From: Tubulanus polymorphus
Lineage: Eukaryota > Nemertea > Palaeonemertea > Tubulaniformes > Tubulanidae
Reading direction: 5' to 3'
DNA: 64,000 nucleotides
Assembly: GCF_964204645.1 (NCBI RefSeq)
Contig: NC_134029.1
Coordinates: 20,850,450 to 20,914,449, forward strand
Position 1 is the first letter of the stretch. Every line of letters begins with the position of its first letter. Below, piece by piece: positions 1-64,000 of the stretch. Position numbers and translations under genes: made by a program. Below the pieces are notes generated by a model. That model was not told the DNA's origin and searched no databases. It worked only from the letters and a program-made list of their open reading frames with translations.

Positions 1-2344
1 CCGTATAGCAGGTGCTGTTACGGCCATCTTTATTTCCATCCTCAATCATGTCTTGTCCGCGGTGCGATGGCTCAATTTGTCCGCACGAACGAGCCACTAT
101 GACATTTGCGATGAACGCAGTCCCTTTTCTCCATTCGCCAGTTCGTCAAGTTACTGATATACCTCCACTAATTACCGGTACATGCCCGATATATTTTTTT
201 TACATGTATTCGTGTATTACCTTTTAACGAGAAAAGATAATGTGTTCGTCATTTGTCATGTCGATATCACCGGTTAGCTCGGTAGCTTGTCACGCGTGCG
301 TTTGGTCGATTTTAAGTCGTTATAATTGATGTTGCGTGTAGACGCATACGGGGAAACTTGAAACTTAACCGTGTATGTTTGATTGGTCTACTGTTCCGAG
401 TTTCGTGTTACCAAAGCTCTTTAGGTACTCGGCTTAATTGGCTCTGTGGGTTATTTCCAGCCAGGCAGGAAAGACGGAAACTCGGGCAGGCTTATGGACC
501 CAAATTCATCGGGGTAATTAGTGGAATCTAATTAGGCCCCGCTGATGAGGAATCACCTAATCGAAATGTCAGCGCTCTCCATATACAGGCCTGCAGCGTG
601 GAGAATATGGCACGGATCAGGCTCTAGCCTAATTTGGCCCGTGCCTAATTAGAGAGCTCGTTCACATGTAAACCACTCACTCCATACTAAGCAATGCTTA
701 AACAAAGCAAACATAAGGCATTTTTATAATTAATTTTTAGCACTGTCTTCATTGTTATATTATTTTATATTTTTTGTAAGTCCTTTTGAGCTTGTATTTT
801 ACATGTAAATAGCACTAAATCTGGTAATAATAATAATAGTTATAATAATAATAATAATAATAATAATTGATAATAAGTTAGATAAAAGTTATTTTCAAAG
901 TTAGTTGCAATTCAGATGCAATCATTTGTCCCGTGCTAAAATTTAGCTCAAGCCTGGTCCAACGTTAATGGTTGGGCAAATTTGGCCGCCTAAACAGGCG
1001 CGTGCCCATTTGGCACCTGTGTGTACAGTTGTTCCGGGCCAAATACGTTGATCACGGCTAAAGAAACGCACCCACAAATGCATGTGCACGTACTGTCTAG
1101 TAGAAAATGGATGATAGCCAGCGGTAGAATAGATACAAAATGACATGAATGATTTATTTTTTCGTCCATATTCGCACTTGTTACAGCACAGCGTTCCCTG
1201 CGAGGAATTCGGAAAGCTCGATGCGCTCGAGATGATTCAGTAATCAGGGGAATGAATTGCGTCCGTCCACGCGAGCACTTCGGGCAGTCTCGCGTCGTCG
1301 TCGTGTAAAAATTTCTGACTTCGAAATGTTTACCATTTGAAAAAAATTCGCCGCTTTACCAAGATACATAAATAACCAACCTCAGTCTTCTACTCAGAAT
1401 ATAGATACCAAATCTCGATCAAAAATTTCCATCTTCGATCTGCGCTTTCTCGAGTACGAAAATGTCCGTCATATTTCCCTTTTTTTGTCGTGGGAATTCT
1501 TTCTAGCGATATCTCGTGCGGCCGACGGTTGACATTTAAACGAGCGAACGAACGTTTTTGCGCCGAGCGGTGGGAACGCCGTCAGTTGTCGGAATAATCG
1601 CGAACGATTGTTCTTCATTATTATTGATTCGCGGTGTAATCATCGCATCGCGGCGCGGTTCATCCGTCTTTTCAAGTGAAAATCCGCGGTTGAATAAAAG
1701 AGCGTGCGACGCGACGACGAAGTACTAAAGAGCCCGACGATCCCGTATCGCGAAAAAAAAAAACGAGACTTTTCATGGATTATTCATTCAGCAACATTTA
1801 TACATTCATCGGCTTCCATTCGAAAATTCAACAGTGTACTTCTTTTTGTAAATATAAGATCTGTTGGAACTTCTTGACTTATATACTTTAGGCACTGATG
1901 GCAATGTACTGAATGATGGTGTATGCCGATAATGGGGTACGGGCAACACCAGATGGCGCTAAGAAAAAACCGGTTTATTCTTAGTGAAAATCATTTCACT
2001 TTTTATGAAATTTAAACTTGATTTTTAGGCTTCCGAATCTGAAAATTATCGAAAAAGTTATATGATTTGATATGTTTTATTTACAAAATTAATGAATAAG
2101 AAAATACATTAGAAATGTAATAATATTAAATGAAGGACTGCTTTGAAGCAACAGTTAGCTTATACAAGAAAGCAGCCCTAGAGAAGAGAGGAAAAAAATA
2201 TACGTAAGATGAAAGTCATCGGATAGATATAAGATTGCCTTTCTCGCTCACCGTACGGTATTGATTTCACTGAGAATTGAGATTTACTTATCGTAAAAGA
2301 TGACTCGGATTTAATTGAAATGTAGAAGAAATCGAAGCGTGGTA

Positions 2345-2415
2345 ACCCCGTGCCACTAGCGATCCTGGTGGATTATCGCCGAATCCTCGCTTCTCTCAGG
2401 TAGCCTCGCCGATAT
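2345..2415. repeat. Dispersed repeat family E
   Basis: ACTAGCGATCCTGGTGGATT with a following ATCCTCGCTT matches 14745-14800 (ACTAGCGAACCTGGTGGAT) and, reversed, 45478-45548 in CBP intron 11. Confidence 0.5.
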
Positions 2416-2973
2416 CGCATTCTTGTGCCCCCCCCCCCCCCCGCACTCACACAGATCACCATCAACCAGAACGCATCGATCAACTATAGGCACATAAAAA
2501 TGTGACCAATATGAATTTCTTCTGCTCGAATCGCGCGAAATATTCGGCTTTCGGGGGCGGTTAGAAATCGCGATATCTCTCTCGAAAATGTTGTTGTTTT
2601 GATGTCTTTTGTCAGGCAATAAAAAATCCGCGTGGAACATTTCATCTAATTAGTGGCCTGATGAATTGAATGATCGATCTAATTCGATTAGAGTTACGTT
2701 GATTTATCGCGGCTTTGATGACGGTGTAGAGGGAACCGTGCTGTGTATTTGCCGTGTTAATGGGTGGGGTTGCCGGCTGATATTTGACGCGTAGTCGAGT
2801 GTTATCGTTGATTAGTTTTGCGTGGTTGTATCTTGGTCGTATCTTCGTCATTCGTGTTAGTGTTGTGGTTGAAACATTTTCGATTATAAGATGAAGCCTC
2901 TCGGCATCTCATCGTACACGAAAAACGATGATGTCGTAATTTATCGTCGTTAGATCTTCAGAATTTCTAGTTA

Positions 2974-3118
2974 CAGTAAACCTTGCCGGACTTGGACTAA
3001 CTGGGACTGGCAAATTGGTCCAATAGGAAAATATGTAAGTCAGAAAGATGATTTCATTTTTCTCCGATTTAGCCAACTCCAAGACTTAGGTGAGTGTCCG
3101 AGTTAGGCGAGGTTTACC
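2974..3118. mobile_element. MITE-like inverted repeat
   Basis: Ends ACAGTAAACCTTGCCGGAC and, reversed, ACGGTAAACCTCGCCTAAC bracket about 145 bp. It abuts an (AT)n microsatellite, consistent with insertion at TA. Confidence 0.5.
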
Positions 3119-3120
3119 GT

Positions 3121-3121
3121 G

Positions 3122-3190
<69 letters not shown>
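3121..3190. repeat. (AT)n microsatellite
   Basis: About 70 bp of TA dinucleotides with one early TATG interruption. Confidence 0.9.
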
Positions 3191-3193
<3 letters not shown>

Positions 3194-5014
3194 TGAAATT
3201 TTCGTCGGTGTTTCTTGGATTGCGTTTACCGAGGGAAGTAAATAATTCTAAGGATTTTAACGTAATCGCTGATCGCTTTCAAGATTCTTTCTCCATAGAA
3301 ATCGAAAAAATGAAATTCCCCGGTGATTCTTGTCTAAGATTTCCGAACACTTTACTTTGCGATAAAAAACGTAGAGTTCTTATCTGTCAGATTCAACGTG
3401 TTGTTTACAAATCTATGCGTATTCCTCGACGTTGAAGGTCGGGAGTTGCTGCACACGGTCGAACAATGTTCACTTTGATTTACACATCACACATTTCCCA
3501 CGCGATCTGCAAAAATAAACCAGCCGCCATTTTTAACCATAAACTACGATGATGACGACTAGCCTCCGCCGCCGATATTATAGTCGCATCTTCTGGTCTG
3601 AATGGCGGTACATCCGTTCAGCTAGCAGCCATTTGAACGTACCAATTATCCGGCTATTCATCATTTCTACGATTGCTCGCGTTTGCTACCATCAATTATG
3701 AAAGGTACCACGGCGAAGAAGTAGAATTGGTCGGTCCCTAGAGACATTTATCTCGATGTTACAAGTCCGTGACTCAATTGCTACAGCAGTTGAAACGTCT
3801 TGTAAAACCTCAGTCATTTCATTTTTTTTGTCAGGTATAGCAGCGAGGTTGCGACCTCTCTGGTTATAGCCGTGATCGCAATAGCTTTTTTCGCTCCTGC
3901 CAGATTAGGTCTGGGTCAACCATTCATAAGTGTGCCAAAGGGGTCCATGTTTCACCCAGGCCTTATTTGGCCTGGAATAACTGTTCATACCGGCTAGATC
4001 TACGCCGATTTGACCCAGGTCAAATCGTCGCGTGATCGTGGCTTATTAAAACTTCGTCTGTTCTTGAAATTACGTACCTCACTTGCCGCAGCATCATTTT
4101 GATGGTATTTTAGTGAGTGCGTGATTTACATGCGAATGCGCTTTCAAATGAGGCACGCCTCAAAGTTGACTCAGGGTCTAATCTGGGCCAGTTCAAAACC
4201 GGCCAAATCGTCTCCGCGTGATCGTGGTTCGAATATAATGGTTCGAATATAATGGTTGTATTACAGCCAATATCTTCATCTGCTATTAAAACTTCTAATT
4301 CATTAGTTCATTCAATTGTCGAACGCTGAATTATTTAGCAGCGGTTTCGATGTTCTCATCGCTTACATCATAAAACAGCGACAGAAATTTTTTATTTCCG
4401 CAGACAACCAGCTTTGTTGGTGTGTATACGCGAAGTAGTGCTTTATAGTTATTTCCATTCCACTGCAGCTGCACTGGCGCGAGTTAAAAAACTAATGTTA
4501 TCTTAAAGAAACTCGCTGTGTTCACTTTAAAAAAAAAACTGATTCTAGTAAATAGTAGTAGAGTAAAACAGAGGGTATATCTTAATCTACTGAACTACTC
4601 AAATATGAACTATCAAAGATGTTGGGATTTCTTATCATTTCACATTGGAATGTTCTCGTTCCAAGAAGAGAATACTTCATTATTCATATCCTATTACTGG
4701 TATAGTTGTTGAATGTGATTTAAGGTCAATATTTGGTAGCGATATCGTTTGATTGCGATCGGTTACAATTAGAAATGTTGTAATTCCTTTATTATCGTTC
4801 GTACCCTGCATGGGAAACCCCGGCTGATTGTCAGGAAATCAACCGGTAGTTCGATGTCATTTGTTCTATGATTAACGCGTTATATATGTGAGACACGCAA
4901 CAGTTGTTGACGCCCTGGACGACTTTAGAAATATGTATGATGCGCATATTGTAAGAATAATGAGCCATAGATTGCAATGGTTCTCGGGCTCTCAACTGCG
5001 AAATCCTATTCCCG

Positions 5015-5260
5015 TAGTTCCCTAGTTCCCGCAGCATTTGGATATGTTAATCTTAGACCGATAGTTAAATTTTGTCGAGACAAATTTCAACCCTGTACCT
5101 CAGTTATGAGGTCATCTTCAACGTCATGTCGCTGAAAAACAGAGTTATTTGTGCCTAGTTCTGCCACTAGGTGGTGCACCGGGCCAATTCTTTGCGCTGT
5201 ACAACTAGACCCCACACACTAACATTGTACCCAGGCTTCATCAAGATTGACGTACTATTA
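5015..5260. repeat. Dispersed repeat family C, inverted relative to 34365-34600
   Basis: TATGAGGTCATCTTCAA, TGTCGCTGAAA and TGCCTAGTTCTGCCA appear in reverse complement, in mirrored order, downstream of ADCY9. Confidence 0.75.
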
Positions 5261-6879
5261 ATGAAGCTAAGTAGCTGAAAGATAGACAGATGCATAGACA
5301 AGCAGATGGTATAAAGGTAATAAGGGTCTCATGGATGTCCAAGAACCAATAACTGATGAAACATTCACTACTATGAAGATATCTCTCATCTCTCATCAGT
5401 GCGCCTGCCGGGGTGTGACTGTCACATCATTCCCTGTCTTCAGATGTCGAAGGTTCATTATCGCCACGGGGCAGAAACGGGTGAAATCTGTCGTGTACGC
5501 GAATTCTATTTTCACGAACGAGACACGATGTCTCTATATGTCACATGACGTATCGATAATTAAGACAAAATCGGGGTATCCATAATTAATGATAGTATCG
5601 GAGATGATCAATCATTGCTTGTCGTTTAGCCTCTGCTCTGATCACTCACAATCCTCATTATGTTCGTACATCTCTTCGTACTACTCGCGTGTAAGATCAG
5701 GCAGATTGAGATAAAAGCGAAATTTTTGGAGAGAATCTATTCAGATACTAATGCCCTATGCGCGCGATGCTGTGAAACGTAGAAACAGGAGACAGAAACG
5801 TGTTATCGAGCGTTTCCCCGTGTCGTGTGCATTTACAAGAAACGAGAAACATGATTTCAGGATAAAACGTTTCCGAGACCATTCATGTTCAATTCTGTGT
5901 TTCCATGTTTCCTTGTTTCCCTGTGTTGTGTGCGTGTGCTTAAGAAAACTAGCGATATGTCGTTTCCATTTTTAAGTTCTTAGTCTCTTTCATATATTGT
6001 CAATTCACCAGTTCACAATTTTTTACACAATTCACCCGGACTAGCTTTTTTTGTGATTCTCCCAGATTCCTACCGTATGTACTTTATATACCCTTTTCCT
6101 TTTTGCCAATATTCTCTTAATTTGTATCGATCGACGATGATTTTTCTAAACGACCCCCTCGACAGCGCACTAAGCAATCTGAGACGGTAATCCGCCATCT
6201 TTTTTTCTCCACGTTCATCGCAATTCTATTTTCAATTGTATCCTCTGTAGATTTAACGACTAACGCGATTCTTTTCTCATTTTCTCATTGAAGAACCATT
6301 CCGTTATCCGACCTCCGCCTCGCGTTTAGACGGAATCCAGATTTCTGTCTATTCTATTCGGTGATCGGATCGATTTTCGTTCTCCGATCGTTCGTTCGAC
6401 GCTCGCCGTCCTCCGTACGGATAAATGATTTATCAGTCGCGTTCATCTCGAGGGTATCGTCATTATTCCGAGTTTTATCTTGCACTAATACTCCAGATGA
6501 TTGCGTCATTTCGCCTACCCCGCGCTCTCGACGCCGCTTACATGCAGATTTATTCTTTACTCGCCGAGTTTGTTGGTGGCGATGTTTGTTTACTCGTGCG
6601 CTTGCGGACGCTTGAATATTCCATGAAGTAAATGTCGACGTTGGTGTGTGTGTGTATGGCGTCAATATATGAGTATCGCTAACAAATTATGACTGAATAT
6701 TAAAATCCATTATCATTCGCTCTTAAAGCTCTTGAGGATTCAAATATACTCTTGCATTAAACAGGAGTGCATATTGCAGAAGGTATATCATATTCCGTCG
6801 TATTTAGCCACTGGTTTATGTAACATAAGAGTTTCCATCAGTGGCTTGAAAGTTCTTATTATGGTTTGAAGCAGGTTTA

Positions 6880-7260
6880 ATATAAGCGCTACTAACAGAA
6901 AGATTTGTTAAGGGCCCGATGTGCGCGTACTTTTCACAGAAATGTCGATAAGTGCTGAAAAGTGCTACTTTTTTACGTGAAAGCCATCTGGAATTTTTAG
7001 TCACCATTCATAATCGCGATGCTAAAGCATTGATCAAAATTATCGAAAGACGAGCAAACATCACTTCTGGGCAATGGACATGTCCTAGTGCATGATTGGC
7101 ATAAGTGATTTGTCCATAGGTTAGTGTTCATAATTTGACAAAATCATGATGGTAGTTACAATATTTCTTATCATGGGCGCGATTCGCTACGAATTGCTAC
7201 TTTCTCCGCACCACGAAGTGCTGCCAAGTGCTCACTTTCGCCTTGTTGCTACAAACCCAT
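6880..7260. repeat. Dispersed repeat family A, copy 1
   Basis: Shares segments such as AGTGCTGAAAAGTGCTA, TAGTGCATGA and CATGATTGATG-like stretches in the same order with copies in CBP introns (42640-43070, and shorter ones at 43840-44080 and 48195-48430). Confidence 0.6.
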
Positions 7261-7279
7261 AACCGGTATCCAATATTCC

Positions 7280-7350
7280 TGGTGCATCCTCTCCTGACAA
7301 GGATTCAAACCTGAAGACACCGCTACACTCAGCCATGACACGAAACCCTG
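7280..7350 (-). mobile_element. SINE-like fragment (B box)
   Basis: The reverse strand has GGTTTGAATCC (7311-7301), a good pol III B box, followed by CAGGAGAGGATG. The same ending occurs in the fragment at 7455-7530, so both are probably copies of one SINE in opposite orientation. Confidence 0.5.
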
Positions 7351-7454
7351 CGCTGGTTGACGGCATGAAAATGGCACAAATTTAATCACTCGTTGTATAA
7401 TCGCTGAGGCAAATTTCACGGAATAAATGGGAAAACCTGGGCTAAAATAAAAAG

Positions 7455-7530
7455 CAGTCTAGTGATGCATTGTTTCGGTACCATGGCGATTCGGGTTCGA
7501 AACCAAGCCAGGGGAGGATGTCATGATGGG
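7455..7530 (+). mobile_element. SINE-like fragment (B box)
   Basis: GGTTCGAAACC at 7494-7504 followed by CCAGGGGAGGATG, mirroring the reverse-strand fragment at 7280-7350. Confidence 0.5.
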
Positions 7531-8642
7531 GAAAACAAACTAATGAGCAAAACCCACGTAGATGATTTAACAGTTTATTCCGACATTTTCGAAGTTTCAA
7601 CTTAGCTTCATCAGAGAAATGAAAATAATTCGATAATGATATACATTAACATCAGTCACTAGCAGCAGCCGTACTGTAAACCGATACAAACCATGTATTA
7701 CTATACTATGACGAGTAAATCAATTATTGGTCGGCCGGATTATTTATTCAGTAGTAATGATAGCGGGGTCACTTTCAAAACCTCTCATTAACTTCAGACG
7801 ATGATGAATTCAGCGATACGCGATGATGAATTCAATGATTCGTATTGCGTTCTACTCTCACCTGTTCGTAACGCAATTACACCTCGATCAATCGTGCTCT
7901 ACTGCGATATCGCGTTAATACGTCTGCTCGTAGTAAAGCGTCTGCTTCGTCTCGTTCTACTCTCGGTTCCGCACGCTGCTATCCGCGCGTGATTGATGTA
8001 TCAATAACTGGTCGAACGATATTGGAAAATTCGAAACGCAAATCTTTCAATCGCGCGTTAACACGGTCGCCGCACGCCGAGCGTTTTGCCGTCGTCGTAT
8101 TTTCGCGTTCGGCGCGGCGAGTTGTCGGCGTAATAGCCGCCGCCCCGCTGAGAGCTTAAACATATTTCATTGACAGCTTCGTGAATGGAATCGGGTAGAT
8201 CGACGATGAAAAAAAAGTGAAATTATTTCCTTCCATTATTCGGCCGCGGAACGAGTACATTAAAGGCGCGGTCGCGTTTTACGAGGGCGTTTCATCGGTT
8301 CGAATCTCTCGGGAGTCGCGAACGACTTCAATAACGTATCGATGTAACTCGAGTTCAGGTGAACGGCTTCGATATGTCGAACTATTATGGAAATTAGAAC
8401 TGCAGGGCTTCTCAAATAACTGAAATTCGTGTTATTGTTTTATTACGTCTTCCAGTGCCTGGGGAACGTTCGAATCGAACGTTTCCAGGTGACAGAAAAT
8501 CAAAGATGATCTATAGATTTCATTTACCGTTTCATATCGGTTTCTTCGATGTTTAAACAGATGAAAAAGGAGAAAAAACGTGAATCTTTTCATTAAAATT
8601 TTTTTCACCTTCTGAAATAAATCAATGTCCGTTGTTCTGGAT

Positions 8643-8829
8643 AGAGCTGCCAACTGTTCATGATTTTCAGTATTTGTTACTATTTTATTGGAATATGAAA
8701 GGTGTTACTGAAGATCTTACTGTTTATAACTGATTAATTTGAACATTTCCTTTCATATTCCAATGAACTGTTATTACTGAAAAAGCATCAATTTGTCACT
8801 GATAGCGCTTTTCAGAGGTTGGCAGCTCT
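8643..8829. mobile_element. Palindromic MITE
   Basis: Perfect 12-bp ends AGAGCTGCCAAC (8643-8654) and GTTGGCAGCTCT (8818-8829). Internally a second inverted pair ATTGGAATATGAAAGG / CCTTTCATATTCCAAT makes the element largely self-complementary. No clear target duplication. Confidence 0.65.
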
Positions 8830-9059
8830 GTTACTTCGATCTTTTCATAAATGAAACAATATTGATCGCTGCGACAAAGATGGCATTAACGCTATACGTC
8901 AACTAGACCGGTATAAGCCGTGTCTGACATATGACTTATCCGATTGAATCCCGTAGAATTTATAACCGTTAGAATCATACGAAGATTTGCATGTCGCATA
9001 ATGTGGAGCTAGTACAGCTTCCTTATTCGGTAACTCGCGGGAAACTGTATTAAACATAT

Positions 9060-9130
9060 ACGTCAAGCTGTATAACTAGTAGACCAATATATCTAGTCCA
9101 CTTGGTCTGTGGTTATACAGCTTTAGTGTT
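9060..9130. repeat. Inverted repeat (hairpin)
   Basis: AAGCTGTATAAC (about 9065) pairs with GTTATACAGCTT (about 9112); TAGACCAA and TTGGTCT extend the stem towards the loop. A partial further copy of the arm begins about 9137. Confidence 0.6.
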
Positions 9131-9831
9131 ACGCATATACATCAAGCTGTAGAAAACCTGTTATCGCTGCTTTGCAGCTATTTTTATTTGTAACTTTTTT
9201 AGAGTTAAGTTGAATTCAATTTTGTTCAATTTTCAATATCAATATCTACATAACATACATATCTGTGGCATCTATGTATACGGCGAGAATGAGAGGTTTT
9301 TCATTAGCTGCTTGTATCGCGGTCTATTGTTGTCGGTTGTCACGGAAATGAAAAAATGAAACCAGAAGACTGCTCTCAAAACGCTCGCTCGCTGCCTTGA
9401 TATCGAGTTTCTGCGGGGAGAGACTAAATGAATGTTTGATAACTACAGCGCTGGTACTGTTTATGTCTGTATGGGTGTTGGTTATAACCAGCTGTTATCG
9501 GTATTCGTGTACTATACCACTACCAACACCACCACCTCGCTCAGCACCACACTGTGCCCGAGTACTGAATACCGCGTTCCCGCACCTACTCCAGAGAATA
9601 TCGACTATTCTACCAGACGAATTCTCAATTACCCGAAATCCTCTCTGGAGTAAATGAAATCCTCTCGTGTAGCGAATTCCTGTTTTCAACTGTCATCCGA
9701 CTCCGCTGAAGATTTTTCGATGAAATTGCCTGTTCTTAAGCGATTTTGATACGGGAAATAGAATCTGCCTTTCGTAACACGCATGAAGAAGGTGTTATAA
9801 TTTTTTTAAAAAAGATGGTAAAATCAGCATT

Positions 9832-9946
9832 CTGGATCCAGTTCCACGAGTTAGAGTTAACTCTGAGTTAGAATTAGTTCATTTTCGATTAGTTAACTCC
9901 GACTTAAATCTTCACTCACAACTGTGGAGCCGGGTCCTGGTTGATT
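9832..9946. mobile_element. Palindromic GGATCCAGTTCCAC-type MITE
   Basis: Ends GGATCCAGTTCCAC and GTGGAGCCGGGTCC are inverted, with internal GAGTTA / TAACTC inversions. A similar copy occurs at 13650-13770. Confidence 0.55.
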
Positions 9947-10480
9947 ATAGAATTGGAAAAACTGTGAATTTAGATCCGACATTGTCGTTGATTAGAGATT
10001 CAGGTTTATGTATTTATCGCCAGGAGGGAAATAGTCTGTCGTCATTTTTCAATGCATAATTTATCTACGCTCTGAATGTAAAGTTCTCTAATTCTTCTCC
10101 GTGATTTTCTTTTCCGTACGACGACGACGATGACGCTATTTGCCCCAGTTCGTTAGTCTTAATCAGTTGACGAATAGCGTTAATTAGGTTTTTATATCGA
10201 TCCCTTCGAGTAGCAATTCTTATCGGAATGCTTTTTTTTCTCTGGAGAGAGCGCGTCGTCTGCCAGGGGCGCGTGTATGTATAGGAATCATCCCTTTCAA
10301 GTTCGGTTTCCTGCAAACTCTTTAATTAATATTTATCTTAAAGTCCTTTCTTCTATTGGCGGTGCGACTGATTGTAGACACGCGAAGTCACGCGTATTTC
10401 ATTTAATCAAAAGAGAATTTCACTAGTGAAGATGTTTCTGTGAAAATCAGATGATTACAGCTGTAGTGGTTGTGTAGATT

Positions 10481-10837
10481 CAGGGTTCTTCTTACGGGTT
10501 TTCGAGAGTCTCGGAAAAGTTTAAAAAAATTTGTAATTTTTTTCCAAGTATAGAAAAGTATGGAAACTCAGAAAATGGTCTCAAAATAAATTTTCCTTCT
10601 ATTTTGAATATCAGGCTATATGCCTAAATGTCTTATTACAAATTTGATAACAAACTTTATGAAGACACTCTGTCGATGGTATTGATAATTGGTACTTTGA
10701 ATGGGCCTACATTGCCTGTTCTAGGTTGACAATATGTAATTAAGTAATGGAATGGGTATGGAATGTTTATAATCCGGGTATGGAAAATGTATGGAAACGT
10801 TATGGAAATTGAAATTGGGAAACCCGTAAGAACCCTG
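10481..10837. mobile_element. hAT-like non-autonomous element
   Basis: Inverted ends CAGGGTTCTT..TACGGGTTT (left) and AAACCCGTAAGAACCCTG (right) bound 357 bp of non-coding DNA. The flanks TGTAGATT and TGGTAGATT look like an imperfect 8-bp target duplication, as in hAT elements. Confidence 0.6.
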
Positions 10838-12049
10838 TGGTAGATTGTTGAGCCGATTGATTCCATACACGGTGATCAGAGTCGATTGTTTTTTTGCGCC
10901 GGTGAATCGAGTTCAACCGTACAGCCATCGACATCATCGTCGTCAGTAGCCGGATTACTCGTTGAGCAGACGCGTCGTGATCGATATTTCGGAAATTGGT
11001 TTTTTCGTCGTCGTCAGCGTTTGTGATGACGAAGGCGCGGCGCGAGTCGTCTTTAATACGACGCAAAAATGCGCGTATCATTTGATTTCGAAACTTGCGC
11101 GTGCACATAGAACTTATCGCAAAATCCTCGCGGTTTCAATTTACAGATGATAATTGAGAAGCGTTGTCGTTCTTCGGCGCGCGTATACAGTCTCGACGAC
11201 GACGACGAACAGCAGATATTCCCTTTGACATTCTACTCTTCATTCTGACGAACAACATTTCCCGAAAAGAAAAAAGAGCTCGTTGTTTGCATCTCGTCTG
11301 CTGTCGATAAGCCACTTGATGAATAGAGCTATTGTCGTCATCGATGGAGTTCCGATGAAGTTCTGATGAAGTTCTACTCGTGTCAAACTTGTTTCTCCAC
11401 TGATGTTTTCTATAGTATACGTATCGCGTACTTGTAACACGTATATCTAATAACAGATCGATCTCTGAATGGTATTTTTATTGAGAGAGTTTGCGGCGAT
11501 ACGACCGACCGGTACTCACGATGACAGCTGTACGAAAACGCATTGAATTCTCTTTATTTTCCAGTTCTTCGTAATAACGTAGATTATTTTGCTATCGCGC
11601 CGTATTTAATGTTCCCACCACCGCCATATGTTCTGACTATGTAACATATTATAACCGCGGAATGATTGAAGTATGAGGATATGACAGACTGTAGTAGGAA
11701 AGATGGACCAGTCGCTGTATAAGGTTCCAGGTCCTTTCAAAAACGGAATTGATGTTTTTAGCTCTTTTTTGCGCGTCAAACCCTGATTCATGTACCACTG
11801 GTATGAAAAGGGTTAACGAGATCTCTTTCGATAGGCCTATATTCTGTGGAACTTGTTTCGTACACATGAACACTCTGATACATTCTTCAGATAGATACAT
11901 TCTGTAGAAATGAGTGCCTCTGATACCTTCCGTAGACATGAATGCCTGATACATTCTACCGACATGAATGCCTCTGATACCTTCTGTAGACATGAATGAT
12001 TGATACATTCTACTGACATGAATGCCTGATACATTCTGCTGATATGAAT

Positions 12050-12880
12050 GCCTGATACATTCTGTAGATATGAATACCTTTTAAATGCCTCTGATACATT
12101 CTGTAGACATAAATGCCTCTTGAATGACTGTGATACATTCTGTAGACATAAATGTCTCTTGAATGACTGTGATACATTCTGTAGACATAAATGCCTCTTG
12201 AATGACTGCGATACATTCTGTAGACATAAATGCTTCTTGAATGACTGTGATACATTCTGTAGATATAAATGCCTCTTGAATGACTGTGATACATTCTGTA
12301 GACATAAATGCCTCTTGAATGACTGTGATACATTCTGTAGACATAAATGCCTCTTGAATGACTGTGATACATTCTGTAGACATAAATGCTTCTTGAATGA
12401 CTGTGATACATTCTGTAGACATAAATGCCTCTTGAATGACTGTGATACATTCTGTAGACATAAATGCCTCTTGAATGACTGTGATACATTCTGTAGACAT
12501 AAATGCCTTTTGAATGACTGTGATACATTCTGTAGACATAAATGCCTCTTGAATGACTGTGATACATTCTGTAGACATAAATGCCTCTTGAATGATTGTG
12601 ATACATTCTGTAAAATATGCCTTTTTGAATGACTGTGATACATTCTGTAGACATAAATGCCTCTTGAATGATTGTGATACATTCTGTAGACATAAATGCT
12701 TCTTGAATGACTGTGATACATTCTGTAGACATAAATGCCTCTTGAATGACTGTGATACATTCTGTAGACATAAATGCTTCTTGAATGACTCTGATACATT
12801 CTGTAGACATAAATGCCTCTTGAATGACTGTGATACATTCTGTAGACATAAATGCCTCTTGAATGTATGAATGCCTCTGA
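12050..12880. repeat. 39-bp minisatellite, about 21 units
   Basis: Near-identical tandem 39-bp units with core GATACATTCTGTAGACATAA and CTCTTGAATGACTGT. A looser 24-27-bp form of the same core flanks it at 11870-12050 and 12880-12925. The unit length is a multiple of three, so long frames are open on both strands; these are a by-product of the repeat, not evidence of a protein. Confidence 0.95.
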
Positions 12881-13649
12881 TACATTCTGTAGATATGAAT
12901 ACCTCTGATACATTCTGTAGACATGAGTGATGATACCGATAACAACATTTAGCTGTAGTTCACAGCCTCTTGTCTGACATCATCTTAGTGTACGTAAAGT
13001 AATTACCTTTCACGGGAGTAAAATGAATGCCGATACGGTTACTGTATCAGACCCCGATGAGGGTTGATCATTTGTAACCCGGTATTCTATCAGATTACAC
13101 GTTGTTGTTCGATAAGAGTATCGTCGTAATCGCGCCGGGTCTCGGGGTGTTCGACAAAACATCTTCGGATGTCGCTAATAAAAATTCCTCACCAATCACG
13201 CCGGACGTTGAGTTAACTCGGCGCGATGTCCATGAAATTGTATCCTTTATCAGAATCGCCGTCGCGAATGTTGTCGGCCGTTGGAGATGCGCGAGATTAG
13301 TTCTCGTTCGGGAATCGTAAAGAGGCCGTACATCGGCATAAATCAGGCTATAAGACACAGGATAGATTATCGTCTAATGGCGGCTGCTGATCACATTCAG
13401 CATCTGTGTACACGCGCGTCTGCTCTTATATAGATTCGATCGTCTGCCTGAACTGCTTACTAGTCAATACATGATCTGACGGACAATTGCGACCACCTTT
13501 TGAATACTGGTTTTATTCATTGGTTTTTCTCCCTCTCTGTAACAGAATTTCATTTAGTCATGAGGTCCTTTTTAATAATGGAATTCATAATTGATCGCCC
13601 TATTCCGGAATCTGTGTTTATTGAAGCATTTTTCGCTGCAAATCTTCTA

Positions 13650-13770
13650 ATCTGGGCTCAGTTCCACTATTTTTTCAGTTATTGTTTACTCTGAGTTAAA
13701 ATCAATTCATTTTCAATGAGATACTTTTGAGTCAAATCTTAACTCAGAACTGTGGAACTGGGTCTTGGGT
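13650..13770. mobile_element. Palindromic MITE, same family as 9832-9946
   Basis: Ends CTCAGTTCCAC and GTGGAACTGGGTC with internal ACTCTGAGTTAAAA / TTAACTCAGA inversions. Confidence 0.5.
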
Positions 13771-14254
13771 ATAAGACATGTCACCTCCATCTGTAGATCT
13801 GATGGTCAAATTCCGCGACTAGGATCGCCGGAAAGGCCTGGCACCGGCAGGCAGTTCCATCACCGTGGATTAAAAAAGAATCAGAAAAAAGTGAAAATAT
13901 TGCGATTACTGTACATAGGAAATTATTCGCTGAACCAGATCCAGAGTATTCAGATTCTGAATCATAAAGCATGGAGTTACAGCGATTGAATTCATATAAA
14001 CATTTCAGCTGAATTTAATTGACTTATCTTTGATAAGAGACTAAACACAACAGCTACGAGAACTCTCGCTATCATCAGCGAATTCAAATCGATATTCCAG
14101 GGGCGTTTGATAATTTTTCTGCCTCGGGTTTGTTGAGGTTTTTAGAAGCATGTGAACTATTGACTCTTGTAATGCGTTTTTATTTGTGCACCGTCGTCGA
14201 GTCTCAGCTACTCGCAATGATAATCGTATGCCAGACGATCAGACAAAGCGACGT

Positions 14255-14535
14255 TGCCTTGGGCCTTTTTTAATTACTTAGAGTAAGGATTTTTCGAGAG
14301 AAAGATATGGGAAATTATTTTTTCATCACAAGAATTTTTAAGACGGAAGGGAACAGGAAAAAGATAAGAATAGAATTCTGTATACTTGAGTATTTTCTAT
14401 ATTTTTAGACTCTTGGAAGGACTGTGGAAAAAATAGGAGTGAAAATTTTGATGAACCGAATGCAGAAATCTAACTTCTATCAGATTACTAGATTGAAAAT
14501 TAAGACTGACATTACGAACATTTTTTTCTGAGTGT
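14255..14535. repeat. Dispersed repeat family B, copy 1
   Basis: Shares GGAAGGGAACAGG, TCTTGGAAGGACTG and AATTACTT in the same order and orientation with 24625-24960. Confidence 0.65.
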
Positions 14536-14744
14536 TGAAAAAACGCAACGTACAAAAAAGTTATTATTTTGCAAATCACAGCGTCAAAAATTAAGATGAA
14601 TATGACAAAAAAATATTTTTTAAAGTCTTTTTGCTGAATTCTGGGAGGTGGATCCATACTGCAAGTAATTCAAATAAGGTCTTACTCAATAGCGTTTGTA
14701 ATTAGGAATAATTTACGAAATTGACTGGAAGAATTTCAACGCTG

Positions 14745-14800
14745 AAGACCGATTAACCACTAGCGAACCTGGTGGATCCTCGCTTGCCACAGGAGCGTTG
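14745..14800. repeat. Dispersed repeat family E, copy 2
   Basis: ACTAGCGAACCTGGTGGATC then CTCGCTTGCCACAG; same family as 2345-2415 and 45478-45548. Confidence 0.5.
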
Positions 14801-16979
14801 GAGGTTCCCCATCGTCAGTCAGCTTCATATGACGGAAGGATTTTTCTTCTCGGTTTTATATACGGTCGGTTTATGATAGTCTCCATTTTTATGCATGTAG
14901 AGGGAATATTGAGAGGCTGTTTTATCAGCTGTATGCTTAATGAACCAATATGATCAGCGTTTACAGTCTTTCCACTTGATTTATCCTCGCGAAGATATCG
15001 TAGTGTTTAGTCTTAATACAGGGGGGGACTTGATCGATAGAACCCTCGTGACTTTCAGCTGCGCCAAATCATGACATTCGCTAAGTAAATACATCGTTTA
15101 TTACATACGCGAAGCATCTCTTTAATCGGCGCTTTCGTTTCATCCCTCAACTCTCAGCGCTGATGCTTCAGTTCGTTACGCTAATGACGACGACGTTGCT
15201 CTCTTTAGGGGCGTCGTTCCGCTACGGGACGACTCGAAGGACCATCGAGAACTGGCGAGATGCGCGTGTGTCGATTCTCTACTTTAGAATCGGCGACGAT
15301 CCTTTCGAAACCGCTTCGTAGATTTTTTCGTTTCGCCCCTAAAAACGGTCTACGTCAGAAGCCTAAATAGAAATCAATGCTTCCGGTTTCAGCCGCTGTT
15401 GAGTGTTGTGCCACCATTTCCTGTGGCTTTCTATAAATTGCTCGGCCGTCATTCATATCGCGGCGCGAGAGAGAGAGAGAGGGCTGTAAGCCATTAATAA
15501 TAAGTCGACGCCGATGGAAGAATTATCCCCACCCCGAACAACAACGTAATGTAACCGAGACAGGAAAAACATGCATTCAATCGGTGTTGTAGATTACTTT
15601 AGAGTTCGTCGGGAGTTAATGATCGGGTCGTAATTAGATGTTATGTGTTACGGTCATGCATGAAATATGTGTATCAGGCCCGTAGCCAGCCATGTGTTTG
15701 AGAGGGTTCAATGTTCATGAAAGTGGAACTTTTCTCTTGAAAGTAGAATTTTTTGTTAGTAAGGTACCCACGCAGAAGCCGGTTCCTGGTAGTACTCGCG
15801 CAGACAAGTTTAGAAATTTAGATGCAAAAAGAAGCAATTTCATAACTTCTAGCTGATCATCTTTTTTTTTCCTATGATTTGACCTCAAATCAAGTAAGTT
15901 TGGAAGCGTGTGCATATTTTGAATTAAAACGAATGAAAAAGTTTAACTCATAAGTGAACCTTTTTAAATCGATGCTCAAATTTTCTTAAGGCCATCATCT
16001 GGGTGGAACTTCATCAATAAGCGGTGGAGGGGCTCATTCAAACTCCTAAATACGGGCCTACATGCCTGTATACTTTATACATGGCTCTGTCACTCGACTG
16101 CCTTTAAAACGTTTTTTGTTCTTGTTCGGTAACTGTAATTGAAGTGCCTCGACGATTGGCTGATGTCGACATTAACCAGCAGACGTGAATTTTCTACTTA
16201 TAGACACTGAAGACGAATCGATTAGAAATTCAAACACAAACGTTAAAATCGAATACACTTTACAGCGCGTTTTGAACGCTCGAGCGTAATGAATCTTTGA
16301 AAATCGTTTAGTAAACTGGTGAAGTATTGACTACTGATAACAATGACTACCATACAACAGATCGGTTTCTGACCGAAGGGTTAGGTATGATTAACCGTAA
16401 TTTACTAGCCACACCCTGGGTCTGACTTTAAAATGACCGCACCGATGCCGAATTCGATCCTCGGTTAGTCGCCGATCGAATTGCCCGGTAGCCGTTTCGA
16501 ATCCGATTCATTTCGCCGTCGCTTTTATGCGATATTACGGCTGATGACATCGCGGGAACTGTGTAAGAGTATTTTGATCAAATCAATTGGTTTGTAGATA
16601 TGCGATATATTACACCCTCAGGGCGCTTTGTCTTTCCTATGTATGTGTGTGTCTGTATTTGTATATCCTTGACTCAACCGCTGCTGCCACGGTCGGTCTT
16701 CCTCGCTCGTCTTGCTCGTCTTCCTCGCTCGTCGAGAGATAACCGCGTATATCTCTGTCTATTCAGCGTCGTCTATCGATATTAGTAATCGACGTAGAAG
16801 CTTCATTTGTAGAAATATGTAGCCATTCGATTCTCTTCGCGGTTGCGCGCGTGTCCTGATGGAGAACGCGGCAAAATGTGCCTTAATCGCGACGAAATCG
16901 GTAGCGCATTTAAGGCTAAAAATATGATACCTTAGTTTAAAAGAAGAGTTTTACGTCCCGACTGCAATTACTTAGTGTA

Positions 16980-17160
16980 ACCCTAGTAGGTCTTAAGAGA
17001 CGGCCATGACCTTTTTATAGGTTGTTATGGCTCACAACCTGACTAAGTTAGCAGAGCTTAGTCCATGTATGTGTCTCGACAGCCAACGCCAGATGTGGTT
17101 TCGAACTAGGGACCTCTCGGTTCCCAGTTCTCCACTCAACCAACTGAGCTAACTGCACAG
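16980..17160 (-). mobile_element. tRNA-derived SINE
   Basis: On the reverse strand, a pol III A box TAGCTCAGTTGG (17151-17140) and a B-box-like AGTTCGAAACC (17107-17097) have tRNA spacing. They are followed by a non-tRNA tail with a small hairpin (ACTAAGCTCTGCTAACTTAGT). The tRNA arms are not fully paired, so this is a SINE rather than a tRNA gene. Confidence 0.75.
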
Positions 17161-17617
17161 GACCTTGTTTCTCATAATTGGCCGGATCATTTTGTGAACT
17201 ACGATGAAATTTGTGATCAGTTCATTTCTATTGCTGCCGGGTCTGTTATGGCTAGTTTAATGTACAGGGTAGATTGGTGGCTGGCCGGGTCAACTTTTTA
17301 AGCTCAGCAGATAGGAGAAACGATGTATCAATTTTTTTTGCCTGACGTTTTACGAAAACGTTTCGCGGTACAAATCGATTACATTGTCAGTTCTGGCAGA
17401 CGGAACTTTTATTTCTTTTCATGTACTGACGATGTTTTCATATCGGAAATTGGAAATCTAGACGAAAGTGTTGTCCTTAAGATTCATATTACTGTCATTG
17501 AATTGTGCCCGTTTGATTTAGTATTCAACAATCGATTATCATCGTAGTAGTTTTTGGAGTACGTTTCCACACTCCACTCCGTGTATATTTCCACATAATA
17601 CTGAAGCCGTTTGGATG

Positions 17618-17669
<52 letters not shown>

Positions 17670-17672
<3 letters not shown>

Positions 17673-17720
17673 GAATTTCCATTTGATCTCTCCATCAGCT
17701 TAGCCGAACGTGCTGATTTA

Positions 17721-17805
<85 letters not shown>

Positions 17806-17854
17806 AATCAGCACGTTCGGCTAAGCTGATGGAGAGATCAAATGGAAATTCAGA
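17670..17854. repeat. 54-bp inverted repeat with an (AT)n core
   Basis: The left arm (17670-17723) and right arm (17801-17854) are reverse complements with one visible mismatch, and (AT)n fills the 77 bp between them. A further (AT)n run (17620-17669) precedes the left arm. The structure could extrude as a cruciform. Confidence 0.9.
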
Positions 17855-19734
17855 AACTGGTCTAACGCATTCCAATATCCGATTAGCGAGTCATGTAGGG
17901 TTTAAGTAGATATAAGTGAGGCAGTTCATCAGTAATTCAATCAGATTATAACTATGAGGCCCCCTGTAATTGAAAATCTTGAGCCTAGAAAAGTTATAAG
18001 GTCTCCGAAAAACAAGATTGAACTAAGATTTCCTGATATCGCCACCAAACCCTGAAAGACTAGATCATACATAATACCCTGGAATAAATACCCTGAAATT
18101 GAAGAGTTTATGATTGAAGCAGCCAAGGGTTTGTCAAGCATAATGTATCTGTGTTAACCCCGACCCACACAAAAGAAGGAAACGGAGGGAAACAGAAACA
18201 TTTTTCCGTTTCTTTTGTGTCGTGTGCATGGTTTCTGGAAACATCGTTTCCAAGATCAAACATGTTTGATTCCGTGTTTCTGTGTCCCTGTTTCCCTGTT
18301 TCCCTGCGTCGTATGAGTGTGTTAGGCCATAACGTTCAATGCTGAGTCTTGGTGAACCGACTGGTATAGAACAGCATAGAGATGTCGATGAGATGATCAA
18401 AAATAGTCCAGAGCTGTCACGCATTCCGCGGGTGTTCAGACATAACGAATAGGAAAATCATTAAATACGAATCTCAGCGGCGCTCCTACGCGGGTAGCGG
18501 TTGCTAACCATCGGATACCCGTCGACGGTCTGTCGGCGTGAGAGGCGGGTCGGAGCCGATCGGAGCAGATCGGAGCATCTGGAAAAATACACGCTTTGAA
18601 AAAACGTTGACGCATTAGTAACCATAGTATCGCGAAACACGCGGTGTTATGCATCGGTAGAATTACTCTCTCTATCTCGCTCGCCGAAGACGCCGAACCT
18701 GAATCATCGTCGCTTGTCAGTCGATGACATCTCTGATCGTCGCTTGAAGTATCATCGGTTATTTGAAAGACACTTGTAACTGTCTACTCCCGACACAATA
18801 TCTTATTGCCTTCGCGATGATCCAAATTAGATACTCCCGCCGGGCACGGCCCTTATTCGTTAAATCGGTGTGTCTCGTATTTTATGGCGGCGTTACCGAC
18901 GGAACGTCTGATTATCCGACGCGCGATATAAATTTCATAGTTCCTCGCTTCGGCGACGGTTCATTAAACACAGCAACCATCAGCGGTATACACGGTTCTC
19001 AATGAAAAAAATTATGCCACATAAAAATAATTGTAATAATTCTTGATGCTCACGCTTGATTTTAAGCAAGTGTTTGAAAAGGTTTCATATATTGGGCTTT
19101 AGTTTTGACGCAGTTGACTAATTTAGCTCCTGTCGCCTAATTCCGCGGGATACCCACTGAGAACGTCGGCTTAAATGAAAGTACACTGTTTTATAGAGCT
19201 GATGGCAGACGTGGCGAGCGAACATCTGCTACAAGATTCAAGGTCGCTAGAACTGTTTCAATCGAATTAGCAGCTTTCCATATACTGGATTGACCAGATA
19301 CGAGTCAGTTCCTCTATCGACGCTCATTTCCAAACGTTTTATCCAATATCCACTGAAAATTTGTCTCTAAATGGATGAACGACTCGGATGTTTACTTAGC
19401 TTTGTGTCACTCCCCCGTCCGTGTTATATATAGAGAATGTACATGCATCGTGTCCATTAGGTGATCACAGTGAAGTGTGTTACTCTGTAATGGTCACTGC
19501 TCGTTGGTCTGCAAGTTTTATTGGTATTTGATGGACGTAGTGACCGTTGATTATGTGATCGCGCATCGAAGATTTGAGGAAGTGGACATGAATTTTACCA
19601 TCTTATTCACACGTCAGGTCACTGGGTGCCTTCCTTGGATCGTTCGTTTTATTTGATTGATATCAGTACTAAATCAGATTGTAAAAGGTATTTGAACTGT
19701 TCTCTGTAATGCCTAACAGATATATCAGCGCCAC

Positions 19735-19900
19735 GACCACCACCCCAGGGGCAGAACTCTGTTCAATTTCATCAACAATGCTGATTGGTGCATTTCAGTG
19801 CGGTAGTGCCCCTTATATTGCCTTTGTGGATATCAAAGTGTCCTGGGATATAACAAGTTCTTCAAAATTGGCCTCTGAATCCGCCCCTGAAAGATAAAAA
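19735..19900. repeat. Dispersed repeat family D, copy 1
   Basis: ATTTCAGTGCGG, CCTTTGTGGATA and GAATCCGCCCCTG recur in reverse complement at 28230-28495. Both copies contain short frames with the same IGxFQCG string, which may be a relic of an element-encoded sequence. Confidence 0.65.
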
Positions 19901-20562
19901 AATCTTTACCCAGCCCTGACATCTACACGTGTAAGCAAACACTCGTACTAATGATTCTATAGAGATGTATTAATTTTCATATATTTTCATCAAATCATTT
20001 GCCTAATGTTCAGAGATTGGACGGTGATCTAAATATCACCTGCAATTAATGAAATGAAGAGTTTGCTGTTTGGATGTTACACAGTTCGCTTGCTGTCACG
20101 TCGTTTAAACAAACTCCGATTATCGAGGGAAATGATCAATAATGCATCGCCATCATTGCCATCGGTTTCCATTGTCAAAACATAGTTACGAGAGAGACGG
20201 GTCTCTAATGACTTCAACTGCAGACTTCACGGCCCGATCTCTACAGTTTTTAATGAGTTCTGGAAGCGCTACAACTCGGCGCTGTTCGATGTATACAGCT
20301 GTCTTGATGGTAGATGGGTTTGTCTCTATATATAAGCAGCTGCGATCACGTGGAGCTGATTTTGCCTGGGTCATACCCGAGTCAAATTTGGTGTATTCAC
20401 TCGTAAACACCTCACTGAACAATGCCGTGATAAGGTGTTATGAGTCACGTCCCGGGAACCAGTAAGCATTCAAATGAAATGTTTTGACCAATGTAAAAAT
20501 TTGCAGGCACATTTTGGCACTGTAAACAGTTGGCCTGGGGCTAATATGGCACAGGCCAAGAA

Positions 20563-20742
20563 TGCTTGTGTCCAATAGCTGGAACTGATTTCCAATAGTT
20601 GGTGGTACTCTTGCCAAATAGCCGGTACTCATGTCCAATAGTTGGTACTTGCGTCTAGCGGTTGGTACTTGTGTGCAATAATTAGTGCACATGTACAATA
20701 GCTAGAACTCATGTCCAATAGTTGGTACTTGTGTCCAGTTGC
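20563..20742. repeat. Second array of the same 20-bp unit
   Basis: Degenerate units such as CTCATGTCCAATAGTTGGTA, ending in CCAGTTGCTC, match the array at 21.7-22.3 kb, which ends in TAGTTGCTC. No 162-bp order is visible here. Confidence 0.8.
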
Positions 20743-21744
20743 TCGCTATAGAGCACTTGAATGTGATAATTGTTTGAATTTGTCATATATATTAATAACT
20801 CAATCATATTGATTTTGATGGCACGCAAAATCTACCGCGTCGCATCTCCATTCGTAGACACCAAAGCTGTTGCAAGCCGGTGGAGATGCAGCGACTTCAG
20901 CGCGTACACCGGTCTCAGGCAATTTATCGATAACCGGACTGATGTCTAGTTATATGGATGAATACATTCATATTCATTGAGACCGGAGGCTGTAATAGGT
21001 GACGGTATATATATATAACTATAATGTGACCGCAGTAATGTCTGTCGTTCGTTCGGTGCTAGGAATATTTACATGAAAGCTTGTCCATTAAAGTATTACT
21101 GAATGACTGGTCGTTTATTACCGGCGGCGTTCAGTCTATTTACCAGATACACCAGTGGCTCGTTGATCTTTGATCTTTAAAGCCGATGAACTCGAATCCA
21201 CCTCGCCCGACGACAGTCATTTGAACGATGATGCGCTCTAACGACGTCTGCCGAAATGAAGCGCGTATAGGGTAGCCGATGTTGGCACCCGATACTGATG
21301 ACGTTTTTTCCGAAACGAAAAACAATATAAATCGGTTATCGCTGCGATGATGAGTTAAAAAGGTAATGGCCTGATACGCCATTATGTTACGTGGAATGAA
21401 TTGTAATATGGCTGGAATATGTGCAGTGAGGATGGTGGTGTGAGCAGATTTCCCTGTGGCTGTTTGAGCGTAGCGCAAGCTGTTCGGCTATAATTACGCC
21501 GGTAATTGAACGTTTTACGACTAAAACTCGCGCTGCATTATCGTCGTCGTCGTTCATCTATATAATGTTCGTATGGATGTGACGGTTTCGTAAAAGTTTT
21601 CAAAATCTTATCGCGGAAAATTGATGGAAAAATTGATAAGGCAAATAGAATTGTAGCTTATTAATCCAACGCTCTTACTGACCAATTAGCTTCAATATGA
21701 TGATCCATCTGTCCATTAGTTAGTCCAAAACATACTTGATTCCA

Positions 21745-22310
21745 TTCAATTATTGGTACTCATGTCCAATAGCTGGCACTCATGTCTGAAAGCTGGAACT
21801 TACATCCAATAGTTGGTACTCATGTCCAATAGTTGTACAATATTTAGTACTCATGTCCATTAGCTGGTACTTAAGTCCAGTAGATGTACAAAAGTAGGAA
21901 CTCATCTCAAATAGTTGGTACTCATGTCCAATGGTTGGAACTCATGTCCCATAGCTGGTACTTGCGTCCACTAGCTGGTACTCATGTCCAGCGGTTGTAC
22001 AATATTTAGTACTCATGTCCATTAGCTGGTACTTAAGTCCAGTAGTTGTACAATAGTTGGAACTCATCTCAAATAGTTGGTACTCATGTCCAATGGTTGG
22101 AACTCATGTCCCATAGCTGGTACTTGCGTCCACTAGCTGGTACTCATGTCCAGCAGTTGTACAATATTTAGTACTCATGTCCATTAGCTGGTACTTAAGT
22201 CCAGTAGTTGTACAGTAGTTGTAACTCATCTCAAATAGTTGGTACTCATGTCCAATGGTTGGAACTCATTTCCCATAGTTGGTACTTGTGTCCAGTACTT
22301 GTACCTATAG
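21745..22310. repeat. Short-unit tandem repeat organised as a 162-bp higher-order repeat
   Basis: About 20-bp units of type GGTACTCATGTCCAATAGTT. Variant units recur in fixed order; TTGTACAATATT starts at 21833, 21995 and 22157, giving a period of exactly 162 bp for three copies. Confidence 0.9.
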
Positions 22311-23969
22311 CTAGTTGCTCATTGGTCTATAGATGGTCCATACATATGATATTGGGAACTCGAAATACATTTGATATTAAATGAAAGAAGATCAGCTTTC
22401 AGCACCCCTGACTATTGTACATGTACATCCAGTAATTACGATACGGCTGAAACTTGATGATACCGGTATCAATGATTTATTCCCCAGTAGATGGAATTTA
22501 AGCAGCAGCGGCTAGTGGATGCGCACCGCGTCAATATCGACGGCAGCAACCGACGCCACTTTCCGTGTTGCGCCGAATTCATTTAGAATTTTGTTTGATT
22601 TAATTAAATCAAGTTGTCGGTTGAGGAATTGCGGACGGACGCATGAAATGAACGCATGCACGGCACGCGGTGTTAGAAATCAATTCATTTCCGAACTTAA
22701 CTATCATCGTTTGTGTCTCGTCGAGTGTTTAACTAAATCAGACTCGGTTACGTTTCGTCTAGACATCCACCGTAATTCATAATAGTTCACTGATCAGCGT
22801 GAATTTTACATCAGAAATATGATGCGGAGTTTCTTTTTTCGCTACTAGCACGCGATACGTCCGGGCGGCTGCCGATATTGCATGCGCTCGTAATCAATTC
22901 ATATTTCAACATATGGAAATTGCTGATTAGCAGAAATTCATCAAGTTCTGATTGATGAATAACTAGCACTCGCCCCGGAGATATGCAATATACAGAGTCA
23001 TCGGTTACATTGTAATCAATCTATTTTGAAATAATTGGGCAAATTCGACTCCTAGGCAAAGCAATGGATTTTTTTTCTAGATAGATGTTTGGTGAAAATG
23101 TTGTTTTCAATGATGATATTGATAATTTTTGCTCATATTTTATCCTGGAATTATTGCTTTTTCTAGAATTGTTAATGGTGCAACATCGGTTAATGAGGCC
23201 AAAGATAGACATTCTTAGAATTACGGAGAACGTTTCAAGGCAAATATGTTAAAAGCCGCTTGAAGTCGATTTTCTCGCATTTCTCTTCGTATCAAACGAT
23301 TTATGCTTTTTCCTAATTGCTATTGATTCGGTGTAATAGCTGTAATGTCTATTTTCGCCTGTAGAGGTGAATTGGAAATGAACGACTGCATTCGAAATCA
23401 GAAATCTGCACGAATGACTCAATTTCTATGTGAATTGATACGTAAGTCGTGTTACATCATTGATGGCTAGCTCCACCTTTAGTGAAGCTACCGTCTATCG
23501 AAATTTTCATCCTGTCAAATTAGCGCTCGTGAAGTTTTGAAGTTTGCACGTGAACTTTCCCATAATGTTGCAACCTCAATAATCGGGATAAGAAGATGTT
23601 TTTCCGTGTCGACATCGGTGGTTGTGGCAATAATTGTAGGTGGACTGCGATCAATAACACTTAACTAGCCTTGTTTCGCTGATATCTGGTGGGAGTTGTT
23701 GACTTCGGCAGCATTAGCAGCACCAGCAGCCAGCAGCCAGCGCCGATATGCAAAGAACGACTCGTCAGGCGGGCGGGCAGGCTTTCATCTCGGTGCGTGT
23801 TTTTATTTGATTGCGCGGCGAATCGACGCGAAACAGTCGTTTCATTTTCGAAGTCAGCTTCGTTATTTAGCGATGTAAGACGGATCAAAGCTTCCGCGCC
23901 GGGATAACGTGGGCGGACATGAAATAACGCCGCCGCAAACACCGGTGATAATGTTATTCTTATTTCATT

Positions 23970-24315
23970 CATCGTTCAGTTTTCTCTCTCTTCTCTTTCC
24001 GCTCTTCTCTCTTTTCTTTTCTCTCCTCTTTTCTCTCCCCCTTGTTTTCCCCCTTTTCTCTATCTCCATCTCCCGAATACTTTCCCCTCCCTTACTCGCC
24101 TTTCTCCTCTCCCCTACTCTCTCCCCTCCTCTCACCTCTAATCCCCTACCCTTTCTCTCCTCTCCCCTACTCTCTCTAATCCCCTCCCCTCCCCCTACTC
24201 TCCCTTCTCCCTCCTCTCCCTTCTCCCCTATTCTCCCTCCTCTCTCCTCCCCCTCTCTCTTCCCTAGACTCCCTACTCTCCCATCTCCCCTCCCTCTCTC
24301 CTCTCTCCTATCTCT
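23970..24315. repeat. Pyrimidine tract of about 340 bp
   Basis: Almost uninterrupted C/T on the + strand (runs of CTCTCTCC, CCCCTCC). It creates an open Ser/Leu/Pro frame that is not a credible gene. Long homopurine-homopyrimidine DNA of this type can form triplex structures. Confidence 0.9.
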
Positions 24316-24624
24316 CGAAATTGAAAACTGATTGGGAATTGCATTTCTTTCTCTGCGGAATAAAGGGGCTTAATTTTCATGTATTAAACGCTCGTGGCAT
24401 GGCCGCCGATCTCTGAGGGGTTGATCAGTTTACCGCTGATCGACGGAGCAATCGTCGACCGAGATTGCCGTTTGAGCGAGTGAAGATCAGTAGCATCATC
24501 GATGAGCGCGCAGTCTTCCAGCGCGATAAACATCATTACATCATCGTCCTCTGAAAACTTCATTTCATTCAATTACGCTTCGAATCTGATATCTGCTCTT
24601 ATAAAACCACTCCATGTAAAAGAC

Positions 24625-24960
24625 TGCCTAAGGCCTTTTCTTAATTACTTGGAGCAGGGGAAAAAAATGGTAGGGCGAACGGGAAAAAGAGAAGACGAAA
24701 AATTTTCTGATTTCAGGCATTTTGAAATGGAAGGGAACAGGGAAAAAAATGAAAATAAAATTTTTTTCATTTTCGTTATTCCAGTGTTGCGATCACATAA
24801 AATCTTGGAAGGACTGGGGAAAAAAACAGGAAAAATGAGTGAAAATTGTGTTGAATTGAATTCAACTGATAGGAAAAATGAATAAAGCTAACCTTTCACA
24901 ATTGATTAGACCGAAAATGAAGACGGAAAGATTTGACATTTTTTTGGGGAAATTCATGAC
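24625..24960. repeat. Dispersed repeat family B, copy 2
   Basis: Direct-orientation homologue of 14255-14535; a 127-aa open frame across it is a by-product of the A-rich strand. Confidence 0.65.
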
Positions 24961-25890
24961 GACATGACGAGTGAATTTGATCTCGGCATTCAGCGAAGAA
25001 TCAAGTTCGCTTCTCATGTTTCGACGCTTTATACTGCGGGAAGAATAACCTCACCGCAACGAGCCAAAAAAAAATACCTAATGCGATGAAATAATGAGAA
25101 TGAAACTATAAATAGAGGTCTTAAGAACGAAGAGGAAATTTCGAATGAGCCGCGCATAAAACTGCAAATGACAAAAGTCATAAGCTCGAGATTTATCATC
25201 GCCGAGGAGCTCAGCATTATCGACCGGTTGACATGTCGTTAATGAACCTGAAAGGATCAATTTTTGAAAATAGCCGATTTCTAATTGATTTATAGCTACG
25301 TGGACTGATATCTGAAAAAGCCATTAGGTTGTTGATAGAACCTGCGAGCTGTTCGACTAACGACTCAGGTGGCGTAAGCTTTGTCCTCCTACATAATAAG
25401 GTTATTATCTCGCTATTATAGTTAATGCTTATATAGAGCCTAGATGAAACCTGTGTTCGATTGTTACTACTGTGGAATAAATATGAATGTCTCCGATTTA
25501 GTTCGGACTGAATATTTTCGCTGGATCCAATTTCGCAAAATGCTTACTTTATCGAGAATTTTCTGTTACTTGATATTTTCGATAGTCGTAGCATTTCAAT
25601 ACGGAAAGATTCCGCTGTAAAAATGTAAAACATGAGTGCGAAAGGTTTCCTTGAATTACAGTTTATTTGGACTTTCAGCTATATCCTAATAGTCAGCTCT
25701 TCCAACACGGACGGAGCGTATCACCAAGATTATTGTAGCATTTTACCTTGATCATGAAACAGGGCCCCGAGATTCTGAATTTTAGCTTTTTAACTGATCA
25801 GAATAAGTATGAGTCGCTGAATCGTTTTTCTCGCTGGATACTAGGTTTCTTACTTGCACAGAAATTTACCTAATTAACTTGTTCTCACCC

Positions 25891-25999
25891 GAGCCGGTTT
25901 AACAAACTGGTATTACCTTTAACCCGCGGGTTAACTCAATTCATTTTCAATTAAGTTAGCCCCTGGGTTAAAGGTAATACCTGTCTATAAAACCGGCTC
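25891..25999. mobile_element. Palindromic MITE
   Basis: GAGCCGGTTT and AAACCGGCTC form the ends and GGTATTACCTTTAACCC pairs perfectly with GGGTTAAAGGTAATACC inside; the element can fold end to end. Confidence 0.7.
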
Positions 26000-26038
26000 C
26001 TCATGTTTAGTTATTCGTTCACACCTGATGATGATCTC

Positions 26039-26039
<1 letters not shown>

Positions 26040-26083
<44 letters not shown>
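26040..26083. repeat. (GA)n microsatellite
   Basis: Uninterrupted GA dinucleotides for about 44 bp. Confidence 0.95.
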
Positions 26084-26085
<2 letters not shown>

Positions 26086-27274
26086 CGAAACATCTATTTA
26101 TACTTTCAATTCTTGTGGAATAAATTTTGCTTTTAACCTTTAAGATTTTGTATGTATTGGGTTTAAAACTTATCTATCTACACTGTCTGCATGTACGGGC
26201 TATTATTCTACTAATATACAATGTCGCGTATTACATCTCGCTTATGCGGTAACCATGGCAGTTTATCGGCGGCATTCCGTCCTTTCCGATGAATGAAAAA
26301 GGTTTATTTCAAACGTTTACATGAATTTCCGCAAACGCGACGAGTATACTACGAACATACTTACAACCCTGCGCGTAAGTCTCAATTAACGTCACCAAAC
26401 GAGAGACTGAAGTCCATAAATATTTAATCATCTTTCGCGACATATTTTGTCAGGCGAGAATGATTTCGTACGATAAAAAAATTTCCTCCGAAAGAATGAC
26501 AAATTACTAGTAGATAGGTAAATACAATAGGCGGTTTTTTTTCTGGGGGCGTAATCCCGATATTTCGAGATGGTAATAAATGAAGTCGGTGATCTGATAC
26601 GACGTAAACGCTGATAGGCATCATCAAAACTCGTAATTAAACTCTTGACAGTTAAGTCATTAAAATCTAGCCTTTAGGCGGAGGCGAAATAACAACGGCG
26701 GACGGCGTTGAACCGGATGAAATGATGAAAATGTCGTCGTTAATAATTTGAAATGAGAAATCGAATTAATATCGCGAACGGTTAATCATTTAGAGAACGA
26801 TTAGTCGTTAATTTCAGCAGACGGATGACGTATTGATCGACCGATCAGTGATTTAATTACATATTGACTATATACACGCGAAATCGTTACATATTTAATC
26901 AACTAGTCAAGAGAAATAGCCGACATCGAATATTCGCGGCTCTCTGTTGTTGGCAGACGGGTTTCCGTATCGGAATTTCGAGTTCGATAAGTGATCGAAA
27001 CGAGGAGTCGATTTCAATTCAGTCAGGATCGGATCCTAGCTATATTCCACCGTATTCTGGAGTTAAGTCGGAAAAATTGTTTGACTAATATGTTTTTTAG
27101 AAGTACCTAGGCACAGAATGCCTCCGATACAAGGAAAATGTGTCATTTGAAAAAAACGTTTTTTTGGGGATGGACCTCCACACTCTTTGATAAGCTACGC
27201 ACCTGCGATGCTTGGGCTACTTCGTCGGGAGATCATTGAGCCATAATTTCTAGGAATGGATTCGCTCCTGAATT

Positions 27275-27590
27275 CTGCCTTGAATATTTTATGAACCGAT
27301 GATCGGCCGTGTTTCTGAGATGAGGCAATCGGTGTCCAGCAGTACTGACAGTGTCGCCGTCTACTGGTCATGTGCTAATTACCCGAAATAGATTCCGAAA
27401 CTTTCAAGGGCTTGTTTTCTGTTTTTATCCTTGAACGCTTTATGAGCTGCATTAGGCCATATCTCTGGGACGCGATAATGAGTGTCCAGCAGTGTCAACA
27501 GAGTCGCCATCTACTGGTCATGTTCTAATTACCCGAAATAGATTACGCGAAACTTTCCGGCGCTTGTTTTCTGGTTTTATCTCTGAAGGC
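27275..27590. repeat. Tandem duplication, 150-bp period
   Basis: GTGTCCAGCAGT starts at 27332 and again at 27482, and the following CTACTGGTCATGT..CTAATTACCCGAAATAGATT, GAAACTTTC and GCTTGTTTTCTG repeat in step. Confidence 0.85.
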
Positions 27591-28229
27591 AGACGCCGGT
27601 TTTTTACGAAGAACACAACGAAACCCCCTACGTTCGGAATCATATACGTTGCCGTGGTTACGGTTATAAAAAGAAATAAAACGTCAGATCGGCCCTTGTT
27701 CTTTTTCCTCTTCACAGACGTCATTTTCTACCGGCTGTATATTGTAATATATATGTTAATTGACTCATCGATTTATTACGCGTGACAGTTATTCTATATG
27801 TATCTACGAAATTGGATTAATATATGTCCGTTTATGGGGTTTATGTCTTATGTCATCAATCATACGTTTTAAATAGTGACCACTTACACTGCACTCGTGA
27901 CAGCGTCAATCTATCATACAAAACAAATTGCAATATTCAATGCTTTCCCTTTTGTGCGAAAGGTTATTTCAGGGAGTTCGAACTTCGGTTATCGCGGTTA
28001 GTCGACTATTTTTGAAGTTAGTAAAACCGAATGTCGGTCGGTCGGAACCGTAGTCCGGAAATGGATGATCGTGGAATTGAGCGCGGTCACTGTAGTTCGA
28101 ACCTAATTCCAAAAATGGCCGACGTGTGAAATGTGTTAAGACCGAACTATAGCGCGTTCGTTTATTAGCTCCAATCACTGGTCGACTAACTGTGATAATG
28201 AAGTTCGACCAAAGGTTGGAAGTAGGTCC

Positions 28230-28495
28230 TGAACAGGGGCGGATTCTGAGGGCAATTTTGAAGGACTTGTCACATCATCCCAATTCGGGACTTTGATGTC
28301 CATAAGGCATTATTGTGTGTACCCCCGCACTGAGGGGCCAGTTTTATAGACTTGTCGCATCCCAAAAGGGCACTTTATCCACAAAGGTAATAAAAGTGGC
28401 ACTCCGCACTGAAATATACCAATCATCTTTGTTGACAAAGTAGAAAAGGGCACTCTCACAAGTCCCCCTGGATCCGTCCCTGCTATACTAGCAAC
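28230..28495. repeat. Dispersed repeat family D, copy 2 (inverted, itself partly doubled)
   Basis: CCGCACTGAAATATACCAATC and GGGCGGATTCTGAGG are reverse complements of parts of 19735-19900. The 'gacttgtc..cat' module occurs twice. Confidence 0.65.
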
Positions 28496-28617
28496 ATGAG
28501 GACCCACTTAGTTTAGAATTTACGAAGTCATATCTAACTCAAAACTGTTGAACCTACGTACGTCAAACATCATTATTTCACTGAATCATTCTAAATAGTT
28601 TTTGTTCTATTTTATAG

Positions 28618-31600
28618 ATATCAGGACGTACAAGGTATTGGTCGAAGATTACGATATCATGACATCGAAATACAGAGTTAAGCATATTCAAGATGAACGC
28701 AGTAAGTACACGTGCCGGTAGAGTTTTCGGTACCGGTATTGAAAACGCATTCCCTCAGGAAATTAATAAAAACTTGAAAACTTATTGGCCATACAAACCG
28801 GTAGATTTTTGTTGATATCATTCTCCGACCTTATTACGTCCGGCGTGGCACTTACCGATATTAAAGAGATGTTTGAAAAGAAATTGTCGATGTCATTTCA
28901 GTGATTAAAACGTATTTCGTGATCAGAAAGAAAGGCGAAGGCGAAAACGACGTTAGCGTAAAGGTAAGTGGCTTTTGTGTGAATCATGGTCCGCAATTGG
29001 CGGTAAAAAACTGACAGGGATCGATATCTTTTCATCAATCCACACGTTATTTTCATCAATTTCCAGAAATCTAATACCCAGGCTATCGGTTAATCGATAT
29101 AGATTTCAACAGGTCTGAAACCAATGCATGCTACAGTCTATTTATTTTTGTTTTGGATTGATTTTTTGTTGGGGATATTTCACCTTAACTTTTGAATATA
29201 TACCTCAATTTGGTCTTAACACGACCAGTGAAACTTTCACCGAGAACATTAGCGCTAGTGGTATTTCGCTCAATCGTGACCCTTGGTTCGTGCGAGCTCT
29301 CAGTACATGCAGTATACGGAGTGCCGCGAACCGGCCACTTCCAGGACTGGGTGATATGAAACTGTGCTGTCTGAATAAACCATCGTTTTTATATCTATTT
29401 TACACTGTATAGAAGGATCCCAGACAAAAAATAGACTTAATTGGTATGATAATGTTTATTGTACTGATATTTCGATTTTTCAGGATCCAAACAGTCCCGA
29501 AAACTTGCGAAGACAAAGCGTTTGCAAAAATGCTCCTAATCATCTCGGGCCAGTGAGTATTGTGCAATAATTCCATCAAACATCACCAGATGGCGCCAGC
29601 TCTTGGGAGGCAATAGCTCTAAGCTGGCATCAATGCGGCGTCTCTGACTTGGCTGGTGTGTAAGAGTTAAAGAAATTTTCTAAGATATTAATCAATTTAC
29701 AGGCTGGCGATGGCGATGTTGAGAACCCTGCTGAACTGTTAGGTAGACGAAGTAGTGATTTCTTTGCTGCCAGTGATTTGGCTTTGAATGAACCGAGCGA
29801 TCAAAAAGGTTTGTAAATCCGGCGATACTCGCGGTATTGAAAAAGCTCTACATGCTATGTAATTAACACGTGTACGTGTACGTGAATGTCTTTTCGTGTA
29901 TTCATTTCACATCATTTCGTTTACAGGCAGTGAATATCTTAAAAAGGGTTACATAACGAAAGGTAACTGATACGCGGTTATGTGTGATAGGTTTTTTTTC
30001 TTCCTTACCTCTTTAGACGGGCGTTGATTTACTCGATTAGTCCGCGGTAAATGAATGCCGGTATTCAGGGGTGAATTTTGCAATTATTTCTTTTCTTCGT
30101 GCGGATGTTTTCCGGCTTAAACTCTCTCGTAAGCGGAGAGTGAAAGCAGCTACACACACGCGTAGCTTGAAGTCCATTTCGACCAAGTTCTACGCGAAGT
30201 TATTTTCTGGCATTTAGCAATCGATTTTAAAGCAGTACACTCCACTTACTCAGTTTAATTTGGATCTGGGAAACTGGGTTAAAAGTGAGAATATAGAAAC
30301 GTTGAAATTTATTCATAGAAACCTGAGGAGTTTGATATTTCACTCCTTTATAATGGTTTTTAGATAAAAACCCTATAAACTAATTTTAATGTTTCTATAT
30401 TTTATGTGATTGTGGGACTCATATTAAACTCTTCATTCGCGACTCATTGCGAAGTTTCACCGCGTCAAAAACTGGGATATGTGATGACAATTCCTAGTTC
30501 AAGTACCCGGTAATGATTTCGCCATTGCCTTAATTCATAGTGAGTGAGTAGAAGTTTACTGTATAAGATAAGTGACTGAGTAAGTGCGGAGTTGTCTGTT
30601 ATTATAAGTGGAACTTGGTCCATGAAATTAGAACGTTTTAGATGCGATGACAACCTGCAATTTGATGAGCTCTAATTGTTAGTTAACACACACACACACA
30701 AATATACACAACGAATGCACATATCATCGGAGAGATCATAGATTGTAGCTGAATTGCTATAATCCGTAATCGTTTGTTTGTGAAAAAGAGTGAGATTTGT
30801 TTTAAATAGATAATGAACACACTTAACGATTACCGGTAGTTCACATTTTTGTTTCAGGTAATGTGGACATAAAATTCGTAAATGAATTTTTGACATAATC
30901 TATCACCAACTGATAGTGAATAGTTCCCAGTATTCATCGACGAGATTATATATTCACTTTTTTGTCATTAAATTCTTCTATCCTTTCATCTTTCTAAAGC
31001 TTAACACTTAGTCGATGAAATCCTCAGCCTAGTTTTTGTTTTCATAACTATTGTCCGATTTCATAACCATCGTTGATTGATTCTTTTGGTGGAAGGAATG
31101 TTGTTACTTATTTGCTAATGTTTTTTCCTCACAGGCTCTCTTCTTCAAAATACAGTATTTGATCGATTATTTCAACGGATAAATTTTCTTAATTTCAGTT
31201 TTGAATTCGAGGTGTGAATGTTTTAATTACTTTTTTTTAAAGTTTATTATAAAATTAGTTTCTTGCATTGTTTTTGTTATCATTACGCAAAATATAAAAG
31301 TTTCCATAATTCAGATACGAGCGACTATGCTTATATCATATCAGCCAGGATTGGCAATACCAATACGATATAGTTGTAAAGTACTGGCGTATATCATAGA
31401 AGAAATTTATTTGGCACAAATGAAATACATGTATATGTTTCTATGATATAGGCAACAATGATATAAGTGTAGTCAAATCAATCATGTGTGGTTGGAACTT
31501 ATGAACAAGATAAAGGGTCAAAATTATTTCTTCATACATTTCTTGTCGTCTGAAATAACTGAAAATGAACCAATCTTCGCCGATTTTCAGATGATATTTC

Positions 31601-33578
31601 AAAACATTTTTGTGAACCCAAAGTGAATGAAACATTTTGACGAGGTCTGCTATAACGCTTTCAACTTTATGCTGAGAAAGTAATAAGTTTTTCGAAATTC
31701 ATCTGACGATTATGAGTTGTTTCTATTCACCTAGATAAAACTAGAGACCTGTGGACAGTTGCTCAAAGCCTGCTGATAGATACCATAGTAAAAATAAACT
31801 TGTCGTTATGTCAACTATCCACTCATTTACTCTAACCAACTTTTGAGCAACTGGCTCCAGATGAAGCAGTCTTCTTGTTTCTAAAAAGTAGATATGCATG
31901 TTTTAACCTGACTTTTTTCAATTTTGTAGAAGAGCAAGTGAACGGTGAAGTAATGCTTCCGATGAACGAAGCGTTGCGTAAAGCGCATAAACTCAGAGAA
32001 CAGTCGGACATGCAGGTCGCGCAATGCATCCAGGAAGATATGGGCAACAAAGATTACTTCTATAAACCCCCGATCAACCAATGCACGCTGAACTTCGTCG
32101 TCGATATGTTGGAATCAGAATATCGCGAGCATTACCTCGAAGACGAACAGACGATTCGGATGTTCGCGGCTCCGCGATTCAGCGCGATGATGGATATGAT
32201 CGTGTCGTTGTTGATTCTAATACTCATTTCGATCTGCTGTTTTATCGAATTCGAAATTCGAACGCCGTGGATCGTGATATTCGTGATCGCGATCGTCGTC
32301 GAGGTGTTCATGGTCGTGCCGCTCGTTTTGCACGTGTTCAAACCGGAGCGTATCCGCGTCGACAGCGGACTCGGACGATTCTTCATCGGCTGGTATCCGC
32401 GTCACATCACCGGCGCCGTGATCATCATGTTACCGACGATCGCCGTTTACGCCAACTTCTCGTGTAACATGTTCTCTATGATAACTCAAACTGATATATA
32501 CTTCGCGTATTTGATCATCGTTTCGCTGCTACATTACTGTAATTTCAGTATATACAGTTCGTGGATGAAGTCTAGTTTGGCTACGGTCGTCGGGCTGATT
32601 CTGGTTTGTTTGATCCTGATTGGTGCTTGTAAGTATAATACGGTGACGCCGCCTAACGACGGAAGTAACATTACCGTTTACGCGGAAGCGTCCTATCTGT
32701 TGAATGCCACGGTGAATTCGACGATGGCCGGTCTTTACTCCGGTAAGAATACCGACCGCTACGAGGTGATTCTCGACATGATTTTGATTCTTTTGCTCGT
32801 CTGGTTCTTGAACCGCGAATTCGAGATCAGCCATCGTCTGGGTTTCCACGGCGACGTTCAGGCGGCCGTCGACCGCGAGAAGATGGAGAACGAAAAGAAC
32901 GAAGCCGATTGGCTACTACACAACATCATCCCCGACTACATTTCCGACCAGTTGAAGGAGACGTCGAAATATTCGCGTAACCACAAAGACGTCGGCGTGA
33001 TATTCGCGAGTATCTGTAATTTCGACGAGATGTACGACGAATCGTTCGAAGGAGGAATCGAATATCTACGCGTACTTAATGAACTGGTCGCCGACTTCGA
33101 AGATCTTCTGACGATGTCAAAGTATAAGGACGTCGAAAAAATCAAAACGATCAGTAGCTGTTTCATGGGCGCGTGCGGTTTGAATCCGGCGCTGCGCAGT
33201 CAGAACAAACAACCTCTCGCTCACTTGTATAATCTGATGGACTTTTGTATAGATATGCACAAAGCTTTAGATCGGTTTAACGAGAGTATCTTTAATTTCG
33301 ATTTCATCATGAAAATCGGGTTCAATTACGGCGAAGTAACGGCTGGCGTAATCGGCACGACGAAATTACTGTACGATATTTGGGGCGACACGGTGAATAT
33401 AGCTAGTCGTATGTACAGCACCGGCGAAGGAGGACGCGTCCAGGTGACCGCTCAGACGGCTGAAACTCTCGGCGATATGTTCGAGTTCGAGTATCGCGGC
33501 ACAACGATCGTCAAGGGCAAGGGAAATATGGAAACTTATCTATTAGTGAAGAAACGTGACGGCGCCTCATGGGAGTAA
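28618..33578 (+). CDS. ADCY9: Adenylate cyclase type 9 (3' part of gene: C1b, TM7-12, C2a)
   Basis: Integral membrane enzyme converting ATP to cAMP; only the 3' part of the gene is in the window. Exons, all with GT..AG borders and matching phases: 28618-28701, 28902-28963, 29484-29552, 29703-29808, 31930-33578 (stop TAA). The small exons encode the end of C1a (IKTYFVI, matching KTYLI of vertebrate AC9) and a divergent C1b. The last exon carries the AC9 hallmark DYFYKPPINQ, six hydrophobic segments (about 32187-32825) ending in VWFLNREFEI, then C2a. Catalytic residues are intact: Lys in EKIKTI, Asp/Asn/Arg in LYDIWGDTVNIASR, Lys in VKGKG. The identity TAGVIGTTKLLYDIWGDTVN assigns it to AC9 rather than AC1-8. 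The protein ends about ten residues after C2a, so there is no C2b tail. The exons for the N-terminus, TM1-6 and most of C1a are not found and should lie left of the window. Confidence 0.95.
29927..29962 (+). other. ADCY9: Candidate 36-nt cassette microexon of ADCY9
   Basis: A 36-nt open segment between exons 29703-29808 and 31930-33578. It is preceded by a pyrimidine-rich acceptor ending TTTACAG and followed by GTAACT. It starts and ends in phase 1, exactly like the intron it sits in, so inclusion would add 12 residues (GSEYLKKGYITK) to C1b without changing the frame. No homologous segment is recalled from vertebrate AC9, so this rests on splice signals and phase only. Confidence 0.4.
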
Positions 33579-36500
33579 AGACTAGTAGTTATTGATTAGA
33601 TATGTAGTATGTTATATCTCGAGATAATTTTATTCACAGTCGATGTCTAATGTACTTAAAAGTAGATCAGAAACAAAGTAAAATTATTATTTTTTCACGT
33701 TATCTGTGTCTGCCTGTACGATATAATGAGATGTAATTTTCTTAACCTTTTGATTTGTTATGCTTCTTAAAAAAATGCCCCATTTTATTGAGTAGTTGAA
33801 TGTAGTGAGTGATATTGTAGATATGCTTAGATGTGCTCTGAATGCTGTATTTACTGTGATCAGATCCCCTACCTCTAGTAACACTATGAGATCTTGTTAT
33901 AGAAAAAAAAAACGTACAATAACCTCAGACTTCCAAGTGCTGTATAATACTCTAATGATTTAGAACATTCTTCCAAATGTATCTGTTGCCCATATAGCTG
34001 ATTAATGTATATAAACATGTATACAGCTGGTTTACATACAAAAGAAAACAGGTATTTTCATTTACTGGGAAAAGAATTGATTTTACGGTATATAGAGCTC
34101 TTCATTATCCTTCACCCAGTTGTGGAAAGTGGTGGTTGTAGTAGTCTACAATGCTAGTCTAACCAACCACCCAGATATTTCACTCAAATTTCCGTTACTT
34201 TTGCCAACCAGCAATCGCTTGGCTTTTTTTCCCTGTTGAAACGACGATATCTCGGGTTATAGCAACCAATTTTGATGAATAAACTATCTATATTTACCTT
34301 ATTGGTTCTCGGGCTTCCGTTACAGGATTTTTGTACTGTCCGTCTTTCAGCGACTTAGCCTTTAATAGTTGGCCGATCATGAGGAAACTTGGGTTCAATG
34401 TTAGTATGCGGGTATAGTCATGCAGTGCAAAGAATGGGTCCATTGTGCCACCTGGTGGCAGAACTAGGCACTGAAAAGTTGTGTTTCAGCGACATGACCT
34501 TGAAGATGACCTCATAACTAAGGAACAGGGTCGAAGTGCTGTCTTTAGCTATTGGCACTAGATACAACATATCCAAAATACTATGGGAACTAACGTATGG
34601 TAATTTCAGAGTTCAAAAAGTTGTCCTCATGCATAATGACGACAGATTCGAGTCTGAGCCTGAGAACCGTTGTCACCTGTGGCTTTTGATGTTTTTGGTC
34701 TTTTAATTACCTATATTTGATTGGAGGATAACATTTTTACAGATGTTTATGAATAAATTTGATTTAAAATAATGACTTTTTGCTGACGAACTACAGTGTT
34801 TCAATGCCTAGTATCAAAATGTAGAATGAAGTTATTTTTTGTTATTAATGAATTAATATTGCATCATATTTGAACTATGATCAAGTCACCTGAATAAACT
34901 TGAAAAGAAGAATGTATGTTATATCTGATGTTTGTGACACTAGTTTGTTTTGTTCAAAATTGGTGCAGCAAAACTAGATTTCTGGTGGTTTAAAGTGACG
35001 GCGATGTGGAAATTGCTGAAATTGTCTTAGCATCTGTAGTACACTGACGAAGGTTCTTTGTAAACATTCCCCATATCCCCTATTATTTTGTCGATAAAAG
35101 TCAGAAAAAGATGGTGGTAGCTGAGCTTGCAAGGCTCACAGAAGCTATCAGCTGAGGTAAAAGTTTTTGTGGCAATTTTTACTGGAAAATGTATCTATTG
35201 CTTCAAGTAATTTTTGATCAAAATTTTTATTTGTGATATCTAGCCTCTGTGCTTGCATGTTATGTTTTAACTCTTCAGGTAGTGTTTTTGACCACTATTT
35301 TTCCAATGTTAAAGATGAAATCATCGGTGAACAACTGAATAGGTGTTCCTTAGGCAAATCTATATGTAGTAAAACCCACAATATAATGAAAAAAACTGGA
35401 TAAAAATTTGATGTTTCAGCCCATTTCTATGGGCCATTTTCAAAAACTGTTTTATTGTGCAGTTACGACAATATATTTTGGCGGTAGAAACCTATGTTGG
35501 AGTTAATTTCTAAAATGATAGTCCTTTAAAATGCCACCATTAGGACCGATGAAAAACCTGGCGTTATGACAAATTTGACGTTATACGGTATAAAGAATGA
35601 CATTGTTCATAGAATTTTGAGTTGGATTGGGCAAACTTGTTCTCTAAAAAATGTGGGCCTTTTCTGAAAAAAGTGAGCAGTCTCATTAAAAAAACGATGG
35701 CATTATAACGAACTTTGACGGTAAATCAAATGTCAAATTCTCATCTAGTTTTTTTCAAGTGTGGGCTTTTATCTCATTGATACAAGGCAGTCATTTGTCT
35801 ATGGAAACTGAATCTGTATTTGTGTGTATCAGTGATAAAGAGGCAAGGGCTTTAATATTCGTAACTCTTCCAGTAAAGTTTGTGTAAATGGAAACAACAT
35901 AAGTTAACATCAATCCGTTATCTATATATTTGTATACAACCCGTGAATTCATGTTAAAATTTTATAAATATTTTATTTTTAGATTTTAATTAATTTATAT
36001 ATGAATATATCTTATGGATATACGATTGAAAACTGTTCTTGTTAGCTAGGTAAAAGTGTAGAGAAACATTTCTTCTAGTAGTCATTACGTCTGGACTGTG
36101 CGTATGTCTAGAAGATGATAAAATGGTGTTGTTACTGTATTCAGCGTATTCTTACACATCAATAATCAACCATCGGGATATAAATATATACATGTATAAG
36201 CTTACAGATATTCAATGTGAAATTTAGATTATTTCTGGAATTGTTCTTACAATGTAAATATTATAGCAATTTTGGCATATTGTAAGATGTTAGGATAAGA
36301 TTTTAATCTAATCATCCTCATCATGTATTGTGAGAATTTGCAAGATGGATGGCTAATTTATCTTATTTTAAGAACGAATTAATTCTAGAACTGTATCTCT
36401 ATTTTTATATATGACATTCTGTCAGTGACGTGGTCATCAACCCAACGTGTCTGGCAATTATATATATCTGTAAATGTATGTTTCAAAAGATGGCTGTTGA

Positions 36501-36915
36501 TTGAATAAGAGGATTGAACTTTTTTCCACAGTACTTGGCAATGCTGTTTGTTCATTATGTTACAAAACCATGTTATTATATATGATCTATTATATTGAAA
36601 TAAATATTTACCAGCCCATTAATAGAGGCAATTGCTTTAGATGAGCCTATTATTGTGTTAATTCACTTTTTGCCATAGATTTTAAATAAAAGTTTTTTTC
36701 AATAAATCTAGAGCTATCAGTTTCACGGGGATGAACAATTTTTTGATAATGATCATCCAAATTTAAATTGTGTAGTTAGGTTGTTTAGTTAATTAATGAT
36801 TTTGGGTCCTGTAACTTTTTTATGTAAGTAAGATGAATTTCTTGACTGCGATTAGGTTGATATTATTGTTTTGTCATCTAAAATAATGATAATAAAAAGA
36901 AATTCAATTGAAAAA
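33579..36915 (+). other. ADCY9 3'UTR and ADCY9-CBP intergenic region
   Basis: AT-rich non-coding sequence after the ADCY9 stop. AATAAA signals lie at 36599, 36685, 36701 and 36891, so the transcript could end anywhere from about 36.6 to 36.9 kb. The segment 34365-34600 is a dispersed repeat (inverted copy at 5015-5260). No open reading frame of interest was seen. Confidence 0.55.
34365..34600. repeat. Dispersed repeat family C in the ADCY9 3'UTR
   Basis: Contains TGGCAGAACTAGGCA, TTTCAGCGACATGACCTTGA and GATGACCTCATAACTA, the reverse complement of 5015-5260. Confidence 0.75.
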
Positions 36916-37203
36916 TGTGTTGTTTGTTCCTTTTTTTTGTTGTGGTGGTGATGGATTTTAAGTGGTTTATCACGTTTTGGCTCGAATTATTCGAATATGA
37001 AGTGGTATTCCATTTTTACTGATATGTCAAAAAAAGCTAATCGCAAAAAAATGAGGAAAAACGATGGACATGTTTTTGCCGTGGCCATCAGCAATGCAGC
37101 CTCTCTACGGCGCAGTGCCCGAGATGCGCGCTAGCAAGGTCGATCGCCGAGTATTTAATTAATTTCTCATTCGGTATCATTCGGCTATTCTCGGAAACTG
37201 TAC

Positions 37204-37373
37204 CACGTGACCGTCAAATTGGTGTTTCGACCAATGGAAACACGTCGCGCGGTCACGTGATGCAGTCTCCGCCGTGAATAATTAGATTCCGACGACGCCG
37301 ATGATCGTTCGGGAATGTTCGGCATTTTGTATGACAAGCATAAAACTTTTCATCAACAGCCGCCATTTTGGGC
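37204..37373 (+). promoter_or_regulatory. CREBBP: Probable CBP promoter: paired E-boxes, CCAAT boxes, YY1-like site
   Basis: A GC-rich segment about 450-600 bp before the CBP start codon. The E-box CACGTGACCG (37204-37213) and its exact reverse complement CGGTCACGTG (37250-37259) flank ATTGG (37218-37222) and CCAAT (37231-37235). A YY1-like GCCGCCATTTTGG follows at 37360-37372; such motifs often sit just after the start site in TATA-less promoters. The transcription start site is not shown by the sequence. Confidence 0.5.
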
Positions 37374-37800
37374 AAATTGGACCCTGAACATTTGCGATTT
37401 TACGCGTAAAATGTTCGCCAAGCGGCCGTCATGGGCGGCGTTTTACCCGCGAAGTGGATAGTTGATGTTACGGCGAAGGATCTTATCACTTGTCCTTTGT
37501 GCTTAAAGGTAAAATAGCGAGATAATCGCCGCGTTTCCGACAGAATCGTTACGGCTTTGTGCTAAAATTCGGAGTAAATTTCGTGCGAATTTGTCAACGA
37601 TCGAGATGGACCATTTTAGACTTTTCGTTCGTCAAGATCGTCCGCGTAAATGTAGTATTCATTTCAGATTTTGTTATGCGCGGCACGAAGGCGAGCTTTG
37701 ACCGACGAGAAGCTTCCGATTGTTTAATTATTAATCGTAAATTTTAAGAAGGAAACCCCGAAGAATCCAGCATCTACTTATTAAATACATACAGTACAAC
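37374..37800 (+). other. CREBBP: CBP 5' leader, possibly with a small intron
   Basis: Sequence between the YY1-like motif and the start codon. A donor-like AAG|GTAAAA at 37508/37509 and an acceptor-like TTTCAG ending near 37668 could remove a roughly 160-nt leader intron. The start codon context AACATGG is favourable. The leader structure is inferred, not proven. Confidence 0.35.
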
Positions 37801-40800
37801 ATGGCTGACCAACTCGTGGATCACGGTCCTCCCAGTAAAAGACAGAAATTAACCAATAATGCATCTCCAACCCTAAATGCTAGTGACAATGCAGGTAACC
37901 ATAAAAATGTGCAGAACACTGAAATTAGTCCTCAATTTGTACGTAAACCAAGCGTTACAAATCTGATAGTCAAGCATAGAGTATTTTTCATGTTCTTTAG
38001 CTTTTTTGGTAAAATATCTTGTCAATCGAAGATTTAAAAAGTGTTATTTGTATCTTGAGTTGAAACCTTCATGTCGATGAAGCTTTTGCCTTAAAATCTA
38101 AAGTAAATTTGAAATAAATTTAAATTTATGCTATTTTGTACCTTGTAATGCCGAGAACGTATCAGTTTCATTTATTTGTGGGCTGCGTTCGTTGCTAGGA
38201 TTGAAATCCACTTCTTCAAAGCGTTCGATGATTCTTTCATTGCAGATTACCTCGGTAATTTCCTCGATGAGCTGCCGGATGAACTCATCGCCGCTCCGAC
38301 TACCGACGGCGGACAAAACGGATCGGCGCCCGAATCGAACGCGATGGTCGAGAATACATCTTCGAAACACCAGCGGTTATCGCAATTACTGGCGGGCGGT
38401 TCGTCCGTCGCGAATACGGCGGGCCTCGAACGACAAGGCTCGAATCCGATTCAAATGATACGAGAACTAAGTCCGAACGTCGCGAATAGCCTGAACAATG
38501 CCGTGAAAAGTCCGTCGTTAGCGAATAATCTGTCGCCGGCCAATGTTGGGAATACGGCGACTTCGACATCGATTCAACACAGTTTGAACAATGTAAATAA
38601 TAGTAATTTCAACAGTATAGCAAGCAGTACTCTGGATTCTATAGCAATCAGTTCGGCAATCGGAACTATGTCGATGGCTAATATGAGGCCTACAGTTACG
38701 CAGGCGCAGAATTTTTTAAATTCGAACTCTGTTGGCGGCTTGCAGCAAAACGGACCGTTAATCATCACCAATCCCGGTCGACGGCCAGTGGGACAACAAG
38801 GCAATATTTTAGTGAATTCTCTCGGCGGCCAACAACAACAACAGCAACAAATCGGCGCTGCGCCTTCGCAGAATAACGTCATGGGTCCTCCGGGGATGAA
38901 CGCGCAGTTACAGGGCCAACAACAGCAACAACTCCAGCCTCAACAATCACAGCAACAACCGCAGCAGCAGCAGCAACAACAACCGCTTGCTACAGGGGTG
39001 AGTAACTAACTTTACTCAATTTCTAATTTATATTTAATCTATTTGGATGATTTGCTGCGAATCTCGGCTTTTCGCCGAACTAAAAGCATGAAATATATTT
39101 CATTATTTCGTCCTCAAAATCTGACGAGAACCGAATAAAACGAGCAGTGCATTCTGAAATGTGGTGTAGGGAAAACGTAAAACATTAAGCGCTGGAAAAA
39201 TATAATAGTCCACTCACTTTTATAGCTTCCTGATAAAGTGCACTTACTTGATACAGTAACCTGAGTCAAGTTCCTAGAAACTGTACTCTATATATTCTGT
39301 GGTACAACTTCTCTTACACAACATGACCTACTTTGTATTCGATGATTTTTAATATGAGACTGAAATAACCGGAGTATCAATGATAATCATTAGCTCATCA
39401 TGCTTACTCATTAGCACATAAGTTACTTAACTTATCAAGTCTGGATGAAAGTAGCTTGTATGTTCGGTCTGTCTGTCTGTCTGTCACTCAGGTCTTCGGT
39501 CTAGTACTGTTAGTTTCCTGTTGTCATGGAAACCAACAAATCGGCACAGCGGCTTTTAGCCTTGAGTGTGTATAATTTTTTCAACATTACATATTTCTTA
39601 CAGCTTCTCTTAGCGTAGTAAACAGCGATGATGTTTTCTTTGTTTTTTTTTTTTGCCGGGGTTTACTTGGTACACGACGATGCATTCGTTTTTCAGGCTC
39701 CCGGCGCGACTGCTAATAACCCGATGAACCCGCCCTCGTCGACGCCGACGGCTGATCCCGAAAAACGTAAACTAATCCAGCAGCAACTGGTGTTGTTGTT
39801 GCACGCGCACAAATGTCAACGTCGAGAACAGGCGAACGGAGAGATGAAGCCGTGTTCTTTACCGCATTGTCGTACTATGAAAAACGTACTCAATCATATG
39901 ACCACATGTAACCGAGGCAAATCGTGTCCAGGTAAATGATCGCGTTCGTTTATATCTGAATTCATGTTCTTCACACGGTTTTCTACCATAGAGTGTGGTT
40001 GTTCATTGACCCGGAAATCCTCGGCGATTGGTCAGGGAATGTTTTTTCCTTGCGAAAATTTTGTAAAAAAAAAAGCGCTAAGTTGTTGCGAAATTGGTTG
40101 AGATAATTAGATTGGCGCATATAATCAAATTTTACTTTCTATGTCTCACGTGTTTCGCTGTGTTAACTGATTGAATTGTTAGCGGATAAGGTTAGGGAAA
40201 TCAACTGGGAATAGTCGAGGAGAACGCAATTCCGAAGAAAATGGCCACCCTGATATATTATCTGTACACCTTGAATCTAATCGGTGAATAATGTGATTAT
40301 TCTGTTGCAGTGGCTCATTGCGCCTCATCCAGGCAGATTATATCACATTGGAAGAACTGTACACGCAACGATTGTCCGGTTTGTTTACCGTTAAAACACG
40401 CTTCGGACCGACAGCGTCCCGGGGCGGTCGTACAACCTCAAACTCAACCGCGCCCGCAAGGACAGATGGCGCCGATCGACATTCAGCGAGCGTACAACGC
40501 GCTCGGCCTGCCGTCTCCGTCGAATCCGTTACCGTCGGCGACGGGACCGGCCGGAATACGACCTCAGCTGCCGCCGACGTCGACCGGCGCGGCTGACGAC
40601 GCCTTCACGACGGTTCTCGAGATTAATAAACCCCTAACAAACCAAACTACAAGAGGTACGTCGTAGATGATCGCTTAAAAATTGTTGATCGCAAAATGAA
40701 TAGAAAATTCTGCGTATACTTATGATCAAATCGGTCTCGAATTCATTTTGTGATCAATGATCGTTTCAATTAGTTAATACATATTATAGTAGGTAAGCTT

Positions 40801-43800
40801 TTGCGGACCCTGTATATGGAATAGCCCGAGTGTCTGCTAAGACCGGCTCGCTGGCTGGCCCCTGTGATGCGTATAAAAGTGCTATGTCGATTTCTCTGTA
40901 GGTTTATCCTCTCCTGGACCTGGTGCCGGACCATCTATTCGGCCAAAGTTACCGCCTCCATCCCCCGCAGCCAGTGATGATGCATTTGCATCAGTTTTGG
41001 AGATTACTAAAGCTTTGTCCCATCCTACCGAACTACCAAATAGAGGTTTGTTATAGACACTGTGGTTGCTATGTGTTAAAAGCACTCATCAGTTTATGTT
41101 TCTCACTTCGTCTTAAAAATTATCGATCCGTAAATTTTCATTAATTTATTAAAATATCACGACGCTGATGAATGTTTTTGTGTATGATCGCCCTAATCTT
41201 AATAATCAAATCTCAACTCGGAGGTAGATTTTTCGTCGATGGTCATCGGTAAACGTTGTGTTTTATAGGCACCGTCGCCGGTAGTGGTCTGATATCACCG
41301 CCATTAAACGCGTTAAACCAGGCGCCCGCCACTCCTGCTCAAGCGTTACAAGCTTTAACCGGCAATCCGGCGGGACCGGGCGGCGCCCTCGGTCTCGGGC
41401 CGCACGGCAATATACCGCCCGGCAATGAAGCGTTGGCGAATCTGGCTCAGACGACGCGCGGGACTAAAGAATGGCATCAACACGTGACACAAGATCTCAG
41501 AAATCATCTCGTACATAAACTGTAAGTCTTCAGCGCCATCTTACTGTATTGTCATCTTACTGCTTTATCATTGCTTTGTAAATAAGGATTTTTTGATATC
41601 CACTAAACTGAGTTTAAGAATACGAATTCCCTGATGTTGATTCGGGTTTTTCGAGGAAAATTTTGAAAATAAGTCATTTGCTTATATTCTGAGCTTTTTG
41701 AAGCGATGCTTTTGACCATCCCGTACATTAAAATTGTACCCATCTCCTGCCACTTCACAACTCATGAATTAGAATTTAAACCAACACGGAAACTTTGCTG
41801 AAAAATTTGCTTTGATTTCTCTTTATCTCTTCAAATCACTAATGCAACATAACAGAACATACGGAAGTTTAAAAATCATCTTGAATTCTTGTTTAAATCG
41901 CTAACGTCTGCGTGATTTTTTAATTTCATAGTGTACAAGCGATCTTCCCAACCCCTGATAGAGCAGCATTTAAAGACAAACGCATGAACAACCTAGTCGC
42001 GTACGCTCGCAAAGTCGAGGGCGATATGTACAATACGGCCAACAGTCGGGAAGAGTATTATCATTTACTTGCCGAGAAAATCTACAAGATACAAAAAGAA
42101 CTGGAGGAGAAACGTCAAAACCGATTGAAAGAACAACAGAAACACGGCGTACCTCCCAGTCCTCTACCCGGTATTCGTCCTATCAATCAAAGTAAGTTTG
42201 GCACCATTCTGTAGTAATTGCTCAAAGAGATCGTAATTTATCAAATTGTGAAAATATTTCTTAAACTACGAACATTTTCATGATTCCTTGAACTCGATAT
42301 CGTTTGTGTAAAATATGAAGCGTTAATTCATGCCAATGCACACATGCAAGCTGCCAGATTAATAATACATGGCTACTGTATATTTCGATTTACAGATGGT
42401 CCGCTTCCAGGACTTAATGCCGGACAAAGACTGCCGAATGCTAATATGGCAGGGTTATCTAACGATCCGTACGCTCTGCTGCCGCCGACGCCTCTACAGC
42501 GACCGGTCGGGCCCGTACAGCCGAATAATATCACTGGTTTGTTACCACCAGCAAGGTCTACAACACCGACAACCAATATCAACGCGGTACGTAAATCGTC
42601 TTAGTTTGCTATGATTTTACATAACTTGTTTTTTAGCAAGTCGACTAAGTGCCATTTAATGCGACTATTCAAAAATTCTTACTTTCCGCAAAAAATGTCA
42701 ACGAGTGCTGATAAGTTTTGCATTTTGGCTTACGAGCCATCTGAAAAATTTAAGTAATTTTGATACTAAGACTTGATCGAATGTTGGAAAAGCCAAACGC
42801 ACATCACGTTTGGTCATTTAATGCGTTCTAGTTGATGTATATATTATTATAATTGATATATTATTATCACATCATTTAATATGACCTAGTGCATGAATGA
42901 CAGGTGGTTTGTTCCGTAGATTATTGTTAGTTTGACAAATCGTGATTGATGAGCAATATGTCTATCATGGGTACTATTTATTTAAAAAAATGCTAATTTT
43001 TCCGCAACTAAAATGCTGAAAAGTGCTAAGTTTCACTTAGCCTTACTGCTAGAAAGCTACATGGCTAAAGGAGGATGTACTTAGATTAATGTTTTTCGTT
43101 GAAAATTTTCAGTTGGCTGCACCAAATCCGACGAGTGTCAGCGCGGCCCTTCAGGAATCTCAAAATCAACTACGCGAAGCGTTGAAGAGGCAACAACAGA
43201 ATATACCGACTCCTCAGCCGGCCTCGTCTCTACCCTGGGAACAACCGGGCTCGCAACAACAAGCTATATTACAATCACCGGCTTCGTTGAGCAATGGTAA
43301 ACAAACGCCTCAACAACCGACTCCGCAGGACGGCCATTCATTGGGTAAAGAGATGAAAGAAGAATGCGATATGAAATCCGAGGTTAAAATCGAGCCGAAA
43401 GCCGAGGCGCAAGCATCGCACGATATCGGCGGCAAGAGCGAGTTACCGTTACTCGAAACGGACGTCAAGATGGAAGTGAAATCCGAAGGTGGTAAAGTGT
43501 TGCCGGTCGGCGGTGGAAAAGGAGACGGAATCGTCGGTAAATTAGAGAGCAAGACTAGTTTAATGGCGGCGACGCCCGGTGGCAGCGGCAGCGGCGGGAA
43601 AATCATGAAACCCGAACAGATGGATACGTCGATAAAATCGGAGCCGATGACGCCGAAAACCGAGACGACCGACGACAAGACCGCGGCCGTAGCCGACGGC
43701 GCGGGAGCGTCCGGCGGTACCGACGGTCAGTCTGGTGCCGATGTAAAACCAGCTGATGGCGATGCCGGACCGAAACCGAGTCGCAAGAAGAGTAAGTGAT

Positions 43801-46800
43801 AGGCCTAATGTATACGCGGTTTACAATCGGGGTTCATTGCAAACAAGTTTTTCTAAGTGCTTACTTTTGAAGAAATCAAAAATTACATTAAGTGCTTGCG
43901 AAGTGCTTACCCATGGCTTTCGATACCCCAAATCAATATTTTTTTGGACAATTACGCGTTACGCGGAAAATTCATAAAGACTGTGAATCTTTGGTTATGC
44001 CTTTTAATGCTTTTGGGCCTGATGATTTATGTTGTGGATTGGGACAAATTTTTCATTGAATATTTTTTTGTTCTGCGTTGCAGTTTTTAAAGCCGATGAA
44101 CTTCGCGCCGCGTTGATGCCGACTCTGGAGAAACTGTACAAGCAAGACCCGGAGTCGATTCCGTTCCGACAGCCGGTCGACCCTAGTCTACTGCAAATAC
44201 CAGTAAGAATTCTATAGCCGTCATTTCATTCAGGACCCTGCTTTCATTGAACCATATTCAAGGGTAACACACGCTATATCTGACCTCGAATCAATTCGAA
44301 AACAGTAATTTCTCGTAACTAACGCGCAGAATTCGACTCTGATATGAAATGTAAATTTCTCGACGACTTTGTGCGATTTTTCTGATATATCAAAATGATG
44401 AAGGTCAGATTTAGATATGTTGCCTGAATCATTCGCTCAACTCCGAGGCATGTATGTGATAGGTGCGTGTTGAAAAAAATTGACGATAGTAGCTTTTAAA
44501 AAAAAAAAAACATTATCACGCGGGGCTGTGTATGTATGTGTGTACGTGATTGATTATAGCCAGCTTTGTTTTAACCCTAAACACGATTTGCTTTAGCACC
44601 GGAATTACGAGTGCAGCGCCTACCCATTCATATCATCACAATCATTTCCATCATTCCGTTTGCTTGGTTATATTCCTTTAAACATTTTTATTAGCGTTTT
44701 AAGTTTTGGATGTTTTAAAAGGGGCACTCGTCGCGTAGACTCGATCATCATAGTTAGGCTACTTACACACACTGCTGCAAGGCTTCTGCTTACTGTCATT
44801 GTTCAATCGCGCTCTTATCTAACGCATTTATTATTATCATCATTCTTATGATCATCGTATAATCTATTATTGATTTATTTTTGTTTTTTTTTTCTTTCGA
44901 ATGGTTCACTGACGGTTTGGGTCCATTGCAAATGACTGCACACTGGCTGTACTTTCTATTAAAGTTTCACCGTGGTTTTTTCCCATTTTGGAACGTCCCG
45001 AAATTCATTTGTTGTTCGATGTGTCCACGTACTTATTACCGCGTGCATGCTTTTACACGATTAACATGGACCGAACGTATTAAATGAAGAAAGTGTGCAG
45101 ACATTTGTGAATTGCTGGTCGTTTCATTCGATTCACTAATAGCACATGTTTCATCAACTCGGGCAATGTACTTTGTTGCAGGACTACTTTGAGATCGTGA
45201 AACGCCCGATGGATCTGTCAACGATCCGTCGTAAACTGGACACCGGTGGCTACAAAGACCCGTGGGAGTACGTCGACGACGTCTGGCTCATGTTCGACAA
45301 CGCGTGGCTCTACAATCGGAAAACGTCTCGCGTTTACAAATACTGCACAAAGGTCAGTCTCTTCTCTCCACCCTCAGATCAGAAATACCATTACCATTTC
45401 AGCGCAGTCAACTACTCATTACTACCAGAATTTTCTAAATACTCTCAAAATCAAGAATAATTTCTAGTTCATTTGCAATGGGGTACCGGCAACGCTACTG
45501 TGGAAAGCGGAATTCCACCATAATCCGCCAGGTTCGCTACTGTACGATACTACATCGACACTGGATTTCTTCTCAAACTCAATTAAAATCTAATGATATT
45601 TTCTCAAATTCTATGCATGATATATGAAAATGGTGGCACATATGAACTCTAATTGGGAGACCGAAAATTGGGATCAAAGTTACTTGAAAATGAATTAATT
45701 TTGGTCGAGTGTGTCCTATAACTCGACATCTGTGGCGACATCTGACGGGATAGCTGGTGTGCCAGTTTCCCATTAATTACTATTTTTGATAAATAACTGT
45801 TGTTAATGCTGAAAACTACTGTGACACACCAAGGTAGTCTGCTCTGCATAGTAGATACTTCGACATGGAGAATTCGATGAAATTGATATTTGTATGTATC
45901 GTTCGATGTTTTATAGTTAGCGGAAGTGTTCGAGAACGAAGTCGACAGCGTCATGGAATCGTTAGGATATTGTTGCGGAAGGAAATACGTGTTCCATCCT
46001 CAAGTATTGTGTTGTTATGGTAAACAGCTTTGTACGATTCCTCGCGACGCCATGTATTACGCTTATCAGAATCGGTAAGTAACTGACATTTTCAGGACCG
46101 TATACTAGCGGTACATTACTTTATTCGGCGTTATTCCGTAAATTCATCATCCTAAATATTTGTCTTCTTTCAGTTACGTCTATTGCGAAAAATGCTTCAA
46201 CGAAATTCACGGCGAGGAAGTAGAATTATCTGAAGATCCGACTCAACCAGTCGTGTAAGTCAATATTATACGTTATAACTAATCGTTTTAGAGACGACTT
46301 CTCTACTGCCATTTACTCAATTCTTGTCATTGGAAATATTTAAAGTTTGAACTAGAAACCGGTGCGTCGAAGTAGCTTGAGAATCCAGTTTCTTTGAGAA
46401 GACGGGACTTTCAGATTTTTTGCCATAGTTCTGAAGTTTTCAAATGTTATTTTGTAAACGAAGAATGAGTTTCTTTCTGTGGTTCGTAGGGAAACAGGGT
46501 TTTTCGTGAACTCATAAACTGAGTCAGTCCTTTAATGCATCTCCCGATGAAATGATTCTACCAGAAATAAGAACGTTTTGATTTAAACGAAGAAAAACTT
46601 GAATTCTGAATGTTTTTCGATTGTATTTCTGTTTTTCAGTAAGATCAAGAAGGATCAATTCGTGCGAATGCGAAATGATCACCTTGATCCCGAGCCGTAA
46701 GTTGGCAGTGTCTATTTTCATGGGCACTATCATCTTAGAAAATGCACTAACCTGACCGCTTTTACTCGCGACCCAATCGAGCCTCAATTGTTTAGATTTC

Positions 46801-49800
46801 AAAACATTTCAGTTGAAATATTCAATATAAATGGCTCGTTGGGTTATTACAACCTTATTCACTATAAATGTACTCCTCGAATGAACATTAATTTCTAATG
46901 CTTAATTAAACAATGGGGGTATAATATATGTACTTGGGCGGAAGTGAAAGGTTGTACGCTATTAAAGCTGTCATGTTTTGTAGTTTTTTTGGCTTGCCTA
47001 GCTATATTTAATAGCACTTCAGGTTGTTGGATCGTTTCGTCGAATTTCCGCCTTCGGTCTCTTTTTTGTATCGCGGGCGGAAATTCGACTGGAAACTCAA
47101 TCACTCCCTGTGGCTTTCTCTCCTTGTTATATATATATATATATATCAATCTGTACTGACATACGAAACGCCCCTGACCTCGTTCTGAATTTGTTGTTAT
47201 CCTTCAGTAAAATCAAGAAAAGCCAATTCGTTAAGGAAAAGAACGACTCTTTAGATTACGAACCGTAAGTTTAAATGACGAAAGGCGCAGGTCGTGACCG
47301 CATGCATCGAATCGTAAAGATTTTCCGAATTGAGACGATACGTGAATCGTCTTGGATAAAATCTTCTATCAATCACTAGTAATTTGTAGTGGTGTCGTCT
47401 GTCTGTATCGGGTGTTGAATGAATGTTTCCCGGAACATTTTTCCAATGAACCTCATACAGTCTTGCGTTTGCTGTGTATCTTTATCAATACTAATATATG
47501 CTTATAAATTAAGTGTATTAGTGCGTAGTTAATATGTATTAAGCAATGTCTAATCTTGTAATTAGTTAAGATATTCAATTTCTGATAAATGCAAAAATTA
47601 GAATTAATACTTAAAAATGAAAAACAATCGAGATTTGAAAAGTGTTTCTTCCCTCGATATTCGGAATAAAGTTTATACGGGTATTGAGAGCGAAGAAACG
47701 TTGCTATTCGCGGAGTCTGTTCATGGTTTTGTGTTATCTACGATTTCAGTTTTATCCTGTGTCAAGAATGCGGACGAAAGTTGCATCAAATATGTGTTCT
47801 ACATTTCGATCCGATTTGGCCGAACGGGTGAGTTTTAAAGATCATCAGATCATCTATCGTAGAAGACGCGATATTCTATGTATTCGATATTTTATGTCGC
47901 TTGTCTTCCGTTTCAGTTTTGTATGTGATAATTGTCTGAAGGCGACGAATCGGAAGCGGAAAGAGAATAAATACACGGCGCGGCGTCTGCCGGCGACGAA
48001 GCTCGGCACGTATTTAGAAAATCGAGTCAATTCGTTCTTGAAGAAGAAAGACTCCGGTGCTGGAGAGGTGGTCATTCGCGTGCTGTCGAGTTCGGAAAAA
48101 GAGACCGACGTCAAAGCTGGAATGAAAGCCAGGTTCGTTGTGGATATAAGTTATTATCTTCTAGAATGATGATTTGATACAGATATTCTCTGTATTAATT
48201 CAGGGTACAAAAGCTTAAAAGTGCTTACTTTTGAACAAAATTTAGTAAAGCCCTTAAAACGAGTAGTATTGTATTCCAAATTATTTTTTTGCCGATTTAT
48301 GTTGTGGACATGGATGAGAGCTGCGAATGATAAGAAAAGTGTCACTTGTGCCTAACAAAAGTGTGCTTACTTTTGCTATCAAAACGTGCTTGAAATTTTG
48401 CTATTTTCACCTCAGCCTTACTGCTATGAACCCTGTTGATTTGTTTTATTTGTAGATATGTGGAAACCGGTGAAATGAGCGAGTCGTTTCCTTACAAAAC
48501 GAAAGCTATGTTTGCATTTGAAGAGATCAACGGAACTGAAGTGTGCTTCTTTGGAATGCATGTACAAGAGTATTCATCTGACTGTGCTATGCCAAACACC
48601 AGGTATGTCGTTCAGTTCTTGAATCCACTGTTATTGTATGGGTGTCATAGATTTTCAGATGTGAACATTTTTAATTGTTCTTATTTCAGGCGAGTTTATA
48701 TATCATATTTGGACAGTGTTCATTTCTTTCAACCACGCCAGTACAGAACTGCAGTTTATCACGAGATATTAATCGGATATTTAGATTATGTCAAACAATT
48801 AGGGTACGTATGCACTGCTGATATGTTAACAGGCTCGCGATAGCTCTATGTTCAGGGATGATAAAAAATAACAATCGAATGTCGTAAATTTTGCAGGTAT
48901 ACAATGGCTCATATATGGGCGTGTCCTCCCAGTGAAGGCGATGACTATATATTTCACTGTCATCCGCCTGAACAGAAGATTCCCAAGCCGAAACGTTTAC
49001 AAGACTGGTATAAAAAGATGCTTGATAAAGCGATTATCGAAAGAGTCGTCATCGACTATAAGGTCAGTTTTTCGGAGGATATTTATTCAGGGACCTGGCA
49101 AAACTCAGTCAATCCTAAAAATCGAGGGAAACTCGGGGAATTTGACGAATTTTGCACAAAAAAAAAACCAGGAATACAAGGAATTTGGATATGTTATTGA
49201 CCATGCTTTTCTTCTTTATCACTAAGTGATTCATAAAAAAATGAATAAATTGTAACTAATAGACCAAGAAATTCCTCGGAATTATTCAGGGAATTTATAA
49301 ACTGCTGGAAAGTGGTCATACTGTTATTTATTATTGAGGGCTTTGTTCGATTGTTTTACAGGATATACTGCGAGACGCTATAGAGAACAATTTAAAAAGC
49401 GCCGCCGAGATGCCGTATTTCGAGGGCGATTTCTGGCCGAATGTCCTCGAAGAGAGCATCAAAGAGTTGGAGCAAGAAGAAGAGGAACGTCGTAAACGCG
49501 AGGAGGCAGATGCCGCGGCGGCTGCAGCTGCCGCAGCTGAAGATACGTGCGAGTTGCCGGAGAACGGCGACGGTGGCGCTGATGTGAGTATTATCGAGAA
49601 TATTCGACGTAATTGGCAACGCGACGAAGCGATCGTTCTGAGTTGAATTATTGATGCTTACGTTTGATTTTAGGGTCAAAAGGGCAAGAAAAAGGGCCAG
49701 AAAAGCGGACGCAATAAGAAGGCCAACAAGAAGAACAACAACCAACGTAAGAATAGCAAGAAATCGAATCTTCCTCACGGTGGAAATGATTTGTCCGCTA

Positions 49801-52800
49801 AACTGTACGCCACAATGGAAAAACATAAAGAGGTAAGTCTCATAGGCTCGAAATTTAAAAGTGTTTCGTACATCTGGGCCCAGTTTCATACATCGGTATT
49901 AACTTCACACCAGCGGCCTAACGCAATTATTGGAATCGAATGAGATAACCCATGGGTTAAGCCTGAATCAGGTCGACTAAGATCCAATGAGATAAGTCAG
50001 ATCTTATGCAGTGAAGTCAGCGATCTTTAAATCAGGTACCTTTTTCGACATGAGTTTACGCGACGGATTGATCACTATCTGATCGTAAGCCGAATTGTAA
50101 GGATAGAACAAGTTCTATTTCCTATGATCGATCTGAATGTCCTAGCCGATTGGCGACAAGTATTGCATCACATGACTTAGCGAGTCAACAAACAACAAGA
50201 CTTGGGGACTCGAGGAAGTGTACTACCGCGGTTTTACAAGAATTTAGTCGGGTCCTAAGTCGACCTGAGCTAGGCTTTATAGGATAGTCTCAGTCTATAA
50301 AATTGGCCATCGAGTATTTGAATAGGTTGCTCAATCAATCGTTCGATTTGTTTCAGGTATTTTTCGTGATCCGGTTGCATTCTGCTCAAACGGCTGCGTC
50401 GCTACCGCCCATACAGGATCCCGATCCGTACATACAATGCGATCTGATGGACGGACGAGACGCGTTTTTGACGTTAGCGCGCGAGAAACACTACGAGTTC
50501 TCGTCGTTGCGTCGCGCTAAACTATCGACGCTGGCGTTACTGCATGAGCTGCATAATCAAGGCAAAGATAACTTCGTGTACGCCTGCAACAACTGTAAAA
50601 ATCAAGTCGAAACCCGATTCCACTGTACAGTTTGCGATGTAAGTAATCTTCATTTTCTATTAGTTATCGTGGTTTATTTAGCTGGAGTTGCAGTCTCTTC
50701 TTCCCTACTGCATTGCTTAATCACCGATAATCTATTATCGGAATGGCTACTGACCTGGAAAACCTGGGCTTTTAAGCGAATCAGTAAATTGAGGGAAAAC
50801 TCAAGGAATTTGATAAATTGTAACATTTTAAACCGAGAAATTCCTTGTACATGTATTTACTCATGGAATTTTTTGTTATGACATGGAAAAATCAGGGAAA
50901 ACTCGGGGAATTCGTAAATTGCTAAAAAAGTTGACAATATTGATTTACTCTCACAAAGTTCAAGCTAAAACCAGTATTTCAAGTCACCTGACCTGAGGTT
51001 CGTTGTTCATAGTTACCGAAGTACTGGAAAATTGAAATTACTTGATGATTTTAAAATGATACGCCTATTCCTGGTTTGGAAATATTTGGGAACTTGATCG
51101 ATTTTCCTCAAATCCTGGAAATATTTGGGAAATTCATTATACTTCATGTAGCATTTACTGAGGGCAACTTACCTACTTCGATATTTCTTGGAAACGACCT
51201 TTATCAATCAGTTACCATTGAAATGTTGTAAGTGATGGTGATATCTGTTCGTTATTACGAAGACCATTTCCATTTGGGAAAATAAATGTCTATATGAATT
51301 TTGTAATCATGTAACTGTGGGAACCATGGGTCATTTAGGTTTTCTTCAGTTCCGATAACTATTAATATAACAATCTTTAAGAATACCATTTTGTAGCGAG
51401 GATGATATGACGAACTTTGTTCCTTTCGTTTTAGGACTTCGACCTGTGCGTGCCTTGCTTCGAGAAAGAAGGCCATCCGCACAAAATGGAGAAACTCGGA
51501 TTCGATTTGGACGACGGCTCGGCCGACGGACAGGAGAAACAAAATCCGCAGGAGTCGCGTCGTTTGTCGATACAACGTTGTATTCAGTCGTTGGTGCACG
51601 CGTGTCAGTGTCGCGACGCGAACTGTCGATTACCGAGCTGTCAGAAAATGAAACGCGTCGTTTCGCACACGAAGAGCTGTAAACGCAAAACGAACGGCGG
51701 CTGTCCGATCTGTAAACAGCTCATCGCGTTGTGTTGTTACCACGCGAAACATTGCCAGGAGGCTAAATGCCCGGTGCCGTTTTGTCTCAATATCAAACAC
51801 AAATTACGCCAGCAACAGCTGCAACAAAGACTGCAACAAGCTCAGATGCTGCGGCGTCGTATGGCCGCGATGCAACAGTCGACCGTACCGGGAGGTTCGC
51901 ATAGTCAGTCGACCCCGATACAAGGACAGCCGTCGGTGCCGTCGCGACCGGTGGCGTCCGTTAAACCTCAGCCGCCTACTCAAGCGCAACAATCGTTCGG
52001 GGGTAAACCGACTATACCTCCGCCGGGCGCGATGCTCGCCGCGCAGCAGGCTCAACAAGCCGCGCAAAGACAGGCCGGCGCTTTAAATAGCTACGGCAAA
52101 CCGGCGCAGAATCCGATGCCGCCGCCTCAAATACAGCCTCAGCAGCCGCCGCCGCCGCAAAAACCGATGAATCAAATTCAAATGGCCGGACCGCCCGGTT
52201 CCGGGCAAAATCGTATGTTGCCGTCGTTAGAACGCTGGCAACAGATGTATCCGGGAAAACCTCAGCCGCAGGGTCAACCGCAGCCTCTGCAGCAGCAGTC
52301 GCCGCAGATGCAACCACAGCAAAGACAGATGGCGCCGGGTGTCATGCAACAGGGAATGAATAATATGAACATGAATCCACCGCAGAGGCCTCCGCAAATT
52401 CCTCAGGCTTCGTTTCAACAGTTATTGGATAGCTTGAAATCTCCGACATCTCATCAACAGCAACAACAAGTGCTAAACATTATTAAATCTAGTCCACAGT
52501 TAATGGCGGCAATTATACGTTATCGAACGCAGCACACGCAGCAACCACCGGGAGGAATGCCTCGTCCGCCGCAGGGCGGCCCGCAAATGCAGGGCCCGGC
52601 GCAAGGAGCTCCGCCCCAGATGCAGGGACCGCCGCAAGGGGGCGCTCCTCAACAACAACAGCAGTGGTTTAATCGGTTCCGTCAAAATATGCCGCAACCC
52701 GGACAGCAACAAATTCCTCAACAATTCCAACAAGGGCCGTCGTACGCCCAAGGACAACACGGGCAACCGAATTTCGCCCAACAGAATTTCCAAGGGGATA

Positions 52801-53309
52801 ATCAACAATTGTTATATCAGCAGCGGCAACAAATGCTGCAAGTTCAACAGCAACAACAACAATTAAAACAACATATGGTTGGTAACCAGCCGGTAAGTCC
52901 TCAGCAACAGTTGCTGGGGCAACAAGCCATTCCTTCTCAGCAGCAAATGATGCAACAAGTGCGTTCACCACCTACCTCAATAGCACAGGCGGTCCGATCG
53001 CCGCAACCATCATTGTCACCTAGGCAGCAACCTGTACCATCGCCGCGGCAACTGCAACAACCGTCGCCGCACATAACGCAACAGTCGCATTCCCCCCATC
53101 CGCACGCTAGCGGAGGCACGGATCAAATCACCGAACAGGTCATGTTACCCCAGTTACAGGGACAATATGGCAACGCGGCCGCCGCCGCCGCCATGCAACA
53201 ATTACAGAGTCCGGCGACGAGTCAGGATCTCGGACTGAATCCCACTGAACCGGAGGTCGCGCCTCTCACGCCGCAGGACCAGCTATCGAGGTTCGTCGAA
53301 ACCTTGTAG
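37801..53309 (+). CDS. CREBBP: CREB-binding protein / p300 histone acetyltransferase (complete gene)
   Basis: Nuclear lysine acetyltransferase and coactivator. Coding exons: 37801-37894, 38246-38997, 39697-39931, 40311-40655, 40902-41045, 41269-41521, 41932-42191, 42396-42586, 43113-43791, 44084-44202, 45182-45352, 45917-46074, 46174-46254, 46640-46696 (or 47208-47264), 47750-47827, 47917-48132, 48456-48602, 48690-48803, 48897-49062, 49362-49583, 49674-49832, 50357-50638, 51435-53309. All phases match; total 6798 nt, 2265 aa (human CBP is about 2440). The N-terminus keeps the basic stretch PSKRQKL and a nuclear-receptor box LSQLL. Domains in order: TAZ1 (about 302-391), KIX (588-668), bromodomain (985-1097), RING/PHD (1100-1211), HAT (1212-1619), ZZ, TAZ2 (1678-1787), NCBD (1961-2007). 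HAT residues Trp1372 and Tyr1403, matching p300 Trp1436 and Tyr1467, are present. Invertebrates have one CBP/p300 gene, so CREBBP here means the common orthologue. Confidence 0.97.
39754..40405 (+). other. CREBBP: CBP TAZ1 zinc-finger domain (two exons)
   Basis: TAZ1 spans exons 3 and 4, starting at [20 protein letters not shown] and ending near [11 protein letters not shown]. The HCCC zinc-ligand pattern is complete ([43 protein letters not shown]). In vertebrates TAZ1 binds HIF-1alpha, CITED2 and other transactivation domains; near-identity suggests the same fold and partners. Confidence 0.95.
40902..41045 (+). other. CREBBP: CBP exon 5, a partial duplicate of the end of exon 4
   Basis: A 144-nt phase 1 to phase 1 exon. 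Its protein ([11 protein letters not shown], then [15 protein letters not shown], then NRG) repeats the end of exon 4 ([29 protein letters not shown]). It is AT-richer than exon 4. Because its length is a multiple of three it could be skipped without breaking the frame. Confidence 0.85.
41460..42115 (+). other. CREBBP: CBP KIX domain (two exons)
   Basis: KIX begins at [20 protein letters not shown] at the end of exon 6 and continues in exon 7 to EELEEKR-type sequence. The CREB-contact helix [16 protein letters not shown] is unchanged from vertebrates, including the Tyr and Lys that contact phospho-Ser133 of CREB. Binding of PKA-phosphorylated CREB is therefore expected. Confidence 0.95.
42640..43070. 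repeat. Dispersed repeat family A, copy in CBP intron 8
   Basis: Contains TGCTGAAAAGTGCTAAG, TAGTGCATGAATGACA and CACTTAGCCTTACTGCT, matching 6880-7260; the tail CCTTACTGCTATGAA also recurs at 48415-48430. Confidence 0.6.
43113..43791 (+). other. CREBBP: CBP exon 9: region before the bromodomain with a run of SUMO-type sites
   Basis: This exon encodes about 226 residues of low-complexity Gln/Pro sequence followed by a Lys/Glu/Ser-rich part. Several psi-K-x-E matches occur: VKIEP, VKMEV, IKSEP, MKPEQ. This is the position of the p300/CBP cell-cycle regulatory domain 1, which represses transcription through SUMO in vertebrates. Function here is inferred from motif and position. The exon ends in PSRKKS just before the bromodomain. 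Confidence 0.75.
44084..45964 (+). other. CREBBP: CBP bromodomain (three exons)
   Basis: The acetyl-lysine reader is built from exons 10 and 11 and the start of exon 12: [20 protein letters not shown], then [20 protein letters not shown], then [17 protein letters not shown] and LAEVFE. The acetyl-lysine-binding Asn (Asn1069, codon 45314-45316) lies in LYNRKT. The 979-nt intron between exons 10 and 11 (44203-45181) shows no further exon. Confidence 0.95.
46640..46696 (+). other. CREBBP: CBP exon 14a (first of a duplicated 57-nt exon pair)
   Basis: Phase 2 to phase 2 exon with acceptor GTTTTTCAG and donor GTAAGT. It encodes [19 protein letters not shown], close to vertebrate SKDQFEKKKNDTLDPEP. 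It is the copy closer to the vertebrate sequence at its start (KDQF) and end (LDPEP). Confidence 0.9.
47208..47264 (+). other. CREBBP: CBP exon 14b (second of a duplicated 57-nt exon pair)
   Basis: Same length and same phases as exon 14a, with acceptor TATCCTTCAG and donor GTAAGT. It encodes [19 protein letters not shown]; 12 of 18 full codons specify the same residue as 14a. Either copy, or both, joins exons 13 and 15 in frame. The open frame, good splice sites and conserved residues argue against a dead copy. Confidence 0.85.
48195..48430. repeat. Dispersed repeat family A, copy in CBP intron 16
   Basis: Segments AAAAGTGCTTACTTTTGAA and CAGCCTTACTGCTATGAACC match the family; a related fragment (TAAGTGCTTACTTTTGAAG) lies in intron 9 near 43855. 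Confidence 0.55.
49876..50310. repeat. Repeat-like segment in CBP intron 21
   Basis: Begins GGGCCCAGTTTCATA and ends CTATAAAATTGGCC, resembling the GGGCCAGTTTTATAGAC string at 28335 and the ends of the palindromic MITEs. No exon seen inside. Confidence 0.4.
50573..51872 (+). other. CREBBP: CBP ZZ and TAZ2 zinc fingers
   Basis: [22 protein letters not shown] (exon 22) joined to [18 protein letters not shown] (exon 23). TAZ2 starts about 51543 with [20 protein letters not shown] and ends in the basic helix around RRRMAAM. All Cys/His ligands align with vertebrate CBP. TAZ2 binds p53, E1A-type and other activators in vertebrates. Confidence 0.95.
52392..52534 (+). other. CREBBP: CBP nuclear coactivator-binding domain (NCBD/IBiD)
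   Basis: Sequence [33 protein letters not shown] inside a long Gln/Pro-rich C-terminal exon matches the vertebrate NCBD, which folds on binding p160 coactivators and IRF3. The rest of the exon is Gln/Pro-rich and ends with QLSRFVETL, matching vertebrate LEKFVEGL at the C-terminus. Confidence 0.9.
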
Positions 53310-53582
53310 TATATATCAACGTACGTAGCGTGGTTGGTTGGATATTATTATTACAATTATATAGATATATATATGTATATGTAAATATATATATATATGC
53401 ATATATATACATATATATATATAAAGTTATTGTGATGTTAAGACTCTTGGAACAAAGAGCCGTGTACTGTGAATAGTAACCTTGCCTGGTGTAAATAATT
53501 GTACATAGTCGAATCTTTATATCTTTTCTGAGAACAAATGCTACGATTTTTGGACTGTAAGAAATATGTTTTATTATTATTA

Positions 53583-53615
<33 letters not shown>

Positions 53616-56487
53616 GATTATTATCATTTTTATAAGAAAAAAAATACGATACACGTGTCGCTATTGATTATATATATATATATTATTATGAAATGACGAT
53701 GGTGAAATATTTGTGTCTATATGAAAATGGATGATGGATGTGTTCTGTGTTATAATGGTTTAAACTGAATAATGCTGTAGGGTTTTCGCAGCCGTGTATC
53801 TCGTCGTGTTATAAACGATCGATTAAACGAAACCGAACTCGGCCATCGCGAATCGTCGTCGTCGTTTCCGATCTAGGTTTTAGCATTTTTCGACGTCGAG
53901 TTTTTTTTTTTAAGTCGATGACGCGCCGAGTACGTATTGCGCGCTGCAATAGGGGGCGCCGGCGGCCCGCGCACCCCAGTTCCGATACATGCAAATCGAC
54001 CGCGCGGCAATATATATGTAATACGTGTACGTGTTTTACTGTAAGATGATGCGTGTTGGCATAATGATGATGTGTGCGTGTTCGCTGCTGCCACTGATCG
54101 AGAAACTCTCTACAAAACAAATTATATATTAATCGTTGAATGAATGCGTTAAGTCAATCTCGTGGACGGCTTGATGAGAATTTAATTCGAATCGCGCGTG
54201 TGATGAAAGCAGCTTCGTACGTACGTCGTCGTCGTCGTATCTGTATGTATTGTACATGTAAACAGACATTTAGAACAATATATTACTAGAGTAAAACAAA
54301 CAACGCTGATTGTATGATAAGATGTTATTACTAATTTATATCTCTCCTGGTAATCGATTATCTGCTTGCTATATGGCGTTCGTCGAATAGTTCTATACGA
54401 TGAACCCGACCTGTTCGCACACTCTTTACGCTCTAAACACGTACGTTCGACGTACGAATTTCGATGTTATTCGATCTTTCAACTCGCTTTTCTCCGCCGC
54501 CTCGCGTCATTTATGGATTTTCGTGAATTCTTGGCGGTTGCGTTTTGAGTCGAAGACGAACGACCTACTCTTCTAAAAAAAAACTCGATTAACCCTTTCA
54601 GTGCTGACTTATAAATACCCTAAAATGCTGGAGATATTTTGAAAATTAAAAAAAGGAATTCAAACCCAGTGACTGTGTTGAATACCATAATTATCATTAG
54701 GTATTAGTATTCAGCTGTGGCAGGTGCTGACATCTTTCATTAGAGATAAAAACTAATTACATCGATAACACCGCAGAGCGGTGTATTCGCAAACTCCATC
54801 ACCGATTTATTTATACACCGCATTGTGGTGTAGATGCACTGAAAGGGTTAAGATCTTAATAATTCTTTTGAGAAACGACTTCTTCGTTCGTTCTTCTTCT
54901 CATAAAAAGCGCGCGGTGAAATGCTCGAAATTGTCGAGTTGAATTCCGTTTAGAAATATGTCTGTTCTCTTTTTCTATCTGTCTTGTGTATAAATTATAG
55001 TCTTGACAATTTTCTCAGACCAGTATTATCGAGAATGTGTTAGTGAGGCGCTCTGGTAGCGTCCGTTTGTGACTTGATGATGATGATAGAAATTATAATT
55101 AGTAATGAAGAAAAAAATAATGATTATAGCGAAAGATGAAAAAATGTTTAACCATATCAGAGTAATTTATTGAACTTTATTTTTCACGCCGGCATTTTAG
55201 GGATGTCGGTCGCTATTATTGAATTTACAGCAAGGCTGGGCTTTCAAATTATGTACATAGTGATGTCTTGTTTTCGTTTCCGCAATAATAATAGGACGAT
55301 AGTAAAGCGACAAGATTCGGATATGACGATTTTGGTACGAGTTCGCGGGATATCAAACAAACAAAGAAACAAACGCCTGCGTGTATCTGTGGCAGCTTTT
55401 TTTTTTAATATCAAAAAGACGAAGCTCTTTCAAAATCCCTCTCTGTCCTGTTACCCGGATAACTAAGGGATCAAAATCCTACTCGATCGATGTACACTTA
55501 TTATTATTATTTATTTATTTTTTTACGACCGAAAAAATATTGTTGACGATTATTATTAACCGTTCAATCGTGTGGTACCCCCCCTAGCATTCGCTTGGAA
55601 CGTCTTCGTCGTTGTCGTGCTGTGTCCGTTAGTAGTTTTTGTGATCGGTTTCTTATTCAGTTCTCTCTATTCGCGCGCTCCATCGAGTAATCGGCGTAAC
55701 GTTTACGGACGACGCGAGGCAAAAAACGCAAATAGTTGTTTTCGATGATTTAGTTGGTTAGTTTATAATGTTGAGTAGTAAGTAGTAGAAACGCATGCTT
55801 TAAACTTCGTGTCAGTCTCGCTATAGTGTATATATGTTCTATAAATAGATAGGGTCTATAGCTGTCGTCGTTGGGTCTGGCGACGATTTTTGTTACTGTT
55901 TTCGGTCCGCGGACGGTTGACGAAATTCGTTAGACTTAGTACGAAAAGAGTCGCGATGTGCTCGGAATGTAGATAATATACCCGTGATGTTAATGCATTT
56001 GCATATCAAGGTTTTCGCGTGAACTAAAATCTATTTATGAATTGAATTATTTTGTAAAAAAAAAATCGACGTTGGCAATTCCGATGAACTTACATATATG
56101 TATGTGTGTATTTGAACAAATTAGGAATACCGTAATTATTAGTCGACGAATTATGAGGTATAAAAGTTAGCGTAGATGTATTTCGTTGATATTCGGCCAG
56201 CTGTATCGAAGAGACAGTGTTCTGAGATATACGATGATAATTTTTGTAAAAATAAAAAAAGAGGAAGAATTCGTGCATTTCTAGCTATTTAGTCTTCCCA
56301 TTCACGAGAAACTGATAGACATTCTATTTATAGACTATATGTACTCTCGGTGCGCGAGTTCATAACTGGTGTCAAATATTGGCCATCATCTCCTTGTACT
56401 GTGTAATGTATGTATCATAAATTTTCCACCTATGTGAATAGCACATATTTACTCAAAATATTGTAAATAAACATGACAATAAATAAA
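53310..56487 (+). other. CREBBP: CBP 3'UTR
   Basis: Non-coding stretch of about 3.2 kb after the CBP stop with (AT)n (53363-53424), (TTA)n (53572-53616) and a piggyBac-type MITE (54593-54847). AATAAA signals at 56466, 56478 and 56482 are the likely 3' end. Small open frames here (e.g. 55170-55466) lack homology or splice context. Confidence 0.7.
54593..54847. mobile_element. piggyBac-type MITE with TTAA target duplication
   Basis: A 255-bp non-coding element with perfect 12-bp inverted ends CCCTTTCAGTGC (54593-54604) and GCACTGAAAGGG (54836-54847), flanked on both sides by TTAA (54589-54592 and 54848-54851). The TTAA duplication and CCC..GGG ends are the piggyBac signature. It carries no transposase and lies inside the CBP 3'UTR. 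Confidence 0.8.
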
Positions 56488-57541
56488 TGATATAGTAATA
56501 TAAATTAATATCTTCACGTTCGATTTTTGTTTTTCAAATTCTTCGGAAACGTGTTTTGGTCTTGAGGAGTTTCATCGATGCAAGGATCATTCATGCTAGT
56601 TCGCTATTGGGCGTCCATTTCATCACAAAAAAACGAACTGCTCGTAGGGATTAGGATGATCTCTGTGGAAATAAAAGCCGACAGAATAATGTTGATATTA
56701 TCTCATATATTGAACAAACAAACAATTTATCGTCATATTAATATTTATTTCCCAGAAGAATAAAAGAGATTCAATAAAGAAATTATAGTGGAGAAAACAC
56801 TACGTTTATCGATGATGAATTAGATTTGAACGTACACAAAAATATTCTAATTAAGACAGATATACCAAAGTGAAGCAGATATCGACGTACCCCCGGTATA
56901 TGTAGTAGCACAATGAAATGAAAAAGGAGGAAGACTTTTAAACTAAAGATTGCTATAACGGAATTTAAGATATAAGAAAAATATCTACTGGTATCTGTTT
57001 CTAACTTTCAGTGCATCAAGTGACAAGGTACAGTTATAAGAGATTTGAGTGAAATAATCTGCTAAAAACAAAGGGTGTAAATATTATAATGCATGGGTTG
57101 TGCATAAAAAATTCATGACATATTAAGTACAGCGAGGAAACTTATTCTAACCGGAGTAAAAACCATTCCCTTAATCGTTGCAGTGGCACTTAACTTACCA
57201 ACATATTTTGATGAGAAAAATGTGCATTTTATAGACAAGGGAATTTTTCAGAGTTATCAAGGCTTTTATGAATTTATGAAATACATGTGTTTTACATTTT
57301 AGTTCCTTCACCGATTACATCTTTTAAAATATATTTCATGTCCCAGCAGTTTTTTTAACACATTTCGTTAATCAAAATGAGATCACAGAATCTTTAATCA
57401 TCGTTTTTGACTCTTTTCAATCACCTCGAACGTAAATAGCACAACAAATTTGTCTTCATCACTTAAAAAATGAGGATGATCATTACGACATATCCGATGT
57501 ATTGCACCAAACAAATGTATACGGTCAGTGTTTTTAATAAG

Positions 57542-57656
57542 AGCCAGGTCCCGGGTCCCAGACCCGTCTAAGGACCCACCTGCTTTTTCAAACCAGCTTT
57601 TGTTTCAGGGACTGTGACATATTATGGGAACTCCTGTTTCTCGAAGGGACCTGGCT
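57542..57656. mobile_element. Palindromic MITE between CBP and PRRC1
   Basis: Perfect 11-bp ends AGCCAGGTCCC and GGGACCTGGCT bound 115 bp just downstream of the PRRC1 stop, possibly in its 3'UTR. No clear target duplication. Confidence 0.6.
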
Positions 57657-57838
57657 TGTTAATTTCTTACTGAAAACACTGTACGGTACGAATGCTCTAC
57701 TAAATGAAACCTAACATACCACGTGATAAACAACCTAAACTTTCCATAGAACGAAATGTTTTTTTTTGGCATTAAAGCTCTGTACACGAGTTACCGAGTT
57801 AACCTCCTATTTACACAGATCATAGGAACACAAGTTGT

Positions 57839-59746
<1,908 letters not shown>

Positions 59747-60243
59747 TTTGAAGACTTATATTATTAATGCTGAAAATAAAATGCCAACTCATCAAACTAT
59801 CAATATCGTACTTGTTAGATTATCCTCATGGTAGGCTGTAGAAATTATCGAAACTAAGCGTCAATAAGCCTTATACATGTAGAATACGAAAAAGATACGT
59901 CATCTATTTTTGTATTCAAATTTTTTGTCGAGGCAAGGTCTTTGTGAGGCACCAATGCTTTTATTTAGACAAGGAAAGAAGTGTCTTCCAGCAAGATCAA
60001 GATGGAGGAGAACTTGAGAAGTTGCCAGTTCGGAACGATGGATAGGCCAAAACCGGCTAAAGACGACTGATCACAAGCGAATTAAACACTGACAACTGTT
60101 CCTCCATAACCACCTATAATTTTTCCAGCATAAAACCACAAATCTCAAAATAATTCTATTTCCTAAGCCAGCAGGAAAAACAAATTCATGCATTATTTAC
60201 CCAACAACAATATGAACTGCCACGTCTAATGGGATATCCCTAC

Positions 60244-60320
60244 CTATTACGTCATTCGGTGATTTCTCGGGATTCCGTCACTGATACTAGTGCTGCCATT
60301 TTGTGTGGGAAATTCGAACT
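60244..60320 (-). promoter_or_regulatory. PRRC1: Probable PRRC1 first (non-coding) exon and start region
   Basis: The first coding exon has an acceptor (TTTTATTTTCAG) ending at 59771, so an upstream leader exon is needed. On the reverse strand a YY1-like AAAATGGCAGC (60302-60292) is followed by a CRE-like TGACGTAA (60254-60247) and then a donor-like ATAG|GTAGGG at 60244/60243. This resembles a TATA-less start with a short leader exon. No transcript evidence is available. Confidence 0.4.
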
Positions 60321-63300
60321 GCAGTGTGTGTTCTGTGTTCTTCTGCATCGATGAATTTTGACAGTTTTCAAATGCGAATGGGCTGGATCATCCTCGTGTA
60401 CGTTAGCCCACGATAGCTCACAGCTCAAGGTGGTTAGAGAGGCCTAAAACCTAAATTCTATTACGTGGTCGAACCCGTGCTGTGGGAATTTTTTGATCCA
60501 CACACAGCACAGATTGAAAACAGTCAACCACTTCACCACCTCACGACAAAACCACGCGGCGCAAGTCGTGCGCGTCAACTGACTGTATGATGATGATAAT
60601 AATGTATCACGAATATTACCATTTGAACTACGTGTCTAATTTACCTATTAAAGCCAAATCATAATCCAGGTCAGGGCCCCCTCCGATCAATGACGACTGA
60701 CCTGACGTGTTGAAAGTCCGAAAAAATTCTTTATTTCAAGCTAAAGAAAAGAAGAAATAAAACAAAAACTCAGTGATGTTACGCTGTATTGTATAGGCCT
60801 TCTAAGATGATGATCTAATACTTTTATTTCAGTCCATCTTTCAACTCACTTTAAAATAGGCCTAAATACATGGGATAGAAATAACGTTAAATCAACTCCA
60901 TTATTGATTAAGCTTAAACATGATGCTGTATCAGAGATGTATGTCATAAAACTAAAGAAAATGTCATGAATAATTGATTGTATATAAAACGAGATGTTAT
61001 TAGCTGGGATATGCTTCAAGTGATTAATACATGTACTGTGTCTTTTGGTTGAGTTCAGTTTCACACGAGACCTGTCCAAAAGTGACCCTAGATGTTAATA
61101 AGATTGGTCTTCAGTATCTAGTAAGATTGACTATAGGGTGAAGTTGGCGTTAGACTGGGTCTTAAATCTAGGCCATGACTGTAACCGATCCTAATCTAAT
61201 ACATATAAATAGGATTAAGGCTTGATTGTCATTAGTGTCATATTAAGTATATCGTTCAGTAGTCGAATGAGATGTAGGCCTAGCTTAAAAATCTATTAAA
61301 CCCTAAGGTCAAGATGATCACCTCAATATACTTGTACGTCTAGTGCTCAGGATTATATCAAATCAACTCCGTGGTCCATATCTATACGTTTCTATTTAAT
61401 CATTAATGAAATCAATGATCGATTAGTTGTTTGTGATGGCGCATAATCTAAGATTAAAACTTGTAGGCCTACAGTTAGAAATAAAGACGGGTTGAAGCCA
61501 GTTACAATATACTAGTTTGTAATAGGCCCTGCTTCTCCATTGAAACGCTAATCCCGAAAGCAAATTATGAAAAACGTTTAGACTTTATACGTTAGCAATA
61601 TAGTTTTGCCTTTTTAATTTTGAAAAGGTCTCGAGAATGATTTCCTTCGATCAATCAAATGCATTGAATTATCAGTGGATTAAGACTTTCTACAATCAGT
61701 CATTTGAGTTGTGTGTGTCTATAGACTAGGGGTTGACCTGAGTTGAAAACCGTGTTCGAACTACGAAACTGATTAGGTAAAACAATCTATATTTTCATTG
61801 CGGATAATGCGACCTTTGTATTAAACATTCAGTACACTTGCTTCGAAATGTCTGTAAATGAACGTGTATGTATTTATCATAGTGTATCATATTGTGTAAT
61901 TATTTATCCGTACAGATACAGTCTTAACTTATCACAATGTTATCGGTTCATTCGGTTCATCGGGTTCACGATAGCCGGGTCCAGTGCCGGATCTCACCTT
62001 AAGATACTCACAGTCTGAACTAGGCTCTAAATATCGAAATCTATTCAGAGAAATAGATCTAAACGTTGATTTATTATTACGGTTTCTCGACAAGTTTATC
62101 CCCGTTAGGCCTAATCGGAATATGATGTGAATATTTTCTATTAAACACCACGATATTTCGGTTACACTATGTCGCCATATGGCTTTCCCCCAGAACTGTG
62201 TAAAATAACTCCGAATCAAATCACAAATCTATTAATAAATACGAAGGACGATCATTCCTTTGAGATTTAAAAAAACTCATACGAATGTACAAAGGCTACA
62301 TACACCAAAAGGCTTTCCGGTAGCTGCGATGATGGCCTAGTAAAATAAAACGAATGTGGTCTCAATATAACAATTTTTACTACAACATTATATCATCTAA
62401 GTTTGAACTTATTCTATCATATTTTTGAGCAAATCAATATCTTTCAGTCTCAATCAGCAACTTCTCGGTAAACAAGAGGCCCCGAGGCACTGCGTATCAT
62501 CTGAAAGCTAATTCTCCGAGTTATTGTCGTCTGTCGTTACTTATTATCTCAACAGAAATTGCGGTCCATCTACATCTATATGATAATTGCGAACAATTGA
62601 TAGCTTAAAATTGCATGATTCCAATCGCTTATCGAGCCGTAAATGCGTGAATGCGCACGTAGGATTCATTGGTTTCGTACATTAAAATTTAAAGTAAAGA
62701 AGTAGATATTGATGTAGATGTAATTATAGTGATGCGCATGTGTCGGCTGCGGTGTGATGGTATTATATCCGGTGTGTGTGAAGGGATGTTTGCGATGCGT
62801 CGTTTTGTTTCAGATCGTCGTCATACCAACATACACAACCCCCTACGGCGTTAAACTAACTAGCCTTGTATTTGAAATGATCACCCAAGAGAGATGAAGA
62901 TATGATTCTAAACCGCAGAGATAGATTTATTTTAAAAAAAACATCGTATTTTTTTATGTAGGCCTATAGATTTTGGATTTCCCCTGATAAGATTTCTACT
63001 ATTCTGTGTCGTAAACATTTCAGTAATTATTTGTCTCGAAGGAAAATTAAGATCTGTCAGATACTGTTTAATGCACGATAGATTTATCTAAAAAGAACAA
63101 GGGAAAAAATCGACATTTTGTTTGAATTTATTTCAAATTTCCTCGAATGAAAAGATTGCTATCGATTCAGTGTCCTCGGCCGCTGATCTGAACAATTGAA
63201 ATTGCCGATTGAAAAATTTTCTTCATGAAAAAGATCTGGAAGTGCATTCTTCAAATTCTGGGCTATAACCTCGCCTTTGATATTCGGACACGCCCAACTC

Positions 63301-64000
63301 AGACTTTTGACTAACTCGGAAAAAAGAACTCAGTTTTGTGACTTCCTAAAGTATTTCCTTATCCTTAACTCAGACCGCGGACCAATTCTACTGGTCCAAG
63401 TTAATCCGGGTAACAGCGATAGATTCGCGACGTAGATTTTCAGTAAAAGTGGTTTAATCGAAGTAAACGATTGTTTTTTTTTTCTATCTCATCACTAAGT
63501 GCAGTGAATCTGTAGTATCGTGTCGGGTGTATATTAAATAACGTTCATCGTGCCGATCGGGAGCGGGAGCGGGAGCGAAGAAAACTGGTTGATTAATTTT
63601 CCCGGATTCAAGCCCCGAGAGAGACGTATAATATTGGCTCGTAAATTCTCGAATGATTATGATTAATCTCGAACACGTCGTTGAGATGAAGTGTGTTGCT
63701 AAGCTGTTCCTATAAGTCACACAGAACGGGCGATGATGATGGAGAGCGCGGTAGATCCCGCAACAGGCCACAGCCGCGGCGTAATTTTTAATATGAGATA
63801 CGGAATATTGACGAATTAACGCGTGTAACTAAGCCGGGGAAATAAAACTAAATCTGTGCGCAGTGATTCATGGCAATTGAAGCAGATTCAATGTAAATGC
63901 CTGCAAAGATTCATGTAAAAAACTGTAAGTATGGTTAATTGACGTATAGAGTTCGATATTAAGCTCGTATCAGCAGTCAGATTATCAAAGAAATTTCCGG
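60321..64000. other. No gene seen
   Basis: About 3.7 kb upstream of PRRC1. It is AT-rich with no exon, conserved motif or clear repeat that I can support; open frames at 61932-62219 and 63484-63771 show no recognisable protein. Confidence 0.5.

Follow-up and report, generated by a model that had tools for sequence, protein, structure and literature searches.

Tandem duplicated 57-nt exons at the RING-PHD junction of the CBP/p300 gene of Tubulanus polymorphus, with plausible mutually exclusive use

Can a nemertean with one CBP/p300 gene build two versions of the link between the RING and PHD domains of this enzyme? The question is raised by two adjacent exons, 14a and 14b, in a gene of Tubulanus polymorphus, which lie within the 64,000-nt stretch of DNA analyzed here (the window, to which all positions refer). 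The coordinates, lengths, phases and AG...GT sites given in the initial annotation are exact (Table 1), as is its count of 12 identical residues among the 18 encoded by full codons. Identical bases number 29 of 54 over the full codons and 32 of 57 over the whole exon. At the six differing residues, form a carries Asp, Arg, Met, Arg, His and Pro, and form b carries Ser, Lys, Glu, Lys, Ser and Tyr. Either exon joins exons 13 and 15 in frame with the whole modelled frame open, as had been claimed; all four combinations (a, b, both, neither) keep it open, yielding proteins of 2263-2301 aa.

Table 1. Positions of the gene, the exon pair with its neighbours, and the hairpin in the spacer intron.
Feature	Position	Strand	Description
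CBP/p300 gene	37801..53309	+	23 modelled exons plus duplicate; 2282 aa with either 14a or 14b
Exon 13	46174..46254	+	81 nt, phase 2-2; 3' of Pfam RING match; common upstream exon
Exon 14a	46640..46696	+	57 nt, phase 2-2; gapless match to CBP chains
Hairpin, spacer intron	47034..47096	+	14-bp perfect stem, 47039-47052 / 47076-47089
Exon 14b	47208..47264	+	57 nt, phase 2-2; gapless match to CBP chains
Exon 15	47750..47827	+	78 nt, phase 2-2; bulk of PHD_P300 match; common downstream exon

The gene encodes a CBP/p300 (KAT3) acetyltransferase, with its domains in the expected order. Matches above the Pfam cut-off were obtained for the bromodomain, RING_CBP-p300, PHD_P300, HAT_KAT11 and ZZ in the spliced core, and for the C-terminal TAZ and Creb_binding domains. 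The N-terminal TAZ, a single exon scanned alone, reached 23.4 bits, under the 25-bit cut-off; KIX was left out of the scan. The border between exons 20 and 21 is uncertain in the model (39-nt intron, weak donor). One CBP/p300 locus was found in the organism’s own 268-Mb genome, and the search of this genome returned no paralogue or retrocopy. The same gene contains a second duplicated block, comprising the tail of exon 4 and exon 5 in a serial layout. Searching the neighbouring introns on the + strand for unannotated duplicates of other CBP exons gave a best score of 37, and none was convincing.

The splice sites of the pair had been described as strong, which holds in part. Both exons have CAG/GTAAGT borders, but the exon-side bases of the donors are weak (GCC, ACC). 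Of the 22 donors scored in this gene, with the doubtful one of exon 20 left out, 14a has the 18th strongest and 14b the 20th; of the 23 acceptors, theirs are 7th and 17th.

The two exons are a tandem duplicated pair, homologous beyond chance. Their similarity score is 59, and nothing else in the window exceeds 29. A scan of the two strands for open AG-57nt-GT segments in the exons’ phase gave 127, with 14a and 14b themselves among them; behind 14b, the highest score was 7. When all 49,517 open 18-mers were taken, overlapping and in every frame, the runner-up reached 22 in comparison with 14a and 29 in comparison with 14b. No third copy of exon 14 was found elsewhere in the window on either strand. 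In a neutral simulation with an equal number of base changes, 0 of 20,000 runs reached 12 identities (maximum 9) and 52% gained a stop. Different codons are used at seven of the 12 common residues, differences fall at 12 of 18 third codon positions, seven first and six second, and dS between the copies is saturated. These patterns support purifying selection on the pair, and 14a and 14b alike appear to be genuine coding exons conserved over a long time.

The two copies match solved structures of CBP equally well. Each is identical to CBP in the PDB at 12 of 19 residues without a gap (counted by hand from the alignments), and the matches have E values of 1.3e-30 with 14a and 4.4e-30 with 14b. 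As both are equally close to CBP, 14b is decaying no faster than 14a. The 72-residue single-exon form is covered over exactly 72 residues by 16 of the 18 matched CBP and p300 sequences. In two p300 chains (6gyt), the match starts just before the end of exon 14 and runs onward; a solved PHD without most of the segment therefore exists. Double inclusion adds 19 residues, which are gapped in the four alignments shown of 27 matched sequences. PHD_P300 scores 78.7 bits with form a, 79.4 with form b, 78.7 with both exons and 69.3 with neither; the double form matches as well as form a because, of exon 14, the model covers just the final residues.

The initial annotation had also named a single vertebrate equivalent. 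The CBP and p300 chains in the PDB indeed carry one copy of the segment; we take these chains to be human, and vertebrate CBP and p300 to have a single exon at this position. In human CREBBP the counterpart of the pair would be one exon, presumably exon 21 (57 nt, c.3780-3836). The human exon ending at c.3836 resembles 14a and 14b in its place, the phase of its 3' border and the spacing of the glutamate codon, which starts at c.3832, according to the available text of PMC12564014. The glutamate corresponding to human CBP E1278 is kept in both 14a and 14b, its codon beginning five bases before the exon end. We rejected the idea that a human exon 22 deletion strikes the counterpart of exon 14: the deletion beginning after c.3836 is called exons 22-26 in the same available text, which makes human exon 22 the one that follows, equivalent to exon 15 here (PMC12564014).

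The pair has the features expected of mutually exclusive exons, namely similar length and phase, compatible splice sites, and an intact frame with either copy. Alternative use is the best reading. Of what the initial annotation proposed, the tandem duplication and in-frame interchangeability are borne out, exclusive use is plausible, and an effect on activity stays conjectural. Against exclusive use it counts that, in a human survey, no more than 1,399 of 6,541 broadly comparable candidates were validated by RNA-seq, as given in its available text (PMC5740500).

None of the three hard enforcement mechanisms (short spacer, U2/U12 mismatch, frameshift plus NMD) is present at 14a/14b. Steric blocking is ruled out by the spacer of 511 nt. 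There is no U2/U12 incompatibility, since exons 13, 14a and 14b share the donor GTAAGT, and exons 14a, 14b and 15 the acceptor CAG. As 57 is 3 x 19, transcripts with both copies or with none keep the reading frame, which leaves NMD no means of enforcing the choice. Long-range RNA pairing between the introns does not clearly beat shuffles: in three comparisons, 59, 51 and 46 of 60 shuffles had duplex energies as good, and for local pairing the counts were 8, 39 and 26 of 100. Splice-factor motifs in the three introns gave nothing usable when compared with expectations from all CBP introns (the three included): TGCATG is absent, GCATG occurs once (about 1.0 expected), TCTCT three times (about 1.9) and the PTB-like YTCTYY seven times (about 4.8). 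All five Rfam matches around the exons are far under the gathering score (E 1.8 to 4.8).

The spacer intron contains a hairpin (dG -35.2, z -6.9; z -4.9 for the spacer), with a stem lengthened by outer pairs past a 2-nt bulge and a UCUCUUUUUUGU tract on the loop side. It is one of three perfect inverted repeats in the window (>=14 bp, that is at least 14 bp, loop up to 60, low-complexity arms left out). Two longer ones lie elsewhere, and eight separate 80-nt stretches fold more stably. An origin as a repeat or MITE was rejected, as no second genome copy was found by a search that skips very common words.

In other collections, one relative was found among 29 pattern matches in genome contigs (44% match, on a Bacteroidetes MAG contig) and none among 39 in viral contigs.

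Several other explanations of the pair can be weighed against these data. Virtually no credence is due to chance resemblance or an assembly artefact, such as a misplaced allele or repeat: the gap between 59 and the scores elsewhere in the window refutes chance, and a misassembled allele would share more than 32 of 57 bases. That the 14b duplicate is silent or in decay and rarely spliced in is very improbable. Its acceptor and donor are indeed the weaker ones, but its frame is open, its sites are intact and it has no indel; it has kept 12 of 18 residues although silent changes are saturated, and its closeness to CBP in the PDB equals that of 14a.

Less improbable, though still unlikely, is the reading that both exons are real and not exclusive, with 14b (or 14a) acting as a cassette or joint inclusion, in some or all transcripts, making the RING-PHD link 19 residues longer. 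Neither steric blocking nor U2/U12 incompatibility nor NMD stands in the way, and the reading frame survives inclusion or skipping of both copies. The double form fits PHD_P300 as well as form a does, and the block of exon 4 tail and exon 5 provides serial duplicates in the same gene. Nevertheless, it is the single-exon form that fits 16 of 18 PDB sequences over exactly 72 residues, while double inclusion forces a 19-residue gap in the four alignments shown; moreover, 87% of human mutually exclusive exon-encoded regions lie within secondary structure elements, according to the available text of PMC5740500. Were use exclusive, competing RNA structure would be an improbable means to that end. 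Positions 46545-46561 of intron 13 would pair with the hairpin foot at 47026-47042, looping out 14a and competing with the hairpin. This best local pairing overlaps the foot of a hairpin with low z scores and no second genome copy found; however, 8 of 100 shuffles pair equally well, whole-intron duplexes are no better than shuffles, and longer inverted repeats and stabler folds exist elsewhere.

We therefore favour an old tandem duplication with both copies kept functional, mostly one per transcript, and a tuned restraint, giving this explanation as a whole a probability of about two in three. It starts from the anatomy of the pair, its homology, the selection on its protein and the lack of a second gene found. 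An ancestral 57-nt phase 2-2 CBP exon, lying between RING and PHD core and holding the E1278 residue, would have been duplicated long ago, and both duplicates would since have been retained as functional coding exons. Most transcripts would contain one copy at a time, giving two CBP proteins that differ by six residues. Because no built-in enforcement exists, the copy would be chosen by trans-acting splicing factors and/or the spacer hairpin. The latch glutamate would be retained in both forms. Through the six differences, form b alone would have three hydroxyl (phosphorylatable) and two extra lysine (acetylatable) residues beside the latch, such that acetyltransferase restraint would be tuned rather than toggled on or off. 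The claim that this module restrains the HAT domain agrees with print: RING restraint of HAT is described in the available text of PMC12547938, which covers E1242K and E1278K alongside it. The sign of the effect is mixed in the available published text, with HAT activity up in p300 RING mutants and lost in CBP PHD mutants. We infer that forms a and b may differ in acetyltransferase activity.

Tandem duplicate exons are a known kind, and the open papers searched described no such switch for CBP/p300, in line with the earlier claim. The following comparisons draw on the available text of each source. Exons 6a/6e of coq-2 in nematodes, annelids and molluscs likewise form a tandem, homologous, equal-length pair in one part of an enzyme (PMC7434440). 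Unlike the 57 nt here, their 134 nt does not divide by three. Their exclusivity comes from RNA-seq and their function from exon removal in C. elegans, and one coq-2 copy resembles the exon of single-exon animals (PMC7434440), whereas 14a and 14b are equally near the vertebrate segment. The equal-length pair of mrp-1 belongs to a transporter, not a chromatin enzyme, and its mutually exclusive exons are reported to have evolved separately in the individual lineages (PMC7434440). Dscam-type clusters share tandem exons and intronic structure with 14a/14b but run on docking/selector pairing (PMC6071210), of which no significant case was detected here.

Two diverged, well-preserved copies side by side could give the animal a choice of two CBP proteins, with the difference lying next to the restraining part. 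A bolder proposal, which we consider unlikely, is that an ancient RING-PHD splice switch in a single gene yields two acetyltransferases of different RING-HAT latch strength; just as tentatively, form a would lack the hydroxyls and two extra lysines, and form b would be phosphorylatable and acetylatable. If true, splicing would here provide an analogue of the division of labour between CBP and p300, which vertebrates spread over two genes. Among histone acetyltransferases CBP/p300 is a central one, and a Rubinstein-Taybi residue (E1278K) lies in the link that exon 14 encodes. Two natural, long-conserved versions of this link would be a ready-made way to study the restraint or support that RING and PHD give HAT, and an example of a coactivator controlled through isoforms where only one gene exists.

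On the evidence of residue identity, neutral simulation and window-wide scores, exons 14a and 14b of the CBP/p300 gene constitute a real and old duplication that is selected as protein. The initial annotation had described them as tandem duplicates of 57 nt with phase 2-2 borders and the same residue at 12 of 18 full codons, and this proved exact on re-examination. Base identity is 32/57 overall and 29/54 in full codons. Seven of the 12 common residues use different codons, and differences at codon positions 1, 2 and 3 number 7, 6 and 12 (of 18 each), with a dN of 0.34 and a saturated dS for which no value is computable. Neutral simulation, matched for the number of random base changes, produced 20,000 copies; the best of them preserved 9 residues, short of the 12 seen, and 52% acquired a stop. 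Copy 14b scores 59 against 14a; the runner-up among the 127 open AG-57-GT segments in phase in the window, pair included, scores 7, and the next best of 49,517 open 18-mers of the window reach 22 against 14a and 29 against 14b. Pairs of long glutamine-rich exons can score higher than 59 in raw terms, exons 2 and 23 reaching 86. We attribute this to composition; what supports the 14a/14b pair is the window-wide comparison and the simulation.

Coordinates of the CBP/p300 gene and of features within it (window positions)
Feature	Position	Strand	Description
CBP/p300 gene	37801-53309	+	Modelled, 23 exons and one duplicate; single such gene in the window
Second tandem coding duplication	40520-40648 (3' part of exon 4) and 40902-41045 (exon 5)		In the CBP gene
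Exon 14a	46640-46696	+	57 nt, phase 2-2; CAG before, GTAAGT after; peptide [18 protein letters not shown](P)
Spacer hairpin (intron between 14a and 14b)	47034-47096		Perfect 14-bp stem; very stable (dG -35.2, z -6.9)
Exon 14b	47208-47264	+	57 nt, phase 2-2; CAG before, GTAAGT after; peptide [18 protein letters not shown](P)

The spliced core of the gene has Pfam matches to bromodomain, RING_CBP-p300, PHD_P300, HAT_KAT11 (292.8 bits) and ZZ, and the last exon to TAZ and the Creb_binding domain; for the N-terminal TAZ, one exon taken alone scores just under the cut-off. Across the 267.8-Mb genome (77 contigs), all three matches to HAT_KAT11 and all four to the protein of exons 13-16 fall inside the window, so at this sensitivity the search revealed neither a second CBP gene nor a retrocopy. 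A let-7 search gave a single match (51.1 bits, below the cut-off of 53.5), and mir-2 gave 12, seven of them above the cut-off and 11 in two clusters, although a control bacterium also matched mir-2 below the cut-off. No arthropod cuticle family was detected, in a search whose controls gave no match either. With let-7 marking Bilateria and mir-2 protostomes, the animal is probably a lophotrochozoan. The model may be wrong at the exon 20/21 border, where an apparent 39-nt intron (49635-49673) has a weak GTTCTG donor; this is irrelevant to the 14a/14b question. Elsewhere in the window are a tandem array of ~39-nt units open in several frames on both strands (12048-12959), an exon of an adenylate or guanylate cyclase (31836-33578), located upstream of the CBP gene and with a Guanylate_cyc match, which we take to be membrane adenylate cyclase type 9-like, and minus-strand exons (57839-59468), presumably PRRC1-like, that gave no Pfam match in the two open frames tried. 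A Bacteroidetes MAG contig (L005:2845-2952) has a coding stretch that matches the HAT exon of CBP at 44%, perhaps through eukaryotic contamination.

Form a and form b, meaning CBP with 14a or with 14b, both align without gaps to PDB chains of CBP, presumably human (E 1.3e-30 and 4.4e-30, respectively). Each form matches 18 distinct PDB sequences, 16 over all 72 residues and two (6gyt chains) from residue 45 only. By hand count from these alignments, each copy is identical to CBP at 12/19 residues, which argues that 14b is not the faster-decaying copy. The CBP residues retained differ: Asp and Pro in 14a, two Lys in 14b. The equivalent human CREBBP exon is, we assume, 57 nt long (c.3780-3836); its 5' junction was not found in the literature searched. 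The relevant part of PMC12564014 places a junction at c.3836/3837 and E1278 at c.3832, so the human exon ends with the glutamate codon and two bases. Both window copies end likewise, 14a with GAG CC and 14b with GAA CC, and both keep the glutamate matching E1278. It is likely that both are functional duplicate exons.

One-at-a-time use is preferred over serial inclusion, and mutual exclusion is plausible. Serial use, with both copies included, would lengthen the RING-PHD link by 19 residues, but this link has one length in 16 of the 18 matched CBP and p300 chains, and the double form needs a 19-residue gap in the four alignments shown. The PHD_P300 match (~79 bits with one copy, 69 with both skipped) does not argue against the double form, since that form scores 78.7. 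Against exclusion stands the second duplicated block in the same gene, which is arranged serially: the peptides from the end of exon 4 and from exon 5 (144 nt, phase 1-1) resemble each other, both being proline-rich and having the core DDAFxxVLEI, and their 43-column alignment scores 107 versus a maximum of 65 in 2000 shuffles. A human survey points the same way, with 1,399 of 6,541 candidates validated by RNA-seq (PMC5740500).

Schemes that enforce mutual exclusion are listed in sections of PMC6071210 and PMC5740500. Steric blocking by a short spacer is excluded by the 511-nt spacer, donor-type incompatibility by the GTAAGT donors of exons 13, 14a and 14b, and frameshift on double or zero inclusion by an exon length that is a multiple of three, with both-in and none-in frames open. 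Pairing among the three introns was no better than in dinucleotide shuffles, whether by duplex energy (59, 51 and 46 of 60 as good) or by best local helix (8, 39 and 26 of 100). Copy selection would then have to come from splicing factors, perhaps with the hairpin. Spacer folding is unusually stable (z -4.9), in good part from this hairpin, one of only three window inverted repeats perfect over at least 14 bp (loops of at most 60, low-complexity arms excluded); a genome search turned up no further copy. Because eight other separate 80-nt window stretches fold more stably, it is an unproven candidate as a splicing element. Other long palindromic folds lie at 25891-25999, a 51-bp inverted repeat (84% complementary) that is perhaps a small transposon, and at 37191-37270. 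The splice sites of the pair had been called strong. This holds only in part: both donors read GTAAGT but have weak exon-side bases (GCC, ACC), and the scores are middling, as the donors of 14a and 14b rank 18th and 20th of 22 in the gene (exon 20's doubtful donor left out) and the acceptors 7th and 17th of 23, 14a having the better one.

Swapping exons of equal length are a known kind, reported for example in coq-2 and mrp-1 in a passage of PMC7434440; the CBP pair is likewise of equal length. The earlier remark that no such switch is known to be described for CBP/p300 agrees with the openly licensed literature, where the titles and abstract beginnings listed yielded no report of swapping exons in nejire, cbp-1 or CREBBP. 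CBP, nej and p300 are absent as whole words from the main text of Kassiopeia (PMC3923563), and CREBBP and EP300 go unnamed in PMC5740500.

The copies differ at six positions (D/S, R/K, M/E, R/K, H/S and P/Y, form a before form b). Ser, Thr and Tyr are all missing from the form a segment, which contains three Lys; the form b segment contains two Ser, one Tyr and five Lys, and cysteine is absent from both. We take p300 E1242 to correspond to CBP E1278. Passages of a review (PMC12547938) position the RING near the HAT active site, obstructing it, and associate loss of the RING or of its HAT contact with higher activity, naming R1645E and E1242K in this context. The same passages state that mutating the zinc sites in the PHD finger of CBP eliminates HAT activity, and report the PHD-finger change E1278K from Rubinstein-Taybi patients; a patient study in the reference list speaks in its title of loss of CBP acetyltransferase activity. 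As RING loss raises activity and CBP PHD mutations abolish it, these sources leave the sign of a change in this segment unfixed, up in p300 and down in CBP. On our reading, a difference between forms a and b would tune the RING-HAT latch and would not switch activity on or off.
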